Under the pieces are notes generated by a model, which was given only the letters and a program-made list of their open reading frames with translations, was not told where the DNA came from and made no database searches. Shown piece by piece: positions 1-64,000 of a stretch of DNA of 64,000 nucleotides. The translations under genes and the position numbers were made by a program. Each line of letters begins with the position of its first letter. Within the stretch, counting starts at the first letter, position 1. Source of the stretch: Verrucomicrobiota bacterium (GTDB taxonomy: Bacteria; Verrucomicrobiota; Kiritimatiellia; SS1-B-03-39; UBA6053); assembly GCA_020831625.1 (NCBI GenBank), contig JAFIGD010000014.1, forward strand, positions 1-64,000, in the 5' to 3' direction.

Positions 1-77
1 AGTATAATTATGTATATGAATCACCTATGAATGGTCGAATAAATCGACACGCCCTGAACGCGGGACTCCGGCCGTAT

Positions 78-938
78 TTACGCATAAAACAGCGTCGACC
101 AGCGGTGTTCGTCGATGAGGTCCTGCTTCTTGTCCTGCCAGGCCTCCGGCGAGCCGGCCATGTCGGCCATGGCTTCGTCAATCTGCGCCTCCAGACTGCT
201 CAGTCCGGCGATGTAGACATACGATTTGTCCGCCAGCAGCATTTCCCACACCTCGGCGGCGTGCACTTTGACCGCGGTGGCCAGATCCGCCGGATCGTCG
301 AAATGCGGACGCAGGCTGAAGGCCTCGATCGCCTTGAAGGTCTCTTCATCGTAATAGTTGACGAGGTCGTTGTTCTTGTCGTTGAAATACAGCTTGTCCA
401 GGCCGGTCCGCGCTCCGTAGAACAGACGGACTTTGCCTTTCCAGTCGCCCCGCTCGCTGTAGATGTGCTTCAGGAACGCCCGGAACGGCGCGATCCCCGT
501 GCCCACCCCGATCATCAGCAAGTGACTCTCCGGATCTTTCGGGGCCAGGAACTGACGGCCATACGGTCCGACAATATCGATCTTGTCTCCCGGCTTGAGG
601 TCACAGAGATAATTCGAGGCCACCCCCGGATGTTTTTCGCCGCTGACCTCGTCGATGTAAAAACAGCGGCGCACGCACAGGGAAATCTCGGACATGTTCT
701 GACCCTCGCCCTGCCGCGAGCTGGCGATGGAGTAAAGCCGCATGTGGTATTCGTTGCCGAATTCATGCGGACCCGGCACCAGCACCCCGATGCTTTGGCC
801 TTCGAGGTAGTTGAACGTCGCCGAGGCTATGTTCAGGGTGATATGGCGCACCTCGGCGGTGCTCTCCGGCGTGATCCGCTCCGTGCTGGAGACGACGGCT
901 TGATAAGGATGGCTGATGTCATATTCGGTCAGGTTCAT
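78..938 (-). CDS. Plant-type ferredoxin-NADP(+) reductase, last gene of the nifJ-rnf operon
   Basis: Flavoenzyme of 286 residues that should pass electrons between NAD(P)H and ferredoxin. The FAD-binding part carries RLYSIASS near residue 68 and GVASNYLC near residue 105. The nucleotide-binding part begins with GVGTGIAPFR near residue 144 and continues to YVYIAGL. The protein ends in STLFYA, and an aromatic residue near the end is typical of plant-type FNR. The ATG is preceded by GGAGAG at good spacing. It lies 35 bp after the small Cys-rich gene and is co-directional with rnf and nifJ, so it probably links NADPH to the ferredoxin used by PFOR and Rnf. Its position where rnfB is expected is notable. 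Family assignment is firm; the physiological partner is inferred. Confidence 0.92.
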   Translation of the reverse strand: MNLTEYDISHPYQAVVSSTERITPESTAEVRHITLNIASATFNYLEGQSIGVLVPGPHEFGNEYHMRLYSIASSRQGEGQNMSEISLCVRRCFYIDEVSGEKHPGVASNYLCDLKPGDKIDIVGPYGRQFLAPKDPESHLLMIGVGTGIAPFRAFLKHIYSERGDWKGKVRLFYGARTGLDKLYFNDKNNDLVNYYDEETFKAIEAFSLRPHFDDPADLATAVKVHAAEVWEMLLADKSYVYIAGLSSLEAQIDEAMADMAGSPEAWQDKKQDLIDEHRWSTLFYA

Positions 939-972
939 AATTCTCTCCGGGTTAAAAGGTCATGTAAAAGGG

Positions 973-1203
973 TTATCGGTCAGATCCGTCTGATCGGTCG
1001 GCTGTATCGGCGGCACAAGAACGGTCCCTGCACGTTTTCCAATTCGGGCATCCGCACGAAATTCCGCACTCCCCGCCCTCTTCCCGCGCCGGACCGAACT
1101 CGGGATGCCGGCGCGCGAAGCGCCGCGCGCTTTCCTGAATCACCACCCAGAACGCGAAGGCGGCGAAAATGATGCCGATCGAGATGAACAGTTGCGCACT
1201 CAT
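973..1203 (-). CDS. Small Cys-rich single-TM protein in the RnfB position
   Basis: Protein of 76 residues. An N-terminal membrane segment (about residues 4-21, IIFAAFAFWVV) is followed by a basic stretch and then a cysteine cluster at about 46-63, containing ECGISCGC, NWKTC and RDRSC. The tail ADTADRSDGSDR is encoded by a 9-bp GATC repeat. The ATG overlaps the rnfA stop by four bases, so translation is probably coupled. The layout resembles short metal-binding partners such as NqrM or FeoB-associated Cys-rich proteins, and superficially the N-terminus of RnfB, but the spacing is neither the RnfB cluster motif nor a plant-type 2Fe-2S motif. The gene is credible from its overlap and TM-plus-Cys design. 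Its function, perhaps Fe-S or flavin maturation of Rnf, is a guess. Confidence 0.7.
   Translation of the reverse strand: MSAQLFISIGIIFAAFAFWVVIQESARRFARRHPEFGPAREEGGECGISCGCPNWKTCRDRSCAADTADRSDGSDR
983..1000. repeat. Short copy of a 9-bp GATC tandem repeat
   Basis: Two 9-bp units starting with GATC lie at the 3' end of the small Cys-rich gene and encode its Asp/Ser/Arg tail. The same unit recurs at 2559-2603 and 5623-5671. Confidence 0.6.
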
Positions 1204-1781
1204 CCGCCCAACCCCGCGAATCCCATGAAGGCCAGCGACAGCATCCCCGCCAGAATCAGGCTCAGGGCCGCCCCGCGCGCGAGACCCGGCAAATCCGCCA
1301 GCTCCAGTTTCTCCCGCAATCCCGCCATCAATAACAGGGCCAGACTGAATCCCGCGCCCGCGCCCAAACTGAACGCCAGGCACTGCACAAACGAGTATTC
1401 CCGCGCGGTTTGGAACAGAGCCAGCCCTAAAATCGCGCAGTTCGTGGTGATCAGCGGCAGAAATATGCCCAATGCCCGGAACAGGGTCGGACTGAAGCGC
1501 TTGATCGCCATTTCCACCAGCTGCACCGCCGAGGCGATCACCGCGATGAAACAGATCAACCGAAGAAACTCCAGCTCGAATTTCACCAGCAGATGGTTCA
1601 GACCAAAGGCGCAAAGCGAACTCACCAGCATCACAAACGTCACCGCCATGCCCATATTCCCGGCGGTTTTCACTTTGCCGGACACCCCGAGGAAGGGACA
1701 AATCCCCAGAAACAGCGCCAGAACAAAATTATTGATCAGGAACGCGTCCAGAAATATCGCGGGGAAGGATCCGGGGTTCAT
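1200..1781 (-). CDS. rnfA: Rnf electron transport complex subunit RnfA
   Basis: Integral membrane subunit of 193 residues with about six TM helices. Family landmarks are LINNFVLALFLGICPFLGVS near residue 15 and LITTNCAILG near residue 110; in RnfA/RnfE pairs these conserved Cys-bearing half-helices are thought to hold an iron centre between the two subunits. Length equals the family norm. The ATG overlaps the rnfE stop by four bases, and the stop overlaps the next small gene in the same way. With RnfE, G, D and C it forms the ion-pumping ferredoxin:NAD+ oxidoreductase in the cytoplasmic membrane. In most rnf operons rnfB follows rnfA directly; here it does not. Confidence 0.95.
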   Translation of the reverse strand: MNPGSFPAIFLDAFLINNFVLALFLGICPFLGVSGKVKTAGNMGMAVTFVMLVSSLCAFGLNHLLVKFELEFLRLICFIAVIASAVQLVEMAIKRFSPTLFRALGIFLPLITTNCAILGLALFQTAREYSFVQCLAFSLGAGAGFSLALLLMAGLREKLELADLPGLARGAALSLILAGMLSLAFMGFAGLGG

Positions 1782-2539
1782 TCCGTCACTCCTTTTTTAG
1801 AGAAAACCCGGTGTGACGGGGTGGTGTTTTGTTGTTTTAATGGCATTCCCAAAACCGCATTCCCCATCACCCCATCCCCCCCGCCGCCGGATCCAGCCCC
1901 TCCGAATTCCGAATCGCGTTGGCGGCGGCGCTTGCGTTTGCGCTCTTCCAAAGCGGCGAACAGCATGAGCCAAAACGCCAGCACGAAGAATCCGCCCGGG
2001 GGCAGCACAAAAATCGACCAGGGCTGAAAGCGGTCAGGCATCACCTGCATTCCGAACAGCGTGCCGCCGCCCAACACCTCCCGCACCACGCCCAGACACA
2101 ACAGCGCGAAGGTGAACCCCAGTCCCATACCCGTGCCGTTCACCACTGCTTTCAGAGGTCCGTTCTTCGAGGCGTAGGCCTCCGCGCGGCCCAGAATAAT
2201 GCAGTTCACCACAATCAACTGAATAAACGCGCCCAGGGCCTGATAGACCTCCAGACTGATCGCCTGAATCAGATAATCCGCCATGGTCACAAAGGTGGCG
2301 ATAATGATGATATACGACGCGATCCGCACCTGTTTGGGAATCACCTTGCGCAGTAGCGACACCAGGAACCCCGAGCAAATCAGCACAAACGTCGTCGCCA
2401 GTCCCATTGCCAGCGCGTTCATCGCCGTATTCGTCACCGCCAGTACCGGACAAAGCCCCAGCATCATCACAAACACCGGATTCTCTTTCCAGAGCCCCTG
2501 CGTGAAGGTCTGCATGGTCATTTTAGCGGGCTCGCTCAT
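1778..2539 (-). CDS. rnfE: Rnf electron transport complex subunit RnfE
   Basis: Membrane subunit of 253 residues, paralogous to RnfA. It carries GLWKENPVFVMMLGLCPVLA near the N-terminus and LIVVNCIILGRAEAYASKNG near residue 110, both diagnostic. The conserved core ends near residue 200. It is followed by about 50 extra residues (KRKRRRQ, a Gly-rich run, then a polar tail) not typical of RnfE, probably a cytoplasmic appendage or drifted coding sequence. The start overlaps the rnfG stop and the stop overlaps the rnfA start, so the five rnf genes are translationally coupled. Confidence 0.95.
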   Translation of the reverse strand: MSEPAKMTMQTFTQGLWKENPVFVMMLGLCPVLAVTNTAMNALAMGLATTFVLICSGFLVSLLRKVIPKQVRIASYIIIIATFVTMADYLIQAISLEVYQALGAFIQLIVVNCIILGRAEAYASKNGPLKAVVNGTGMGLGFTFALLCLGVVREVLGGGTLFGMQVMPDRFQPWSIFVLPPGGFFVLAFWLMLFAALEERKRKRRRQRDSEFGGAGSGGGGDGVMGNAVLGMPLKQQNTTPSHRVFSKKGVTE

Positions 2540-3201
2540 TGCAGGCCTCCCTCTGACGGATCGGACAGATCGGTCGGATCAGACTGATCCGTCGGATCGG
2601 TCGGCTCCAGCGCCAAAACCGCCTCCCGCATCTCCGAACCCCTTCGGATCGCCTGCCCCACCGCCTGCGAACTCACGGTCGCTCCGGAAATGCCGTCGAT
2701 CTGCCAAGGCTCGGTTTTGGCTCCGCTCTTCACCACCTCCACCTCCCGCGAAACATCCAGGGCCTCAAAATTCGCATGAAAGGCCGGATCGCGAATGATC
2801 TTGTCACCCAGCCCCGGCGTTTCCGTGCTTTGAAGAACGGTCATGCCAATGATGCGGTTTTGCATCGGATCAAAGCCGTACAGAATCCCGACGATCCCCT
2901 GATATCCCCTGGCCTCTCCGGGCAATGCGAATCCGATTCGGGTGTCGTCCGCGTCAAATCCGGCAAACACAGTCTGCCCCGCAACTTCCACCGGTTCGCT
3001 GCGGACCGCGCCGGGGAGCACGCTGAACACCGCGCGCTCCAGAGCCTCCCGCTGATTCCGTTCAATCTCCGGTTTCGTCCACTGATACGTCATCACCACC
3101 AGCAGTCCCGACAAAATTGCAATGCCGCCAAGCGTCGCCACCAGCCGGAACGGACTCGGCTGCGGCGGAAATTCAATGCCCGCATTTACAGCGTCACTCA
3201 T
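2536..3201 (-). CDS. rnfG: Rnf electron transport complex subunit RnfG (FMN-bearing)
   Basis: Protein of 221 residues with one N-terminal TM helix (about 22-42, LVATLGGIAILSGLLVVMTY) and an extracytoplasmic FMN domain. The flavinylation motif SGAT lies in DGISGATVSSQAV near residue 170, and its Thr would carry covalent FMN. ETPGLGDKI is the other family landmark. The last 20 residues (TDPTDQSDPTDLSDPS) form a three-residue repeat encoded by the 9-bp GATC tandem repeat at 2559-2603, absent from ordinary RnfG. No ApbE flavin transferase is visible in the window. Confidence 0.95.
   Translation of the reverse strand: MSDAVNAGIEFPPQPSPFRLVATLGGIAILSGLLVVMTYQWTKPEIERNQREALERAVFSVLPGAVRSEPVEVAGQTVFAGFDADDTRIGFALPGEARGYQGIVGILYGFDPMQNRIIGMTVLQSTETPGLGDKIIRDPAFHANFEALDVSREVEVVKSGAKTEPWQIDGISGATVSSQAVGQAIRRGSEMREAVLALEPTDPTDQSDPTDLSDPSEGGLQ
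2559..2603. repeat. 9-bp GATC tandem repeat inside the 3' end of rnfG
   Basis: Five consecutive 9-bp units, each starting with GATC and mostly of the form GATCSGWCN. Because the unit is a multiple of three it reads through in frame as repeated (T/S)D(P/Q/L). Confidence 0.85.
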
Positions 3202-4250
3202 GCCTTGGCCTCCTTCTTCTTCCGCACCGCTCCGTAAATCCGCGGCTGGGTCAGATTATTGATCAGCGGCGTGGCCGCATTGGCCAGCAGAATCGCGTAC
3301 ATGACCCCCTCATTCAGTCCGCCGAACAGACGGATCATCACCGTGACCAGCCCGATGATCGACCCGTACACCAGCACCCCGACCGGGGTCACCGGCGACG
3401 ATACCATATCCGTGGCCATGAACACCGCCCCGATCATCAGTCCGCCCGAGGTCAGCGTGAACAGCGGGGTCGGATAAATAGTGGGATCCTTCATCCAGAA
3501 AATCCAGGAGAAGATCGCCGCCGAGGCCAGCACTGATGCCACAATCTTCCAGTTCAGCATCCTGCGGTAGGCCAAATACAGTCCGCAAATCAGAATCAGC
3601 ATCGAGGAGGTTTCCCCCGCCGATCCCGCCACCGTGCCCACAAACAGTTTGGCGGATTCCGTGTCCACATAGTCAAACTTCATCAGCGCCAGCGGCGTCG
3701 CCCCGGTAAAGCCGTCGATGTGCAACTGCTCCATCCACGGCCGCAAATCCGGAGGCGTCGCGAACGGAAAGGTGAAGGTCGAGGGAATAAATTCCTTGAA
3801 CCGCGCGTGCGCCATCGCCGGTGTCCAGGTGGTGATGGGCACCGTGAACGCCGCCTGCGCAAACGCCCGTCCCACCAGAGCCGGATTAAAAACATTAAAC
3901 CCGAGGCCGCCAAAAAACAGTTTGCCGATTCCGATCGACACCACCGAGGCGACCGCCGCCATCCACAAGGGAAAACTCGGCGGCAGAATCAGCCCCAGCA
4001 GCACCCCCGTAATCACCGCGCTCCAGTCGCCGACCGTCGTGGGCCGACTACCCATGCGGCACGCCACATGTTCCGTGCCCACACACACCGCCGTGCAGGT
4101 CAGAATCAGCACCAGAGCGCTCAGCCCGAACTGCACCACCGAGAACAGACAGATCGGCATCAGCGCATACACCACATGCCGCATGATTTTATCCACCGAA
4201 TGCGCGCCGCGCAAATGGGGGGACGTTTTTAAATGCACCGGATCACTCAT
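3198..4250 (-). CDS. rnfD: Rnf electron transport complex subunit RnfD
   Basis: Polytopic membrane subunit of 350 residues related to NqrB. FTGATPLALMKFD near residue 180 holds the Thr expected to bind FMN covalently. Hydrophobic segments fill the rest. A longer frame reaches 4349, but MSDPVHLKTSPH at 4250 is the right start: it overlaps the rnfC stop by four bases, and the usual RnfD N-terminus (SPHLRG followed by a first helix) begins there. The gene continues into rnfG with another four-base overlap. Confidence 0.94.
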   Translation of the reverse strand: MSDPVHLKTSPHLRGAHSVDKIMRHVVYALMPICLFSVVQFGLSALVLILTCTAVCVGTEHVACRMGSRPTTVGDWSAVITGVLLGLILPPSFPLWMAAVASVVSIGIGKLFFGGLGFNVFNPALVGRAFAQAAFTVPITTWTPAMAHARFKEFIPSTFTFPFATPPDLRPWMEQLHIDGFTGATPLALMKFDYVDTESAKLFVGTVAGSAGETSSMLILICGLYLAYRRMLNWKIVASVLASAAIFSWIFWMKDPTIYPTPLFTLTSGGLMIGAVFMATDMVSSPVTPVGVLVYGSIIGLVTVMIRLFGGLNEGVMYAILLANAATPLINNLTQPRIYGAVRKKKEAKA

Positions 4251-5611
4251 GACGCTTTGGCCACCCTTTCCCGATTGCTGGATTTCGCGATGCGGAAATA
4301 CTGCACCAGCGGAATCGCCGCCGGACACACATAACTGCACGAGCCGCACTCAAAACAGTCGTTCAAATGATAGGTCTCCGCCATGGGTTCATATTGCCCC
4401 TTGTAGGCCAGCCGCCCCAGCTCGCAGGGATTCAAATGCATCGGACAGGCATCCACGCAGGCCCCGCAACTAATGCAGGGATAGCGTTTCATCTGCTCTT
4501 CGCTCGTCAACTGATGCTCGCTGAGAACCAGCAGACCGCCGCAGCCTTTGGTGATCGGCGTGTCCAGCGAGGAGACCGTGCCGCCCATCATCGGTCCGCC
4601 CATGATCAAATGCCCCGCTGGGCCCTCAAATCCGCAGCGCTTCAGCAGCCAGCGGATCGGGGTGCCGATCGGCACGATGTAATTCCCCGGACGCTGCACG
4701 CCCGGCCCCGTCACCGTCACCACCCGCTCAATCACCCCCCGCCGCATCGGCATCAACTGCCCCATCTGCGCGGTGGTGGCCACGTTGAACACGCCCAGTC
4801 CCACCGACGACGGAAAACTGCCCGACGGAATTTCCCGGCCCGTCAGTGCCATGGCCAGCATTTTTTCCGCGCCCTGCGGATACTTCGTCGGCACCGCCTT
4901 CACCGAAACCGTGTCATTCGGCTGCAGCACCTTCTGAATCGCCGCCACCGCGTCCATTTTGTTGGTTTCGGTGCCGATAATCGCCCGCGAGGCACCCAGA
5001 ACCTTCATCAAAATCCGGGTGCCCTTCACCAAATCCGCCGCCTGCTCCACCATCAACCGATGGTCCGTGGTCAGAAACGGCTCGCATTCGCAGCCGTTGA
5101 TCAGCACCGTGTCAATCGAACAGCCCCCGGGAACGGTCAGCTTGACGTGCGTGGGAAACGCCGCCCCGCCCAGCCCCACCAGCCCGGTGTCCTGCACCGC
5201 CTGCACAATCTCTTTGGGCGACATCGCCTCGACATCCACCGGTGCGCCGTAGAGGATCTCCTGCGGATCGCCCGGATACACATCCAGAATCATCGACATC
5301 ACCCGAGGTCCGCGCGCCGAAGGCATCAGCCGGATATCCGAAATCACCCCTGTCGCCGGCGCGTGCAGCGGCACCGACACAAACCCGTCCGCCCGCGCGA
5401 TCGGTTCGCCCCGCACCACCTCCTGACCCTTCCGCACCAGCGGCACCGAAGGCTTGCCCGCGTGCATCGACAGGGGCAGCACCAACTGCGCCGGAAACGG
5501 CAGCCGCTCAATCGGCTTTGCCTCCGTGAAGTGCTTGTTCTCCGGCGGGTGTATCCCGTGGGAGAAACTGCCGCGGAGCAGATGGGTTAGGTTAAACATT
5601 GAAAGGCTCAT
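4247..5611 (-). CDS. rnfC: Rnf electron transport complex subunit RnfC
   Basis: Peripheral subunit of 454 residues that exchanges electrons with NAD(H). It has the N-terminal GGIHPPE-like motif (HGIHPPENK), the GLGGAAFPTHVKL nucleotide/FMN-binding loop near residue 147, and two C-terminal [4Fe-4S] motifs, CISCGACVDACP and CFECGSCSYVCP. Length is normal. It is separated from nifJ by 63 bp filled with the 9-bp GATC repeat, and no clear ribosome binding site is seen before the ATG. The operon order nifJ-rnfCDGEA suggests that ferredoxin reduced by PFOR is oxidised by Rnf to build an ion gradient. Confidence 0.96.
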   Translation of the reverse strand: MSLSMFNLTHLLRGSFSHGIHPPENKHFTEAKPIERLPFPAQLVLPLSMHAGKPSVPLVRKGQEVVRGEPIARADGFVSVPLHAPATGVISDIRLMPSARGPRVMSMILDVYPGDPQEILYGAPVDVEAMSPKEIVQAVQDTGLVGLGGAAFPTHVKLTVPGGCSIDTVLINGCECEPFLTTDHRLMVEQAADLVKGTRILMKVLGASRAIIGTETNKMDAVAAIQKVLQPNDTVSVKAVPTKYPQGAEKMLAMALTGREIPSGSFPSSVGLGVFNVATTAQMGQLMPMRRGVIERVVTVTGPGVQRPGNYIVPIGTPIRWLLKRCGFEGPAGHLIMGGPMMGGTVSSLDTPITKGCGGLLVLSEHQLTSEEQMKRYPCISCGACVDACPMHLNPCELGRLAYKGQYEPMAETYHLNDCFECGSCSYVCPAAIPLVQYFRIAKSSNRERVAKAS

Positions 5612-5622
5612 GGTTTATTGCA

Positions 5623-5671
5623 GATCCGTCCGATCCGACTGATCGGTCTGATCCGGCGGATCCGACCGATC
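5623..5671. repeat. 9-bp GATC tandem repeat between nifJ and rnfC
   Basis: Five full 9-bp units starting with GATC plus a final GATC fill the gap between the nifJ stop and the rnfC start. It is the longest of three copies in this operon. Confidence 0.88.
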
Positions 5672-5674
5672 TTC

Positions 5675-8600
5675 TCACTGAAACTTCTCCGCCCGCTTCA
5701 CGAGTTTCTCCACGTCTTTCTCATTGGGATCGGCGGGGGTTCCGGGATGGATGCACTGACCGGTGCATTTCTCGGCGGCGCGGACGATGTCCTTGAAGGG
5801 ACCGCCGCGCGGATCTTTCACGAACGCTTTTTTGTCGCTGTCGTATTCAAAGATCTTCGAATTGATCGTCACGCACTCGTCGCAGGAGGTGCACTGGGAT
5901 TTTTCGATCCAGGCGGCTTCGAATGACGAGTTTGGAGTGACGGGTGACGAATTTCCAGCCGAGGGAGCCGGTGCGGCCAGCAACGCCGACACATCGCCGC
6001 CCCCGAGCATGGACATCAGTCCCTGCGCGAGTTTCTGCGCGGTTTCGGCGCGGACCGCATTGGCAATCGCCTCCGGGTCCACTTTCTTCGTCAATCCGGC
6101 CAGACCTTTGAGCGTGCGCCAGTAGTTGATCCGCTCCTCGGTCGATTTCACAATCGGCTCCGCGACCAGCACCCGGCTGAGGCGGTTCTTCTTGTCCAGC
6201 GTCCAAATGAACGGGAACTTGCCTTCGCGGTCCTCTTCGGAGAGTTCGATGAACTCGGCCAGCAGAATCATGTTGTCGTTCCAGGTGTCCTGGGGTGCCA
6301 CCCGGAAATGCTTCCGGAAGCGGGCCTCGGCCACCGCGAAATCGGCGAAGGTCATCGGCAGCTCCAGCTTCTGCCTGGTGCCGTCCTCCTCCTGATAGTG
6401 CAGCGTGTAGGTGGGCCAGTCCTCATCGATCGAGGGATTGCCCTCCAGCGAAATGCATTCCGACCAGTCGTGCCCGGCATCGGGATCGAAACGGAACAGC
6501 GGATAGGCGCGGGATTCCAGCGCCATGCGGCTGCGGTACACCGAACTGTCGTCCGGCACGCCGTGCTCCGGCTGACACACTGCGTACACGTTGAACAGCG
6601 CCGGACGGCGGCTGTTGAGTCCGTCGATGAACCCTTCGATCAAGTGCGTGTAGTTGGAGGTGTTGCCCTGGAAGATGTAGGCGCTGCGGTGCGCCGCGCC
6701 GATGAGGCTCATCTCCTTGCGGATCTCGCTCTTGCCCTTCCAGGATTTGCCATAGGGTGCCATGTCCGACACCTGACCGATGAAGCCCGAGGTGCAGGCC
6801 TGTCCGCCGGTGTTCGAATACACCTGCGTGTCCAGCACCATCACTTTGATCGGCCGGCCCGACATCATCATGCGGCTGAGGTTCTGGAAGCCGATGTCAT
6901 ACATCGCCCCATCCCCGCCCACCGCGCAGACCGGCGGACACAGCAGGTATTCCTCGTCGGTGAACTTGTTCCAGTCGAAGTACTGCAACTCCTTCGCCAA
7001 CTGCGTGTGATCCACATCGCCCGCGGCTTCGGCCCGGGCCATGCGCAGCGCCTTGAAGCCGTCGGCCATCTTGACCATGTGCCCCTCGAAAATCCCCATC
7101 GCCACCGAGGGAGAATCCTGGAACAAATGGTTCGCCCAGGGGAACGGATACGGATTGTAGGGCCAGGAGGACCCGTACACCGAAGAGCATCCGGTCGAGT
7201 TGATAAAGCCCAAATTCGAACGGCCGTTCTTGGCCGGTCCGTCCGTGTAGCGCCATTTCAGATCCTTCAGCCGCGCGATCAGTCGCGTGACCGACTTCAG
7301 CCAGTCCTGATCAATCGGCGAACCGGCTTTGCCCTTGTCCAGCTCCGCCGCCAGCGCGGAGAGTTTCAGATCGCCGCCGGAACTCGCCTGCGTAATCCGG
7401 TTCAGCGCGTCCAGATCGCTCACATCCACCGTCGCCGCCAGGCGGTCGCGGATCTTCTGCTCCAGCTTGGCGATCAGAATTTCGATTTCCTCGACCTGTT
7501 TCTTCACCCGCGGCTGCATCAGTGCCGTAATCGTGCTGGTGAACAAATGGAGAACCGTTTTCTCACCGCAGCCGGTGCAGGCACCGTCGCCACAGACCAT
7601 CGAGCTGTAAATGCTCTTGTCCAGCAGCATCGTTTCCATTGCCCCGATCTTTTCATCCATGTCGTCCACGCGGATGAAATCCTTGGGCGTGTTCGGAAGC
7701 GCCTCCCAGAAGGCCCAGTCTTTGCGCAGCGTGTCAATCGACTCGTCCGTCTGCGGCGCCACAATCAGCGCGTTGTCGTCGCACACCTCCACACAGAGCA
7801 TGCAGCCTTTGCAGGTGTACGGATTCACGGTGATCGCGAACAGACCGCCGGTCCCCGCCTGCTTGCTTTCTTTCTGGTTCCAATAGGGTTGGGTCAGCGA
7901 GAATTTAAACCCGCCCATGGCCCCGCGGAATCCGTCGAATTCTTTCTTCAGCGGCTCGCGCTCCGCCGTCGGCGTGTCGGCCAAAAGCTCATCAATCGCG
8001 GTGTGCATCAGCGCGGTCGCATCCACCGAGGAGCCGTTCGCGCCCTCGGTCGCATTGCGCATCCGCTTTTCAACCTCGCGCACCGCGCGGGGTAGCAACT
8101 CCACCGGCTCGCCGCGCTTTTCAAGGGTCTTCAGCGCGGTGCCGAAGGCGTCGCTGATTGTACAGGCGATTCCGGGAATCGCCGAATCCGGACACACCGT
8201 GAAACAGTCGCTGCAGGCGGTGCATTTCTCGGGATCCCAGACCGGATGCGAGAAGCGGATGCTGGTCATGTCGCGGAACACCCCGGTCGCCGCCGGAATC
8301 AGACTCATGGCGTTGAACGGATCCGCAAGGTTGTCGTTGGGCTTGCCGCCGGCGTAGAAACTGCCCGTCTGCTCCCAGAAGCGGTGAATGTCGGTCATCG
8401 CGTCGGTGCTGGCGTTCATCTTTTTCAGGGTCACCGGCATCGACACCGCTTTCTTCAACTGTTCCCCGGCGGCGCTCACCGGAAGCTCCGGCATCACCAT
8501 CAGTTCGTCAAACCCGCGGCGCACCACTTTCATGTTGTTTTCCACCACCCGGGCGCCCTTGCCGCCGAATTTGGCCTGCAACTGATGCCGGATCGCCTCG

Positions 8601-10588
8601 AAAAGGGTTTCCTCTGTCAGCTTCGCGGTGTCCATCACCGAAGAGGCCTTGAAGAAGGCGCCCTGGAAGGCATTGCCCTGCATGCGCAGCTGCAATTCGG
8701 GATCAGCCGCCTCTTCACGGGCGATTTTGAAGGCGTCGAGGTAGCAGACCTTGATTTTCTTCTCCAGAATGAAGCGCTGATACTGCACTGGAATCCGGGC
8801 CCAGACCTCTTCCGGCGTGGTGAGTTCCGCATCCGCCTGCCAGATAAACACCCCGCCCGGCTTCAACCCGAAAAGCGGATTGGAGTGACCGAACACGTTG
8901 GGGTCAGGACTTAAAACCACATCCACATGATGATACTCGCAGTTGATCTTGATCGGCTCCGGCGCGGCCGACAGATAATACGTGGTCGGCTGACCCTTTT
9001 TCTCCGAACCGTATTTGGGATTGGCCTTGATGTCGTATCCCAGCAGCTCGTTCAGCGTCACCGCCAGATTTTTTCCGGTGGTAATCGCGCCCCAGCCGCC
9101 GACCGAATGCATGCGCACCGTGATCGCACCCTTGGGAAGCAGATCAGGATTTTCGGATCCCTTCACCGCCATCTCCTTGATTTTCGGATACCCCTCCCTG
9201 ATCTGGTTCATGTGGATTTCCTGCTTCGGCGTCGCTGCGGAATCCCGCACAAAATCAATCGACAGATAGAAGAATTTCCGGTGATCGCCGTCCGGCAGCA
9301 TGTTTTCCACCGCGCCGATCACATCGCCCGGCTGCAGGTCGCGGCTGCCCATCCCGAAGCAGCCGGAATACAGCACCGGCGCGTCTGTCAGTTTGGTGTA
9401 GACCGTGTGATGCGGATACGGCTTGTCACCCTTGCCGTGTGACATGCCGTTCTCCAGACATTTGCTCACCGTGGCGCGGATCTCGCGGATCAGCGGCAGA
9501 TCCTCCGCCAGCGGCTGGTCGGTGCGCTCCAGCACCACCACCCCTTTGCGGCCCTTAATCATTTCGCCCACCAGATCGCTCGGGAACGGACGGTACATGG
9601 TCATGTTCACCACCCCAACCTTGATGCCGCGGGTGCTGCGCAGATAATCCACCACCGCCTCGGAGGTGCCCATCAGCGACCCCATCCCCAGAATCAAATA
9701 ATCTGCATCTTCAGTGCGGTATCCCGTCACCCGCTTGTAGGCGCGCCCGGTCAGTTTGGCATATTCCGCCATGCACTCGTCGGTCAGATCCCGAATATGC
9801 TCAAAGAAATACGGGCGCTGGGCCGCGACCGACTGCATATACACATCCTGGTTCTGCACGCAGCCCGCCACCACCGGATTGTCCACGTCCCACAGAATTG
9901 GCACCCGCCGACGCTGCGGACCGTACATCATCCGCTGCGCCGGCGTCGGACAGTCAATAATATCCTCCGGATGCCCCAGATATTCCTCGATCAGTTCGCG
10001 CTCCGGCACCCGCAGGGTTTCAATCAAATGGGTGGTCAAAAAGCCGTCCTGCCCCACCGCGCCCGGGGTCAGCGACAACTCCGCGATTTTGCGGGAAATC
10101 AGATTCAGGTCCGCCGCCTCCTGCGCGCTCTTGGCCATGACCTGGAAAAATCCGGTGTCATCCATCAAATGATAATCATCATGACCCGCATGAACATTGA
10201 GCGTCGATTTCGTAATTGCGCGGCAGCCCACGTTGAGAATATACGGCAACCGCTTGCCCACCGCCGCGTAGAGCGACTCGTGCATGTAGGCGATGCCCTG
10301 ACCCGAGGAAAAATTCGAGGCCCGCAGCCCCGACATCGACATCCCCGCCGTCACCCCCGCCGCCGCGTGTTCACCCTCCGGCTCCACAAAGATCAACGGA
10401 CGCCCCGACACATTGATGTGCCCCGCCCCTGCCATTTCCGCCCAGTACTCGCCCATCTGCGTCGACGGCGTGATCGGATACGCCCCCGCCGCGTCGCTCG
10501 ATTCACGCTCACACATAATCACCGCGGTGTTGCCGTCCATGGCTTCGGGAATTCCGGGATACTTGATGTCTTGGGACTCTTTGCTCAT
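5675..10588 (-). CDS. nifJ: Pyruvate:ferredoxin (flavodoxin) oxidoreductase, extended form
   Basis: Single-chain PFOR converting pyruvate and CoA to acetyl-CoA, CO2 and reduced ferredoxin. At 1637 residues it is about 400 longer than usual NifJ (near 1200). In order: alpha domain with AGAYPITPST near 35, gamma domain from about 490 (GGWGAITTGKNLA), [4Fe-4S] motifs CTACSDCFTVCP near 786 and CKGCMLCVEVC near 926, and the thiamine diphosphate domain with GDGACTGCG near 1003 and GGDGAMYDIG near 1228. Extra material is an insert of about 100 residues between the two Fe-S motifs, a helical insert after GDGACTGCG, and a C-terminal tail from about 1560 with CTSCDEC and CTGQC that looks like an added ferredoxin-like domain. 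First gene of the rnf operon; a candidate promoter lies upstream. Confidence 0.95.
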   Translation of the reverse strand: MSKESQDIKYPGIPEAMDGNTAVIMCERESSDAAGAYPITPSTQMGEYWAEMAGAGHINVSGRPLIFVEPEGEHAAAGVTAGMSMSGLRASNFSSGQGIAYMHESLYAAVGKRLPYILNVGCRAITKSTLNVHAGHDDYHLMDDTGFFQVMAKSAQEAADLNLISRKIAELSLTPGAVGQDGFLTTHLIETLRVPERELIEEYLGHPEDIIDCPTPAQRMMYGPQRRRVPILWDVDNPVVAGCVQNQDVYMQSVAAQRPYFFEHIRDLTDECMAEYAKLTGRAYKRVTGYRTEDADYLILGMGSLMGTSEAVVDYLRSTRGIKVGVVNMTMYRPFPSDLVGEMIKGRKGVVVLERTDQPLAEDLPLIREIRATVSKCLENGMSHGKGDKPYPHHTVYTKLTDAPVLYSGCFGMGSRDLQPGDVIGAVENMLPDGDHRKFFYLSIDFVRDSAATPKQEIHMNQIREGYPKIKEMAVKGSENPDLLPKGAITVRMHSVGGWGAITTGKNLAVTLNELLGYDIKANPKYGSEKKGQPTTYYLSAAPEPIKINCEYHHVDVVLSPDPNVFGHSNPLFGLKPGGVFIWQADAELTTPEEVWARIPVQYQRFILEKKIKVCYLDAFKIAREEAADPELQLRMQGNAFQGAFFKASSVMDTAKLTEETLFEAIRHQLQAKFGGKGARVVENNMKVVRRGFDELMVMPELPVSAAGEQLKKAVSMPVTLKKMNASTDAMTDIHRFWEQTGSFYAGGKPNDNLADPFNAMSLIPAATGVFRDMTSIRFSHPVWDPEKCTACSDCFTVCPDSAIPGIACTISDAFGTALKTLEKRGEPVELLPRAVREVEKRMRNATEGANGSSVDATALMHTAIDELLADTPTAEREPLKKEFDGFRGAMGGFKFSLTQPYWNQKESKQAGTGGLFAITVNPYTCKGCMLCVEVCDDNALIVAPQTDESIDTLRKDWAFWEALPNTPKDFIRVDDMDEKIGAMETMLLDKSIYSSMVCGDGACTGCGEKTVLHLFTSTITALMQPRVKKQVEEIEILIAKLEQKIRDRLAATVDVSDLDALNRITQASSGGDLKLSALAAELDKGKAGSPIDQDWLKSVTRLIARLKDLKWRYTDGPAKNGRSNLGFINSTGCSSVYGSSWPYNPYPFPWANHLFQDSPSVAMGIFEGHMVKMADGFKALRMARAEAAGDVDHTQLAKELQYFDWNKFTDEEYLLCPPVCAVGGDGAMYDIGFQNLSRMMMSGRPIKVMVLDTQVYSNTGGQACTSGFIGQVSDMAPYGKSWKGKSEIRKEMSLIGAAHRSAYIFQGNTSNYTHLIEGFIDGLNSRRPALFNVYAVCQPEHGVPDDSSVYRSRMALESRAYPLFRFDPDAGHDWSECISLEGNPSIDEDWPTYTLHYQEEDGTRQKLELPMTFADFAVAEARFRKHFRVAPQDTWNDNMILLAEFIELSEEDREGKFPFIWTLDKKNRLSRVLVAEPIVKSTEERINYWRTLKGLAGLTKKVDPEAIANAVRAETAQKLAQGLMSMLGGGDVSALLAAPAPSAGNSSPVTPNSSFEAAWIEKSQCTSCDECVTINSKIFEYDSDKKAFVKDPRGGPFKDIVRAAEKCTGQCIHPGTPADPNEKDVEKLVKRAEKFQ

Positions 10589-10742
10589 GATCTAACCTTG
10601 ATCTTCTCTGGGGTTAACTTCGGAAGCCTTGTCCGAAGCGGTACTGTTCAAAACGTGCCGTCATTTCCGCCCCGCCCCGGCCGCTGCCGAAGGCTCCCTC
10701 TCCCATGATTTTCCCCGCGTGTGACGTGAATCTGTTCATTGT

Positions 10743-10778
10743 GGATAAGTGTTATCCTAAATGATGAATTGAACGCAA
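10743..10778 (-). promoter_or_regulatory. Possible nifJ promoter with an overlapping inverted repeat
   Basis: On the minus strand a weak -35 (TTGCGT, 10778-10773) and -10 (TAACAC, 10754-10749) are 18 bp apart. The -10 lies inside the perfect inverted repeat GGATAA-N3-TTATCC (10743-10757), which could be an operator. The start site would be about 150 bp upstream of nifJ. The match is weak; the inverted repeat is certain. Confidence 0.35.
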
Positions 10779-10808
10779 GCCCTTTTTTGATCGTTATTTT
10801 TTTAACGG

Positions 10809-10824
10809 ATTATCGCGCGATAAT
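10809..10824. promoter_or_regulatory. Perfect 16-bp palindrome upstream of nifJ
   Basis: ATTATCGCGCGATAAT is fully self-complementary. It stands 55 bp upstream of the candidate nifJ -10 and 32 bp after the deoR-type gene. It could be a regulator binding site for nifJ-rnf or part of a weak terminator for the upstream gene. No T-run follows it on the minus strand, so an operator is slightly favoured. Confidence 0.4.
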
Positions 10825-10855
10825 GGAGGGCTATTCCAAACCCAATTTATCATGC

Positions 10856-11620
10856 TCAGGTTTCAACCAATACTCGCACGCCCGCCTTTTCCAGTTCCCG
10901 CCGGGAGTCCTTTGTCGTTTTCCGGTCCGTGACCACACAGCCCGCATCCTGAATTCCAGCGAAAAAATAGCGGGAACAGACCTCCCACTTCGAGAAATCC
11001 GCGAGGATATACACTTCGCCGGCCCATTGCATTACCGACCGCTTCAGGTTCATGTGACGAACCGAGGCGTCACTGAAACCCCGTTTCACATCCAGCCCTT
11101 TACAGCCCAGGAACGCTTTGGTGATGTGACAGGTGGATATCATCTGCTCCGCCAGCGGTCCCACAAACGAGGCCGATCGCCGGTCATACACCCCGCCGGT
11201 TGAAATCAGTTCCACATTCGTCCGCCGGCACAGCTCCTGAAATATGGGTTCGGAATGCGTGATCACTGTGCAGCGAATGTCCGGGAAGACCCTTGCAAGC
11301 TGATAGGCGGTGGTGCTGCCGTCCAGAAACATGGCGTCATCCTCCCTGATCTCCGAAACCACCGCCCGTGCAATGCTGCGCTTGGCCTCCACATTCTCCA
11401 CCTCGCGGATATGGTATGGCATGGCGTTCTGAGGCGTCTCGACCGGAACCGCGCCCCCGTGGGTGCGCACCAACAGCTTCTCCGCCTCCATCTGCACCAG
11501 ATCGCGGCGGATCGTTTCCTCGGTCACTCCGAGGCGTCCCGACAATTCCGACACCTTCACGCCGCCCTGGCGCTCCAGGGTCCGCGAAATTTCCACATGG
11601 CGTAAATGTTGCAACATCAT
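10856..11620 (-). CDS. DeoR/GlpR-family transcriptional regulator
   Basis: Regulator of 254 residues. Residues 4-57 form the DeoR helix-turn-helix (LERQGGVKVSELSGRLGVTEETIRRDL, then LLVRTHGGAV). Residues 75-235 form the DeoRC sensor domain of the ribose-isomerase fold, with FLDGSTTAYQLA, ITHSEPIF, STGGVYDRRSASFVGP and KAFLGCKG. The start at 11620 was chosen because GGAGAG precedes it and the HTH begins immediately; a longer frame upstream runs into skp on the other strand. DeoR proteins usually sense sugar phosphates. No sugar gene is adjacent, and its target is unknown. Confidence 0.9.
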   Translation of the reverse strand: MMLQHLRHVEISRTLERQGGVKVSELSGRLGVTEETIRRDLVQMEAEKLLVRTHGGAVPVETPQNAMPYHIREVENVEAKRSIARAVVSEIREDDAMFLDGSTTAYQLARVFPDIRCTVITHSEPIFQELCRRTNVELISTGGVYDRRSASFVGPLAEQMISTCHITKAFLGCKGLDVKRGFSDASVRHMNLKRSVMQWAGEVYILADFSKWEVCSRYFFAGIQDAGCVVTDRKTTKDSRRELEKAGVRVLVET

Positions 11621-11684
11621 GAACTCTCCATACCGGGAAACGCGCTCCGGCGCAATCTCCCGCCTTATCCGCACAGAAAAAAGA

Positions 11685-11713
11685 TTGACCCATGGCGGGC
11701 GACTCGGTACGAA
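11685..11713 (+). promoter_or_regulatory. Candidate promoter of skp-lpxD
   Basis: TTGACC at 11685-11690, a 17-bp spacer and TACGAA at 11708-11713. The predicted start falls on or next to the skp ATG at 11720. No Shine-Dalgarno sequence is visible there, so the message may be leaderless. The -10 match is only fair. Confidence 0.35.
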
Positions 11714-11719
11714 ATCCCC

Positions 11720-12292
11720 ATGAAAAAACTTCCGGGAATCTTCTTGTTGCTCACCCTTCTCACGGGAATACAAACCGCTCTGTCCGCTCAGAACATTGTT
11801 GTGGTGAACATGGACCGCGTTTTCAACGAATTCCACCGTACCCGAGAGGCGGAACAGCAGGTGCAGGAACTCATTCAGCAGTTCCGCATGGAGCAGCAGG
11901 AAACCCAGCAGAACTACCAGGCCCTTCAACAGGCGTTTTCCGCCATCCGCGAAACCGCCGGGGATATCGCCCTCTCCGATGAAGACCGCCGCGCCAAGGC
12001 GAACGAGGCCTCCGAAATTCTCAACCGGATCCGCGCGATGGAGGAGGAGATCCGCAGCCTGGAGCAACAGCGTCAGCAACAAATCGAGGAACAGGGCCGC
12101 CGCATGCGCCAGCAGTTGGTTGACGCCATTATCGACCATATTCGGGAAATAAGCCCCGGACGCAACTGGGATCTGGTGCTTGACGCCTCCGGAGCCTCCC
12201 CCAACGGCATTCCCAATATCCTCCATGCCGCCAATCCCCGGGATGTCACCGCCGAAGTGATTCAATCCATCAATCAAGCACGCGGTCGATGA
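11720..12292 (+). CDS. OmpH/Skp family periplasmic chaperone
   Basis: Protein of 190 residues with a signal peptide (MKKLPGIFLLLTLLTGIQTALSAQ, cleavage near 24), then VVVNMDRVFNEFHRT, the usual Skp/OmpH opening. A long charged coiled coil rich in Gln and Glu (about 40-135) follows, and a C-terminal strand region (WDLVLDASG) closes it. Skp chaperones hold unfolded outer-membrane proteins in the periplasm. It overlaps lpxD by four bases, a common pairing in outer-membrane biogenesis clusters. The frame is open upstream to 11606, but the signal peptide fixes the start at 11720. Confidence 0.88.
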   Translation: MKKLPGIFLLLTLLTGIQTALSAQNIVVVNMDRVFNEFHRTREAEQQVQELIQQFRMEQQETQQNYQALQQAFSAIRETAGDIALSDEDRRAKANEASEILNRIRAMEEEIRSLEQQRQQQIEEQGRRMRQQLVDAIIDHIREISPGRNWDLVLDASGASPNGIPNILHAANPRDVTAEVIQSINQARGR

Positions 12293-13335
12293 GTACGGCA
12301 TCGAAAACCCCGCGGGAACTCGCCGCCATTTTGGGGGGCGAGCTGGATGGCGAACATGACGCGCCGATCACGTCGGTGGCCGGCCTGCGGGAGGCGGGTC
12401 CCTCTGATCTGTCATTTCTGAATAACACCAAATACGCCAAACTGCTCAAAGAAACCCGCGCCGGCGCGGTGCTGGTCGCCGCATCCTGGGAAGGTGAACA
12501 CCGCTCCGCCCTGATCCGGGTGGAGAATCCCGACGCCGCGTTTGCCAAAGCCACCGAACTGTTCAGGCCCGCGCCCGTCCGCCGGCTGCCCGGCACCGCC
12601 GCCTCCGCAGTGATCGGCCGGGACGTGGTGATCGGCAAAGACGCGCATATCGGCGAAAATGTCGTTATCGCTGACGGGGTTCATATCGGGGACCGTTGCG
12701 AAATCCATCCCGGGGTCGTGATCGGTGAAAAAGCGGCCCTCGGCTCCGATGTCGTTCTTCATGCCGGCGCGGTCCTGCGTGAACATGTGATTCTGGGCGA
12801 CCGGGTGATTATTCACAACAACGCCGTCATTGGCAGTGATGGATTCGGGTATTCCGTGGACGCCGCCGGGGTGCGCACCAAAGTGCCGCAGGTCGGAATT
12901 GTGCGCATCGGCGACGACGTCGAAATCGGGGCCTGCGTCTGTGTGGACCGCGCCCGCTTCGGGGAAACCCGTATCGGCAACGGAGTCAAAATCGACAACC
13001 TGGTGCAGATCGCCCACAACGTCGTCGTTCAGGACCACGCGGTGATTGTCTCTCAAACCGGGATTAGCGGAAGCTCAGTGGTCGGCCGGCACGCCATTTT
13101 GGCCGGCCAGGTCGGGGTGGCCGGTCACCTCACCATCGGCGAACATGCGGTTGTGGGGGCGCAAGGAGGGGTAACCAAGGATGTTCCGCCAAAAACCTAT
13201 GTCTGGGGGACACCCGCTCAACCCTTTGAGCAATACAGCAAAAGCCTGGCGCACGTGTCCCGTTTGCCGAAACTGCAGCAAAAAGTGGCCGCGCTGGAGG
13301 CCCGCATCGCTCAACTCGAAAACGCCGAATCTTGA
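12289..13335 (+). CDS. lpxD: UDP-3-O-acylglucosamine N-acyltransferase (lipid A synthesis)
   Basis: Enzyme of 348 residues that adds the second 3-hydroxyacyl chain in lipid A synthesis. An N-terminal uridine-binding domain (GLREAGPSDLSFLNNTKYAKLL near 30) is followed by a left-handed beta helix made of hexapeptide repeats from about 105 to 300. It contains IHNNAVIGSDGFGY and IDNLVQIAHNVVVQDH, the latter with the catalytic His of the family. The C-terminus (about 315-345) is a coiled helix used for trimerisation. Length is typical. The gene implies a lipopolysaccharide-type outer membrane. Confidence 0.96.
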   Translation: MSTASKTPRELAAILGGELDGEHDAPITSVAGLREAGPSDLSFLNNTKYAKLLKETRAGAVLVAASWEGEHRSALIRVENPDAAFAKATELFRPAPVRRLPGTAASAVIGRDVVIGKDAHIGENVVIADGVHIGDRCEIHPGVVIGEKAALGSDVVLHAGAVLREHVILGDRVIIHNNAVIGSDGFGYSVDAAGVRTKVPQVGIVRIGDDVEIGACVCVDRARFGETRIGNGVKIDNLVQIAHNVVVQDHAVIVSQTGISGSSVVGRHAILAGQVGVAGHLTIGEHAVVGAQGGVTKDVPPKTYVWGTPAQPFEQYSKSLAHVSRLPKLQQKVAALEARIAQLENAES

Positions 13336-13385
13336 AATCATTCTCCCGGCTGTAAGATAAACCGAGGGCTTACGCCTAAACTGTT

Positions 13386-14207
13386 ATGAATCACACTGAC
13401 GAAACTCTCGCATGGCTGCTGGCCGCTGAAGATCATCCTCATCTCAAAAACGAGGCGGAATATGATGCCGCCAAATCCCAACTGGACGCTTCTCCCGAAC
13501 TGCATGCGCGGTTTGAGGAGGCTTTGGCCTTCAACCTGAAGCACCCGTCTCTTTTTTCTTTCGGCACCATGCCCCCTGATGTCCGGCGGCGCATTTCAAC
13601 GGCGCTGGAAGAGTCCGCACCGCCCGGGACGGCCCCGGTCGAATCCCTCCCGGCTCCCTCTCCCTGGTCTTACCGTCAGCAGTTCGCCTGGGCGGCGGTG
13701 CTCGCTTTGTTTCTCGCCGGGCTTTCGGTCCTCTCCTCCAGAATCATCGAGCAGCAAAGTCCCTATGCACAACCGCACCGCGCGGAACCGCCCCGGCTTG
13801 CCGGAAACGCGGACGCCCTGCCCGAATTTCATCGTTTTGTGAAAAATTCCCTGGATACGCCGCCCCGTTTTCAACACCAGGCGCGGGATACGGTGCAACT
13901 CGTCAGTTGGCTCAAGGAACACGACGGTTTCGCGTCGCCCCTCCCCGACTCCATTACCCGGGCGCCGGGAATGGGCTGCGCGATTCTTGAGAGCCCGCAT
14001 GGCGACATTTCCATGATTTGCGTGGATCTAAACGGCCAAAAACTTAAACTTTTCATCGCCTGCTCAAAAGCCTTGCGCGTTCACCCCCGGCCGGTCGAGG
14101 CGCTTCGGATCGAAAACCACGAGGCTCTCGAATGGAGCAATGACGATAATCTGTTCCTCTTGATTCAGAGTGAGCCGGACACCCCCATGCCTGAAATCAT
14201 GCTTTGA
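13386..14207 (+). CDS. Hypothetical one-TM protein, anti-sigma-like layout
   Basis: Protein of 273 residues. A cytoplasmic-looking N-terminal part (1-95, acidic, starting MNHTDETLAWLLAAEDHP) precedes one TM helix at about 97-115 (FAWAAVLALFLAGLSVLSS) and an outer domain of about 155 residues with GMGCAILESPHGDISMICVDLNGQKLKLFIA. This arrangement resembles membrane-bound anti-sigma factors, but no zinc-binding HxxxCxxC motif is present and no ECF sigma gene adjoins it. It stands 50 bp after lpxD on the same strand and ends 7 bp from a convergent gene. Confidence 0.7.
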   Translation: MNHTDETLAWLLAAEDHPHLKNEAEYDAAKSQLDASPELHARFEEALAFNLKHPSLFSFGTMPPDVRRRISTALEESAPPGTAPVESLPAPSPWSYRQQFAWAAVLALFLAGLSVLSSRIIEQQSPYAQPHRAEPPRLAGNADALPEFHRFVKNSLDTPPRFQHQARDTVQLVSWLKEHDGFASPLPDSITRAPGMGCAILESPHGDISMICVDLNGQKLKLFIACSKALRVHPRPVEALRIENHEALEWSNDDNLFLLIQSEPDTPMPEIML

Positions 14208-14214
14208 CGTTCCG

Positions 14215-15588
14215 TCAGCGCTCAAACAGAAACAGCGGGGGTTGCGCGTAGCTGTCATCATGCCGCACCCCCTGATAAATATTCAGCCGAAGTTCTCGAA
14301 CCGCGCCGGACGGAATGTTCGGGATGTGCCTCCAGAGATCACTGCTCCCGGAAATCCCCTCATAATTAAACGAGGCCATCGCCAGCGTCAGCCGGTCCCC
14401 GCGCTCCGCAAGGTGCAGTTGGACATCCCGGTCACGGCGGCGGGGATGTATGGAGGGACGTGTGGCCAGACGCGCGGTCTGAATCCGCCCCCGCGGCACC
14501 CGCACCTCCTGACCGCCCTCCAGCTGGAGAGTCGCCCCCTCCGAATCCATGGACAACAGCAGGGCCTCCATCTGATCCCCGTTGCCAAAGACCACCACAT
14601 CCCGGGAGGCACCGTCTATCTCCACCTCCGGTTGATACACACCTGAACGCTTCGAGAATTCGACCGCGTGAAGCAGCAAACCCGCAGTATCCCTGCCGGC
14701 CTGCACCGCAACCTCCAAATCCTCCCGCCCCGCCAGGGGACGCTCGGTGTGCAGGGTAAACGACGGAGATTCATACTCGTTAATCCGCAGAGTCGCCTCT
14801 GCGGTCTCCACATTCAGGTGAACGGAAATCAGCATGCGCTGCCAGGCCGCCTCAGGCGGTAACGGCTCCCGCAGGACCCACGTCTGGCGTCCGTTCCCGT
14901 CCAGGGTCCGCACATGCAGCCAATTCGGGTTGAGAGACAGACTCAGCCCCTCCGTGGGGCGGTTTCGAGCTGAAGCATGAAAGAGCTCCAGATTTGCGTG
15001 GGTGACGCCGTCTGGAAAGGAAATCTCCATCTCAAACAGCACGCCCCCGGCATCCGGCAACGGCAGCGGACGGGCAATGCGGGCGTTTTCAGGCAAAAGC
15101 CACTCCACCGCGTTCTCCTCAATCACTCCGTCTGAGCCGGACGGCATCCGCACCGACCATTCAGAAAGCGGCGAAAGCCCGCGGAAAATCAGATCGCCCT
15201 CCCCCGGAAGAACATCCAAATAGGAGACGAATTCCCGGTTCGCCCGCAAACGGCTTCCCCACCACGCGTCCAGAATCAACTCGCGGTCCGTCAGCTCGAC
15301 CAGACGCCCCGAGATCCGGTCTCCGTTCACAAACCGGACCCGCGTGTCCGGAGTCCTCCTTTCGATCGGTTGTCCACTCATAAAGCGAAGCCGGCCCGTG
15401 TAGGCCGCATGAAACCGTAGCGGATCACCTCCCCACTCCGGCATCACCTGAAAATAGCCCGCATCAAACGTCCGGAAATGACCGGGAAACACATCGCCGT
15501 TCAGCATGCGCACCTCTACGGGGAGTCCATCAGCAAACAGGCCTGTGCAAAGAGCCAACCCCGACAGAATCAAGAAAAACCGTTTCAT
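14215..15588 (-). CDS. Secreted NGD-repeat family protein, copy 3 of 3
   Basis: Protein of 457 residues with a signal peptide (MKRFFLILSGLALCTGLFADG). Small beta modules recur: LNGDVFPGHFRTFDAGYFQVMPEW near 29, then RVRFVNGDRISGRLVELTDREL near 83 and WWGSRLRANREFVSYLDVLP. A middle part (about 130-300) has the look of a concanavalin/LamG-like sandwich (GVLFEMEISFPDG, TWVLREPLPPEAAWQRMLISVHL). A further NGD module near 333 (VVFGNGDQMEALLLSMDSEGATLQLEGGQEVRVPRGRIQT) precedes the C-terminus. It is clearly paralogous to the next two genes upstream and overlaps the neighbour by four bases. Function unknown; the design suggests a periplasmic or surface binding protein. Confidence 0.82.
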   Translation of the reverse strand: MKRFFLILSGLALCTGLFADGLPVEVRMLNGDVFPGHFRTFDAGYFQVMPEWGGDPLRFHAAYTGRLRFMSGQPIERRTPDTRVRFVNGDRISGRLVELTDRELILDAWWGSRLRANREFVSYLDVLPGEGDLIFRGLSPLSEWSVRMPSGSDGVIEENAVEWLLPENARIARPLPLPDAGGVLFEMEISFPDGVTHANLELFHASARNRPTEGLSLSLNPNWLHVRTLDGNGRQTWVLREPLPPEAAWQRMLISVHLNVETAEATLRINEYESPSFTLHTERPLAGREDLEVAVQAGRDTAGLLLHAVEFSKRSGVYQPEVEIDGASRDVVVFGNGDQMEALLLSMDSEGATLQLEGGQEVRVPRGRIQTARLATRPSIHPRRRDRDVQLHLAERGDRLTLAMASFNYEGISGSSDLWRHIPNIPSGAVRELRLNIYQGVRHDDSYAQPPLFLFER

Positions 15589-16964
15589 GGCCTCCCTCCG
15601 GCCGGAAGAGTTTGCAGTTGCAAAATCGGGGTGTCCAAATCGATGGACAGATCCGGAAGCGCTCCGGTTCCAGTCCGCATCCAGGGGAAACGCAGACCCG
15701 CCAGGAGGGTCCTCGGCAGCGTCACCGGTCCCGCGAACCCGTCGCCATCGGCCACCACCTTGTCTTCCGTGATTTCCCGAATCCGAAGTGTGAGCATATC
15801 CGGACGGGATCGGAAGCGGATTTCAGCCTCCTGACTCCGGCGGCTTCTCACAACCCGGGAAGCACCGGACGCACTGAAGATTTCCATATCGCGGCCGGGA
15901 AACGATCCATCCCAGCGGGCCAGTTCAATATCGGCGATTTGAAGACCCGCCACATTATGCTGAATCTGTAAACTCAGCCAGCGGCCGCTCATTTCCTCAG
16001 GATCGAAGGTCATTGCCCATTCTTGAACCTGTTCACCATTCACAGTCATGCGGGCGAGATTCCGGGGGCGGTCGATAAAAAGTTCGACATGCTGCCATTG
16101 ACTGTCCGGTGAAGAAATCTGCTCCCGCCAGTTCATCATCGGCGGGCGACCCGTGTCAGGATCGTCTTTTTCCGGGAAAATTTGCCCCTGCACATGTGAG
16201 GTTTGGTGCACAAAAAACATCCCTCCGGTTCCCCGCTGGAACGGCTGCCGCGTAAACGTGCCCACATTCAACAGAAACGTCCCGCCCGGACTCCGAATGG
16301 AATACGCCAGCCGAAACCGCTCCGGCAATTCGGAAAGCTCCCGGATAAGAGAGCCCCCCTGCCCCGGGGCAAAGAACCAGCTGCCCCCCAACTTTGTCGG
16401 ATGTGCGGAGGCCGGATCTATGTGCGGCATTGCATTGAGTTGTTGAGGTAAGTTATTTATGCGGACAACCTGCGCGCCGCGAAACGCCTGAACGTTGCCC
16501 CCCTGCATCCGCATTCCCGGCATGGCCTGAGTCTGCCACAGATCAATTTCCATCGGATTATCCAGCAAAAGATCCTCTCCGGACGGCAGAGTTTCCAGAG
16601 ACTGAAGACTGGACGGAAACATCCGCAGGGTCACGTCGCCGTCCACCCGGAACGTCAGGATTTCCTCATCCCGGTCAATCAGCCGGCCCGTAAGCCGGTC
16701 GCCGTCTAAAAATGTTACACGGTGGGTGGGCGTTTCCGCCTCCGTCCGCCCGGGCTCCCCGAAATAGACCGCGTCGATTTCCCCGATCGGCAACACCGAG
16801 GCGTTTTCGCTCCACCGGGGTTGGAAACGCACCCGGGATCCCCTCAGAGAGACGAACCGCCCCTGCAACTCGGCACCGGATCGCAGGATCAGCAAATCCC
16901 CCGCGTCCGCGAACAGGGAGGCGGACACACAAATCATCATCAAAAATAAGCGGACTGGCTTCAC
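15585..16964 (-). CDS. Secreted NGD-repeat family protein, copy 2 of 3
   Basis: Protein of 459 residues with a signal peptide (MKPVRLFLMMICVSASLFADAG). It follows the same plan as its neighbours: LRSGAELQGRFVSLRGSRVRFQPRW near 26, THRVTFLDGDRLTGRLIDRDEEIL near 85, a sandwich-like centre with TMTVNGEQ-type strands (ARMTVNGEQVQEWAMTF), and a C-terminal module (LTLRIREITEDKVVADGDGFAGPVTLPRTLLAGLRF). The conserved WG of the second module is replaced by DVTLRMFPSSLQ, so this copy is the most diverged. Four-base overlaps on both sides make it part of one translational unit. Function unknown. Confidence 0.82.
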   Translation of the reverse strand: MKPVRLFLMMICVSASLFADAGDLLILRSGAELQGRFVSLRGSRVRFQPRWSENASVLPIGEIDAVYFGEPGRTEAETPTHRVTFLDGDRLTGRLIDRDEEILTFRVDGDVTLRMFPSSLQSLETLPSGEDLLLDNPMEIDLWQTQAMPGMRMQGGNVQAFRGAQVVRINNLPQQLNAMPHIDPASAHPTKLGGSWFFAPGQGGSLIRELSELPERFRLAYSIRSPGGTFLLNVGTFTRQPFQRGTGGMFFVHQTSHVQGQIFPEKDDPDTGRPPMMNWREQISSPDSQWQHVELFIDRPRNLARMTVNGEQVQEWAMTFDPEEMSGRWLSLQIQHNVAGLQIADIELARWDGSFPGRDMEIFSASGASRVVRSRRSQEAEIRFRSRPDMLTLRIREITEDKVVADGDGFAGPVTLPRTLLAGLRFPWMRTGTGALPDLSIDLDTPILQLQTLPAGGRP

Positions 16965-19600
16965 TTTGAGTTCCCTTCGATCCGTTCATCAAACCGGATG
17001 CTGGTGTGGACATTGAACTCCGCAACTCTAAAAGACGATTGCGGAAGATGCAAGTCCTCCAGCCACGGATCTCCGCGCCCCCGGAATACAGCCCCGTCAT
17101 ACTCGGAAAGGGAAACAGTCAGCCGGTCCCGCGTTCCGGCATGCCAAACCCGCGTGTCCCTGGCGGTCCGACGGGGAAAACGCACGGAATCCTGATGAAA
17201 ATCAATCGACTGAATGCGTGACCGGGGCACACGCAACGTTTCGCCCTCAATTTGCAGGTTCAAGGCCTCACCCTCGCCGTCCGACACGCTGGTTACCAAC
17301 ACATCGCCATTGGAAAATAAAACACGGTCCCCCGCTCCGCCCTCGATTTCCAGCACGCCCTCCCCTGAAAATGCGTGAGGATGGGCCGCAAACACAATAT
17401 CCTCCACCCAGAGCCTCTGAAACGGTGAACGGGACGTAATCCGCATCAGCCGCTCCGGCTGCATCCGCATCTCCGACGGATGTTGAATCCGCCACGGCCC
17501 GATCACCTCGCCGTTGAACACCAGCATCATTTCCTCTCGGCGCAGATCCGCCAGCACCCTCAAGTCTCTGCGGCCGGAATCAAGCGCCGTCCCGAGATTC
17601 TTTCGGAAGTATACCGTATTTTGAAAACCCGCAAATGTCCCCGCCCCGTGCAGTCTTGGCCCCTGCGAAAAAAAGTGCAGACCGCCCAGGGGCACATCCA
17701 CCGATCCCATTGCGAAAAGTTCCACCGTAAAATCACCCGGGCCACCCTCGGCCCGCATGTGAATCCGAATTTCAAACCGGTCCGGCATGGGCGGCATGCT
17801 CCGCACAATCCCACGAATCCCCGGAATCACCACAGAGCTTCCCACTTGTGACTCCTCCGTGACCACCGGGCCGGACACCTGCACATGCCAGTCCTCCAAC
17901 CGCCCGGGGCCCCGCCATAACAAAGCCCGGCCCGAAGGGACCGACACCATCCGCCGAATGAATTCCCGGCGGGAACGCACCGTCTGGCCCCAGGCGGTTT
18001 TCAGCACCACCTCCGCTTCGTCCATCCACACAAAACGACCCGACAGCCGGTCACCGTTCACATAGTCCAGACGCGTGTCCGCATCCCGTTCAACCGCTTC
18101 CGCGCCGCCGCTCCGGCGGATGTGTCCGACATACGCCGCCGGAATGCGGAGCGGATCGCTGCGTTCCCCCCGAAGAAACTGAAGTGTGGTTCCGTCCAGC
18201 CCGGAGACCTCCCCGAAAATCAGATCGCCGTTCAACAAATGCATCTCGTCCCGCCCCCGGAAACGTTCCGGTTTCCCGGAAGAAACCGTCTCCATCCGCA
18301 CCAGATTTGAAAACGGGATTACCGCCTCGTCCAGCCATCCCGAAACTCCGCCCCGGACCGAGTCCCCGTCCCCGTTCACCGGACGCAACGTCAGCCGCCC
18401 CCGATAATCCAGAGTCCGCACGCGAACAGACAGATCAGAGCCGGGCTTAACATCAGCCGGAGAATCCGCAAAAACCACCGCCGCCACCCGGTCCCGGGAA
18501 AGCACCAAAACATCCCGGCCCTCCAACACCCGAAGCGTTTCGGAACCGAACGAAAGCAACCGGCCCTCAACCCGGCGTCCGTCCCACAGATAGATCCGGT
18601 CCAGATCGGAGCGCGTAAAACCACTCCGGCGGGGAGCAAGCGTGGACCGGTGCTCCCGAAGCCGAAGCCCCAGCAATTCAATTTGGCCATCTCCGCCCTG
18701 CGCCTGAAAAGAAAACATCCGGTCCTCCGCCCCGATCAAGGTTGAAGCCTCCGGCAGCTTGAGGGTCAGCATCCGCTCATCATTCAGATCCACTTCAACC
18801 GTTTCGCTTTCCAAGTCCACCCAAAACACAAACCGCTGTTCGGCCGCCGCCACTTCCGGCAGCCGGTCGCGCCAAGTCACGGTTTCAGCGAGATCCCTTC
18901 CCTCACCCGAGACCGCCAGCATCCGATGATTCACCTCCAGGTTCACATTGCCCGGCCCCCGGGTATTGTCCCCCAGTCCGAACAAATTCAGCCGATACAG
19001 AAAATTGGGTTCACTGGGACGCACATCCACCTCAAACACAAAGCGTATCGGCAGTTTCGGCAAAGCGGTTCGGGCGGACATTCCGCTCACCGCGTGGAAA
19101 ATAAACGGATTTCCGGTTTCCGCCCCCGCCCCCCCGGTGCCCATGGGATCCCGGAAATGCCATTCGGACCCGTGTGAGGGCCCCCGCATCAGGACCCGAT
19201 CTGAATCGTTCGAAAAACGAATCTCACGCACCGCCTCCCGGCGCACGCGCACACGTTGCCCCCATGAGGTTTTTAAGATCAGCACATCATCCGACATCTC
19301 CAGCCAGTCCCCTTCAACCCGGTCCCCGGTACGGAAGCGCACATCCGAACCGCCGGCCCGGAGCGGAAACCCGGCGGCCGGCGGCAGGAGAACCTGTTCA
19401 ATCTCTGCCAACTCCGTTGTCACGGGCTCCAGGCTCCAGCGGGGCCGAATCCGCAACCCCTCCGCGCCCAAGGCCACCACCTCCCCCCGAACCCGCTCAC
19501 CGCTCCTGAACCGCGCCTCCGCTCCCGGAACCCGAACCGGTACCAGGCAACACCACATCAACAAAACCGAAATAAGACGCATATCCCACATGTAATTCAT
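16961..19600 (-). CDS. Secreted NGD-repeat family protein, double-length copy 1 of 3
   Basis: Protein of 879 residues with a signal sequence; MRLISVLLMWCCLVPVR at codon 7 is an alternative start at 19582. It equals two copies of the neighbouring proteins in tandem. The first half has RFRSGERVRGEVVALGAEGLRIRPRW, VRFRTGDRVEGDWLEMSDDVL and TSWGQRVRVRREAVREIRF. The second half repeats this as LLNGDLIFGEVSGLDGTTLQFL, DYVNGDRLSGRFVWMDEAEVVL and TAWGQTVRSRREFIRRMVSV, then a sandwich-like region and a final NGDVLVTSVSDGEGE module. It is first of the three secreted genes, 46 bp after the response regulator, so it may be a target or partner of that signalling system. Confidence 0.82.
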   Translation of the reverse strand: MNYMWDMRLISVLLMWCCLVPVRVPGAEARFRSGERVRGEVVALGAEGLRIRPRWSLEPVTTELAEIEQVLLPPAAGFPLRAGGSDVRFRTGDRVEGDWLEMSDDVLILKTSWGQRVRVRREAVREIRFSNDSDRVLMRGPSHGSEWHFRDPMGTGGAGAETGNPFIFHAVSGMSARTALPKLPIRFVFEVDVRPSEPNFLYRLNLFGLGDNTRGPGNVNLEVNHRMLAVSGEGRDLAETVTWRDRLPEVAAAEQRFVFWVDLESETVEVDLNDERMLTLKLPEASTLIGAEDRMFSFQAQGGDGQIELLGLRLREHRSTLAPRRSGFTRSDLDRIYLWDGRRVEGRLLSFGSETLRVLEGRDVLVLSRDRVAAVVFADSPADVKPGSDLSVRVRTLDYRGRLTLRPVNGDGDSVRGGVSGWLDEAVIPFSNLVRMETVSSGKPERFRGRDEMHLLNGDLIFGEVSGLDGTTLQFLRGERSDPLRIPAAYVGHIRRSGGAEAVERDADTRLDYVNGDRLSGRFVWMDEAEVVLKTAWGQTVRSRREFIRRMVSVPSGRALLWRGPGRLEDWHVQVSGPVVTEESQVGSSVVIPGIRGIVRSMPPMPDRFEIRIHMRAEGGPGDFTVELFAMGSVDVPLGGLHFFSQGPRLHGAGTFAGFQNTVYFRKNLGTALDSGRRDLRVLADLRREEMMLVFNGEVIGPWRIQHPSEMRMQPERLMRITSRSPFQRLWVEDIVFAAHPHAFSGEGVLEIEGGAGDRVLFSNGDVLVTSVSDGEGEALNLQIEGETLRVPRSRIQSIDFHQDSVRFPRRTARDTRVWHAGTRDRLTVSLSEYDGAVFRGRGDPWLEDLHLPQSSFRVAEFNVHTSIRFDERIEGNSK

Positions 19601-19646
19601 CCCCGCACCACATGCAAATGATAACGGTGAGGATTAGAATGAGGAT

Positions 19647-20309
19647 CTAGATCTGAAAATCCCCGGGCGCATCCCCCTTCACCCAAATCCGCGCGGCCGC
19701 GACCAGACTCTTCGCATCTTTTATTTTTAGTTTGTTTTTGATTTTTTCCCGATGCGCCTCCACCGTTTTGATGCTGAGCCCCAAATGTCCGGCCACCTCC
19801 GCAGTGGCATAACCGCTTCCCAGCATCTGAAACACGTGCAGCTCCCGGTCGCTTAACCGGCTTACCGGACTGTCCCCCTTCGGCATGGGCCGCTTCAGCA
19901 GTTTTTTCATCACCATCGCCTGCGTGGCCCGCGTCAGAAAAAACTCCCCCCGCATCACCGTTTGCACCGCGTCCAGGACGTGCACCGGTTCGTCACTTTT
20001 GGAGACCATTCCCAATGCTCCGGCTTTCAATACCCTCTCCGCATACAGCGCCTCCGGCTGCATCGAGATCACCAGCACCTTTAAGTTTTCAAATCTGCTG
20101 GTGATCTCTTTTACAAAATCCAGACCATCCTCCGCTCCCAGCACTAAATCCACCACCGCAAAGTCCACCTCATGCGCCTCCAGCAGCGACTGGGCCTCCA
20201 TTCGGTTTCCGGCCTCAAGCACAAGATGCTTCTGTGGCAGACTTTCCACCATTGCACGAATGCCTTTGCGGACCATCGGGTGATCATCAACAAGAAGTAT
20301 CGTTTTCAT
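19647..20309 (-). CDS. NarL/FixJ-type response regulator
   Basis: Regulator of 220 residues. Receiver domain at 1-120: DD at 8-9, phospho-acceptor Asp in FAVVDLVLG (near 54), Thr/Ser-equivalent in VLVISMQ, and Lys in MVSKSD. A LuxR-type helix-turn-helix occupies about 150-212 (LSDRELHVFQMLGSGYATAEVAGHLGLSIKTVEAHREKIKNKL). It sits directly downstream of two sensor-kinase proteins and upstream of three secreted paralogues, with a promoter-like element just before its ATG. The set should form one two-component pathway. Autoregulation through the GGGG-N5-CCCC element is plausible but unproven. Confidence 0.93.
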   Translation of the reverse strand: MKTILLVDDHPMVRKGIRAMVESLPQKHLVLEAGNRMEAQSLLEAHEVDFAVVDLVLGAEDGLDFVKEITSRFENLKVLVISMQPEALYAERVLKAGALGMVSKSDEPVHVLDAVQTVMRGEFFLTRATQAMVMKKLLKRPMPKGDSPVSRLSDRELHVFQMLGSGYATAEVAGHLGLSIKTVEAHREKIKNKLKIKDAKSLVAAARIWVKGDAPGDFQI

Positions 20310-20316
20310 ACTGCCT

Positions 20317-20363
20317 TTTATACCATAATTCCACAGGTCCGCCTATCGGGGCACCCCCCCTAT
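20317..20363 (-). promoter_or_regulatory. Promoter-like element of the response regulator: GGGG-N5-CCCC repeat plus extended -10
   Basis: Read on the minus strand: ATAGGGG-N5-CCCCGATA, then 21 bp, then TATAAA, preceded by ATGG so that TG occupies the extended -10 position. An identical arrangement with the same spacings is found at 39948-39994. No -35 hexamer is seen, as expected for an activated promoter. The RR start codon lies 8 bp beyond the -10, so the RNA would have almost no leader. The TAG of the element is also the stop codon of the upstream kinase gene. Confidence 0.55.
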
Positions 20364-20992
20364 TTTTTGAAAAATTCATGATGAATTTGCCGGCCATTAT
20401 GAGCGCAAAGGGTGGCCAGGTCCGCGATGTTGCCATACAAAGTCTCCCGCGCATGACCCTGCTTCCGAAGCGCCAATGCCCGGGTCTGAAAGTGAAGACT
20501 CGCCAGCAGCTGCGACAACCCGTCATGCAAATCCCGGGAAATGCGTCGTCGTTCCTCCCTGTCCGCAGCCTCCAATTGCCGCGTTCTCGCCATGGCCTCC
20601 GACAAATCCACCAAAGTCACCAACATTCCGTTCCCCTCTTCCAGCCTCAAGGCCGAGGCCGCGTGAATCACCAGAAAAATGTTCGAACGGGGCGTGGACC
20701 ATTCCAGGGTCACCGGCAACCCCCTCAAAACTTGTCCCGCTTTCACATAAATCTCTTTCACCAAGGCATCCGGGGAATCTCCGACAGAGGCCAAAAGCGT
20801 CCGGGCTCGTTCGTTTTCCAAGATCACCTCTCCTTTCTGGAAAACAAACACCACGTCCGACACCTCGTCGAACAAGCGTCGCATACGGTCCCTCGCCTCC
20901 TCCAGATCTTCCTGATTCAACCGGGTTTGACGGTGCCCCGTCTGCAAATGCAGCACCACCTCGTCCGGCCCGGGAACATGCGGCCCGCTCAT
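20360..20992 (-). CDS. Sensor kinase half: PAS-like plus phospho-acceptor DHp domain, no ATPase domain
   Basis: Protein of 210 residues. A PAS-like region at about 35-130 (DEVSDVVFVFQKGEVILENERARTLL) is followed by a HisKA_3-type dimerisation helix with a good H-box, REERRRISRDLHDGLSQLLASL; the phospho-acceptor is His156. The chain stops 54 residues later, after the second helix (HHEFFKK). No N, G1 or G2 box is present, so it cannot phosphorylate itself. It overlaps the 516-aa kinase gene by four bases, and that protein supplies an ATPase domain. The natural reading is a subunit phosphorylated in trans. The stop is a clean TAG and the response regulator follows, so recent truncation is less likely than a stable split. 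Confidence 0.85.
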   Translation of the reverse strand: MSGPHVPGPDEVVLHLQTGHRQTRLNQEDLEEARDRMRRLFDEVSDVVFVFQKGEVILENERARTLLASVGDSPDALVKEIYVKAGQVLRGLPVTLEWSTPRSNIFLVIHAASALRLEEGNGMLVTLVDLSEAMARTRQLEAADREERRRISRDLHDGLSQLLASLHFQTRALALRKQGHARETLYGNIADLATLCAHNGRQIHHEFFKK

Positions 20993-22539
20993 GCCGCCGG
21001 TTCTCCCCGTATGCCGGGTTTGAAGACCCAGCCCGTGCCACCGGACTCCACGGGGACAGCATCTAAACCAATTTTCTTCGCCCGCTCCCGGATACTGTCC
21101 AATCCCAGACCGGTCCCGTTCTTCCCGCAGGCCGCGAAGCCCCTCCCGGCGTCAATCACCCGGACCTCCTGCTGCGACAAACACACCCGCACCTCGTCAA
21201 CCCCTGAATGCCGCCAGGCATTGCGCACCGCCTCCCGAAGCATAAAAAACAACTCGCCCCGCGCTTTTGACGCCGCGAACCGCGGAAAAGACGCACCCTC
21301 CAGTTTCACCTCGAAACCAAACACCTCCCGGTATTCACGGGCCAACGCATAGAGGGCCTCCAACAGCTCGGCGTCGGAGCCAAAGCCCTCCCCCGCGTCC
21401 TCCACCAGTGCAAGACCCTGTTCCAGGCAATGACAGGTCAGCGACCGCAAGGAGGACAGCAACGCCTTTGTTTCCGGATCCTCCTCGTCTTGTGCCGCTT
21501 CAGTGAGTTGCAGATCCAATTCCGCCAACAAGCTCCCCAAATCCTCCTCCAGCCGTTTTTCCGCCAGCCGCCGAACCGCAAGCGCGCCCGTTTCGGCGCG
21601 CTGCTCCAACGCCAGCATGCGGGTCTGATCCTGCAGGGTCAGCAAATGTTCGCGCCCCCCCCGCGCGTCCTCACAGGACGAACACCGGACACGGTATACG
21701 CGGCCCATCCCCTCCCAAATCGACACTTCGGGACCGCCCTGCCGCAAAACCCCCGCAAAGCTGTCCATGGAAAACCCGGAGTCCTCCAGCAATTTCCGTC
21801 CTTCGCGGTTCGCCTGAATCACCTCCCCCTCCCGCATTAAAAACACCGCGTCCGACACTGCGTCAAAGGCCTTGTCCAGATTTTCCGTCTCCCGGGTCAG
21901 CGAGGTCGACACCCGCCGCACCTCCCGCCGACAGCACCACAGCTCCCAAAACGTCTTCATTCGGGAGTAGACCGGATTAAACGCGACCCGCGAATGCAAA
22001 GAACGTTTATCAAAGGTAATGTCCGCCACCGCGTGATGGGAAAACACCTCCAGCGAATGAATGGTGTGCTGAAGTTTCGCCTGCGGACTGCTCCCCGTCC
22101 ACACCCCGGTCAGAAAATAGAAGAAGTCCGGGAACGGCTCCAAATGGTCCGGGATCGACATGGTCACTTCGAAGCGGTCCGCACCTTGATCCGTATAATC
22201 GATCCGATAGCCCCGCATCATCCGGCCCGCCATCAGGGTTTTTGCCACCCAAAGAATCCGTTCCCAATTCGTGTACTGCGCGTACAAATGGGCGGAGCGG
22301 GTCCGGTAGCGTTCATTCAGATACCGCTGCCCCATCGGCACCAGCGCCGGACCGCTCCCGATCCGTTCGAACACCGGACGCATCACCCCCGTATACTCCT
22401 CCCAATCCACCCAGCTCGCTCTCCGGTCCACCACCTTCGGATCCCGAAGGCGCGACAACATCGCCTCTCTCGGCTCACCAAACAATTCCCCCGCCTCCAG
22501 ACTGCACCGCAGCATAAAGTTGGAAATTTCCCGGGCCAT
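20989..22539 (-). CDS. Sensor kinase half: sensory domain, PAS and ATPase domain with the phospho-acceptor His replaced
   Basis: Protein of 516 residues. Residues 1-200 form an unrecognised, probably soluble, sensory domain (WVDWEEYTGVMRPVFERIG; YTNWERILWVAKTL). A PAS-like segment follows at 222-310 (DAVSDAVFLMREGEVIQANREGRKLL). The dimerisation helix RRLAEKRLEEDLGSLLAELDL aligns with the H-box of the next gene but has Glu331 where the phospho-acceptor His belongs. A HATPase_c domain at 425-508 is intact: REAVRNAWRHSG (Asn440, His444), VIDAGRGF and GTGLGLDSIRERAKKIG. It should therefore bind ATP and transfer phosphate to the partner protein. No TM helix is apparent, so it is probably cytoplasmic. 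Confidence 0.87.
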   Translation of the reverse strand: MAREISNFMLRCSLEAGELFGEPREAMLSRLRDPKVVDRRASWVDWEEYTGVMRPVFERIGSGPALVPMGQRYLNERYRTRSAHLYAQYTNWERILWVAKTLMAGRMMRGYRIDYTDQGADRFEVTMSIPDHLEPFPDFFYFLTGVWTGSSPQAKLQHTIHSLEVFSHHAVADITFDKRSLHSRVAFNPVYSRMKTFWELWCCRREVRRVSTSLTRETENLDKAFDAVSDAVFLMREGEVIQANREGRKLLEDSGFSMDSFAGVLRQGGPEVSIWEGMGRVYRVRCSSCEDARGGREHLLTLQDQTRMLALEQRAETGALAVRRLAEKRLEEDLGSLLAELDLQLTEAAQDEEDPETKALLSSLRSLTCHCLEQGLALVEDAGEGFGSDAELLEALYALAREYREVFGFEVKLEGASFPRFAASKARGELFFMLREAVRNAWRHSGVDEVRVCLSQQEVRVIDAGRGFAACGKNGTGLGLDSIRERAKKIGLDAVPVESGGTGWVFKPGIRGEPAA

Positions 22540-22566
22540 CCTTTGATCGCCTCCGCAGCTCCGGAC

Positions 22567-23145
22567 TTACCAGCGGAAACGGATGCCCACGTTGGCCGAA
22601 ACCTTGTGCACATCCGAATCTTCAAGCATCAGCGGCACCGGCAAACTCTCCCCGCCGCGGAATTTCACCGTGCTCGTCCGGTATTGAACCTCCACATACA
22701 ACTGAAGATCCGTGCCGGTGCTGATTCCCGCCAGCGCATACCACCCCTCGTTGTTTTCGGTCTGAATCGGCACCGGCTGACCGTTCAGCGAAAAATCCGA
22801 ATCCAGCCGCATGAAATAGACACCGCCGCTCACATACAGATCCGCGCCCGGTCCAATCGCCGCGCGCATCCCCAGTCCCAGCTCCAGCGGCGTCAAATCA
22901 CTCTCCACGTCCAGGAGAACCGGGCCCGATTCACGGGTGGTCTTCACCGTGTCGTAGACCCCGCCCCGCGCCTCCACAAAAAACACCTCACCCAGCGGCA
23001 ACGTCAACACCGCCCCAAACCCCAATGCGTCCCCCGAATCCCGCACGTCCACATACGACCCGTGAATCCCGAATGTCGTCTGAGCCCGCAGCGAAAGCCC
23101 CGAGATTACCAAAAAACTAAACACCAAAATAGACTTACAGTTCAT
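22567..23145 (-). CDS. Small outer-membrane beta-barrel protein
   Basis: Protein of 192 residues with a signal peptide (MNCKSILVFSFLVISGLSLRAQ). Alternating strands typical of an eight-stranded barrel include FGAVLTLPLGEVFFVEARGGVY, LELGLGMRAAIGPGADLYVSGGVYFMRL, GWYALAGISTGTDLQLYVEVQYR, and a C-terminal strand NVGIRFRW that ends in an aromatic residue as recognised by the BAM machinery. It lies 27 bp upstream of the sensor kinase gene on the same strand, so it may be the envelope component that the two-component system monitors. The exact role is unknown. Confidence 0.82.
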   Translation of the reverse strand: MNCKSILVFSFLVISGLSLRAQTTFGIHGSYVDVRDSGDALGFGAVLTLPLGEVFFVEARGGVYDTVKTTRESGPVLLDVESDLTPLELGLGMRAAIGPGADLYVSGGVYFMRLDSDFSLNGQPVPIQTENNEGWYALAGISTGTDLQLYVEVQYRTSTVKFRGGESLPVPLMLEDSDVHKVSANVGIRFRW

Positions 23146-23374
23146 TTCTTTCCTCCTGTTAAGTTGTTACATGAACAGTGCTAAAATGATCAAAAGGAAA
23201 AAACAATCCGAAAATCATAAAAATATGCGAAACCCGTATACCCAGCATATGGAGGGGCGGCTTTCCAGCCGCACACCTCTCTAACTTCTCCTGAAAGTGC
23301 TCCCGAAAAATCAGTATCCATCAGTGTTCACCCGCCTGGAGCGCTGAGCACAGCACTGCGGGCAGGTCAGGGAT

Positions 23375-23539
23375 TCATTTCTTCTTCCTCCTCCAAACCC
23401 ACGAAATCCTTAATGCACTAGCCATCGCAATCATCATCACCACATCGCCGGACTCGGGGATGACAGTGACGGTGGTGAACCCGCTGTTGGCATCGAAACT
23501 GGAGGAAATCCAGGTGGATGCATTGGCCGGGAATGATTA
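23375..23539 (-). pseudogene. Remnant C-terminus of a PEP-CTERM protein
   Basis: Between two stops, the minus strand encodes 53 residues without a start codon, beginning SFPANASTWISSSFDANSG and continuing with VIPESGDVVMMIAMASA and WVWRRKKK. This is the PEP-CTERM plan: a PEP-like motif (PES instead of PEP), a hydrophobic helix and a basic tail. The rest of the gene is gone. The neighbouring bases 23146-23374 hold no gene; they contain an inverted GGGCGGCTTTCCAGCCGC-like hairpin and debris resembling the intergenic repeats at 57-60 kb. Confidence 0.6.
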
Positions 23540-23555
23540 CCCACTACCGCAGTGT

Positions 23556-26132
23556 TTACTCATCAATTTCGACAGGCAATCCGATGTTCATCATGGTGAA
23601 ATGAATGTTCATTTCCTTGGGGATCTCAACCTCCACCACCACCTCATCCCAATCATCATTGATCGGGGTGACACTGACCGGGTCTGGAAATGCCATCCAT
23701 CCTTCCAGTAAATTCGTGCTGTAAAGGGGAGTGTAAGTCAGCTCCAAATCTTTCCGCCGGGGATAGGTCATGGTTAAAACAGAGAACTCCGGATAAAGCT
23801 CCAACCGATCAGAAACGGGCAAACCTCTGGCCTGTCCACCGCCAACAGCAAAAGAAGAACGATCCGATGAATGCAAATCAAGATTGAACGCGATTTTCGC
23901 CAGATTGGTCAGGCGGTCGCTCTGTCCCGCGGAAAACAACGATACGGCGGCGGGGTCCGGTTGTAAGCCGGACAAATGGTCCAACAACTCAGAGATTGCG
24001 GGTGTAAGCGTGTGCGTCCGGGTGATCGTGCCAGTATCTTCCAGCGTAATCATTTCGCCGGTGAGCAAATCTACAAAGTCAATGATGCCGCTGTACAAGG
24101 TCACCTGTACTTCCGCATCCATACCCTCTTCGGAATAGGTGATTTCAACGTCTGTCCCGCGAACACCAAGGCTAGCAAAGGGACTTTTGATATACAAATT
24201 CGTTTTGCTGTGGTCAGGAGACCCCACATAGTCATCCGTTAGAAATCTTCGAATTCTCCCTTTGATCACCTCATAGATACTCGGCTCTTTATCCGAAAAC
24301 AGCTGAATCCTCATTTCAGAATTAGACCCGACAGTAATGGCAGAATGATCAAGGAGCAGTAGTGTACATGCGGAATCAAGACCCGAGATGACCATATCGT
24401 TTTCGAACAAAAAATCATTCACTTCCGCCTCCCATTCTCCTATGGTGCCGTCGCCTCTTTCCTCTCGAATGATCACGGAACCATGAACTTGCGAAATCGT
24501 TCCAATTCTCCTCCAAAACTGCGGTTCCTCCCACACAAAAACTCCGTTTTCAGACAGTGCTCCGACTGTGGTGATCCAGGCGGGTTTGTTTACCTGCGCT
24601 TTGAAGTCGTTGTAACTGATGTCGAGAACGGACAAGTTTCCAAGATTCAAAAGGGAAGTCGGCAGCGGACCGTGTAGTCGATTTCCGGCCACATTCAGAT
24701 GGGTAAGACCTGTCAATCCTCCGACGCCGGGTTCTAATTCTCCTTCAATCTGATTCCAGGACAGATCCAGCACCTGGAGCGTGGAATTCCCGCTCAAATT
24801 GTAGAAAACCATATCTGTAAACTGGTTTCCTGAAAGATTCAAACTGACGAGATTCAACAGATTCCACACCCCCGCCGGGATGGAACCCGTCAGAGAGTTC
24901 CCCTGCAAATACATCTCCGTGACATTGGCCAGATTTCCAAGTTCACCCGGCAACTCCCCGGAAAGTTGGTTCCAATAGAGCTGCAAACTTTCAAGCTGGG
25001 TCAGATTTCCGATGGACGAAGGAATTTCCCCGGTCAGTTGATTGTCGGACAACCACAGGTTTTGTAAGAGCAACAGGTCGCCGATGGATTGGGGGATCGA
25101 ACCGGATAATTGGTTGCCCCAGAGAGATAGTGTGGTTAATTTGGATAAATTTCCGATGGACGAAGGGATATCACCTGTTAATTCATTATTATCGACATAT
25201 AGCCATTGAAGTCCCGTCAATTCACCTATATTTCCAGGTAATTCGCCTGTAAGTTGATTATGGCTAAGCCAAAGTAATTCTAAATCAGACAATCCATTAA
25301 TTGTCAAAGGAACCTCACCTGATAATTGATTAAAACTCAAATTTAACCATTCCAACTTACTTAGATTTCCTATCGTTTCAGGCAGTTCTCCGGTTAATTC
25401 ATTTACAGCAAGATCAAGCTGCACTAAATTTGAAATATTTCCGAGGGTTTGAGGGATTTCACCAGCTAAATAATTTGATCTCAAAAACAGGAATTCTAAA
25501 CTTGAAATATTTCCGATTGTTTGAGGAATCTCTCCAGTCAGTTGATTTGAGGACAGATCTAAAACTGTTAAATTTGCAAGATTTCCGATGGCTTGAGGAA
25601 TCCCACCAGTCAGTTGATTTGAAGACAGATTCAAAACAGCTAAATTCGTAAGGTTCCCAATTGATTGAGGTATGCTGCCTGTCAGCTGATTTGAATCAAG
25701 ACGAAGAAAATCCATATATGTTAAATTGCCAAGTGTTTCAGGAATTGAACCTGTAAGAGATGAATCATAGAGATTTACAGAAAATATGGCATATCCACCG
25801 ACCAATATCCATCCAGTTTGAAACTCGTCACTAACAAACTGAAATGAAGTTGAATTTGTTGGTAAAGCTCCAACTTTATCAAGCGGTTGAGATACAGCGC
25901 ATTCAAAATCCCAGTTTAAATGCGGATTATTATTCATTACATCTAAAAGAAACTGTATTTCACCTTCAGGCAAAACATCATTCCATGTAAACCAGTCTTC
26001 CGATTCAATAGGTATAAATTTACCAATATTTTGCCCAAATAGATTTACGGGAATTAGAATCAGGAGCATCACTAAAGAGATACAGGAAATTTTGTCTGAA
26101 AAACTGATTTGTTGTTTTATATTCACTTTCAC
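23556..26132 (-). CDS. Secreted plant-type leucine-rich-repeat protein with a FecR domain
   Basis: Protein of 858 residues. An N-terminal hydrophobic signal (about 17-33) precedes an entry region (WFTWNDVLPEGEIQFLLDVMNNNP). About 17-18 LRRs of 24 residues of the plant-specific type (LTGSIPQSIGNLTNLAVLNLSSNQ) span roughly 125-540. A FecR-like domain follows at about 555-690 (GTISQVHGSVIIRE, SPFASLGVRGTDVEI), then a C-terminal beta region. The start is GTG, overlapping the preceding stop as GTGA. Base use changes inside the gene: the LRR-coding 5' part (about 25.1-26.1 kb) is clearly AT-richer than the 3' part. It is last in a leftward run starting near 30.6 kb. Plant-type LRRs in bacteria usually serve adhesion or ligand binding. 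Confidence 0.88.
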   Translation of the reverse strand: MKVNIKQQISFSDKISCISLVMLLILIPVNLFGQNIGKFIPIESEDWFTWNDVLPEGEIQFLLDVMNNNPHLNWDFECAVSQPLDKVGALPTNSTSFQFVSDEFQTGWILVGGYAIFSVNLYDSSLTGSIPETLGNLTYMDFLRLDSNQLTGSIPQSIGNLTNLAVLNLSSNQLTGGIPQAIGNLANLTVLDLSSNQLTGEIPQTIGNISSLEFLFLRSNYLAGEIPQTLGNISNLVQLDLAVNELTGELPETIGNLSKLEWLNLSFNQLSGEVPLTINGLSDLELLWLSHNQLTGELPGNIGELTGLQWLYVDNNELTGDIPSSIGNLSKLTTLSLWGNQLSGSIPQSIGDLLLLQNLWLSDNQLTGEIPSSIGNLTQLESLQLYWNQLSGELPGELGNLANVTEMYLQGNSLTGSIPAGVWNLLNLVSLNLSGNQFTDMVFYNLSGNSTLQVLDLSWNQIEGELEPGVGGLTGLTHLNVAGNRLHGPLPTSLLNLGNLSVLDISYNDFKAQVNKPAWITTVGALSENGVFVWEEPQFWRRIGTISQVHGSVIIREERGDGTIGEWEAEVNDFLFENDMVISGLDSACTLLLLDHSAITVGSNSEMRIQLFSDKEPSIYEVIKGRIRRFLTDDYVGSPDHSKTNLYIKSPFASLGVRGTDVEITYSEEGMDAEVQVTLYSGIIDFVDLLTGEMITLEDTGTITRTHTLTPAISELLDHLSGLQPDPAAVSLFSAGQSDRLTNLAKIAFNLDLHSSDRSSFAVGGGQARGLPVSDRLELYPEFSVLTMTYPRRKDLELTYTPLYSTNLLEGWMAFPDPVSVTPINDDWDEVVVEVEIPKEMNIHFTMMNIGLPVEIDE

Positions 26133-27247
26133 GTTTCATTTTCCTTTTCATGAACCGCGCCAATCACGCGGTCCTTGGGTTTAGTTGCATTTCGATGGAG
26201 AACCAAAATCCGGTTCCCGAAAATCTGAGAGACGATCCAATGCGCTTTGTGCCGATAGGCGGTGGAGGCGGCGGGATAGTTGTGGGGATCGTGGGTGATT
26301 TCCACCTCTTCCGCAAAAACACCCGTCTTCCCGTCCAGCACATGGATGCTGGACTCCGCTTTTTTGAACAGGGTTTGGGAGATCCCCTGGGCAAGGGTCT
26401 CGAATTTACCGTGCTGGGCGATCAGGGCGAAGTTTCCTTCGGCATCGCAGGTGATGTTGTCGGGATATCGTTTCTTCTCGCCGGACAAAGGGAGAAATTC
26501 GGGATTGGCGAGCGATCCGTCGTCCGCGTTCACATCAAACCGCAACACCCGTCCCCGGTGATATTCCGCCACGTAAAGCTGTTTTTCATCCGGAGAAAGA
26601 CACAACCCGTTCGCCCCGCTGATGTTTCGGGCCACCTGCACCCACTCGGCGGACTCATCATCGTCCGTGAACCGCGTCATATAGACATCCGCCCGATCCC
26701 CGGCATCTTTCCGTAGCTTCAGATCCGGCGGCAGATCCTTCCGATCCCCGATGTTTTTGAAATTGCTCACATACACCCGGCCCGAGGAGGTGACCGCCAC
26801 GTTGTTTCCATGTTTAATCCTCATGCCTTTGCCTTCAGACCCGCCCGGATTCTCCAGACGCCGCCGCAAGATCAGCACGCCATTGCCGACTTCATACTCC
26901 TCCACCGCCACGCCCACCCCTTTGCCCGGCGGGGTCAGATTGACCACAAACAAAAACCACTTATCCCCTCGTTTCAAGGCACACAGCCCCAAAGGATGAA
27001 ACGGATGATCGGCCACAGACAATTCATTCCCCTCCGCATCCACCCGTTTCCATTCCACCGGATCCGGTTCTTCCCCCTTTTCGATCTCTTCCAAATCAAT
27101 CGCGAACATCTTCCCATCTTTCTTCATCATCCACTTCCGCCGCCAAACCCGCCGCAGCACCGCCGCCGTAAACAAAGACGGTTTATCTGCGACCTCAACA
27201 TACGCGAGGTCTTCCGGTCCGGGGGTGGAGAGTTTGATGGTTTTCAT
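26129..27247 (-). CDS. Paraoxonase/SMP-30-like six-bladed beta-propeller hydrolase
   Basis: Protein of 372 residues starting MKTIKLSTPGPEDLAYVEV. Motifs recall arylesterase/paraoxonase: GPEDLAY near the N-terminus, HGNNVAVTSSGRVYVSNF near 160, NGLCLSPDEKQLYVAEYHRGRVLRFDV near 235, and YPDNITCDAEGNFALI near 285, where Asp and Asn normally hold the central calcium. No signal peptide is present. A longer frame upstream to 27436 overlaps the previous gene and was rejected. The start lies 5 bp after the upstream stop, and the stop overlaps the LRR gene by four bases. A lactonase or esterase activity is the family expectation; the substrate is unknown. Confidence 0.78.
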   Translation of the reverse strand: MKTIKLSTPGPEDLAYVEVADKPSLFTAAVLRRVWRRKWMMKKDGKMFAIDLEEIEKGEEPDPVEWKRVDAEGNELSVADHPFHPLGLCALKRGDKWFLFVVNLTPPGKGVGVAVEEYEVGNGVLILRRRLENPGGSEGKGMRIKHGNNVAVTSSGRVYVSNFKNIGDRKDLPPDLKLRKDAGDRADVYMTRFTDDDESAEWVQVARNISGANGLCLSPDEKQLYVAEYHRGRVLRFDVNADDGSLANPEFLPLSGEKKRYPDNITCDAEGNFALIAQHGKFETLAQGISQTLFKKAESSIHVLDGKTGVFAEEVEITHDPHNYPAASTAYRHKAHWIVSQIFGNRILVLHRNATKPKDRVIGAVHEKENET

Positions 27248-27252
27248 GGGCT

Positions 27253-27861
27253 TCAGGTGGTTCCCTCTTTTCCCAAGAAACGTTTCAACAATCCAAACAC
27301 CGCCCCTTCGGAATACCCCGCGAGCAGAGACCACAGCAGCAGGATGCTGAGGTCGCGGTAGCCAAGTACACCTGCGGTAAACATCAAGCGCGGTGAGAGT
27401 GTGCAACCATCGGTCTGTAATTTGGACACGACACAAGAGAAGTTGGGTACTCCTGGGAGTTGAATAAAGGCGGAGGTTGAACTCAAAGTGTTTTCGTCAT
27501 CTGTCGTATTTGCATCGCTTTGACCACCAATAAACCCGGTGCTGAGGATCAGGAACAGCACCAGGGCCAGCACGCCCCCGGTGGCGGTGTGGTTGTCGGT
27601 GCCGACTTGGGAAATTTTGTAAGGATCGATCGTGACCGAACTGGCGCTGCGAAATTCCCGGAGCAAACTGAGGGACGCTCCCAGGCACCCGATGAGAAAA
27701 ACGAAGACAATCACAAAGATCAGAGAAAAAGACCAGTCCCGCCAGGCCATGATCGCCAAGAGAACCCCCATGGTGGCCAGCAGGGCCACCTGATTCTGAT
27801 TCACCATATTGCGGAAGGTTTGATACCGCTTCAGATAGTAACGTTCGGCGAGGGTGGTCAT
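27253..27861 (-). CDS. Hypothetical four-TM membrane protein
   Basis: Protein of 202 residues with an N-terminal amphipathic part (MTTLAERYYLKRYQTFRNMV), two closely spaced TM helices at about 25-65 (VALLATMGVLLAIMAW; FSLIFVIVFVFLIGCLGASLSLL), one near 92-112 (ATGGVLALVLFLILSTGFIGG), an outer loop with Cys143 and Cys152, and a last hydrophobic segment near 168-185. It overlaps the DUF2235 gene by four bases and is followed at 5 bp by the propeller gene. The coupling suggests it partners the hydrolase, perhaps as a membrane anchor or an immunity-type protein, but no family was recognised. Confidence 0.75.
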   Translation of the reverse strand: MTTLAERYYLKRYQTFRNMVNQNQVALLATMGVLLAIMAWRDWSFSLIFVIVFVFLIGCLGASLSLLREFRSASSVTIDPYKISQVGTDNHTATGGVLALVLFLILSTGFIGGQSDANTTDDENTLSSTSAFIQLPGVPNFSCVVSKLQTDGCTLSPRLMFTAGVLGYRDLSILLLWSLLAGYSEGAVFGLLKRFLGKEGTT

Positions 27862-28982
27862 TTCTTTTTCTCCGCTTCAGCTTTTAGTTCTTTTTCATAT
27901 CCGTCCATTCGGGATTGAAGATGCTCCCGAATCGTCTCCAGGGTCTCCGGGACATATTCGTGGTTTTTCACAAGTCGCTCAATCACACTGTCGTCCACCT
28001 GATTGATGTCCGACACCTCCCCGAACGTGCGGCTCACCCGGCCCGAAAACCGGAAGAATCCCTTGGGCCGGTTGTCAAACGGAGTCAGGGGATTCGGATC
28101 GGGTTGTTGTTCCGATGGCAGGACATTCATATTGAATCTCAGGGAGGGTTTATCGTCTCCGGAAAAACCTTCCCCCGATGCGCACCCTTTCATCCACAAA
28201 AGCGGACCATCGGAAAGCGGCGCGAGTTCATCGGAACCGCCGCCCACCGAACCGTGGTCACCGGGAAACCAGCGTTGCTGCAGTTGGGTCTTCTGTTTTG
28301 CGTCGCCCAAGTGCATCGGGGCCACATCAAACGGCTTGCGGATCTCATCGACCGCCACCGCGTGGGCCGCGTATTCGGTTTTCCGGTTGAGGACAGTGTC
28401 GTGAAAGTCGTGTTTGCGATTCACCAAGCGATCCAGGGGAATGAGTGGACAAAGGTCGGGAATGCCCAAGGAACCCACCGTGTCCCAACACCCGAGGAAT
28501 TTGATGGGAATGCGCCCCGGTTCATCCGGGAAATCCCGTACGCCAATGGCGGCCCGGAAACGAACGGCGGTTTCATGACCGGGTTTGATGCGCGGGTCCC
28601 GGTAAATCTCCATCGCCCGGTACACGGAACGCACCTGATGACGGCGCAACAAACCACAGCAATAGATCAGTCCCGCCAGACTGCGCACCGTGTACGCGCC
28701 CCGGCTGAAACCGAACAAATAAACCTCGTCCCCCTCATTGTAATTCATGCACAGAAAGAGATACGCCCGCAAAATATTGGAGTTGATGCCAACCCCAAAA
28801 GCCCCGCCCCGCAGACGGGTCCAGGGAGAGGATCCCACTCCCTGGTCATAAAAAACCACCTGCCGGACAGACGCCTCAGCATCCAGTTCCACCATGCGGG
28901 CAAGTTTCACCACGTTGGTCTGTGTTTCCGGGTTGAGCTTCTGCCAGGTGCCGTCGGAAAAGATTGCGATATTTTTTCTCAT
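27858..28982 (-). CDS. DUF2235 alpha/beta hydrolase (Tle1-type phospholipase fold)
   Basis: Protein of 374 residues. The opening KNIAIFSDGTWQ is the DUF2235 signature. The nucleophile elbow GFSRG is at 91-95 (Ser93), the acid is probably Asp in GCWDTVGSLGIP near 175, and the histidine is in WFPGDHGSVGGG near 240, matching the H-x-x-VGGG end motif of Tle1 phospholipases. No signal peptide or secretion tag is present, and no type VI secretion gene lies in the window. The C-terminal 60 residues are charged and helical. It is expressed with a four-TM protein and a propeller hydrolase. Lipase or esterase activity is likely; whether it is an effector, a defence component or a housekeeping enzyme is open. 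Confidence 0.86.
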   Translation of the reverse strand: MRKNIAIFSDGTWQKLNPETQTNVVKLARMVELDAEASVRQVVFYDQGVGSSPWTRLRGGAFGVGINSNILRAYLFLCMNYNEGDEVYLFGFSRGAYTVRSLAGLIYCCGLLRRHQVRSVYRAMEIYRDPRIKPGHETAVRFRAAIGVRDFPDEPGRIPIKFLGCWDTVGSLGIPDLCPLIPLDRLVNRKHDFHDTVLNRKTEYAAHAVAVDEIRKPFDVAPMHLGDAKQKTQLQQRWFPGDHGSVGGGSDELAPLSDGPLLWMKGCASGEGFSGDDKPSLRFNMNVLPSEQQPDPNPLTPFDNRPKGFFRFSGRVSRTFGEVSDINQVDDSVIERLVKNHEYVPETLETIREHLQSRMDGYEKELKAEAEKKK

Positions 28983-29005
28983 ATTAGATCTCTACGGTCT
29001 AATAA

Positions 29006-29941
29006 TTAGAAAGGACCAGGATGCAGTGGCCTGTCCTGCTGGAGAATCTGAATTTCTTGAGGTCTTTCAGCTACAGATTCGCCGTCTGTTTCTTTTTGGA
29101 TAAATAACAACGGAAAAACCTCTCTGGTCCTTTCATTATAATACATTTTTCGCTCCACTCGTATAAGTTGACCTCCACTCGAATCTGTATCAAGAGTATC
29201 GACTGGGAATGATCGCGTAAGTGCTGATTCTGAAGCAATTCGTGTTTTTTCCAGTTCTTCACGACTCACACTTGTTGGCAGAGCCTCAGCAACTCTAGAA
29301 CTAAAATTGTCTGAAACAGACACGGCAACCTCTGCATATTCAGACAACACATCAGGATTGGCGGCCAATGCCTGTTTGAATATAGCCTCCTTATAACGAT
29401 TGGCAAACATATTAAAATATTCGTGGTTTATATCGTTGTTATAAGCAATCTCGGCAAGAATTGCTTCATAACCAACACGAAATGTTGGTTCGATTTTCGA
29501 CAGAAAATCCGATATTGCCGCCGCACTATTATCCCAACATTTCAGTTTTTCCGCAGGGTTGGCCGCACGACAATTGTTTATATGCTTAAGAAGTTCATCT
29601 AAGTTATTTGTAATATTTTGCAAAATAACTATATATTCACTCTTGACGCGAATTGTTGCAGGATCTGTGGATTCCTTATCCATAAAAAAACCAACAGCGT
29701 ATTTCTTGCCAGCGTTCTCATTTAAATCATTCTCTACCACTTTGGGAAAAACAAACAAAACACAGTTTGGATTTGTAATGAGATTTCGCAGAGTTCGGTT
29801 AAAAAATGGAGGATTTCTGTCAATAAATGTTTTCAACTGATTGAGTGAAGTTCCATGGAGATAGTGCAATGAAGTAACAGTATCAGCCATAGAAAGTCCG
29901 AGCAATGCACTTACTACAATTATTTTCATAAAGGTTTTCAT
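29006..29941 (-). CDS. Secreted hypothetical protein, AT-rich
   Basis: Protein of 311 residues with a signal peptide (MKTFMKIIVVSALLGLSMAD). The rest is mostly helical and soluble (KVKSEYIVILQNITNNLDELLKHI; YEAILAEIAYNNDINHEYFNMFANRY), with two Cys residues near 148 and 158, and a polar C-terminus that ends in Pro-rich sequence. No known domain was recognised. Base composition is clearly more AT-rich than in the operons at either end of the window, like the gene upstream, which suggests acquisition from elsewhere. It sits 13 bp after the 200-aa membrane gene and 23 bp before the DUF2235 gene on the same strand. Confidence 0.68.
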   Translation of the reverse strand: MKTFMKIIVVSALLGLSMADTVTSLHYLHGTSLNQLKTFIDRNPPFFNRTLRNLITNPNCVLFVFPKVVENDLNENAGKKYAVGFFMDKESTDPATIRVKSEYIVILQNITNNLDELLKHINNCRAANPAEKLKCWDNSAAAISDFLSKIEPTFRVGYEAILAEIAYNNDINHEYFNMFANRYKEAIFKQALAANPDVLSEYAEVAVSVSDNFSSRVAEALPTSVSREELEKTRIASESALTRSFPVDTLDTDSSGGQLIRVERKMYYNERTREVFPLLFIQKETDGESVAERPQEIQILQQDRPLHPGPF

Positions 29942-29954
29942 TTTAAGTCCTTTG

Positions 29955-30557
29955 TTACTGGATGTTTATTTTTCCGGATTGGAAAGATTTTTGCGGTACA
30001 AATTCAGCAATCTTGCCAATGTGATCAAATATATATGCAACAGATCCTTGGCTTTTTTGATATGTATCTCCGAAAATTACATACAAACCCACGGTCTTTC
30101 CATTATCTTTTACCTGATGTATACGGATATCATTTGGAGATTCCACTTTGGTTATTTCAAAACCACTAGGCAAATTTCTAGTATCTAGTTGATAATAACG
30201 CGCGTTTGGCAAATGAAATTCTTGAAATGGAATATATTTATCAAAAAAACAAAACAGAATAATAAATGTTGCAATTGGGCCACTTAGATATACAAATTCC
30301 GTCAAAATTCTCAATTTTAAATCAATTTTATTGATATAAAAAACCGAAAAGAATACAGAAAAGAGAAAAGAAAACGTTATTATATATACGGATCTGAGTT
30401 GATCATTTAGCAAGGTATCACCCCGAAAGGTAAATACGAAATTAACCAATAATATAATGGATATCATAAAACATGCTCCACCAATGATTACTAGATTTCT
30501 CCCAGAGAAAAAACTTTGGAAATATTCTTTGTTGTATTTAACATTTGTTGTCGTCAT
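29955..30557 (-). CDS. Hypothetical membrane protein, AT-rich, first gene of a six-gene run
   Basis: Protein of 200 residues with three predicted TM helices: about 22-45 (LVIIGGACFMISIILLVNFVFTF), 57-78 (VYIITFSFLFSVFFSVFYI) and 88-106 (FVYLSGPIATFIILFCFF). A soluble C-terminal domain of about 90 residues follows (YQLDTRNLPSGFEITKVESPNDIRIHQVKDNGKTVGLYVIFGD). A good AAAAGG-type ribosome binding site and a perfect TATAAT box lie upstream. The low GC content matches the next gene. Family unknown. Confidence 0.7.
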   Translation of the reverse strand: MTTTNVKYNKEYFQSFFSGRNLVIIGGACFMISIILLVNFVFTFRGDTLLNDQLRSVYIITFSFLFSVFFSVFYINKIDLKLRILTEFVYLSGPIATFIILFCFFDKYIPFQEFHLPNARYYQLDTRNLPSGFEITKVESPNDIRIHQVKDNGKTVGLYVIFGDTYQKSQGSVAYIFDHIGKIAEFVPQKSFQSGKINIQ

Positions 30558-30572
30558 GCATACACCTTTTGT

Positions 30573-30578
30573 ATTATA
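30573..30578 (-). promoter_or_regulatory. Consensus -10 box before the six-gene run
   Basis: TATAAT on the minus strand, 15 bp before the ATG of the 200-aa membrane protein. No convincing -35 hexamer is seen at 16-18 bp upstream in the A/T-rich DNA. Confidence 0.45.
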
Positions 30579-30661
30579 GAAATTAAAAATTTTAAAGCTT
30601 TGGACTTTTTATATGAAAGTTTCGATTAAATTTATTTCCTTGCGGTTAGTTCATACGATTA

Positions 30662-30878
30662 TCAAGCCCCAACGGGGCATCGCATACCAGCCCGGGGTAA
30701 CGTCCCGGGTTTTGGGTTCGAGACAGATGCGCGGTCTGAAGGAACGCCGCATAGTTGCGGAGGCCTGGGACGCGCCTCGGGCACCGGATATGCGGCGGTC
30801 CTTCAGACCGCGCGTGATATACCTGTCACCTTTTCCCAGGGTGATGCCTAGGGCTGGTATGCACCGCCCCTTTGCGGC
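30662..30878. repeat. REP-type repeat, family 1, copy 1
   Basis: About 217 bp starting with an AGCCCCAACGGGGCA hairpin, then a CCCGGG...CCCGGG pair, and two inverted blocks TGCGGCGGTCCTTCAGACCGC and its partner GCGCGGTCTGAAGGA. It ends at a GCCCCTTTGCGGC hairpin. It is the same layout as the copies at 36411, 38619 and 39592. Copies 3 and 4 flank a REP-associated transposase, the likely mobiliser. Confidence 0.85.
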
Positions 30879-30970
30879 AATGGATATCGCATCATCATAA
30901 TCAGATAACACTTCGATCATTACGGAATTCATCATGGGGTTCCTCCGGTTCCTTCAATATTATGGTGGAT

Positions 30971-31714
30971 TCAGCGCCGCCCCTTCCGCCCGCGAAGGCG
31001 GCGGTAGAGGGGCGCAATGCCAAACACCATCCCGGTCAGGACGACCATGAGGATGGTGGAGGGTTCGGGAATGGCATGAAACTGTAAGATTGTGAAATCT
31101 GCTGAACCACTAAAGGATGCGGTATAGGAACTGGCCGATCTTGCGATATATCCATTTACCGCGCTTGACTCTATCGCGTCTAAAAGCAGTGTGTCTATGC
31201 CGTTTCCTGTGTGTCGTACCTCCATAACCAAATCCCCTCCTGAGTACAGGTATGGAGAATCAAATTGTATTAGAGGCCCCCATGGATTAGGATTTGCCAG
31301 CGTTCGAGGAAAAGAGTTCCCATCAATGGTCAAGCTTCCGCTACGAACCTGTAGAGGATCTGACATATTGTTTGCAAAATTTGAGCTGAAATCATTGATA
31401 TGATTTGCTGCAGGACTCAGCACAATATCGTAATTAGCCCATGTCCGTGGTGCTGAAGGCCAATTAGAAGTATTGGCAGCACTCAACCTGGTGGAAAAAC
31501 CTGTTAGGCTTAGCCCGATTAAATCCATGAGCCGTGACTCGGAAATCTGCACTTGATATGTGCGGGCTTCATCCCTTATCAATGTATTAAAACCACCAGT
31601 ACCTGAATTTGTTTCAAAATCACCAGGAACTACAATCATGGTGTCTGAAAAAGATACTTGATAGGTCAGCATGGTAATAAAAACAACGCTGAGTTTAATT
31701 TTGTTCGTTTTCAT
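30971..31714 (-). CDS. PEP-CTERM sorted exported protein
   Basis: Protein of 247 residues with an N-terminal signal (about 1-23, ending VSFSD), a Ser/Asn-rich beta-type extracellular domain, and a C-terminal PEP-CTERM tail: IPEPST near 214, a hydrophobic helix (ILMVVLTGMVFGIAPLY) and the basic end RRLRGRKGRR. Such proteins are cut and sorted by an exosortase, usually in biofilm-forming Gram-negative bacteria. No exosortase gene lies in the window. A good AAGGAAA ribosome site precedes the ATG. It stands alone between a REP copy and the three-gene hydrolase operon. Confidence 0.85.
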   Translation of the reverse strand: MKTNKIKLSVVFITMLTYQVSFSDTMIVVPGDFETNSGTGGFNTLIRDEARTYQVQISESRLMDLIGLSLTGFSTRLSAANTSNWPSAPRTWANYDIVLSPAANHINDFSSNFANNMSDPLQVRSGSLTIDGNSFPRTLANPNPWGPLIQFDSPYLYSGGDLVMEVRHTGNGIDTLLLDAIESSAVNGYIARSASSYTASFSGSADFTILQFHAIPEPSTILMVVLTGMVFGIAPLYRRLRGRKGRR

Positions 31715-31750
31715 GTTATTTCCTTTTATTTGGTTTTGATTAGCAATAAT

Positions 31751-32767
31751 TCATTCGAACGGATTTACAGGCATATTTCCAATACTGATTTCCTTCGTCC
31801 ATCCATCTCGAGAAAGGGGATGCCATTGCGTGACTTCAGGCATGATGGTTAATAATTTCTGACCATCGGACGTGTTTTGATCAGGATAATCGGATCCAAG
31901 CCTTTCAAGTGTTTGGATCGTCTCGGTGGGGATGTCATTCTGAACGGAATACTTCCAAAAATCCGCCTTGTCGTGGTCCGTTACCAGATAGGGGTCGAGG
32001 CATTTTCTGACCACCCGCCTTCGGCGCCCTCCTCTATTTCTGGTGATCCGTACACGGATCGAAGGTTCTTCAGCAAGGTATTGCGGTGCAATCATCAGCC
32101 AATGTTTGGGCATGGCTTTGATCGGATTGATGAATCCGTCCCCGGAACGGAAAAGGGCGGGATCAGCCCTGAACAGACACTCTGAGAAACGGTCGGCCAA
32201 CCACATGTGCAGCCCGGTGCTGCCAGTGGAATCCAGCATCTTTTGGAAAATCCAGTCCGCCTTTGCCAGTCTTGACCATACTGCTTCAGGACGTGACCTT
32301 CCATCGAAAGTAAGTCCGTTGATCTCGTAGGCAAAATCATGGATTTTAGCAATAAGGTCAAACAAACACGCGGGGCGTGCGAAGAATGCGACAGACGCGC
32401 CGGGTCCCGCAAAATTTCCGATCCAGGCGGTGCCCCCGACATGCGCGGCTGTCAGGTGGTTCCAATTCAAGCGCACGGTATTTCCAGGTCCGGGAAAAGG
32501 TGGTAATTTGAATGTATTGACCAGATCACTTTCATCCATGAAAGACATCTTTTCGCGTACAAATCCTCCGACCTTGCGATACGGTTTCTTTTCAAAACCA
32601 TTTAAATGATTAAACAAATCCGACCAATTGTTTTCCGATGTCAACGGAACATCAATTCCGTCCGATTCGGCATTTACGGGAATATGCTCTATCTCTAGTG
32701 AGTCGCGAAAACGAAGTGGATCGCGAAGGTAGCGGCGGTATTGAGTATGGCTGATGGGCTCTTTCAC
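31751..32767 (-). CDS. Protein with a PLA2-like HDxxY motif, last gene of the hydrolase operon
   Basis: Protein of 338 residues without a signal peptide. The stretch FDLIAKIHDFAYEIN (His143-Asp144, Tyr147), followed by KADWIFQKML (Asp171), resembles the HDxxY...AD active-site helices of parvovirus/bacterial-type phospholipase A2 domains; GTAWIGNFAGPGAS upstream could play the calcium-loop part. The match is motif-level only. The N-terminal 100 residues and the basic C-terminal part (RNRGGRRRRVVRK) have no recognised family. Four-base overlap with the DUF900 hydrolase gene upstream shows tight coupling, so the product probably acts with it. Confidence 0.7.
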   Translation of the reverse strand: MKEPISHTQYRRYLRDPLRFRDSLEIEHIPVNAESDGIDVPLTSENNWSDLFNHLNGFEKKPYRKVGGFVREKMSFMDESDLVNTFKLPPFPGPGNTVRLNWNHLTAAHVGGTAWIGNFAGPGASVAFFARPACLFDLIAKIHDFAYEINGLTFDGRSRPEAVWSRLAKADWIFQKMLDSTGSTGLHMWLADRFSECLFRADPALFRSGDGFINPIKAMPKHWLMIAPQYLAEEPSIRVRITRNRGGRRRRVVRKCLDPYLVTDHDKADFWKYSVQNDIPTETIQTLERLGSDYPDQNTSDGQKLLTIMPEVTQWHPLSRDGWTKEISIGNMPVNPFE

Positions 32768-33891
32768 AGGAAACTCCCCGGTTTTATGGTGAAGATTTGA
32801 CGTTCGGGATTTTCTGCGGCTTCACGCAGAACATCATTTGGCGACAAGCCGTTTATGATCGCATGAAGTATTTTTTTCGCATCTGAATTTTCGATGATTT
32901 GTGCTGGCGTTGGTTTAACTATTACATTTTTTTCATCCTTAACTATCCAGCTCAGGTCAGTTACATGGCCGTGTTTTTTGCCGATATTTGGATAATGCGT
33001 GAAATCCAGGTAGGTCACGCCTTCCACAGGTGGTTTCGGTAGGTTGTTCCCGAGCCTTCGTCTCTGTTTGGGGCCAAGTTTCCGCTGTGACCATCCGAGG
33101 GGAAAATCATTGCGGTTTATTGTGACGTACACATGGCCCCGCTGGGAGAGTTTAGACACCCATTCACCGTGCTTATCCTGATTTACATCGGGAGCGGTGA
33201 GGATGACATTATCAAACATGGAGGTTTCCTCATCGAAATTGCTTGGCAGTATCATTTTTTTCAAGACATACGTGCCCATACTGAAGCAAATCAGGGATAT
33301 TTTCTGATCGCATCGCTCGTCTCGAATTTCATCGAAATAGGAAGCAAGCCTGGCAATCACTTTTTTCAGAGCCTTGGCGCTTCGTTCCGCTCGTCGTTTG
33401 TCCCGTTTATACCCCGCAGGACCGTACACATGGTCTAGGGGGTAAGGTTCTTCGGTTGGGCCCTTTCCTCGTGATGGCCATGAAAAGAGAAGCACATCCA
33501 CATTATACTGTCTCTCCAAATTAAAGGCGGCCTGCACGGTTGCCTGAAAGTTGGAATTATACCCGTGAACGAAAAAGACCACATTGCGGGGTTTACCCCC
33601 GTGTTGAGCACGGTTCGCCCGATACAAATTGAAAAGGCGGCGGCTTGGCGGATTGTTTTCAAGCGAACGGGTGTTCTCCGGCTCTTTAACCAAATGGAAA
33701 TCCCGTCCATCGACATAGTCATCGGAATCTTCGTCCTCCACGAGATTGACATCGTTAATATCTGTTTTTGGTTCATTTATAATCCAGCCCAAACGAACCT
33801 CATCATCTCCCTTATCGCTGAATTCATGCCCAAAGGTAGTGTAGTTGTTCGGGGTTGTGATCAAATTTCGGTTGGTGACAAAGTAGATCAT
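32764..33891 (-). CDS. DUF900-type alpha/beta hydrolase
   Basis: Protein of 375 residues. The oxyanion strand VVFFVHGYNSNF is at 104-115, VDVLLFSWPSRG at 131-142, and the nucleophile elbow CFSMG at 202-206 (Ser204). The acid is probably in VILTAPDVNQD and the His near HVYVTINRND or a later TDLSW region. This order matches the DUF900 family of serine hydrolases (lipase/esterase fold). The frame starts MIYFVTNRNL, common in this family (MxYFVTNR). Coupled by four-base overlaps to the 784-aa gene before it and the HDxxY protein after it. Confidence 0.87.
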   Translation of the reverse strand: MIYFVTNRNLITTPNNYTTFGHEFSDKGDDEVRLGWIINEPKTDINDVNLVEDEDSDDYVDGRDFHLVKEPENTRSLENNPPSRRLFNLYRANRAQHGGKPRNVVFFVHGYNSNFQATVQAAFNLERQYNVDVLLFSWPSRGKGPTEEPYPLDHVYGPAGYKRDKRRAERSAKALKKVIARLASYFDEIRDERCDQKISLICFSMGTYVLKKMILPSNFDEETSMFDNVILTAPDVNQDKHGEWVSKLSQRGHVYVTINRNDFPLGWSQRKLGPKQRRRLGNNLPKPPVEGVTYLDFTHYPNIGKKHGHVTDLSWIVKDEKNVIVKPTPAQIIENSDAKKILHAIINGLSPNDVLREAAENPERQIFTIKPGSFL

Positions 33892-36242
33892 GACTTGGTC
33901 TCCTTATCTCCAGACACCGGCACAAAAACCGGAAGCGTGGTGTTTTTCTTGTGGTTGAGGATTTGAGCGTTGAGGGTGCTCCATTCGAATCCTTCCGCGC
34001 TGAGGGCGCAGAAGAGGCGGAAGCAGAAAAAGCCGTGGTTGCCATGGACGATCATGTTTTGCACAGGTCGAAAATAATTCCGGATGTCTTTGGTGGAGAT
34101 AGGTTGGCCGGATACGAAGAGATTTCCCAAATTCCGTAAATTGCTTAATGCGGTTTCGGTTACCTCGATGATTTCGCTCTCCTCACTGAGCGCGTCATTG
34201 CGAAAACCACCGACAGCGGCGTCGGTTCGGTTGTAGAAACGTCGGAACCAGCGGTGTCCCCAATCGTCTCGGAGGGCTCGTGCGAGTTCTTGTTCCCCAT
34301 TTGCCCGCAATTCGTCAAGATAGCGGAGGTATTCTTTTTCCATCGCTTTCTCATCACGCCGATCACTCATAAGAAACAAGGGGGCGAATCGCTGTTCGCG
34401 CAGGTTGGAATCCACCTGGAAGAGCCTGTTTCGGGGAAGGTAGGCGCGGGAGAAGGCATTGACGAAGGGGCCGGGCCCCAGAAAACCCACGTTCGGAAGG
34501 TTGGTGGTGGCGGAAGCAAAGGTAAATGCGTCCATCCATGGGGTGATCGCGACAATTTCGGCGAGACCTGGCTTTTTGAGTCCATTGTGCTGTTTCACTT
34601 GCACCTGGAGATTCTCAACAAAGTCCCGCTGAGCTGTGCCGGAAAACATGTTCGGCCTTAGGAGGGCGATTTGGTCGGCAAGGTACAGAAGGTCGGATTC
34701 TTCGAGAGAATCCTTGGAATCCTCGGCCACCCCGCTGGACCAGGTGAGAACGAGGCGGTACTCCAGATCGGTGAAGTTGTGGGTACGCTCCACTTTGGGT
34801 CCCGGCCGCGCTTCGAGGCGCAGGGACCAGATTCGCTGGTTCCGGGCGACTTCCCGCGAGGCCTCGATGCCGCTGGCGAAGGAGAAGCCCCGGGTATTGG
34901 CGAGGTAATCCTCGCGGTCGGTGGTTTCGAAGCTGCGGCGAGTGCGCGAGGCGATCCTGAGTTGGAACAGGGAGATGGACGATCCGCTGGACCAGGAGCG
35001 GCGGGAGGTTTTGGTGAGCAAGCCCCATTCCAGTTCCGCTCTGGTTTTGCCCATGGCTTGAACTCGGGTGCAAATGGCGGAAACGTCGCGGGAACGAACC
35101 GCGTCCGCCAGTTCCGGGTCCCAGGTGTCGCCCTGGTTGAAGGTGGAGACCCACTGGCAAAGGCCGCTGCTGGCATCGACCCGTTCGTATTCCAGTTGGA
35201 TGCCCGCCTCCAATCTGGCTTTGAAAAGGCCGTCGAGTTCCTTGCGGTATTCATCCAGTCGTTTTTTCAACTCATCGCGAACACCCCCGATTTTTTCCTG
35301 AAGCGCGTCCAGCAGTCCAGTGGGATCCTCTTTGTCCTCCAAGAGCCGGGACGGGTCAATGTCCAGTGCTTTGGCAATCTCTTTGTTGATCTTCTTTTTC
35401 AGATCCTCCAAGTCCTTTGAAGCCAAGGTGGTGACCACTTTCACGCTGAGAGCCGCGCCCTTGCGCTTGTGGGAGCTTCGTCCCAGATGGAAGCGATAAC
35501 GGGCGGCGCCTCCATCATTCGGCAGGCGGGAGACACAGAAATGAAAGCGGTCCTGGATTTCCAAAGTGAATTTCGCCTCGCCTTTCACGGAAAGCGGGTC
35601 CAAGAGCAGAACATTTTTGGACGCGTTCGCTAGGATGCCCAGGCCGGAGGTCACCAGCGGCGCGAGATCAAGTTCGGCGGCGAATTTGAGCTTGCCCTGG
35701 AAACTGATTTCCATGCATCCATCGACAGGCAGAGCGTTTTGGGGTGACAGCCCCTGACCGGCCAGGAGCCCTTCTTGGGAAAGCCGCTTCAGCACCTCGG
35801 GAATGGTCTCGGTTTTGTCCCCGGGAAGAAACAGGGCCAGATCCACATCGGCATCGGCTTTCAATTCCAGCCCGAAGGATTCAAACGATCCGCTGCCGTT
35901 TCCAGCGCCCTTGGCTTGAAGACCGAAACGCAGACAGGCGCGGTGATCCTCGTATACCAGTAAAGGGGGAGGAATGCCTTCCACCGTCTCTCCGTCGGAA
36001 ATCACCGCATTGATCGGCAAGGCCAGGTCTTGGGCGCGGTTGACCACGGAGAAAAGAAGTTCCGCCTCGCCCGTGAATCCGAGGGACGCGTTGTCGAGGT
36101 TCAAGGGTTTCCACTTGGCGGGCGGGGATTTCAGCGCGATGGGGTCGGCAAGGTCAACGTCTTCCAAGGCATCCAGCAACCACGAGGGCGCGGGTTCGGC
36201 GGGGAAGGAAGAGAGAAGCGCGGGGAGGAGTTGGGTTGGCAT
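33888..36242 (-). CDS. Large protein of unknown family, first gene of the hydrolase operon
   Basis: Protein of 784 residues, soluble, without signal peptide or TM helix. Residues 1-260 look like beta-rich modules (LGFTGEAELLFSVVNRAQDLALPINAVI; MEISFQGKLKFAAELDLAPLV). Residues about 273-345 are a charged coiled-coil stretch (LKKKINKEIAKALD; VRDELKKRLDEYRKELDGLF). The C-terminal half mixes strands (IWSLRLEARPGPKVERTHNF) and helices, ending with a His/Phe-rich patch (MIVHGNHGFFCFRLFCALS). No known domain was recognised. Its GC-rich base use resembles that of the core genes. Coupled by overlap to the DUF900 hydrolase, it may be a scaffold or delivery partner. Confidence 0.75.
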   Translation of the reverse strand: MPTQLLPALLSSFPAEPAPSWLLDALEDVDLADPIALKSPPAKWKPLNLDNASLGFTGEAELLFSVVNRAQDLALPINAVISDGETVEGIPPPLLVYEDHRACLRFGLQAKGAGNGSGSFESFGLELKADADVDLALFLPGDKTETIPEVLKRLSQEGLLAGQGLSPQNALPVDGCMEISFQGKLKFAAELDLAPLVTSGLGILANASKNVLLLDPLSVKGEAKFTLEIQDRFHFCVSRLPNDGGAARYRFHLGRSSHKRKGAALSVKVVTTLASKDLEDLKKKINKEIAKALDIDPSRLLEDKEDPTGLLDALQEKIGGVRDELKKRLDEYRKELDGLFKARLEAGIQLEYERVDASSGLCQWVSTFNQGDTWDPELADAVRSRDVSAICTRVQAMGKTRAELEWGLLTKTSRRSWSSGSSISLFQLRIASRTRRSFETTDREDYLANTRGFSFASGIEASREVARNQRIWSLRLEARPGPKVERTHNFTDLEYRLVLTWSSGVAEDSKDSLEESDLLYLADQIALLRPNMFSGTAQRDFVENLQVQVKQHNGLKKPGLAEIVAITPWMDAFTFASATTNLPNVGFLGPGPFVNAFSRAYLPRNRLFQVDSNLREQRFAPLFLMSDRRDEKAMEKEYLRYLDELRANGEQELARALRDDWGHRWFRRFYNRTDAAVGGFRNDALSEESEIIEVTETALSNLRNLGNLFVSGQPISTKDIRNYFRPVQNMIVHGNHGFFCFRLFCALSAEGFEWSTLNAQILNHKKNTTLPVFVPVSGDKETKS

Positions 36243-36379
36243 GGGGGCTTTCCAGGGGTTTTGTTGCTTTTTTTACGGGGTGCTTATATCGACGGAGTCT
36301 TTGGAGAAGTTGTCCCGGTGGAAGGGGGCGAGGGAGGCTGCGCGGACAAAACCGGGCAATGCGAAAATGGAGGAGGAAT

Positions 36380-36856
36380 TCATGCATTCACCTCCATGGG
36401 GATACCGTATCCAAGCCCCAAAGGGGCAACGCATACCAGCCCGGGGAACGGCCCCGGGTTTTGGGGTACATAAACGGGTGCGGTCTGAAGGACCGCCGCA
36501 TAGTTGCGGTGGCGTGGGGTACGGCTCGGGCACCGGGTATGCGGCGGTCCTTCAGACCGCACGGTATTCCTATCGCCTTTTCCCAGGGTTGCACCCCGGG
36601 CTGGTATGCGCCGCCCCGTTGGGGCGTGAATGAAATCGAACCGGTTGGCCTGATGTTCTATGAATGCAATACGGTTTTTCGTGCAGGATCCCGTTGGGTC
36701 GGAATATTCCCAAGCCCCCCATTTGGGACGGATGCCTCTCAGGAGATTCCATACGAAAAACCGGCTCACCCACCCTTCATTCAACAGCGAATCCTCCCCG
36801 TCGGTGATCCACAGGTTCACATTGCCGAACCAGGTGATGCTGAGAAACGGTTCCAT
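36380..36856 (-). CDS. Doubtful small ORF after the T5SS/PEP-CTERM gene, running into a REP copy
   Basis: An open frame of 158 codons whose ATG overlaps the stop of the upstream PEP-CTERM gene (TGATG). The first 75 residues (MEPFLSITWFGNVNLWITDG... FFVWNL... GAWEYSDPTGSC) are rich in Trp and Phe and resemble the C-terminal aromatic modules of secreted verrucomicrobial proteins. The rest is a translation of REP copy 2. Either a real short gene invaded by the repeat or a chance frame. Confidence 0.3.
   Translation of the reverse strand: MEPFLSITWFGNVNLWITDGEDSLLNEGWVSRFFVWNLLRGIRPKWGAWEYSDPTGSCTKNRIAFIEHQANRFDFIHAPTGRRIPARGATLGKGDRNTVRSEGPPHTRCPSRTPRHRNYAAVLQTAPVYVPQNPGPFPGLVCVAPLGLGYGIPMEVNA
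36411..36626. repeat. REP-type repeat, family 1, copy 2
   Basis: About 216 bp with the family 1 layout: a GCCCCAAAGGGGC hairpin, a CCCGGGG...CCCCGGG pair, the inverted GCGGTCTGAAGGACCGCC / GGCGGTCCTTCAGACCGC arms, and a final GCCCCGTTGGGGC hairpin. The 170 bp between the 784-aa gene and this copy hold no gene. Confidence 0.88.
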
Positions 36857-38433
36857 CAGCCTTTCCTCCCCCGCAGCACCAGCACCGACGCGCCCAGAAA
36901 GACAAACAGCATCACCATGGTCGACGGTTCGGGGATCACGGTAATCGTACCATCAGTATAGAGATTGGAAAAATCCCATTCTCTGCCGCCTGACAACTCA
37001 AAGGCATCGATATCGTCGAAGCTGCCAATCAAGTTTGAAAAGGTGAATAAAGCAAAGGTATTCCCGAAAACGGGCATAAAACTATCCCATTGAGCAATTT
37101 GCAGAGTCCCCCCCTCAATTTCCAGGGTTCCATCAATAGATAGCTGGTCATGCCCGGTCCCCGGATTTAGTCCACCGATTTCCATAAGCAGTGTGGCGGT
37201 GTTTTCATGAAGGTAGTCGCCTGTCACATTTGTGATCCCGGGTGAATTTCCGGGTGAAAGCAAGCCCGCATTGGTCAAATTCCCCGAAACCATGGAACTC
37301 CCCGAAAATTCCCCCGATACGGGTACAAACAAGTCTCCAGTGTACGTGCCGTTTACACTTAAAGTTCCCCCATTAAAATTAAAAACGCCATTTGTCGGAT
37401 CAAAATGTCCGGTATTCAACGTCCCGCCCTCCTCCAAATGGATCACGCCGCCACCATGGATTCGAGTAGCACCCGTCACATTTACACTTCCACCCAATCC
37501 AATTTCCAGTGCCCCTGTACCGTTCGTTTCCGCTTCAAGGCTGGACCCACCAAGAATGAGGTTGCGGTTAACATCCCATGTTGAATCCGAACCTGATACA
37601 GTTACCGTACTTTCTGTTAAATTAACTCTTCCTATAAAACCGTCTAATGATGTGACTCGCCCGCCATTTTCTATTATCAATTCTCCAACCCCAACCCATC
37701 CAATATTTAGGATCGAGCTGTTATCCCACCTCGAACCTGAGCCACTAACAGTTACAGAGGAAGACATCCCTGTAGTCCCTATTATCGAAGTTAAGCTAGT
37801 CACACGGCCACCATCAGAAACGGTCATATATCCTGAACCATATTGACCGATTTCTAAAAAACCCATGTTTGTCCAAGTCGAATTTTGTCCGCTAACTATA
37901 ACCACGCCTTGTGAATTACCAGAACCACCGCCATAATTTATTCTACCTGTTTGACTTTCAACAGTACCCCCATCTGTTATTGTGAGAGTACCTTGTCCTT
38001 CATTTCCCACAATGAGTGTTTGAGAATTTGTCCATTTTGAGCCATTTCCTGACACCAATACAGAACCAACAGACCCACTATACAGACCTATATACGCTTC
38101 TCCTGAATAAATGGGATTATTAGTCTCTAATTCGTTGAATCCAGACCCATTGTTACTAAATACACTTCCGTTTTGAATTTGAAGGATTCCGGATTCATTG
38201 TAATTTCGCCCCCCAACAACTGTTGCGCCTTGAAAACTCACATTTGCGCCATTTGTCAAAGTCAATGTGGGATTGTTGCTGCTATGGGATATGTAGAGGA
38301 TACTGTCGTCATTGACTTGAAGCACTCCTCCATTTTGGATGGTATCAGTGGTAATCACAGTATCCTGCGCATGCAATGTGGGAAAAACACTACCAATTAT
38401 TAGTATTCCAAAACATACAATACTATTTTTCAT
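36856..38433 (-). CDS. T5SS/PEP-CTERM-associated repeat protein with a PEP-CTERM tail
   Basis: Protein of 525 residues with a signal peptide (about 1-22, ending LHAQ). The middle (60-330) contains repeats of the type VSGSGSRWDNSSILNIGWVG followed by GELIIENGGRVTSLDG, the T5SS/PEP-CTERM-associated repeat that builds a beta-helix. A region resembling autotransporter strands (FNFNGGTLSVNGTYTGDLFVP; SPGNSPGITNVTGDY) follows. The C-terminus is IPEPST near 500, a hydrophobic helix (MVMLFVFLGASVLVL) and RGRKG. It should be exported, anchored transiently by the tail and processed by exosortase. A strong AAAGGA ribosome site precedes the ATG. The bases 38434-38618 upstream hold no gene. Confidence 0.9.
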   Translation of the reverse strand: MKNSIVCFGILIIGSVFPTLHAQDTVITTDTIQNGGVLQVNDDSILYISHSSNNPTLTLTNGANVSFQGATVVGGRNYNESGILQIQNGSVFSNNGSGFNELETNNPIYSGEAYIGLYSGSVGSVLVSGNGSKWTNSQTLIVGNEGQGTLTITDGGTVESQTGRINYGGGSGNSQGVVIVSGQNSTWTNMGFLEIGQYGSGYMTVSDGGRVTSLTSIIGTTGMSSSVTVSGSGSRWDNSSILNIGWVGVGELIIENGGRVTSLDGFIGRVNLTESTVTVSGSDSTWDVNRNLILGGSSLEAETNGTGALEIGLGGSVNVTGATRIHGGGVIHLEEGGTLNTGHFDPTNGVFNFNGGTLSVNGTYTGDLFVPVSGEFSGSSMVSGNLTNAGLLSPGNSPGITNVTGDYLHENTATLLMEIGGLNPGTGHDQLSIDGTLEIEGGTLQIAQWDSFMPVFGNTFALFTFSNLIGSFDDIDAFELSGGREWDFSNLYTDGTITVIPEPSTMVMLFVFLGASVLVLRGRKG

Positions 38434-38618
38434 CTTTTTTCCTTTGTTGTTTGTTGATTTGAGGGATGATTGGATGACCTAAATGGCAGCCCCCGCCGTG
38501 GTTCCCGTGCGGTGGAGAGGTTGTTGAGATTGATTTACGGGTGGGCGAGAGATTGAGGTTTTCGTGTCCCAACCGGGCAACGTATCCCGGACCAAGTGGG
38601 TTCCCGGTATGCAATCCC

Positions 38619-38830
38619 GCCCCAAGGGGGCAACGCAACCCAGCCCGGGGCAACGCCCCGGGACCGGTGTGGAAAACATCGGTGCGGTCTGTAGGACCGC
38701 CGCATATTTGCGGAGGCTTGGGGTACGGCTCGGGCCCCGGGTATGCGGCGGTCCTTCAGACCGCACCTGATCCATTATGCCATTTCCCAGGGTTGCACCC
38801 TGGGCTGGTATGCGACGCCCCGTTGGGGCT
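38619..38830. repeat. REP-type repeat, family 1, copy 3 (left of the RAYT gene)
   Basis: About 212 bp with the family layout (GCCCCAAGGGGGC start, CCCGGGGCAACGCCCCGGG hairpin, GGCGGTCCTTCAGACCGC arm, GCCCCGTTGGGGC end). One arm reads TGCGGTCTGTAGGACCGCC with a mismatch. It is almost identical to copy 4 on the other side of the transposase gene. Confidence 0.9.
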
Positions 38831-39075
38831 GAAGATAGGCGATGGGTTTTGTGAGCGGTTGTTGTCTTTACCGGTGTGTGTCGCCCCGTTGGGGCTGAAG
38901 ATTCGCGACGGAATTTGCGAACGGTTGTTATCCGGGTTGGTATGCGTCGCCCCGTTGGGGCATGTATGTGACGCCCCGTCGGGGCAGGATTTGCGGGATG
39001 GATGTGGGGATCTGTTGAAATCCAGGCCGGAATGCGCCGCCCCGTTGGGGCTGGCACACGCCTCGTCGTTGGGGC
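38817..39075. repeat. Cluster of GCCCCGTTGGGGC hairpins
   Basis: Five or more copies of a 13-bp hairpin, GCCCCGTTGGGGC or close variants (one with GTCGG), spaced at irregular 25-75 bp between copy 3 and the transposase gene. Several are preceded by TATGCG or TGTGTC. These look like single REP units left by the element. Confidence 0.8.
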
Positions 39076-39129
39076 TGTTTTTCGCGTTTTTTGATTTTCA
39101 ACCCAATCCAACCCCATTACCTTCTCCAT

Positions 39130-39582
39130 ATGCCCCAATCCCATGCCTGTGTTTTGCTGCACATCATTTTCAGCACCAAGGATCGCCATCCCTGGCTTCA
39201 TGACAACATCCGCCCGCAAACCCATGCGTTTCTCGCGGGGGTGGTTCGCAAATGCGACTGTGAGGCCTACCGCGTCGGCGGGGTGACGGATCATATACAT
39301 TTGGCGGTCCGACATTCCCGCACCCTGCCGATTTCCGATCTGATTCAGGAAATCAAAACCGCCTCCAGCAAATGGATCAAAACGCAGGCGGAGGGATCTC
39401 CCGATTTCGCCTGGCAAAACGGATACGGCGCCTTTTCGCTGGGTATGAGTCAAAAGGAAACTCTTCTCCGTTACATTGACCGCCAGGAGGAACATCACCG
39501 CACCCAAACCTTCCAAGACGAATACCGCGCGTTTTTGCGAAAATACGGCATCGAATTCGACGAACGGTACGTTTGGGATTGA
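39130..39582 (+). mobile_element. REP-associated tyrosine transposase (RAYT, IS200-like)
   Basis: Protein of 150 residues of the Y1/HUH transposase superfamily. The metal-binding HUH motif is DHIHLAVRH near 60, and the catalytic Tyr is in LLRYIDRQEEHH near 115. The opening MPQSHACVLLHIIFSTKDR is typical of IS200-like proteins. The start at 39130 was chosen for family length; an in-frame ATG 39 bp upstream would add 13 residues. It stands alone between REP copies 3 and 4, the usual genomic context of a RAYT, which mobilises REP/REPIN DNA in trans rather than itself. Confidence 0.92.
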
Positions 39583-39591
39583 TGCGGTTGA

Positions 39592-39847
39592 CCGCCCCGA
39601 CGGAGCATCGCATCCCAGCCCGGGGCAACGCCCCGGGACCGGTGTGGAAAACATCGGTGCGGTCTGAAGGACCGCCGCATATTTGCGGTGGCTTGGGCTC
39701 CGGGTATGCGGCGGTCCTTCAGACCGCACCTGATCCATTATGCCCTTTCCCAGGGTTGCACCCTGGGCTGGTATGCGTCGCCCCGTTGTGTCGGATTTGC
39801 GTCGCCCCTTTGGGGCTGCTATACACCGCCCCGTTGGGGCGGATATG
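39592..39847. repeat. REP-type repeat, family 1, copy 4 (right of the RAYT gene)
   Basis: Starts 10 bp after the RAYT stop with GCCCCGACGGAGC, then CCCGGGGCAACGCCCCGGG, the paired arms GCGGTCTGAAGGACCGCC and GGCGGTCCTTCAGACCGC, and ends with three GCCCC...GGGGC hairpins at about 39778-39840. Confidence 0.88.
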
Positions 39848-39947
39848 CGCCTCTTCACTGAGGCGAAGGCAAATGGGGTTTCGGCTGGAATGGGGGCTGT
39901 CATGGCGAGAAACGAATCGACGCAAAGGTTTCAAGAATCACCCGAAC

Positions 39948-39994
39948 ATCATACCATAGGTCGCCCGTCTTGGGTATCGGGGCAACTCCCCTAT
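39948..39994 (-). promoter_or_regulatory. Second copy of the GGGG-N5-CCCC promoter-like element
   Basis: Minus strand: ATAGGGG-N5-CCCCGATA, 21 bp, then TATGAT preceded by ATGG. Motif and spacings equal those before the response regulator gene (20317-20363). No intact gene starts downstream on this strand: the next leftward frame runs antisense through the RAYT and repeats. Confidence 0.5.
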
Positions 39995-40223
39995 CTTTTC
40001 GAAAAAACACATTTTAAATTAAGGGGTTTTTTGCGTGTAATCTATTTATGAATAATAATTTACATTACGCATAAGCACCAAACACCCGGAATTTACATTT
40101 ATTATATTTTAATGAGACAAGCACAGGCGTTGCGCACGGCCCCTGACAAGACCGCCAAAGACATTTTGCGGATTTCATTGAATCCTGATTGATAATTTCA
40201 AACAAAAAAAATCCAGGTTCGCC

Positions 40224-40252
40224 TTGATTAAATTTATTTTGTGTACTAACTA
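40224..40252 (+). promoter_or_regulatory. Candidate promoter of the MarR-NAGGN operon
   Basis: TTGATT at 40224-40229, 17 bp, then TAACTA at 40247-40252. The start site would fall close to the GTG start codon at 40260. The bases 40000-40223 are AT-rich and contain no gene. Confidence 0.3.
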
Positions 40253-40259
40253 AAGAGCT

Positions 40260-40757
40260 GTGCAAACGGAAAAAACATTGGAGTTTTTGCGCCTGTTGCG
40301 TGAAATTATGCACGGCGCGGATATGCGTTCGCGTCGCTTATTGCGGGAACTGGGACTCTCCTCGACCCAGGCGGGCGTGTTGCGCGCCCTGTCCGACGGC
40401 ACACCGCAGTCCGCCGGAGATCTCGCCCGGTCTCTCAGCCTCACCGGAGCCACGCTCACCGGCGTGCTCGACCGTCTCGAAGCCCGCGCCTGGATCGAAC
40501 GCATCCGCAGCGCCGAGGACAAACGCCGCATGGAGGTCCGCATCCTGCCCGACGGTCTTGCAAAACTGACCGAATCCGCGGAAAAATTTCAGGACCCGCT
40601 CACCAAAGGATTCGGCGGACTCTCCGAACCTGAACAGATTCACATTCTTGAGGCCCTTTCCAGGGTCACAACCCTTTTTGACAAACCCGCCCCCGACACA
40701 GGCCCGTTCCCGTTTTATCTGAACGAGCCGGAAAATACACAAAAGGAATCAGTATAA
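40260..40757 (+). CDS. MarR-family transcriptional regulator of the NAGGN operon
   Basis: Regulator of 165 residues starting with GTG after an AAAGAG ribosome site. The winged helix at about 30-100 shows LGLSSTQAGVLRALSDGTPQSAGDLARSLSLTGATLTGVLDRLEARAWIER and the wing DKRRMEVRIL, typical of MarR. The last 40 residues are extended and polar. Its TAA stop overlaps the ATG of the asparagine-synthetase-like gene, so regulator and osmolyte genes are one transcript, and it probably represses or activates its own operon. The effector is unknown. Confidence 0.9.
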   Translation: MQTEKTLEFLRLLREIMHGADMRSRRLLRELGLSSTQAGVLRALSDGTPQSAGDLARSLSLTGATLTGVLDRLEARAWIERIRSAEDKRRMEVRILPDGLAKLTESAEKFQDPLTKGFGGLSEPEQIHILEALSRVTTLFDKPAPDTGPFPFYLNEPENTQKESV

Positions 40758-42529
40758 TGTGTGGTATTTGCGGTGATCTCCGCTTTGACAATTCGTCCGC
40801 TTCAACCAAGGCCGTTGAGGCTATGCTCCCCTGTCTGGAACGGCGCGGTCCCGACGCGCAGGGAACCTGGTCACAGGGCCCCGCCGCCTTCGGCCATCGA
40901 CGCCTGAAAATCATTGATTTGTCCGAACGCGGCGCGCAGCCCATGGTCGATCCCGACAGCGGCCGGGTTCTGGTCTTCAACGGCTGTATCTACAACTATC
41001 CCGAACTCCGAGACGAACTCATCGCCAAAGGACACAGCTTCCGCTCCCACAGCGACACCGAGGTTATTCTCAAGGCCTGGCTTGAATGGGGCGAGGACGC
41101 CCTGCAGCAGCTCAACGGCATGTTTGCCTTCGCGCTCCATGATCCCCGCAGCGGCGAAACCGTTCTGGCCCGCGACCGGCTGGGCATCAAACCGCTCTAT
41201 CTCGCGGAAACACCCGGCGGACTCCGTTTCGCCTCCACCCTGCCCGCCCTGCTCGCGGCCGGAGGCATCGACACCTCCCTCGACCCGGTGGCGCTTCATC
41301 ACTACATGAGCTTTCACGCCGTGGTCCCGGCTCCGCACACCATCCTCAACGGCGTCCGCAAACTGCCGCCGGGTCACTGGATGCGGATTCAAAAGAACGG
41401 TCAGCGGGAGGAGCACGAATACTGGTCGCTCCGCTTCGGTCAAAAGCCCGGCGACGAATCCCTGAGCGAAGCCGACTGGACGGATCTCACCCTCGAAACC
41501 CTACGCACCGCCGTGCGCCGCCGCCTGGTCGCCGACGTGCCCGTGGGGGTCCTCCTCTCCGGCGGGGTGGATTCGAGCCTCATCACCGGACTGCTCGCCG
41601 AAGAGGGCCAGACCGGACTCAACACCTTCAGCATCGGCTTCGAATCCGCCGGCGGCGAGGAGGGCAATGAGTTCCGCTATTCCGACCTCATTGCCGAACA
41701 TTACCAGACGACCCATCATCAGCTTTCCGTCGGTGCCGATGAAGTCCTGCCGAATCTCGACGGCTGCATCCGGGCCATGTCCGAACCCATGGTCAGTCAC
41801 GACGTCATCGGCTTTTACCTGCTCTCCCGCGAAGTGTCCAAACACATCAAAGTCGTGCAGTCCGGTCAGGGAGCCGACGAGATTTTCGGCGGCTACCACT
41901 GGTACCCGCCCCTGCTCACCAGCACTGATCCGGTGAGCGATTACGCCCGGGTCTTTTTCGACCGCGATCACGCCGGCTTCACCGAAACCGTGTTCCCGCC
42001 CTGGGTCAAAGAGGATTACAGCCGCGCCTTTGTGGAAAAGCATTTCGGACGACCCGGCGCGGACCGCGGCGTGGACAAAGCCCTCCGCCTCGACACCACG
42101 ATCATGCTCGTGGACGATCCGGTGAAACGCGTGGACAACACCACCATGTCCTGGGGCCTGGAGGCCCGCGTGCCGTTCCTGGACCACGAGGTCGCCGAAC
42201 TCGGGGCCCGCATTCCCGCCGAACTCAAACTGAAAGGCGACGGCAAACACGTTCTCAAGGAGGCAGCCCGCAAGGTGATCCCCGCCGCGGTCATCGACCG
42301 GCCCAAGGGCTACTTTCCGGTCCCGGCCCTTAAATATCTGGACGGCCCCTATCTCGAGCGCGTCCGCGACAGTCTGCTCAACGACACCGCCCGCGCCCGC
42401 GGGCTGTTCCGCCCCGAAAGGATCGAAACCCTGCTCGCCGATCCGACCGCCCACATCACCCCCCTGCGCGGATCCAAACTCTGGCAGGTTTCCCTGCTCG
42501 AAACCTGGCTGCAACTCCACGGACTCTAA
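40757..42529 (+). CDS. asnO: N-acetylglutaminylglutamine amidotransferase (asparagine-synthetase-like)
   Basis: Protein of 590 residues. The N-terminal class II glutaminase begins MCGICGDL with the catalytic Cys2. The synthetase domain from about 230 contains LLSGGVDSS (pyrophosphate-binding PP-loop), SGQGADEIFGGY and VPFLDHE. Although it resembles AsnB, its location directly before a GNAT/ATP-grasp gene and an M42 peptidase defines the NAGGN osmoprotectant trio, where this enzyme amidates N-acetylglutaminylglutamine. Length is usual for that subfamily. Confidence 0.9.
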   Translation: MCGICGDLRFDNSSASTKAVEAMLPCLERRGPDAQGTWSQGPAAFGHRRLKIIDLSERGAQPMVDPDSGRVLVFNGCIYNYPELRDELIAKGHSFRSHSDTEVILKAWLEWGEDALQQLNGMFAFALHDPRSGETVLARDRLGIKPLYLAETPGGLRFASTLPALLAAGGIDTSLDPVALHHYMSFHAVVPAPHTILNGVRKLPPGHWMRIQKNGQREEHEYWSLRFGQKPGDESLSEADWTDLTLETLRTAVRRRLVADVPVGVLLSGGVDSSLITGLLAEEGQTGLNTFSIGFESAGGEEGNEFRYSDLIAEHYQTTHHQLSVGADEVLPNLDGCIRAMSEPMVSHDVIGFYLLSREVSKHIKVVQSGQGADEIFGGYHWYPPLLTSTDPVSDYARVFFDRDHAGFTETVFPPWVKEDYSRAFVEKHFGRPGADRGVDKALRLDTTIMLVDDPVKRVDNTTMSWGLEARVPFLDHEVAELGARIPAELKLKGDGKHVLKEAARKVIPAAVIDRPKGYFPVPALKYLDGPYLERVRDSLLNDTARARGLFRPERIETLLADPTAHITPLRGSKLWQVSLLETWLQLHGL

Positions 42530-42551
42530 CCCCGCAACCGGAAACACGGTC

Positions 42552-44276
42552 ATGAACCCTATGGATGCCAAAGACCCTCATCCCTCGCTCCGCCACTGGC
42601 AGAAGCCCAAAGATTTCGAATGCGCCCCCGGCGCGGTTCAGGAGATGGGATGGGGCCGCCTCATGTTCGCGCACACCTTCGCGAACCTCTCCGATGTCTC
42701 CGACACCCTCCTGGCCGAAACCCGGGGCCGCCGCGACATCGCCCTCTATCTGCGCGATCCGCATGTGGTGCTCTCCCTCGCCCCGCAGCACCTGTTCCTC
42801 GACCCCTCCCACACCTTCAGACGCAATCTGGAGGATTGGGAAGGTCCCTCGTTCCGGACCGGTGCCTTTCACATCAAAACCGTCGAATCCCGGGAAGAGG
42901 CCAAAGCGGTCAACGCGATTTACGCGGCCCGCGGCATGGTGCGTCTGCCCACCGATTTTATGCCCGATCACGCGGAGGACCCGAACCTGCTTCATCTGAT
43001 CGCCGTGGACGACACCGACGGCGAAGTCCTCGGCACCGTCACCGGCGTGGATCACAGCGGCGTGTTTAAGGACCCCGAGAACGGCTCCAGCCTCTGGTGC
43101 CTCGCGGTGCACCCTCTGGCTCCGCACCCGGGCGTGGGCGGAAATCTGGTGGAACACCTCCTGCAAATCATGAAGGACCGCGGACGCGAATTTGTCGACC
43201 TGTCCGTCATGCACGACAACCCCGAAGCCATCGGGCTGTACGAGAAGCTCGGGTTTGAACGCGTGCCGGTCTTCTGTGTGAAAAAGAAAAACTCGATCAA
43301 TGAACCCCTCTTTGCGCCGGATCAGGCCTTCGATCAGCTCAACCCCTATGCCGCCATCATTGCCAAGGAAGCCATGCGCCGCGGGATTCAGGTGGATGTG
43401 CTCGACGCCGGGGAGGGCTACCTGAACCTCACCCACGGCGGCCGCAACATTGTCACCCGCGAATCGCTCAGCGAACTGACCACCGCCGTGGCCATGAGCC
43501 GCTGTGAGGACAAGCGGGTGACCTCCCGCATGCTCTCCGCCGCCGGTTTGCGGGTGCCGCGTCAGATCGCCGCCACCACCGAGGACGAGAATCTGGCGTT
43601 CCTGGAGGAAGTGGGCCGTTTGGTGGTCAAACCCGCCAAAGGCGAACAGGGCCGGGGCATCTCCGTGGATGTGCGCGAGCCGGGCGAACTCCGCGACGCG
43701 GTCGCCCGGGCCCATGAGGAGGGCGGCCCGATTTTATTGGAGGAATTCGTGGAGGGACGGGATCTGCGGGTGGTGGTCATCGGGCACAAAGCGGTTGCCG
43801 CCGCCGTGCGGGAGCCGGCGATGGTGATTGGCGACGGACGGAAAACCGTTCGCCAACTCATCGAAAAGCAGAGCCGCCGCCGCGCCGCCGCCACCGGCGG
43901 GGAAAGCCGGATTCCGCTCGACACAGAAACCCTCCGCTGCGTCGAGGCCGCCGGGTACGGCCTGGAGGATATTCCCCCGGAAGGCCTTCACATCCGCGTC
44001 CGTAAAACCGCGAATCTCCACACCGGCGGCACCATTCACGATGTCACCGAATCCGTGCATCCCGCCCTGATCACCGCCGCCGAGGAAACCACCCGCGTGC
44101 TCAGCATTCCCGTCGCCGGGGTGGACCTGATGGTGCCGGAGCTTGAGCGGGACACCCACTGGATCATCGAAGTGAACGAACGCCCCGGCCTCGCCAACCA
44201 CGAGCCCCAACCCACCGCCGAACGCTTCATCGACCTCCTCTTTCCCCGCACCGCCACTCCGGAAACCGAAACATGA
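42552..44276 (+). CDS. ngg: N-acetylglutaminylglutamine synthetase (GNAT plus ATP-grasp)
   Basis: Protein of 574 residues that makes the dipeptide N-acetylglutaminylglutamine. A GNAT acetyltransferase domain at about 105-260 carries LAVHPLAPHPGVGGNLVEHLLQIM and LSVMHDNPEAIGLYEKLGF. A short linker precedes an ATP-grasp ligase domain at about 310-565, with VVKPAKGEQGRGISVDV, ILLEEFVEGRDLRVVVI and WIIEVNERPGLANHEPQ. It is located 22 bp after the amidotransferase gene and overlaps the peptidase gene by four bases. Confidence 0.92.
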   Translation: MNPMDAKDPHPSLRHWQKPKDFECAPGAVQEMGWGRLMFAHTFANLSDVSDTLLAETRGRRDIALYLRDPHVVLSLAPQHLFLDPSHTFRRNLEDWEGPSFRTGAFHIKTVESREEAKAVNAIYAARGMVRLPTDFMPDHAEDPNLLHLIAVDDTDGEVLGTVTGVDHSGVFKDPENGSSLWCLAVHPLAPHPGVGGNLVEHLLQIMKDRGREFVDLSVMHDNPEAIGLYEKLGFERVPVFCVKKKNSINEPLFAPDQAFDQLNPYAAIIAKEAMRRGIQVDVLDAGEGYLNLTHGGRNIVTRESLSELTTAVAMSRCEDKRVTSRMLSAAGLRVPRQIAATTEDENLAFLEEVGRLVVKPAKGEQGRGISVDVREPGELRDAVARAHEEGGPILLEEFVEGRDLRVVVIGHKAVAAAVREPAMVIGDGRKTVRQLIEKQSRRRAAATGGESRIPLDTETLRCVEAAGYGLEDIPPEGLHIRVRKTANLHTGGTIHDVTESVHPALITAAEETTRVLSIPVAGVDLMVPELERDTHWIIEVNERPGLANHEPQPTAERFIDLLFPRTATPETET

Positions 44277-45403
44277 GCCTCCCCCCTTTCGACAGCCAAT
44301 ACTTCACCGAACTCCTCACCGAACTGCTCGCCATCCCCAGCCCGAGCGGCTACACCGACCGCATTGTCCACCGCGTCGGGGAGGAGCTGCAGCGGCTGGG
44401 GATTCCCTTCGAACTCACCCGGCGGGGCGCAATCCGCGCCAAAATCGACGGGGCCGAGACCAAGCCCGAACGCGCCATCGTTGCCCACCTCGACACGCTC
44501 GGGGCCATGGTCACCAAACTCAAACCCAACGGACGCCTGCGCGTTTCTCCCGTCGGCCACTGGTCCAGCCGCTTTGCAGAAGGCGCCCGGGTCTGCATCA
44601 TCTCCGATGAGCGGATTTACCGGGGCACCGTGCTGCCGCTCAAAGCCTCCGGGCACATCTACAACGAGGAGGTCGACACCCAGCCCGTGAACTGGGATCA
44701 GGTCGAGGTCCGGGTGGATCAGCCTGTGCATTCGCTTGAAGACCTTCAAGGTCTCGGGATTGAACCCGGTGATTTTGTGACCTTTGACAGCGTGCCCGAA
44801 TTCACCGACGGCTTTATCAACGCCCGTCATCTCGACGACAAAATCGGAGTGGCCGCCCTGCTCGCGCTCGCCCGGGACATCAAGCAGTTCAACATCGTCC
44901 CGGCGGAGAACACCTACTTCCTCTTCACGATTTTCGAGGAGGTCGGCAGCGGCGCCTCCTCCGTACTCCAGGGGGATGTCTCGGAAATGGTCGCGATCGA
45001 CAACGCCACCAACTCCCCCGAAGCCGCCTCCAGCGAATACGGGGTCACCATCGCCATGGGGGATATGACCGGGCCCTTCGATTATCACCTCACCCACAAG
45101 CTCGTCGATCTCGCCAAAAACTTCAACATCGAGCACAGCCGCGACGTGTTCCGCCACTACCGCTGCGATGTCGCCTCCGCCGTCGAGGCCGGGAACGACC
45201 TGCGCACCGGCCTGCTGTGTTTCGCCGTCGACGCCAGCCACGGCTACGAGCGCAGCCACATCAAAAGCGTCGAAGCCCTCCACCAGCTCATGGCCGCCTA
45301 CATCGCCAGTCCGCCCACCTTCAAGCGCGACCGCCGCGAAATGGGCCCCCTCAAAGGCTTCCCCCAGCAGCCCGCCATCCACGGCGGGCCCGTCCTGAAA
45401 TAA
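44273..45403 (+). CDS. NAGGN-associated M42-family metallopeptidase
   Basis: Protein of 376 residues of the M42/M28 aminopeptidase fold. Metal ligands and the catalytic Glu are seen in IVAHLDTLGAM near 80, HLDDKIGVAAL near 184 and FTIFEEVGSGASS near 218, and later in DASHGYERSHI near 320. This subfamily always accompanies asnO and ngg. Its role is assumed to be processing or turnover of the NAGGN dipeptide, possibly when osmotic stress ends. It ends 6 bp from the convergent argB gene, and no terminator is visible in that gap. Confidence 0.9.
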   Translation: MSLPPFDSQYFTELLTELLAIPSPSGYTDRIVHRVGEELQRLGIPFELTRRGAIRAKIDGAETKPERAIVAHLDTLGAMVTKLKPNGRLRVSPVGHWSSRFAEGARVCIISDERIYRGTVLPLKASGHIYNEEVDTQPVNWDQVEVRVDQPVHSLEDLQGLGIEPGDFVTFDSVPEFTDGFINARHLDDKIGVAALLALARDIKQFNIVPAENTYFLFTIFEEVGSGASSVLQGDVSEMVAIDNATNSPEAASSEYGVTIAMGDMTGPFDYHLTHKLVDLAKNFNIEHSRDVFRHYRCDVASAVEAGNDLRTGLLCFAVDASHGYERSHIKSVEALHQLMAAYIASPPTFKRDRREMGPLKGFPQQPAIHGGPVLK

Positions 45404-45409
45404 TTCAGT

Positions 45410-46330
45410 CTATCCGCGCTTGGAACCGGTCTCGGCAAGCACCGCTTCCGCCGCGCCCACAATTTCTGTGCCAACCCCCTCTTCGGTGAATAATTCCAGC
45501 AGCAGAGAATGCGGCATTCCGGCGTCGATAATGTGGGTTTTGCGGATGCCGGCTTTGAGGGCTTTGACCGCGCCGGACACCTTGGGGAGCATCCCCCCGG
45601 CGATGGTGCCGTCGGCGATCAGGGCCTCCATTTGGTTAAGGGTCAGCGTGCTGATGATGCTTTTGGGATCGGAGGGATCGCGCAACAGGCCGGGCACATC
45701 GGATAAAAACACCAGCTTGCGGGCGCGCAGTTCGCGGGCCATCGCCCCGGCGGCCTCGTCGGCGTTGATGTTGTAAATGTTTCCGGCCTCGTCCCGCCCC
45801 AGCGGGGTCACCACCGGCACCTTGCCCGCGTCCAGCGCCGCGAGAATTCCGTCCACCTTCACGGAGTCCACAGTGCCCACAAACCCCCAGTCCAGCGTTT
45901 CGCCGGTGCCGGGAAGCGTCTCCGTATGTTTGGTCACCCGGAAAATGTCCTGCCCCCGCACGCCCGCTGTGGGGGCGTTGAAGCGTTCCAGCACCCTGCA
46001 AACCTGGGGATTGACTTCTTCGTTGAGGGTGCGCTCCACGATCTCGACCGTCTCCCGGTCGGTGACCCGCAGGCCGCGCAGAAAATTGGCGGGAATTCCG
46101 GCCGCGTTCATGTTGCGGGTGATCGCTTTGCCCCCGCCGTGCACCACCACCGGACGCATGCCGATGATTTCCATAAACGCCACGTCCCGAAGGATGTCCG
46201 CATAGGATTCTTCGGTGTCAATAATACTGCCGCCGAATTTAACCACCACCGTCTCTCCGCGAAACGCCTGAATAAAGGGCATCGCTTCGATGAGGACCGC
46301 GGCTTTCTGAATGGCATCATGAATGATCAT
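45410..46330 (-). CDS. argB: Acetylglutamate kinase (arginine biosynthesis)
   Basis: Enzyme of 306 residues phosphorylating N-acetylglutamate. Landmarks: VVKFGGSIIDTEE near 28, MRPVVVHGGGKAI near 58, LRGLRVTDRETVEIVERTL near 85, NINADEAAGAMA near 192 and GTIAGGMLPKV near 240. Length is typical of the longer, often arginine-inhibited type, although the N-terminal helix of that class is only partly visible. It stands alone, convergent with the NAGGN operon; glutamate-derived N-acetyl chemistry in both may be coincidence. Confidence 0.96.
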   Translation of the reverse strand: MIIHDAIQKAAVLIEAMPFIQAFRGETVVVKFGGSIIDTEESYADILRDVAFMEIIGMRPVVVHGGGKAITRNMNAAGIPANFLRGLRVTDRETVEIVERTLNEEVNPQVCRVLERFNAPTAGVRGQDIFRVTKHTETLPGTGETLDWGFVGTVDSVKVDGILAALDAGKVPVVTPLGRDEAGNIYNINADEAAGAMARELRARKLVFLSDVPGLLRDPSDPKSIISTLTLNQMEALIADGTIAGGMLPKVSGAVKALKAGIRKTHIIDAGMPHSLLLELFTEEGVGTEIVGAAEAVLAETGSKRG

Positions 46331-46376
46331 AAAAGTTCTCCTGAAAAAGTGGGGGCCTGTATAGAACAGGACGGAA

Positions 46377-47201
46377 TTAAGTCAATGAAACATCATCCCG
46401 GGCGGCCTGCATCAATGTGTAGGCCAGCACGGCGGTGGCGGCGTTGATGGAGTACGAATCCACGCCCGGCGGCATGGGGATGGTCACCCGGCGGCTCATG
46501 CGGTCCGCCAACGCATCCGGCAGGCCAAAGGCCTCGCTGCCCATGACCAGGGCAATCCGGTCCGACAACGGCCCCATGCGGTTGAGCGGCTCCGCGTTCC
46601 GGCACACCGTCGCCAGGGTTTCAAACTTCGCGTCATCCAAGTTCCGAAGCCACGCGTCCTCCGCCGCCGGGCCCTCCAGAATTGGCAGTGCGAACAGACT
46701 GCCCATACTGGTGCGCACCGCCTTTGGATGCCAGGGATCCGTCGTCCCCACCGCCAGAAATCCCGCCGCTCCGGCGGCCAGAGCGCTTCGTATCACCGCG
46801 CCGGTATTGCCGGGATCGCCCAGATTCCAACCCACCACCACCAGTGTGCGCCCCTCCGGCCGGATCAGATCCGCCAGCGCCGGTTCCAGAGGACGCCGCA
46901 ACACCGCGAACACATCCCCCAGCCCCCGGCCGCGCGTGAGTTCAGCCATGGTCCCGTCCGGCACCACATGCAGCGGCAAATCCCGCGCGAGGGTTTCATC
47001 CACCACCCGCGCGTTCCGCTCGTTGCTCCGGTTCATCACCGTCTCTGAAATCACCACACATTCCAGCGGAGCCCCGTTGCGGAACGCCCGTTCGAGGCTG
47101 CGGTATCCCTCCAACGTGAACCGCCCCGAACGGCGGCGCGCTTTGGGAATCGACAGTTCTTGAATCAAATGTACGGCTTTGCGCCATTCCGGTGCCGGCA
47201 T
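46377..47201 (-). CDS. TrmH/SpoU-family RNA 2'-O-methyltransferase
   Basis: Protein of 274 residues. The N-terminal substrate-binding part has LSIPKARRRSGRFTLEGYRSLERA. The SPOUT catalytic domain starts near 110 and contains VVGWNLGDPGNTGAVIRSALAAGAAGFL, IALVMGSEAFGLPD and TIPMPPGVDSYSINAATAVLAYTLM, which form the trefoil knot and bind S-adenosylmethionine. The target, a tRNA or 23S rRNA ribose, cannot be told from sequence. It is monocistronic; the upstream 260 bp carry repeat family 2. Confidence 0.92.
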   Translation of the reverse strand: MPAPEWRKAVHLIQELSIPKARRRSGRFTLEGYRSLERAFRNGAPLECVVISETVMNRSNERNARVVDETLARDLPLHVVPDGTMAELTRGRGLGDVFAVLRRPLEPALADLIRPEGRTLVVVGWNLGDPGNTGAVIRSALAAGAAGFLAVGTTDPWHPKAVRTSMGSLFALPILEGPAAEDAWLRNLDDAKFETLATVCRNAEPLNRMGPLSDRIALVMGSEAFGLPDALADRMSRRVTIPMPPGVDSYSINAATAVLAYTLMQAARDDVSLT

Positions 47202-47257
47202 GGAGTCGACTTAAACCGCTCCCGGAAAATTGGAAGAAAAATCCTTCTTGCAGGGCT

Positions 47258-47450
47258 AACGGCACGACTTTACACAGCCCGGTCCGCAAGGACCGGGTTT
47301 TTTATGCAGGGCCAACGGCCCGACTCTACACAGCCCGGTCCGTGAGGACCGGGTTTTCAACCACAAATCAAGGCAGAGCACTGAAGGTGCGGCTCAATCG
47401 GTTGGAGGCGGAGGCTGGAATTGAGCCGGGCCGTTGGCCCTGTCAACCCC
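47258..47450. repeat. Repeat family 2, copy 1
   Basis: About 190 bp. GGGCTAACGGCACGACTTTACACAGCCC-like and GGGCCAACGGCCCGACTCT units, each followed by a CCCGGTCC-N4-GGACCGGG hairpin with a T-run, then GGTGCGGCTCAA and finally GCCGGGCCGTTGGCCCT in inverted orientation. The first hairpin (47278-47303) looks like a terminator on the plus strand, but no plus-strand gene precedes it. The same set of units occurs at 56525-56745. Confidence 0.8.
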
Positions 47451-47462
47451 ATCCGCCGCAGG

Positions 47463-48617
47463 TCACGCAAGTGCTGCGCTCAACCGCCTCAGGCCTTCCC
47501 GCAGGGTGTCGGGCGGACACCCGAAATTGAGACGTAAAAAACCGCGCTCGCCTCCAAAATCGATGCCGTTGGACAGACTGAGCCCGTGCGCCTCCATGTG
47601 CGCGGCGGGATGCGGGAAATCCCATCCGCGCAAATCCAGCCAGGCGAGATAGGTGGCTTCGATCTTTGGAATCCGGATCTCCGGATGGTGTTCGGCCAGA
47701 TACGACACAATCGTGTCCCGGTTTTTCCGCAGGACCTTGATCAGTTCCCGGCGCCAGGGCTCCCCGTGACGGTAGGCGGCGGTACAGCCGGCATAGCCGA
47801 AGCAGTTCACCTCGGTGATCACCCCGCGGCAGACGTTTTTGAAGGCGGCGCGAAGTCCCGGATCGGGAATCACCGCGTAGGCGCAGGCGAGTCCGGGCTG
47901 ATTGTAGGTCTTGCTGGGCGAATAAAAGGCGATGGTGCGGGCGCGGGCCCGTTCCCCCAGCGTCAGAAACGGGATATGCTTCACATCGTCAAGGATTAGA
48001 TCACAGTGAATTTCATCGGCGCAAATCCAGAGATCATGGCGTTCGCAAAAATCAAGCAGCCATTCCAGCTCTTCGCGGCTGAACACCCGGCCAACGGGAT
48101 TGTGCGGGTTGCACAGCAAAAAAAGCCGGGTGCGGGGGGTGACCGCCGCCTCCATCGCCTCCCGGTCGAAGGTCCAGACCCCGCCTTCACCCTCTTTTAA
48201 CGACACCGGAATCCGTTCCCGGTCCGAAAAAACCGGCGCCGAGAGAAACGGGGGGTACACCGGCGTATTGACCATCACGCCGTCCCCGGCCTGCCCGGCG
48301 GCGCGGCACACGAGATTGAGCCCCTGCACCAGTCCCGGCAGCCAGACCAGGTGATCGGCCTCCGCGCTCACCCCGTGCTGTTCCCGCAAATAGCGGATGA
48401 CTTCCGCCTCCGCGTCCGCGGGCGGGATCGTGTAGCCGAACACCCCGTGCGCCACGCGGTCGGCCAGAGCCTCCCGGACGGCCGGAGGCGACAGAAAATC
48501 CATATCGGCTACCCACATGGGAAGAATGTCGGTGTCTTCAAAGCGCTTCCACTTGAGGCTGCCGGTGCCGGCGCGGTCGGGAAAGGCGTTAAACAGTTCA
48601 GGAGAGATCTGGGTCAT
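47463..48617 (-). CDS. MalY/PatB-family PLP-dependent aminotransferase (cystathionine beta-lyase type)
   Basis: Protein of 384 residues of the fold type I family. The opening KWKRFEDTDILPMWVADMDF is the PatB signature. LLCNPHNPVGRVFSREEL near 165 and ICADEIHCDLI near 198 are the PLP-binding parts, and the Schiff-base Lys is in YSPSKTYNQPGLACAY near 235. R in LRLNFGCPPDTL binds the substrate carboxylate. PatB/MalY enzymes split cystathionine or cysteine conjugates. The ATG overlaps the stop of the upstream membrane gene, so the two are co-expressed. Confidence 0.92.
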   Translation of the reverse strand: MTQISPELFNAFPDRAGTGSLKWKRFEDTDILPMWVADMDFLSPPAVREALADRVAHGVFGYTIPPADAEAEVIRYLREQHGVSAEADHLVWLPGLVQGLNLVCRAAGQAGDGVMVNTPVYPPFLSAPVFSDRERIPVSLKEGEGGVWTFDREAMEAAVTPRTRLFLLCNPHNPVGRVFSREELEWLLDFCERHDLWICADEIHCDLILDDVKHIPFLTLGERARARTIAFYSPSKTYNQPGLACAYAVIPDPGLRAAFKNVCRGVITEVNCFGYAGCTAAYRHGEPWRRELIKVLRKNRDTIVSYLAEHHPEIRIPKIEATYLAWLDLRGWDFPHPAAHMEAHGLSLSNGIDFGGERGFLRLNFGCPPDTLREGLRRLSAALA

Positions 48618-50524
48618 GGAATCCGTTCGGGTTCAGGTTCAAGGGGTCCGAGTCGGCGCACAATCACGCGGCGGAGATGAATCGTTCCGGAGCCGCCGAA
48701 GACAACCCGGGGTTCGATTTGCCGTCCCTCGGAAAGGGAAAAATCAAGCGTGGTGGAGGTCAAACCGCCGGTGATCTCGGTCACCGCCAGTGTTTTGAGG
48801 CCCAGGTCGGTCATCACCTCCAGCCGGGTGGGCAGTTCGGGCCGGATTTGCTCCCAGCGAAGATCAAAGCGGATTTCGTAGCGTCCGGGCGGGAGGAAGG
48901 GATACCAGCCAAAAAAGAGATAGCCCGGCTGGTGTGCGGCGCTGTTCGCGGACCGTCCGTCGGCGGTGTTTTCGCCCGAGCCGGGCGCGAGGTGCGCGTC
49001 GTGTCCCGCGCGCTCGATATCCTGAAAACTCTCGGCGAAGGGGATCAGTTCCAGCGTCTCGTCCTCCAGCGTCACCGCCACGCGGCCGGGAAAAGCGTCG
49101 CGAATGCCGGCCCGCTGCCCCAGAGGCGCGCGCACCCGAAGCACCGGGGTGTTCATCCCGTCCGTGTTTGCCCCGATCAGCGCGCGCGCGTACCGGGAGT
49201 CGGGAAACGGATCCCGGTAAAACAGCAACAGCGGCCGGTCCGGGGCCGCAAGCGCCTCCTGCACCTGAAAATAGGTCCCCAGCTGCTCATGAACATCCTG
49301 ATATTTCTCACGCAAAAACTCAATTGAAGAAAGGCCGCCCCACAGTCCCAAAAACAAAAACAAAAACATGCGCACACTGTGAACGCCCTCAAGCTGACGC
49401 CAGATCTGATGAATCCCCATGGCCCCGAACAGGATGAAAAACGGCAGCATCGGGGCCTGATAGCGGGGGCCGCCCAGGGTGGTGTCCAATTGCGGCCAGG
49501 CGACGTATCCGAAGAACATCACCAGCGTCACCCCCAGCAACAGCGGACTCCAGCGCCGGTTCCAGCCGTGTCCGGCCAGACCCAGCCACAGCAGCAGCGT
49601 GAACCGGGGCGTGCCGAAAAGCCACTGATCCATCAGGCGGACATGCCGCCAGAGCAGACTCAGTCCCCGCCGCATGGACTGCGGATCCCCTCCCCCCCCG
49701 GTGCCGCCCGCCTGAAACGGCAGCCATCCGTTGACCCGGTGTTGCAGCGCCTCACCAGCCAGAAGCGTCGTGTCGAGGGTCAGTTCCCGGAAATACCACA
49801 GCAAAAGCAACACCCCCGGAAGAATGCCGATCCCGAACAGAAGCGTGCGTCCCCAGGGCACCGCAGTCTTCCAAGTCCGGGGCCACTGCGCGAGCCAGTG
49901 CAGGGCGAAAGGGATTGCCAGCAACAGCGCGTTCCAGGGATGCGTGAAAAACAGGAGTCCCCAGGCCAGCCCGCAGCCAAGACTCCCCCGGATACCCGGC
50001 GACTGAATCATGCGGATATACGCCCATAAAAACAGGGTGGAGAGGAACATCCCCGTCGTCTGCGGCAACAGGGTGCCGTGAAGAAACAGAAAAAACGGAC
50101 TCACCAGCATCAACACCGGCAATAAAAGGGGCGAAAAGCGGAGCCGGATGCCGATCAGCGTCATTAAAAACACCGTTCCCCCCGCCGCCAGAGCGCTCAT
50201 GAGACCCGGGAACCCCGCCCACACCCCTGGAATCAGCCAAAGCGCATGCCCCGGCGGCACCGGAGCGAACCATCCCCCGTCCCGGTGCAGAACCAGACCC
50301 GATTCCGACAGCCAGGGGCCTAAAACCGGATAGGTCTGTCGAAAAACGCCGGTCTTCAGGGTGTTGGCCTGAAAAACATAGGCCGTCTCCTCCTCAAACA
50401 ACACTTCCCCCCGCGAAAACAGCGCCGAGCAAAGCAAAGCCAGCAAAAAAGCCGACAACACCGGCAAAAGCCGGACAGCGGTCTCACGCGGGGTGGCGTT
50501 CTGAAAAAGCGTTCGGGATGACAT
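48614..50524 (-). CDS. Multi-spanning glycosyltransferase-like membrane protein
   Basis: Protein of 636 residues. About ten to twelve TM helices span residues 10-400 (LLPVLSAFLLALLCSALF; ALAAGGTVFLMTLIGIRL; LLLPVLMLVSPFFLFLHG; LLLAIPFALHWLAQW). The first outer loop contains EEETAYVFQANTL, which resembles the acidic first-loop motif of GT-C enzymes of the PMT/ArnT type. The C-terminal 220 residues are a soluble, beta-rich outer domain (GRYEIRFDLRWEQI). The start at 50524 was preferred over a longer frame to 50632, because the extra 36 residues are polar and overlap the divergent MBL region. It would transfer a lipid-linked sugar; the acceptor is unknown. Confidence 0.78.
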   Translation of the reverse strand: MSSRTLFQNATPRETAVRLLPVLSAFLLALLCSALFSRGEVLFEEETAYVFQANTLKTGVFRQTYPVLGPWLSESGLVLHRDGGWFAPVPPGHALWLIPGVWAGFPGLMSALAAGGTVFLMTLIGIRLRFSPLLLPVLMLVSPFFLFLHGTLLPQTTGMFLSTLFLWAYIRMIQSPGIRGSLGCGLAWGLLFFTHPWNALLLAIPFALHWLAQWPRTWKTAVPWGRTLLFGIGILPGVLLLLWYFRELTLDTTLLAGEALQHRVNGWLPFQAGGTGGGGDPQSMRRGLSLLWRHVRLMDQWLFGTPRFTLLLWLGLAGHGWNRRWSPLLLGVTLVMFFGYVAWPQLDTTLGGPRYQAPMLPFFILFGAMGIHQIWRQLEGVHSVRMFLFLFLGLWGGLSSIEFLREKYQDVHEQLGTYFQVQEALAAPDRPLLLFYRDPFPDSRYARALIGANTDGMNTPVLRVRAPLGQRAGIRDAFPGRVAVTLEDETLELIPFAESFQDIERAGHDAHLAPGSGENTADGRSANSAAHQPGYLFFGWYPFLPPGRYEIRFDLRWEQIRPELPTRLEVMTDLGLKTLAVTEITGGLTSTTLDFSLSEGRQIEPRVVFGGSGTIHLRRVIVRRLGPLEPEPERIP

Positions 50525-50630
50525 CTCGCGGTTCCCATAGCGTTTTTTTAAAATGGATGCAATGGACTCCTCCGGAAATGAACCCGCCCGCATGATTGAC
50601 ATGCGGGGTCTGCTCCGTAAGGAAAACAGC

Positions 50631-51491
50631 ATGAACGTTTTCCCCCTGGTTGCGAATCATTTTCGAAGTGACGGCGGCGCCATGTTCGGTCTGGTGCCCA
50701 AAGCCTTGTGGAGCCGGATCTGTCCGGCCGACGACAACAATCTCATCGCCCAGCGGACCAATGTTCTTCTGATTCAGCACCCCGCCGCGGGCTGGGGATT
50801 GCTGGACACCGGATGCGGCACCCCCGAAGCGTTCAGCGAAAAAGAGCGGGCCCTGCACGGGCTCGACGACACCTGGCTTCTCCAGTCGGCCCTCCGCGAC
50901 AAAGGACTCGGCTTCGGGGACATCCGCTGGATCGCCCTGACCCATGCCCATTGGGACCATGCCGGCGGCCTCTTCCTCCCCGACGGCTCCGCCGCGTTTC
51001 CCAACGCGGAAATCCACCTGTTTCAAACCGAACGCGACCTGGCGACCGGCGGCGACCCGCTTCTCTACAAATCCTATCCGAAGTCTATCGCCGGCGGCCT
51101 CCGCCGTATACAGGACCGCCTTCGCCCTGTCAAAGAGCCCGGAACCGAAATCCTTCCGGGCATCCGCCTCGAATCCGCCGCCGGGCACACCGCCGGACAG
51201 GCCTGCATCCGCGTGGAACGCCCGGTCCTGCCCGGGCTTTCCGACCCCGCGCCGCCCGCCCTGCTCTTCACCGGAGACAACTGCCCCACCCGGCACCACC
51301 TCCGCATGGTGTTTCAAACCGCGTACGACACCCTGCCCCTCGAAACCCGCGCCTGGAAACAAAAACAGCTCCCGATCTGCGCCCGGGATAAAATTCCCCT
51401 TTTCTTTTCGCACGATGCCGATACGTTTGGAGCCTGGATTGAACCCGACTCCAAACGGGAATATGTGACAACCCGACTCTACCCCTCATGA
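50631..51491 (+). CDS. Metallo-beta-lactamase-fold hydrolase (AHL-lactonase-like)
   Basis: Protein of 286 residues. The zinc motif THAHWDHAGG is near 104, further ligands are in SAAGHTAGQ near 185 and FTGDN near 215, and the last His is in FFSHDAD near 262. This is the arrangement of lactonase/quorum-quenching-like MBL proteins. The start MNVFPLVANHF at 50631 was chosen for its AAGGA site; the frame is open back to 50553. It leads a five-gene rightward operon with four-base overlaps, but the functional link to the protease and reductase downstream is not obvious. Confidence 0.9.
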   Translation: MNVFPLVANHFRSDGGAMFGLVPKALWSRICPADDNNLIAQRTNVLLIQHPAAGWGLLDTGCGTPEAFSEKERALHGLDDTWLLQSALRDKGLGFGDIRWIALTHAHWDHAGGLFLPDGSAAFPNAEIHLFQTERDLATGGDPLLYKSYPKSIAGGLRRIQDRLRPVKEPGTEILPGIRLESAAGHTAGQACIRVERPVLPGLSDPAPPALLFTGDNCPTRHHLRMVFQTAYDTLPLETRAWKQKQLPICARDKIPLFFSHDADTFGAWIEPDSKREYVTTRLYPS

Positions 51492-52534
51492 ACACCTCCC
51501 CTCTTACCCGCGGTCTCGTGGCCCTGGCCGCGTTTGTCATCTTCATTGCCGGCCTCCGCGCCGCAAGTTCGCTCATCGTTCCCTTCCTGCTGGCCACGTT
51601 TCTCGCGGTCATCACCTCCCCGCTGATGATTCAGTTTAAAAAATGGGGCGTCGGATCGGGCATCTCCATCGTGCTCATCCTGCTCATGGTCCTCGGCATA
51701 CTCTGGATGATCCTGCAAGTCGCCGGAGCCTCCATCAACGAGTTCACCCGGGCCTCCGAGGATTATCAGATCCGCCTGCGCGGCATCACCCGCGAATGGG
51801 CCATCTGGCTGCGCTCCAAAGGCATCGACACCGATTCCGAGACCCTGAACTCTTTTTTCAACCCCGCCAACACCATGCGCGTGGTCGTCAACACCCTCAC
51901 CACCTTCATCACCGGCATCCTCACCAACACCTTTCTGATTTTACTGACCAGTGTTTTCCTGCTCTTCGAACTCGCCGGACTGCCCAACAAGCTCCGGCTG
52001 GCCTTCGGCGAGGATCACCCCAGCGTCCCCGGCTGGGAGCGGTTCACCGAATCCCTCAACCGCTATCTGGCCATCAAAAGCGTCGTCAGTCTGCTCACCG
52101 GCGTCACCGCTTATACCCTCGTCCGCATTCTCGGCATCGATTTCGCCCTGCTTTGGGGCATCCTCGCGTTCATGTTCAACTACGTGCCGAATATCGGCTC
52201 CATTATGGCCGCGGTGCCGCCGGTCATGCTGTCCCTCGTCCAATACGGCACCGCCCGGGCCGTTACCTGCCTGCTCGGCTACGTGGTGATCAATGTTGTC
52301 TACGGCAACCTCATCGAACCCCGGGTCATGGGCAAAGGACTCGGCCTGAGCACCCTCGTCGTCTGGATGTCCCTGGTGTTCTGGGGCTGGGTCTTCGGTC
52401 CGGTGGGCATGCTCCTCTCGGTTCCGCTCACCATGGTTGTGAAAATCGCGATGGAAAGCAAAGCCGACACCATGTGGCTGGCGGTGCTGCTGGGATCCGA
52501 CCCCGGCGCCGACCCCAAAGGAGGTGCCGCCTGA
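51488..52534 (+). CDS. AI-2E family (PerM/TqsA-like) membrane permease
   Basis: Protein of 348 residues with eight or so TM helices. Typical family parts are ASSLIVPFLLATFLAVITSPLM near 20, a cytoplasmic/periplasmic helical insert at 75-140, AIKSVVSLLTGVTAYTLVRILGIDFALLWGILAFMFNYVPNIGS near 195-240 and GNLIEPRVMGKGLGLSTLVVWMSLVFWGWVFG near 275. PNIGS and EPRVMGKGLGL are the most conserved motifs. It overlaps the MBL stop by four bases. Substrates of the family range from autoinducer-2 to ions; none can be assigned here. Confidence 0.93.
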   Translation: MNTSPLTRGLVALAAFVIFIAGLRAASSLIVPFLLATFLAVITSPLMIQFKKWGVGSGISIVLILLMVLGILWMILQVAGASINEFTRASEDYQIRLRGITREWAIWLRSKGIDTDSETLNSFFNPANTMRVVVNTLTTFITGILTNTFLILLTSVFLLFELAGLPNKLRLAFGEDHPSVPGWERFTESLNRYLAIKSVVSLLTGVTAYTLVRILGIDFALLWGILAFMFNYVPNIGSIMAAVPPVMLSLVQYGTARAVTCLLGYVVINVVYGNLIEPRVMGKGLGLSTLVVWMSLVFWGWVFGPVGMLLSVPLTMVVKIAMESKADTMWLAVLLGSDPGADPKGGAA

Positions 52535-53961
52535 ACGTTTTCAGACACCTGACGGATTCCGCCAATCCCGATAAATCTTGGTTTCTTTCCACCAAAACGC
52601 ACTTTTCTCGGATTTGGCGGATTTCAGGCTCCGCCCTGCTCCTGATTTCCTCGGGATGCGCGCAGTTTCAAAGCACCGACCGCACCTTCCGCGCCTTTGA
52701 AACCGCCGCCCGGCGCGCCGAGGATCAGGCCCGCCCCCATCTCGTGCATTTCCGCGTGCAGCAGGCCGCCGCCTCCAGCCGCAGCGACCGCCGTCCCAGC
52801 ACCATCATCTTTTCCGGCATCGTTCTCACCGAGGAAGGCCATCTCCTCGCCCCCTTCAACATCCGCAACGACACCCCCGACCGCATCGAGGCCTGGATCG
52901 GCGATCAGCAATACCTCGCCCGCCCCCTCAAATCCGACGAACAACTCGGCATGAGCATCCTGCGGGTTCAGCCCCGTGAACCCCTCATTCCCCTCCGCTT
53001 CGACAATGCCGTCGATCTCCGCACCGGTGAACACGCCTTCGTGGTCATTTCCTCCGACGCCGACAACGAATTCGCCGTTTTCACCCTCTCCGCCTTCATG
53101 CAGGGGGTGATCGACGGACGGTACCGCCAGTTCAGCCTCTCCCCGCTGCCCAATCAAACCCGCGGCGCGCCGGTTTTCTCCTCCCGGGGCGAACTGGTCG
53201 GCCTCATGTCCCAAAACAACGCCTTGGCCCTCACCGACCTCGCCGAGGATCTCAACCAGTTCATCGGGGAGGTCACCGGCCGCGCCGAAACCCCGTCCCG
53301 CGATGAAAACGCCTGGTTCGGGGCCACCCTCAGCCCCATCAACGTCGATTTCGCCCGCGCCAACAAGCTGTCCCGCAGTTCCCTCTGGCTGGTGCATGTC
53401 TTCGAGGACTCCCCCGCCCACCGCGCCGGATTCCGCTCCGGCGATCTGGTCATCGAACTCAACGGCGAACCGCTCCGCCTCAGCGGCAACCGGGCCTACC
53501 AGTACTTCCTCCAGGCCCTGCGCCCGAGAATCGGGGCCCCGTTCGAGGTCAAAGTTCTCCGCGACGGCAAAACCATCACCGGAAAAGGCGTGCTCGAACG
53601 CCGCCCCGAACCGCAGACCCTGCGCGCCGAGGATCTGGGCATCCACGTCACCGAAATCAACGAGCCTCTGAAACTGCGGCACAATCTCTTTGAAATCGAA
53701 GGGGTCATGGTCACCGAAGTCGAACGCGGCAGTCCCGCCGCCACCGGACGGCAGTTCGGACGCAACCTGCTGATGCCCCGCGACGTCATCACCGCCCTGC
53801 ACCACCACCCCACCCCCACCCTCTCCGCGTTCAACGAGGCGCTGGACCTCATCCGCCGCGAACGCCCCGGCGTGGTGCTCGTGGAGTTCATGCGCGGTCC
53901 GGTGAACGGATTTGAAGCCCTCAATCTCCGCATCGGAGAACGCGAGGAGACCGCCCCATGA
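52531..53961 (+). CDS. HtrA-like lipoprotein lacking the catalytic triad, apparent CTG start
   Basis: Protein of 476 residues if started at CTG 52531, which overlaps the AI-2E stop as CTGA and follows AAAGGAGG by 6 bp; no ATG, GTG or TTG occurs in frame before the lipobox. LLLISSGC (Cys43) marks a lipoprotein. Residues 70-250 align with the HtrA protease next door, but the triad is gone: the His position reads APFN (Asn110), the Asp site DEQLGMSIL and the GNSGG site QTRGA (Arg211). Two PDZ-like domains follow (LVHVFEDSPAHRAGFRSGDLVIELNGEPL near 290; VMVTEVERGSPAATGRQFGRNLLMPRDVITALH near 390). A scaffold or regulator of the active protease is likely. Confidence 0.82.
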   Translation: MNVFRHLTDSANPDKSWFLSTKTHFSRIWRISGSALLLISSGCAQFQSTDRTFRAFETAARRAEDQARPHLVHFRVQQAAASSRSDRRPSTIIFSGIVLTEEGHLLAPFNIRNDTPDRIEAWIGDQQYLARPLKSDEQLGMSILRVQPREPLIPLRFDNAVDLRTGEHAFVVISSDADNEFAVFTLSAFMQGVIDGRYRQFSLSPLPNQTRGAPVFSSRGELVGLMSQNNALALTDLAEDLNQFIGEVTGRAETPSRDENAWFGATLSPINVDFARANKLSRSSLWLVHVFEDSPAHRAGFRSGDLVIELNGEPLRLSGNRAYQYFLQALRPRIGAPFEVKVLRDGKTITGKGVLERRPEPQTLRAEDLGIHVTEINEPLKLRHNLFEIEGVMVTEVERGSPAATGRQFGRNLLMPRDVITALHHHPTPTLSAFNEALDLIRRERPGVVLVEFMRGPVNGFEALNLRIGEREETAP

Positions 53962-55862
53962 ACCGATTCTTCGTCCTCTTCATTGCATCCGTCGCCCTGA
54001 GTCTTCCGGCCCAGCCGCTCCGGTTCGACCTCGACGCGCAGCTGCCCCTGGCCGACGCCATGGACATTCCCATCGAGGTCATCGCCCGTGTCGACCCCTC
54101 CGTGGTCTCCATTCAGCACGAGCAGGCCGGCGGCACCGGCTTTATCATCTCTGAAGACGGCTATATCCTCACCAACGGCCATGTGGTGCGCGGATTTGAC
54201 AACGAGGACCCCACCCGCCCCGCGCAGAGCATTATCGTGGTCCTCCACAATGAACAGCAACTGCCCGCCACCGTCATCGGATTCTCCATGGACCCCGATG
54301 TCGCCCTTCTCCGCGTCCATCACGACGAACCCCTCCGGCCCGTGACCTTCGCAAACAGCCGAAACGTCTCCGTCGGACAGCGCTGCTTCGCCGTCGGCAC
54401 CCCCGTCGGTCTCCGCCGCACCTTCACCAGCGGCATTCTCAGCAACATCGACCGCACCGACCTCGGCACCGAAGTGGTGGTGTTTCAAACCGACGCCGCC
54501 ATCAACCCCGGCAACAGCGGCGGCCCGCTCTTCGATCAGCAGGGACGGGTGCTGGGCATCAACACCTACGCCAGCCGCGGCGCCAACAACCTCGGATTCA
54601 CCATTCCCATCCATGTGGCCCTCGACATGGTGGACGATTTCAAGGAGCACGGACGTTTTATCCGCAGCCTGGTGCCGCTGTTTTTCACCGGCGAACTGTA
54701 TTCCGAACTCGCGCGGGCCCTGGAGGTCGAGCGCGGCATCCTCATCAGTTACGTCATGCCCGACAGCGCCGCCTGGGAGGCCGGATTCCGGCCCGGGGAT
54801 GTGCTGACCCATGTCAACGGCGAACCCGTTCAGGCCCGCACCCGCGCCGATCTGCTCAACTTTGAGTGGGAGCATTCGGTCCGTCCTCCCGGCGAGCCCT
54901 TTAACGCCACCGTCCTGCGCGGCGGACGCGGCAACTGGGAGCCGCACGAATTCACCGCCGTGCTGGAACCGCTGCCGCCGCTGCCGCAATTCGGCCGCCA
55001 CCTCGGCGAAATTCCCGAATACCGCTATGCCGCCCTAGGCCTCGGGGTCAAATCCCTGGTCGATCTTCATCAAATCATTCACGAACTCCAGCCGGTCGAG
55101 GGCGTGTTTGTCAAATTCCGGGAAGACAATTCCACCGCCAGTCAGGCCGATATCCAGGCCGAGGACGTCATCACCCATGTCGCCGGCAAACCCACGCCCG
55201 ATTTCGACACCTTCCTGAGCGTGTTTGAACGCGAGCTGCAGGCCCACAATCCGGCCATCGAACTGCGCATCGCCCGCAATCACCTCCGCATTGTCACCGC
55301 CCTGGCCCCCGATTATCTGTTGCGGGAAGTACGGGTCATCCTGATCGCTCCGAATGAAGAGCATGAATACGTGGACCTCCTCCGCCGCGAACTGCTCGCC
55401 GCCGGTGCCAAGGTCCGCCTGGCCACGCCGGACGCAGAACCCATCAACCGCGATTTGCTCAACACCCCGCTCGTCCCCGATCTGTCCCTGGAGGACGTGA
55501 CCGTCGAAGACGCCGAGGTCATACTTTTCGCCGGCGGCCCGGGCGCGCGCGCCTTTTGGGAAAACGAAGAGGCTCTCCGCATCACCCGCGAGGCGATTGA
55601 ACAAAAACGCCATCTGGCCGCCGCCGGCCCCGCCGCGCTCCTGCCGGTGCTGGCCTCTGAAGAGGCGCTCACGGCGAAAATAACCCTCCCCCGCGAAGAT
55701 TCCGCCGAAGCCGTGCGCCGCAACGCCAATTACACCGGAAAAGACGTCGAATCCGATGAACGGATTCACACCACCACCGCCCGGACCCGCGAGATCGTCC
55801 GCGAGTTCCTGACCAGCCTGCAACAGGCGGTTCTCCGCGCTCCCGTGCAGACCACACTATGA
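53958..55862 (+). CDS. HtrA/DegP-type serine protease fused to a DJ-1/PfpI-like domain
   Basis: Protein of 634 residues with a signal peptide (cleavage near 18, LSLPAQ). The trypsin-like domain has an intact triad: His75 (LTNGHVV), Asp114 (DPDVALL) and Ser187 (NPGNSGGPLF). PDZ domains lie at about 248-340 (ISYVMPDSAAWEAGFRPGDVLTHVNGEPV) and 360-455 (ASQADIQAEDVITHVAGKPTPDF). From about 470 the sequence changes to a DJ-1/PfpI-like Rossmann fold (VRVILIAPNEEHEYVDLLRRELLAAGAKVRLAT; AEVILFAGGPGARAFW), but the usual nucleophile Cys is replaced in HLAAAGPAALL. A periplasmic quality-control protease is expected. Overlaps on both sides tie it to the dead paralogue and the reductase. Confidence 0.9.
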   Translation: MNRFFVLFIASVALSLPAQPLRFDLDAQLPLADAMDIPIEVIARVDPSVVSIQHEQAGGTGFIISEDGYILTNGHVVRGFDNEDPTRPAQSIIVVLHNEQQLPATVIGFSMDPDVALLRVHHDEPLRPVTFANSRNVSVGQRCFAVGTPVGLRRTFTSGILSNIDRTDLGTEVVVFQTDAAINPGNSGGPLFDQQGRVLGINTYASRGANNLGFTIPIHVALDMVDDFKEHGRFIRSLVPLFFTGELYSELARALEVERGILISYVMPDSAAWEAGFRPGDVLTHVNGEPVQARTRADLLNFEWEHSVRPPGEPFNATVLRGGRGNWEPHEFTAVLEPLPPLPQFGRHLGEIPEYRYAALGLGVKSLVDLHQIIHELQPVEGVFVKFREDNSTASQADIQAEDVITHVAGKPTPDFDTFLSVFERELQAHNPAIELRIARNHLRIVTALAPDYLLREVRVILIAPNEEHEYVDLLRRELLAAGAKVRLATPDAEPINRDLLNTPLVPDLSLEDVTVEDAEVILFAGGPGARAFWENEEALRITREAIEQKRHLAAAGPAALLPVLASEEALTAKITLPREDSAEAVRRNANYTGKDVESDERIHTTTARTREIVREFLTSLQQAVLRAPVQTTL

Positions 55863-56518
55863 CCACACCGCAGCCCCTGCCCCTTCTCGAACACCGCCCC
55901 CTCGGCCGCGACGCATTCCTCCTCAAACTTCAGCGCCCCGACTGGACCTGGAAAGCCGGGCAACTGGTCAGCCTGAGCGGAAAAAACCCCAATGATCAGC
56001 GCGATTACACCATCGCCTCCGGAGAAAATGACGAAACCCTGGATGTGATCTACCGTCTCATTCCCCACGGAATCCTCACCCCCTTTCTCTGCGGAAAAAA
56101 GGCCGGCGACACGATCGACGTGCTGGGCCCGTACGGACGTTTCACCCTGCGCGACCCGTCCAAAAACATCCTCTTTTGCTCCACCGGCACCGGCATCGCC
56201 CCCTGCCGCGCCTTTCTGCGCTCCTGTTCCGGACTCTCCCTCACCCTCTTTCACGGCGTGCGCTATCCCGAGGATCTGTATTTCCGGGACGAGTTCCAAC
56301 ACATTAACTACCATCCCTTCTGTTCCCGCGAACCGCTCAACGGCATCACCCGCCGCCTTACCGACACCCTGCGCACCTGCGGTCTCCCCGAAGATCCCGA
56401 CGTCTACCTCTGCGGCGCCAACGAAATGATATACGAGGCCGAGGAAATCCTCACTGACCGGGGCGTACCCGCAAAACGCATCTTCAAAGAACCCTACTAC
56501 TACCGCGCCTGGGATTGA
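55859..56518 (+). CDS. Small FNR-fold flavin/ferredoxin reductase
   Basis: Protein of 219 residues containing only the FAD-binding and NAD(P)-binding halves of the ferredoxin reductase fold. RDYTIASGEND near 48, VLGPYGRFTL near 91, FCSTGTGIAPCRAFL near 106 and VYLCGANEMIYEAEEIL near 182 are the landmarks. The C-terminus ends YYYRAWD. It is the second of three FNR-fold genes in the window and last in the MBL-permease-HtrA operon. Its electron partner cannot be told from context. Confidence 0.88.
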   Translation: MTTPQPLPLLEHRPLGRDAFLLKLQRPDWTWKAGQLVSLSGKNPNDQRDYTIASGENDETLDVIYRLIPHGILTPFLCGKKAGDTIDVLGPYGRFTLRDPSKNILFCSTGTGIAPCRAFLRSCSGLSLTLFHGVRYPEDLYFRDEFQHINYHPFCSREPLNGITRRLTDTLRTCGLPEDPDVYLCGANEMIYEAEEILTDRGVPAKRIFKEPYYYRAWD

Positions 56519-56524
56519 ATGCGA

Positions 56525-56745
56525 ACACAGGGCCAACGGTCCGACTCTGCAAAGCCCGGTCCGTAAGGAGGTCTGTCGCCGGAACACAAATGCAGGGCCA
56601 ACGGCCCAACTCTGCAAAGCCCGGTCCGCAAGGACCGGGTTGTCTCCCGGGAAAAACGAAAAACACTGAAAGTGCGGCTCAAACGATGGAAATGGAGCGC
56701 TCAGCGAGAATTCAGCCGGGCCGTTGGCCCTCTTCGTAGTAAAAA
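56525..56745. repeat. Repeat family 2, copy 2
   Basis: Two GGGCCAACGGYCC units, CCCGGTCCG...AGGACCGGG hairpins, AAGTGCGGCTCAAA, and an inverted GCCGGGCCGTTGGCCCT end, the same order as at 47258-47450. A plus-strand hairpin near 56620-56640 may terminate the HtrA operon. The following 56746-57438 region holds no gene: it contains GAGCTTGCTCG repeats and degenerate blocks shared with 59.4-59.8 kb. Confidence 0.78.
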
Positions 56746-57438
56746 AACGTTTTCCCGGCCCTTGCGGGCCGGGCTGAGGTCAGCCGGGCCCCTTCCTTTA
56801 TCAGCTTCCGATTCATATCCCTTGCATTATCCGTGGTCTTCCATCCGGGGTCTCCCCACCCCCTGCCTCACAGCATCCCGTCACTCGCCCGCCCCATTCG
56901 TAACCCGACACTCGTCAATCATCCCCGCCCCCTGCCTCACAGCCCTCCGCTCCCTCCGCGTCCTTCTGTTCACTCAAAGCACCCTGCCTCACAGATCAGT
57001 GTTCATCAGTGTTATCAGTGGTTTAACTTCTTGCCCTGCCTCTGCGCCGTAAAGGCGGTAGCTTCGTTGCACTCGCTACGCGCACTCCAGGGACGCTTCG
57101 CGTCACCTCTCCACCGTAACCTTGCGCCACCGAAACCACACCCAGCCCCACAGATCCTGTAAATCCGTGTCCCTTCCTTGCCTCCCATTCCCATTCGCGG
57201 GACGGCAAGGCTGTTCGCGGGGTTTCTCCCGCGCCCTACGAGCTTGCTCGTTCAAGGGCGTAAACATCTCATTCCACGACCAGCCACCCCCCAAAAAAAG
57301 CGATCTTCGAGCTTGCTCGTGGATCGCTACCCATCTTATCCAGCGGTATGAGAGGATTCCGCGCAACGAGCAAGCTCAGCATGCACGGAAACATTTAAAC
57401 TTCCAGTTATCCATCCGCCCAGGATCGGGTTCGGGATC

Positions 57439-57510
57439 GATTACGATTACGATTACGATTACGATTACGATTACGATTAAGATTAGGATTAAGATTAGGA
57501 AAAGATATCC
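57439..57510. repeat. GATTAC microsatellite
   Basis: Six perfect GATTAC units followed by degenerate GATTAA/GATTAG units. A related degenerate array (GATTAAGATTAC type) stands at about 59330-59365 in front of the second long block. Confidence 0.9.
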
Positions 57511-57843
57511 GCGGTCTTCCATCCGGGGTCTCCCCCTATTCGTCATTCGTCACTCCCATCACTCATCCCACCCTCTGCCTCACAGCCCCATGCCTCAAAG
57601 ATCAGTGAAAATCAGTGTAATCAGTGGTTCTCCTTCCCATCTTCCTCACAGCCCTGCGCTCTCTTCGCTCTCTTTGCTTCCTTCTGTTCAAAAAAAATTA
57701 CCCCACAACAATTGTGGTCTTCCATTCTTTCTCCGCCCCCCTTCGCCCCGCCAATACGGCGATTGGCGCTTCCTCCCCCATTCGTCACTCGTCATTCGTC
57801 ACTCGTCATTTATCATTCCCACTCCCGGCCTCAAAGTATCTGT
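57511..57843. repeat. Long composite intergenic repeat, copy 1
   Basis: About 330 bp that recur nearly unchanged at 59430-59850. Shared parts in order: TATCCGCGGTCTTCCATCCG, stretches of ATTCGTCACTCGTC, CTGCCTCACAGCCC, AATCAGTGTAATCAGTGGTT, CCACAACAATTGTGG and GCCAATACGGCGATTGGCGC. CCACAACAATTGTGG and GCCAATACGGCGATTGGC are near-perfect hairpins. Not coding. Confidence 0.8.
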
Positions 57844-58527
57844 TCAACTCGCCTGCGCCTGAAAAAAACACTCCCGGTGAATCCGGTCCTCCCCAACCCC
57901 CCGTTCCGCCAGCATCGACGCCACCTCCTCAATCATCGCATCCAGACCGCAAAGATAATAGTGAACCTCCGGCCCGACCCGAACCGTGTCCAAATCATCC
58001 GTCACCCGCCCCGCACGGTGTCCTCCCGGCTCCCCCCGGCTCACAAACCGCTCGAACGGGCCGTCAATTCCCTCCAAATCCAGCACGCTCCGCACGCCCC
58101 AGCGCGCCTGTAAAGGATGCTGCCCGCCCGACCGCAACGCCGACAAAAACGGAGCCACCCCGCTGCCGGTCGCAAACCACACCTGATGCGGATGCGCCGC
58201 CTCCCCCGGATGAAACCAGCCGAACGGCGGACTGATCTCCAGCCGCGTCCCGATCGGGAGCGTATAAAGCCAATCGCTGATCCGCCCCCCCGGAATCCTT
58301 CGAATCAGCAGCTCCAGCTCCGTGTCATCCGTCCCGCCCGACAAACTGTACGGCCGCGAAACATTCCCCTTCGGCCCGTACACCCCCACGCAATCGCCGG
58401 GACGGAAAGCGAAAGGAGCCTCCGGCGTGAAGCGAATCCGGTACAATCCGCCCGCATACGCCGTCCGCTCCGCGATCCGCGCCCCCAGCCTGGGCGGGGC
58501 CTCCGCCAGTCTAATGGATCTTTTCAT
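57844..58527 (-). CDS. FNR-fold NAD(P)H oxidoreductase overlapping folA
   Basis: Protein of 227 residues. FAD-binding strands with SRPYSLSGGTDDTEL near 56 and LEISPPFGWFHPG near 95, NAD(P)-binding VWFATGSGVAPFLSALRSGG near 114, and YYLCGLDAMIEEVASML near 190 define a ferredoxin-reductase-like fold without a ferredoxin domain. The ATG lies inside the last codons of folA (17-bp overlap), so the two are co-translated. The longer upstream frame is antisense-like filler and was rejected. It could recycle flavin or reduce ferredoxin; a link with folate metabolism is not established. Confidence 0.85.
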   Translation of the reverse strand: MKRSIRLAEAPPRLGARIAERTAYAGGLYRIRFTPEAPFAFRPGDCVGVYGPKGNVSRPYSLSGGTDDTELELLIRRIPGGRISDWLYTLPIGTRLEISPPFGWFHPGEAAHPHQVWFATGSGVAPFLSALRSGGQHPLQARWGVRSVLDLEGIDGPFERFVSRGEPGGHRAGRVTDDLDTVRVGPEVHYYLCGLDAMIEEVASMLAERGVGEDRIHRECFFQAQAS

Positions 58528-59044
58528 ACTCCACGAAATCGTAGGCGAACGCGTGCCGATCGTCTTTATGATGCGCCATGCGGCAGACCTCAAAGAATTC
58601 TCCCGGACGCAGTTCCGGAAAAAAGGCGTCGCCCCCCTCCACATCCGTGTGCACCTCGGTCAGAAACATCTCGTCCGCCAGCGACAGAAACTGCGCATAC
58701 ACCTCGCCGCCGCCGATCACGAACAGCATCCGCTCCCCCGCTACCAGCCGGAGGGCCTCCTCCGGGGTTTTCACCTGTTTCACTCCATCGGGCAGCTTCA
58801 AATCCTCCCGACGGCTCAGCACGATATTGCGGCGGTTCGGCAGCGGACGGCCGATGCTCTCCCAGGTTTTTCGCCCCATAAGAATGGCATGCCCCGTCGT
58901 CAGATCCTTGAAACGCTTCAAATCATCCGGCAAATGCCAGGGCAGCTGATTTTTGCGACCGATCACCCGATGCCGGTCCATCGCCGCCACCAGCGCGATG
59001 CGCGGGCGGGCCCGCGATTCCGTTTTTTCGTCAATTGACATCAA
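58511..59044 (-). CDS. folA: Dihydrofolate reductase
   Basis: Enzyme of 177 residues reducing dihydrofolate with NADPH. It has IALVAAMDRHRVIGRKNQLPWHLPDDLKRFKDLT at 16-49, with the catalytic acidic residue in LPDDLKRF, GHAILMGRKTWESIGRPLPNRRNIVLSR near 52-79, and MLFVIGGGEVYAQFL near 106. About 14 extra residues precede the core; MSIDEKTESRARP could be partly untranslated. It is near thyA but separated from it by 800 bp of repeats, so the usual thyA-folA pair may have been split by repeat expansion. Confidence 0.95.
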   Translation of the reverse strand: MMSIDEKTESRARPRIALVAAMDRHRVIGRKNQLPWHLPDDLKRFKDLTTGHAILMGRKTWESIGRPLPNRRNIVLSRREDLKLPDGVKQVKTPEEALRLVAGERMLFVIGGGEVYAQFLSLADEMFLTEVHTDVEGGDAFFPELRPGEFFEVCRMAHHKDDRHAFAYDFVEYEKIH

Positions 59045-59115
59045 ACACCCACTTTCCAGGAAACATCATGAATATATGAATAGCCAACGTCGCAACCCTG
59101 TCAAGCTTGGCGGTT

Positions 59116-59263
59116 CGAAGACCACGGATGCTTTGGGGCAACGGAAGAAAAGACCACGGATCGAAGACCACGGATGCTTTGGGGCAACGGAAGAAAAGAC
59201 CACGGATCGAAGACCACGGATACTTTGGGGCAACGGAAGAAAAGACCACGGATCGAAGACCAC
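59116..59263. repeat. 46-bp tandem repeat, three copies
   Basis: Three head-to-tail 46-bp units (59116, 59162, 59208) starting CGAAGACCACGGAT, plus 10 bases of a fourth. Copies 1 and 2 are identical; copy 3 differs at one base (ATACTTT for ATGCTTT). It lies upstream of folA. Confidence 0.92.
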
Positions 59264-59429
59264 TGCACGAAAACGCTTAACCTTTCGATAATTCTTCCGC
59301 TCTGAATCGGGATCGGGATCGGGAACGATTAAGATTACGATTAAGATTAAGATTAAGTTTAGGAAAAAATATCCGTGGTCTTCTATCCGTGGTCTCCCCC
59401 TATTCGTCATTCGTCATTCGTCACTCGTC

Positions 59430-59850
59430 ATTCCCTGCATCCGTTGCCCGGCGAAGCTATCCGTTGGGATTTCCCGGTTTTTATCCGCGGTCTTCCATCC
59501 GTGGTCTCCCCCTATTCGTCATTCGTCACTTCCATCACTCATCCCACCCTCTGCCTCACAGTCCCTTGCCTCAAAGATCAGTGGAAATCAGTGTAATCAG
59601 TGGTTCTCCTTCCCATCTGCCTCACAGCCCTGCGCTCTCTTCGCTTCCTTCTGTTCAAACAAAAAATTACCCCACAACAATTGTGGTCTTCCATTCTTTG
59701 TCCGCCCCCCTTCGCCCCGCCAATACGGCGATTGGCGCTCCCGTCACTTCTTCCCCCATTCGTCACTCGTCATTCGTCACTCGTCACTTCCCCCACTCGT
59801 CATTCGTCACTCGTCACTTCCCCCACTCGTCACTTCCCTGCATCCGTGGT
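59430..59850. repeat. Long composite intergenic repeat, copy 2
   Basis: Second copy of the block at 57511-57843, here with more ATTCGTCACTCGTC-type units at its right end (about 59755-59840). The interval 59270-59430 before it is a degenerate GATTAAG microsatellite and debris without genes. Confidence 0.8.
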
Positions 59851-59856
59851 CCCGAA

Positions 59857-60651
59857 TCAAACCGCAACTTTCCCGGGAATATGCGGATGGGACTCGTACC
59901 CTTCAATGGCGATATCCTCGAACTCAAACGCAAACAGATCCGTCCGGTCCGGATTCAACCGCAGCCGGGGCAACGGAAACGGCTCGCGGGTCAATTGCAG
60001 CCGGGCCTGTTCCAAATGATTCGTGTAGAGATGCGCGTCGCCCAGCGTGTGCACAAAATCACCGGGCTGAAGCCCGCACACCTGAGCCATCATACACGTC
60101 AGCAAGGCGTAACTCGCGATGTTGAACGGCACCCCCAGAAACACGTCCGCGCTGCGCTGGTACAACTGACAGCTCAGCCGCCCGCCGGCCACGTAAAACT
60201 GAAACAGCGCATGACAGGGCATAAGCGCCATTTGATCCAGCTCCCCCACATTCCAGGCGCTCACAATCATCCGGCGGGAATCGGGGGTCTCCCGAATCAT
60301 CCGCAGCGCCTCCCGGATTTGATCCACCGTCGTGCCGTCTCCCCGGGCCCAGGAGCGCCATTGTTTGCCGTACACCGGCCCCAGATCCCCATTTTCGTCC
60401 GCCCACTCATTCCAAATCCGCACCCCGCGCTCCTGCAGCCATTTCACATTCGTGTCTCCGCGCAGAAACCACAGCAGCTCATAAATGATCGACTTGAGAT
60501 GAAGCTTTTTGGTTGTCACCAACGGAAACCCCTCCGACAAATCGAACCGCATCTGATGTCCGAACACACTCAGCGTTCCGGTGCCCGTGCGGTCCGATTT
60601 CGCAGTTCCCTCTGATAAAATACGCTCCAAAAGCTCTAAATACACTCTCAT
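59857..60651 (-). CDS. thyA: Thymidylate synthase
   Basis: Enzyme of 264 residues converting dUMP to dTMP with methylene-tetrahydrofolate. The start [12 protein letters not shown] at 60651 gives exactly the length of the E. coli enzyme. [20 protein letters not shown] near 20, [27 protein letters not shown] near 60, the catalytic Cys in [12 protein letters not shown] near 146, and [20 protein letters not shown] near 165 are all present. The C-terminus ends GKVAV as in other ThyA. With folA it forms the dTMP cycle. Confidence 0.97.
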
Positions 60652-60704
60652 GAATCTCTTCCTACACGCACGGCACCATTTGTCGAGACCGTACAGATTC
60701 CACA

Positions 60705-60736
60705 AAACAAAACCCCGGCGAAAATCCGCCGGGGTT
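60705..60736 (-). terminator. Rho-independent terminator of the sdh operon
   Basis: On the minus strand, AACCCCGGCG, a 6-base loop and CGCCGGGGTT form a perfect 10-bp stem followed by TTGTTTTGT. It lies 27 bp after the sdhB stop codon. Confidence 0.85.
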
Positions 60737-60762
60737 CGGTTTCAAAAAGGCCCTCGCGGAAC

Positions 60763-61509
60763 TTAAACCGCCGCGAACACCGCCTTGGTATATTCGCGCC
60801 GCATGCGGCCGATGTTGGAAATCGAAATTTCCTTGGGACAGGCCGCTTCGCACTCGGCGTGGTTCGAACAGTCCCCGAACCCTTCGGAGTCCATCTGTTT
60901 CACCATTTTGAGCACCCGGGTGTGGCGTTCAACCTGACCCTGCGGCAGCCAGGTGAACTGCGACACTTTCGCGCCCACAAACAGACTCGCGCTCGCGTTC
61001 GGACACGCCGCCACACAGGCGCCGCATCCGATACACGCGGCGGCATCCATCGCCCGCTCGGCGTCGTCCTTGTGAATCGGAATCAGGTTCGCATCCTGGG
61101 CGCTGCCGGTATTCACCGCCACAAATCCGCCCTTGCTCATGATCCGGTCAAACGCGCTGCGGTTCACCACCAGATCCTTGATCAGCGGGAACGCTTTGGC
61201 GCGGAACGGCTCCACCGTGATGGTGTCGCCGCTGTTGAACTGGCGCATGCGCACCTCGCAGGTGGTGCAGGCGCCTTTGGGCCCGTGCGCGATGCCGTTG
61301 ATCACCAGGCCGCAGTTGCCGCAAATGCCTTCCCGGCAGTCGCTTTCAAACGCCACCGGCTCCTGACCCTCGTGAATCAGCTTTTCGTTGAGTTTATCAA
61401 GCATTTCCAGAAAAGACTGGGAGGGATCAATCTCGTCGAGACTGTAATCCACCAGTCGGCCGGGAGCGTTGGGGCCCGGCTGCCGCCAAATTCGAAGGTT
61501 TACGTTCAT
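60763..61509 (-). CDS. sdhB: Succinate dehydrogenase/fumarate reductase iron-sulfur subunit
   Basis: Protein of 248 residues. The N-terminal 2Fe-2S domain has [15 protein letters not shown] near 57 and CTTCEVRM near 80. The C-terminal part has [15 protein letters not shown] near 140 and [15 protein letters not shown] near 215, ligands of the [4Fe-4S] and [3Fe-4S] clusters. The sequence is of the B-type (Bacteroidota/epsilonproteobacterial-like) enzyme with a single cytochrome subunit, matching sdhC downstream of the window edge. It is the last gene of sdhCAB, 20 bp after sdhA, and a terminator follows. Confidence 0.95.
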
Positions 61510-61529
61510 GGGTGTTTCCTTAGGTTAAA

Positions 61530-63455
<1,926 letters not shown>

Positions 63456-63474
63456 AGTGTGTTTCCTAAAGGAA

Positions 63475-64000
63475 TTAGCCCGGGATCAGCCGGTTGAGAA
63501 GAAGGGAGGCATGGTGCACCGGATCGGGCATCGCGTTGGGATCAAAAGTCCCGCGCATCATGAAAATCAGAAGCGGCAGCAGGAAGAAACCCACCGCCAG
63601 GGCGATGGCAACCGCCATCCCGCCGATGTGCAGGTAAGGAAGTGTGGAGGGACGGGCCAGGCCCAGACTCTGCACCGCGCTCCAAACGCCGTGCATCAGG
63701 TGCGAGCACAGCACGCCCATCGCCAGCATGTAAAAGAGCACATAGCCGAAGTTCCCCTGAAACGAGCCCACCACCAGGCGGTACACGTTCTGAACCTCGA
63801 CGCCGTTCGCCAGCGTCATGGTGCCGACCGCCTCATGATCGGCGAATTTAAAGTGATTCAAGTGAACCAGCACAAACAGCAAAATGATGCTGCCGCTGAT
63901 GATCATGTTCAGCGAGTGCAGGGACTTTTTGCTTTTGCCGCCCGCATTGCCCTCCACCGCGTAGCGGCTCGGACGCGCTTTCCGCTTGCTCAGCGACACA
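63475..64000 (-). CDS. sdhC: Succinate dehydrogenase cytochrome b subunit, 5' end outside the window
   Basis: At least 174 residues, partial. TM helices: [18 protein letters not shown] near 32, [28 protein letters not shown] near 82, and [26 protein letters not shown] near 122. The His residues in VHLNHF, CSHLMHG and YLHIGG are the expected heme and quinone ligands of the B-type cytochrome. A GTG at 63999 could start the protein, but family members usually have a longer N-terminus with one more helix, so the gene probably continues past the window edge. Confidence 0.88.

Follow-up and report, generated by a model that had tools for sequence, protein, structure and literature searches.

A HisKA_3 histidine kinase of uncultured Verrucomicrobia that is probably divided between two neighboring genes

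The window analyzed here, a stretch of 64,000 nucleotides from a Verrucomicrobiota bacterium, carries on its minus strand, in this order, genes for an outer-membrane beta-barrel protein, a 516-aa protein, a 210-aa protein and a NarL-type response regulator. We refer to the 516-aa ATPase-bearing half as big and to the 210-aa His-bearing half as small. The genes and their parts are as follows.

22567 to 23145, minus strand: outer-membrane beta-barrel gene directly upstream of big.
20989 to 22539, minus strand: big (516 aa), with an N-terminal domain, a PAS domain, a His-less DHp and an HATPase domain (Pfam, our own HMMs and alignment).
21925 to 22539, minus strand: N-terminal domain of big (residues about 1 to 205), without a Pfam match and found in this genus only.
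21628 to 21891, minus strand: PAS-like domain of big (residues about 217 to 304; Pfam PAS_8, E 0.005, and structure prediction).
21391 to 21624, minus strand: degenerate DHp of big (residues about 306 to 383), with two predicted helices.
21547 to 21549, minus strand: codon GAG of Glu331 of big, in the column of the phospho-acceptor His (alignment; Glu in all three species).
21016 to 21375, minus strand: HATPase (CA) domain of big, with E436 and N440 (N box), D463, G465 and G467 (G1) and G477 and G479 (G2).
20989 to 20992, minus strand: ATGA, the 4-bp overlap of the big stop and small start codons (translational coupling), identical in three species.
20360 to 20992, minus strand: small (210 aa), PAS plus DHp, with its C-terminal end directly after the second DHp helix.
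20603 to 20863, minus strand: PAS-like domain of small (residues about 44 to 130; structure prediction).
20369 to 20587, minus strand: intact HisKA_3 DHp of small (residues about 136 to 208; Pfam, our own HMM and alignment).
20510 to 20527, minus strand: His156-Asp157-x-x-x-Gln161 of small, which comprises the phospho-acceptor and the phosphatase motif of HisKA_3 kinases and does not vary among the three species.
19647 to 20309, minus strand: NarL-type response regulator (220 aa), with receiver residues D8, D9, D54, S82 and K104.

A previous, sequence-only reading had described a 4-bp overlap between the two kinase genes and an adjoining NarL-type regulator; both are confirmed, as are the lengths and strand of the open reading frames. 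The regulator is of the NarL/FixJ type, having the D, D, D, S/T and K residues of a receiver together with a GerE DNA-binding domain. On the other side of the locus, an 858-aa protein (23556 to 26132, minus strand) contains many leucine-rich-type repeats followed by an apparent FecR-like segment.

The same reading had assigned to the 210-aa protein an H-box with His156 and no ATPase domain, and to the 516-aa protein intact N, G1 and G2 boxes with Glu331 in the place of the His. We examined this with Pfam and with two HMMs of our own, one for the DHp and one for the ATPase (CA) part, which were derived from some 55 related HisKA_3 kinases and excluded the sequences of big and small. In Pfam, small matched HisKA_3 (E 1e-8) and lacked an ATPase domain, while big matched HATPase_c (E 1e-4) at 23.1 bits, just below the Pfam cut-off of 26.4, and gave a weak PAS match and no HisKA_3 match. 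With our own models, the ATPase HMM recognized big at 1.2e-26 and gave nothing significant for small, and the DHp HMM recognized small at 1.8e-16 and big only at 0.008. A six-frame search of positions 19400 to 22560 with the CA HMM found no hidden ATPase domain in any other frame, and the DHp HMM found no further DHp in the other frames of this region. Neither protein alone thus combines a His-bearing DHp and an HATPase domain on a single polypeptide. When the pair is taken together, small provides the HisKA_3 DHp with its His and big provides the HATPase_c domain with its N, G1 and G2 boxes, so that the His-bearing and catalytic domains lie on separate intact proteins, as in split kinases.

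Aligning the DHp regions of both proteins with those of HisKA_3 kinases revealed no His at position 331 of big. H156 and E331 fall in the same column, and BLASTP places them in the same register. Among the 61 aligned sequences with a residue in the phospho-acceptor column, 58 have His, and Glu occurs only in the big proteins of the three species. D157 and Q161 are retained in small and lost from big, which leaves the HDxxxQ phosphatase motif to small only. Every ATPase-box residue listed above is retained in big, and Asn440 is at the position where it had been reported; position checks also agree for His156 and Glu331. In net charge, a contrast based on three related pairs, the DHp regions are acidic in big (-9, -7 and -3) and basic in small (+2, +3 and +5), with a mean of -0.5 (sd 3.0) for 55 other kinases. 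The structure predictions were shallow (3 sequences), with pLDDT values of 65 for small and 54 for big, and values under 50 in part of the first DHp helix of the latter; the shallow model of big contains two DHp helices despite the missing His, and Foldseek matched it to DesK structures, the H188E variant among them.

The same gene pair was found in two other species of the genus, designated G001 (79% and 83% identity) and G002 (59% and 57%), so that it is known from three species, all of them represented by fragmented assemblies. Both relatives share the Glu, the His, the ATGA overlap and the points at which the domains end, and G002 also has the same kind of outer-membrane beta-barrel gene upstream of big. 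Both genes are under purifying selection, with whole-gene dN/dS values of 0.12 to 0.26. Between the window and G001, dN/dS was 0.16 for big (0.21 for the DHp and 0.21 for the CA domain) and 0.12 for small (0.08 for the DHp). Over the three species pairs, the His-less DHp of big gave 0.21 to 0.35 and its ATPase domain 0.21 to 0.30, and the most constrained part of the protein was residues 70 to 200 in the N-terminal domain (0.03 to 0.08). The occurrence of the same pair in two other species together with these whole-gene values indicates that the pair is more than a product of chance. G001 carries the system twice, each copy damaged differently (L067 4278 to 4856 and 3446 to 4153; L065 1998 to 4386): on contig C257 the kinases are intact and the adjoining regulator is cut after 50 residues, and on contig C211 the regulator is intact and the kinases are reduced by deletions.

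The pair was absent from the fourth genome of the genus (G003, 88% complete) and from the other relatives searched. The only HisKA_3-only candidate elsewhere in the phylum, a 264-aa frame in G418, was discarded since a contig end cuts it. A search of public contigs with the 516-aa protein gave no match, and one with an alignment of the N-terminal domain returned the same two species, in two records labelled as uncultured Verrucomicrobia or PVC bins. Nothing convincing resembling this domain was found outside the genus in 388 genomes of the phylum; a weak match in G280 was rejected, as it is antisense to another gene. Pfam, solved structures and a fold search yielded nothing usable on the identity of the domain, which is probably a sensor. 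In the genome studied, only one other HisKA_3 kinase was found, a normal full-length protein elsewhere (G000:C81; 474 aa, with His and ATPase). This kinase is encoded directly after a CheB-CheR-PAS-like gene (L084 3114 to 4538 and 4583 to 7411), and no response-regulator gene was seen beside it.

Both halves had been said to carry a similar PAS segment, and their PAS-DHp parts indeed proved homologous (BLASTP 1e-11, hhalign 1.2e-11). The best tree computed from 59 PAS-DHp segments unites small and big, with support of only 84/23. Homology and grouping at this level are consistent with a tandem duplication after which one copy lost its ATPase domain and the other its His. Of the proposal that a duplicated kinase degenerated in a complementary manner, the complementarity of the halves is supported, and the duplication is a possible origin.

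The intergenic region before the regulator gene contains a promoter/operator-like element, which led to a candidate output of the system.

20321 to 20362, minus strand: promoter/operator-like 42-bp motif TAGGGG-N4-GCCCCGATA-N18-TGGTA, before the regulator gene.
39952 to 39993, minus strand: second exact copy of the motif, with the same spacing, upstream of a PEP-CTERM protein gene.
36856 to 38433, minus strand: candidate target, a 525-aa PEP-CTERM protein with T5SS/PEP-CTERM repeats.

These are the only two exact copies in this genome; both lie within the window, 20 kb apart. The first three bases of the motif are the stop codon of small, so that small ends exactly at the start of the promoter-like element of the regulator gene, and the motif is conserved between these two genes in all three species. 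In the form TAGGGG-N4-GCCCCGATA-N18-TGnTA it is present in four genomes of the genus, with 8 copies altogether. The 42-bp pattern is absent from 284 other relatives, a reversed control pattern had no match in any of the genomes listed, and versions with two mismatches were at background level. One match in G002 was discarded, its spacer being one base longer and its GGGG half missing. An IS200-type transposase gene and repeats lie between the distal motif and the PEP-CTERM gene, and in G001 the corresponding copy is directly upstream of a PEP-CTERM protein gene. The transposase gene (39091 to 39582, plus strand) is IS200-like (Y1), resembles a REP-associated transposase, and lies amid several copies of a repeat around 36400 to 39900 that translates as ...TGRRIPARGATLG.... 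A further copy in G001 precedes a LuxR-type regulator gene, after which comes a gene for a large secreted-type protein; this LuxR-type regulator (L128 2209 to 2796) has no Pfam-recognizable receiver.

An inverted repeat within the motif coincides in part with a -35-like position, and a -10-like TATGGT comes after it, an arrangement that makes it plausible that the motif is a binding site of the NarL-type regulator and that the regulator is autoregulated. We infer this assignment from the sequence, and the single copy in G003, where an orthologous regulator was not found, is a reason for caution. The output of the regulator would then be exerted through the 42-bp motif, which precedes both the regulator's own gene and the gene of the PEP-CTERM surface protein.

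The two halves are complementary, in register with each other, kept in three species and under purifying selection, and these sequence data are most naturally read as an obligate two-protein kinase. We consider it likely that big and small form one HisKA_3 kinase with split functions, which would act as a heterodimer, undergo phosphorylation in trans and pass the phosphate to the regulator. The DHp helices of the two proteins would pair, the ATPase of big would phosphorylate His156 of small, and small would transfer the phosphate to Asp54 of the NarL-type regulator. With small as the sole keeper of HDxxxQ, we suppose, with more reserve, that it might also dephosphorylate the regulator, and the ratio or pairing of big and small might then set the direction of signaling.

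The data were also considered in light of other explanations. A pseudogene or an assembly artefact, that is, a single kinase gene broken in this genome, has a parallel in the degraded copies that occur in the genus (G001:C211). Both frames, however, are intact and have low dN/dS in three species whose genomes were assembled separately, and each half has a PAS domain and a DHp, unlike the products of one broken gene. The relatives do not carry one full-length gene that is interrupted only here; they carry the same split pair, and this conservation refutes the broken-gene reading, which we regard as highly improbable.

Big could alternatively be an accessory ATP-binding regulator, in which case another of the cell's kinases would phosphorylate small. 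The second HisKA_3 kinase, for which no adjacent response-regulator gene was seen, would be available for this role. It is, however, far from both big and small in the PAS-DHp tree, small and big are translationally coupled and kept together in all three species, and every ATPase box of big is kept under purifying selection, so that we find this explanation unlikely. Similarly improbable in our view is a relay of homodimers, in which small would be a free-standing His phosphotransfer protein and phosphatase that is phosphorylated by big through collision. CheA3/CheA4 provides a precedent for a free His-bearing protein with a role of its own (PMC3591291), and the complete DHp of small could homodimerize. 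Indirect evidence points the other way: the two-helix DHp of big without a His is most easily read as a dimerization partner, and the opposite DHp charges, acidic in big and basic in small, suit a heterodimer.

Compared with known systems, the heterodimeric kinase that we favor resembles DesK/DesR of Bacillus subtilis in its HisKA_3 fold, and DesR is a NarL-type regulator. Small has the equivalents of His188, Asp189 and Gln193 of DesK, and position His188 corresponds to Glu331 of big. The H188E variant of DesK is described as a phosphomimetic with which the asymmetric phosphotransferase complex was captured, and Gln193 and Asp189 act in the phosphatase reaction (PMC5231405; PMC7005713). The Glu is engineered in DesK and natural in big; Glu331 might mimic the H188E phosphomimetic and favor an asymmetric state that uses one side of the dimer. 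DesK differs from the pair described here in being a single full-length homodimeric membrane kinase.

Split or heterodimeric kinases are already known, and the new elements here are the HisKA_3/NarL setting and the physical complementarity of the halves. The Rv0600c/Rv0601c kinases of Mycobacterium tuberculosis belong to another DHp class and act on an OmpR-type regulator. They are encoded by two adjacent genes with one regulator, TcrA (PMC9274095), and are listed as an interrupted coding sequence (PMC2277376); they represent one gene broken in two, whereas big and small each have their own PAS domain and DHp. In FasB/FasC/FasA of group A Streptococcus, two kinases with one regulator form a heterodimer that needs no more than the ATPase domain of one partner and the His of its counterpart, and this shows that a working heterodimer of such a kind is possible (PMC12675982). 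Both FasB and FasC keep DHp, HATPase and membrane segments, whereas big has no His and small physically lacks the ATPase domain. CheA3/CheA4 of Rhodobacter sphaeroides is similar to big and small in distributing the catalytic and His-bearing functions over two proteins, neither of which autophosphorylates alone, and its His-bearing protein is also a phosphatase (PMC3591291), an activity that is only predicted for small. The Rhodobacter proteins are of the CheA class (P1 domain), function in chemotaxis and target CheY6, whereas big and small have a HisKA_3 DHp, PAS domains and a NarL-type regulator; Pfam found none of the CheA domains (P1, P3 to P5) in either. By one estimate, 1.7% of HisKA kinases might be both split and bifunctional (PMC3591291). 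As modelled by Amin et al. 2013 (PMC3591291), such kinases have a phosphatase on the His-bearing protein, and small carries the phosphatase motif. The sequence-only reading had considered this design to be known from a few chemotaxis kinases and unfamiliar among HisKA_3/NarL systems. The Fas and TcrA systems and the 1.7% estimate make the design less unusual than that. No published example of a HisKA_3/NarL split kinase was found in a search of mainly open literature.

The analogies with DesK and CheA3/CheA4 suggest a kinase of fixed asymmetry whose His-bearing half may also be a phosphatase, a feature that the theory of split kinases requires. In theory, bifunctional split kinases can give switch-like responses (PMC3591291). 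A more far-reaching proposal, which we advance tentatively and regard as somewhat doubtful, is that of a naturally asymmetric HisKA_3 kinase in which the fixed Glu would be a built-in phosphomimetic, only one side of the dimer could be phosphorylated and the other subunit would double as the phosphatase; a self-acting regulator could make this a bistable switch for PEP-CTERM proteins.

Histidine kinases are normally homodimers, and as both subunits are identical, the reason for keeping two active sites is hard to test. In big and small, the catalytic and acceptor roles, and probably also the kinase and phosphatase roles, are naturally separated, and the family is one whose structural model, DesK for HisKA_3, has been studied well; the roles can thus be removed or titrated one at a time. 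The results also suggest a possible regulator of PEP-CTERM surface proteins in Verrucomicrobia. In this small group of uncultured Verrucomicrobia, one sensor kinase is now two neighboring genes, whose products probably have to pair in order to switch on the regulator.
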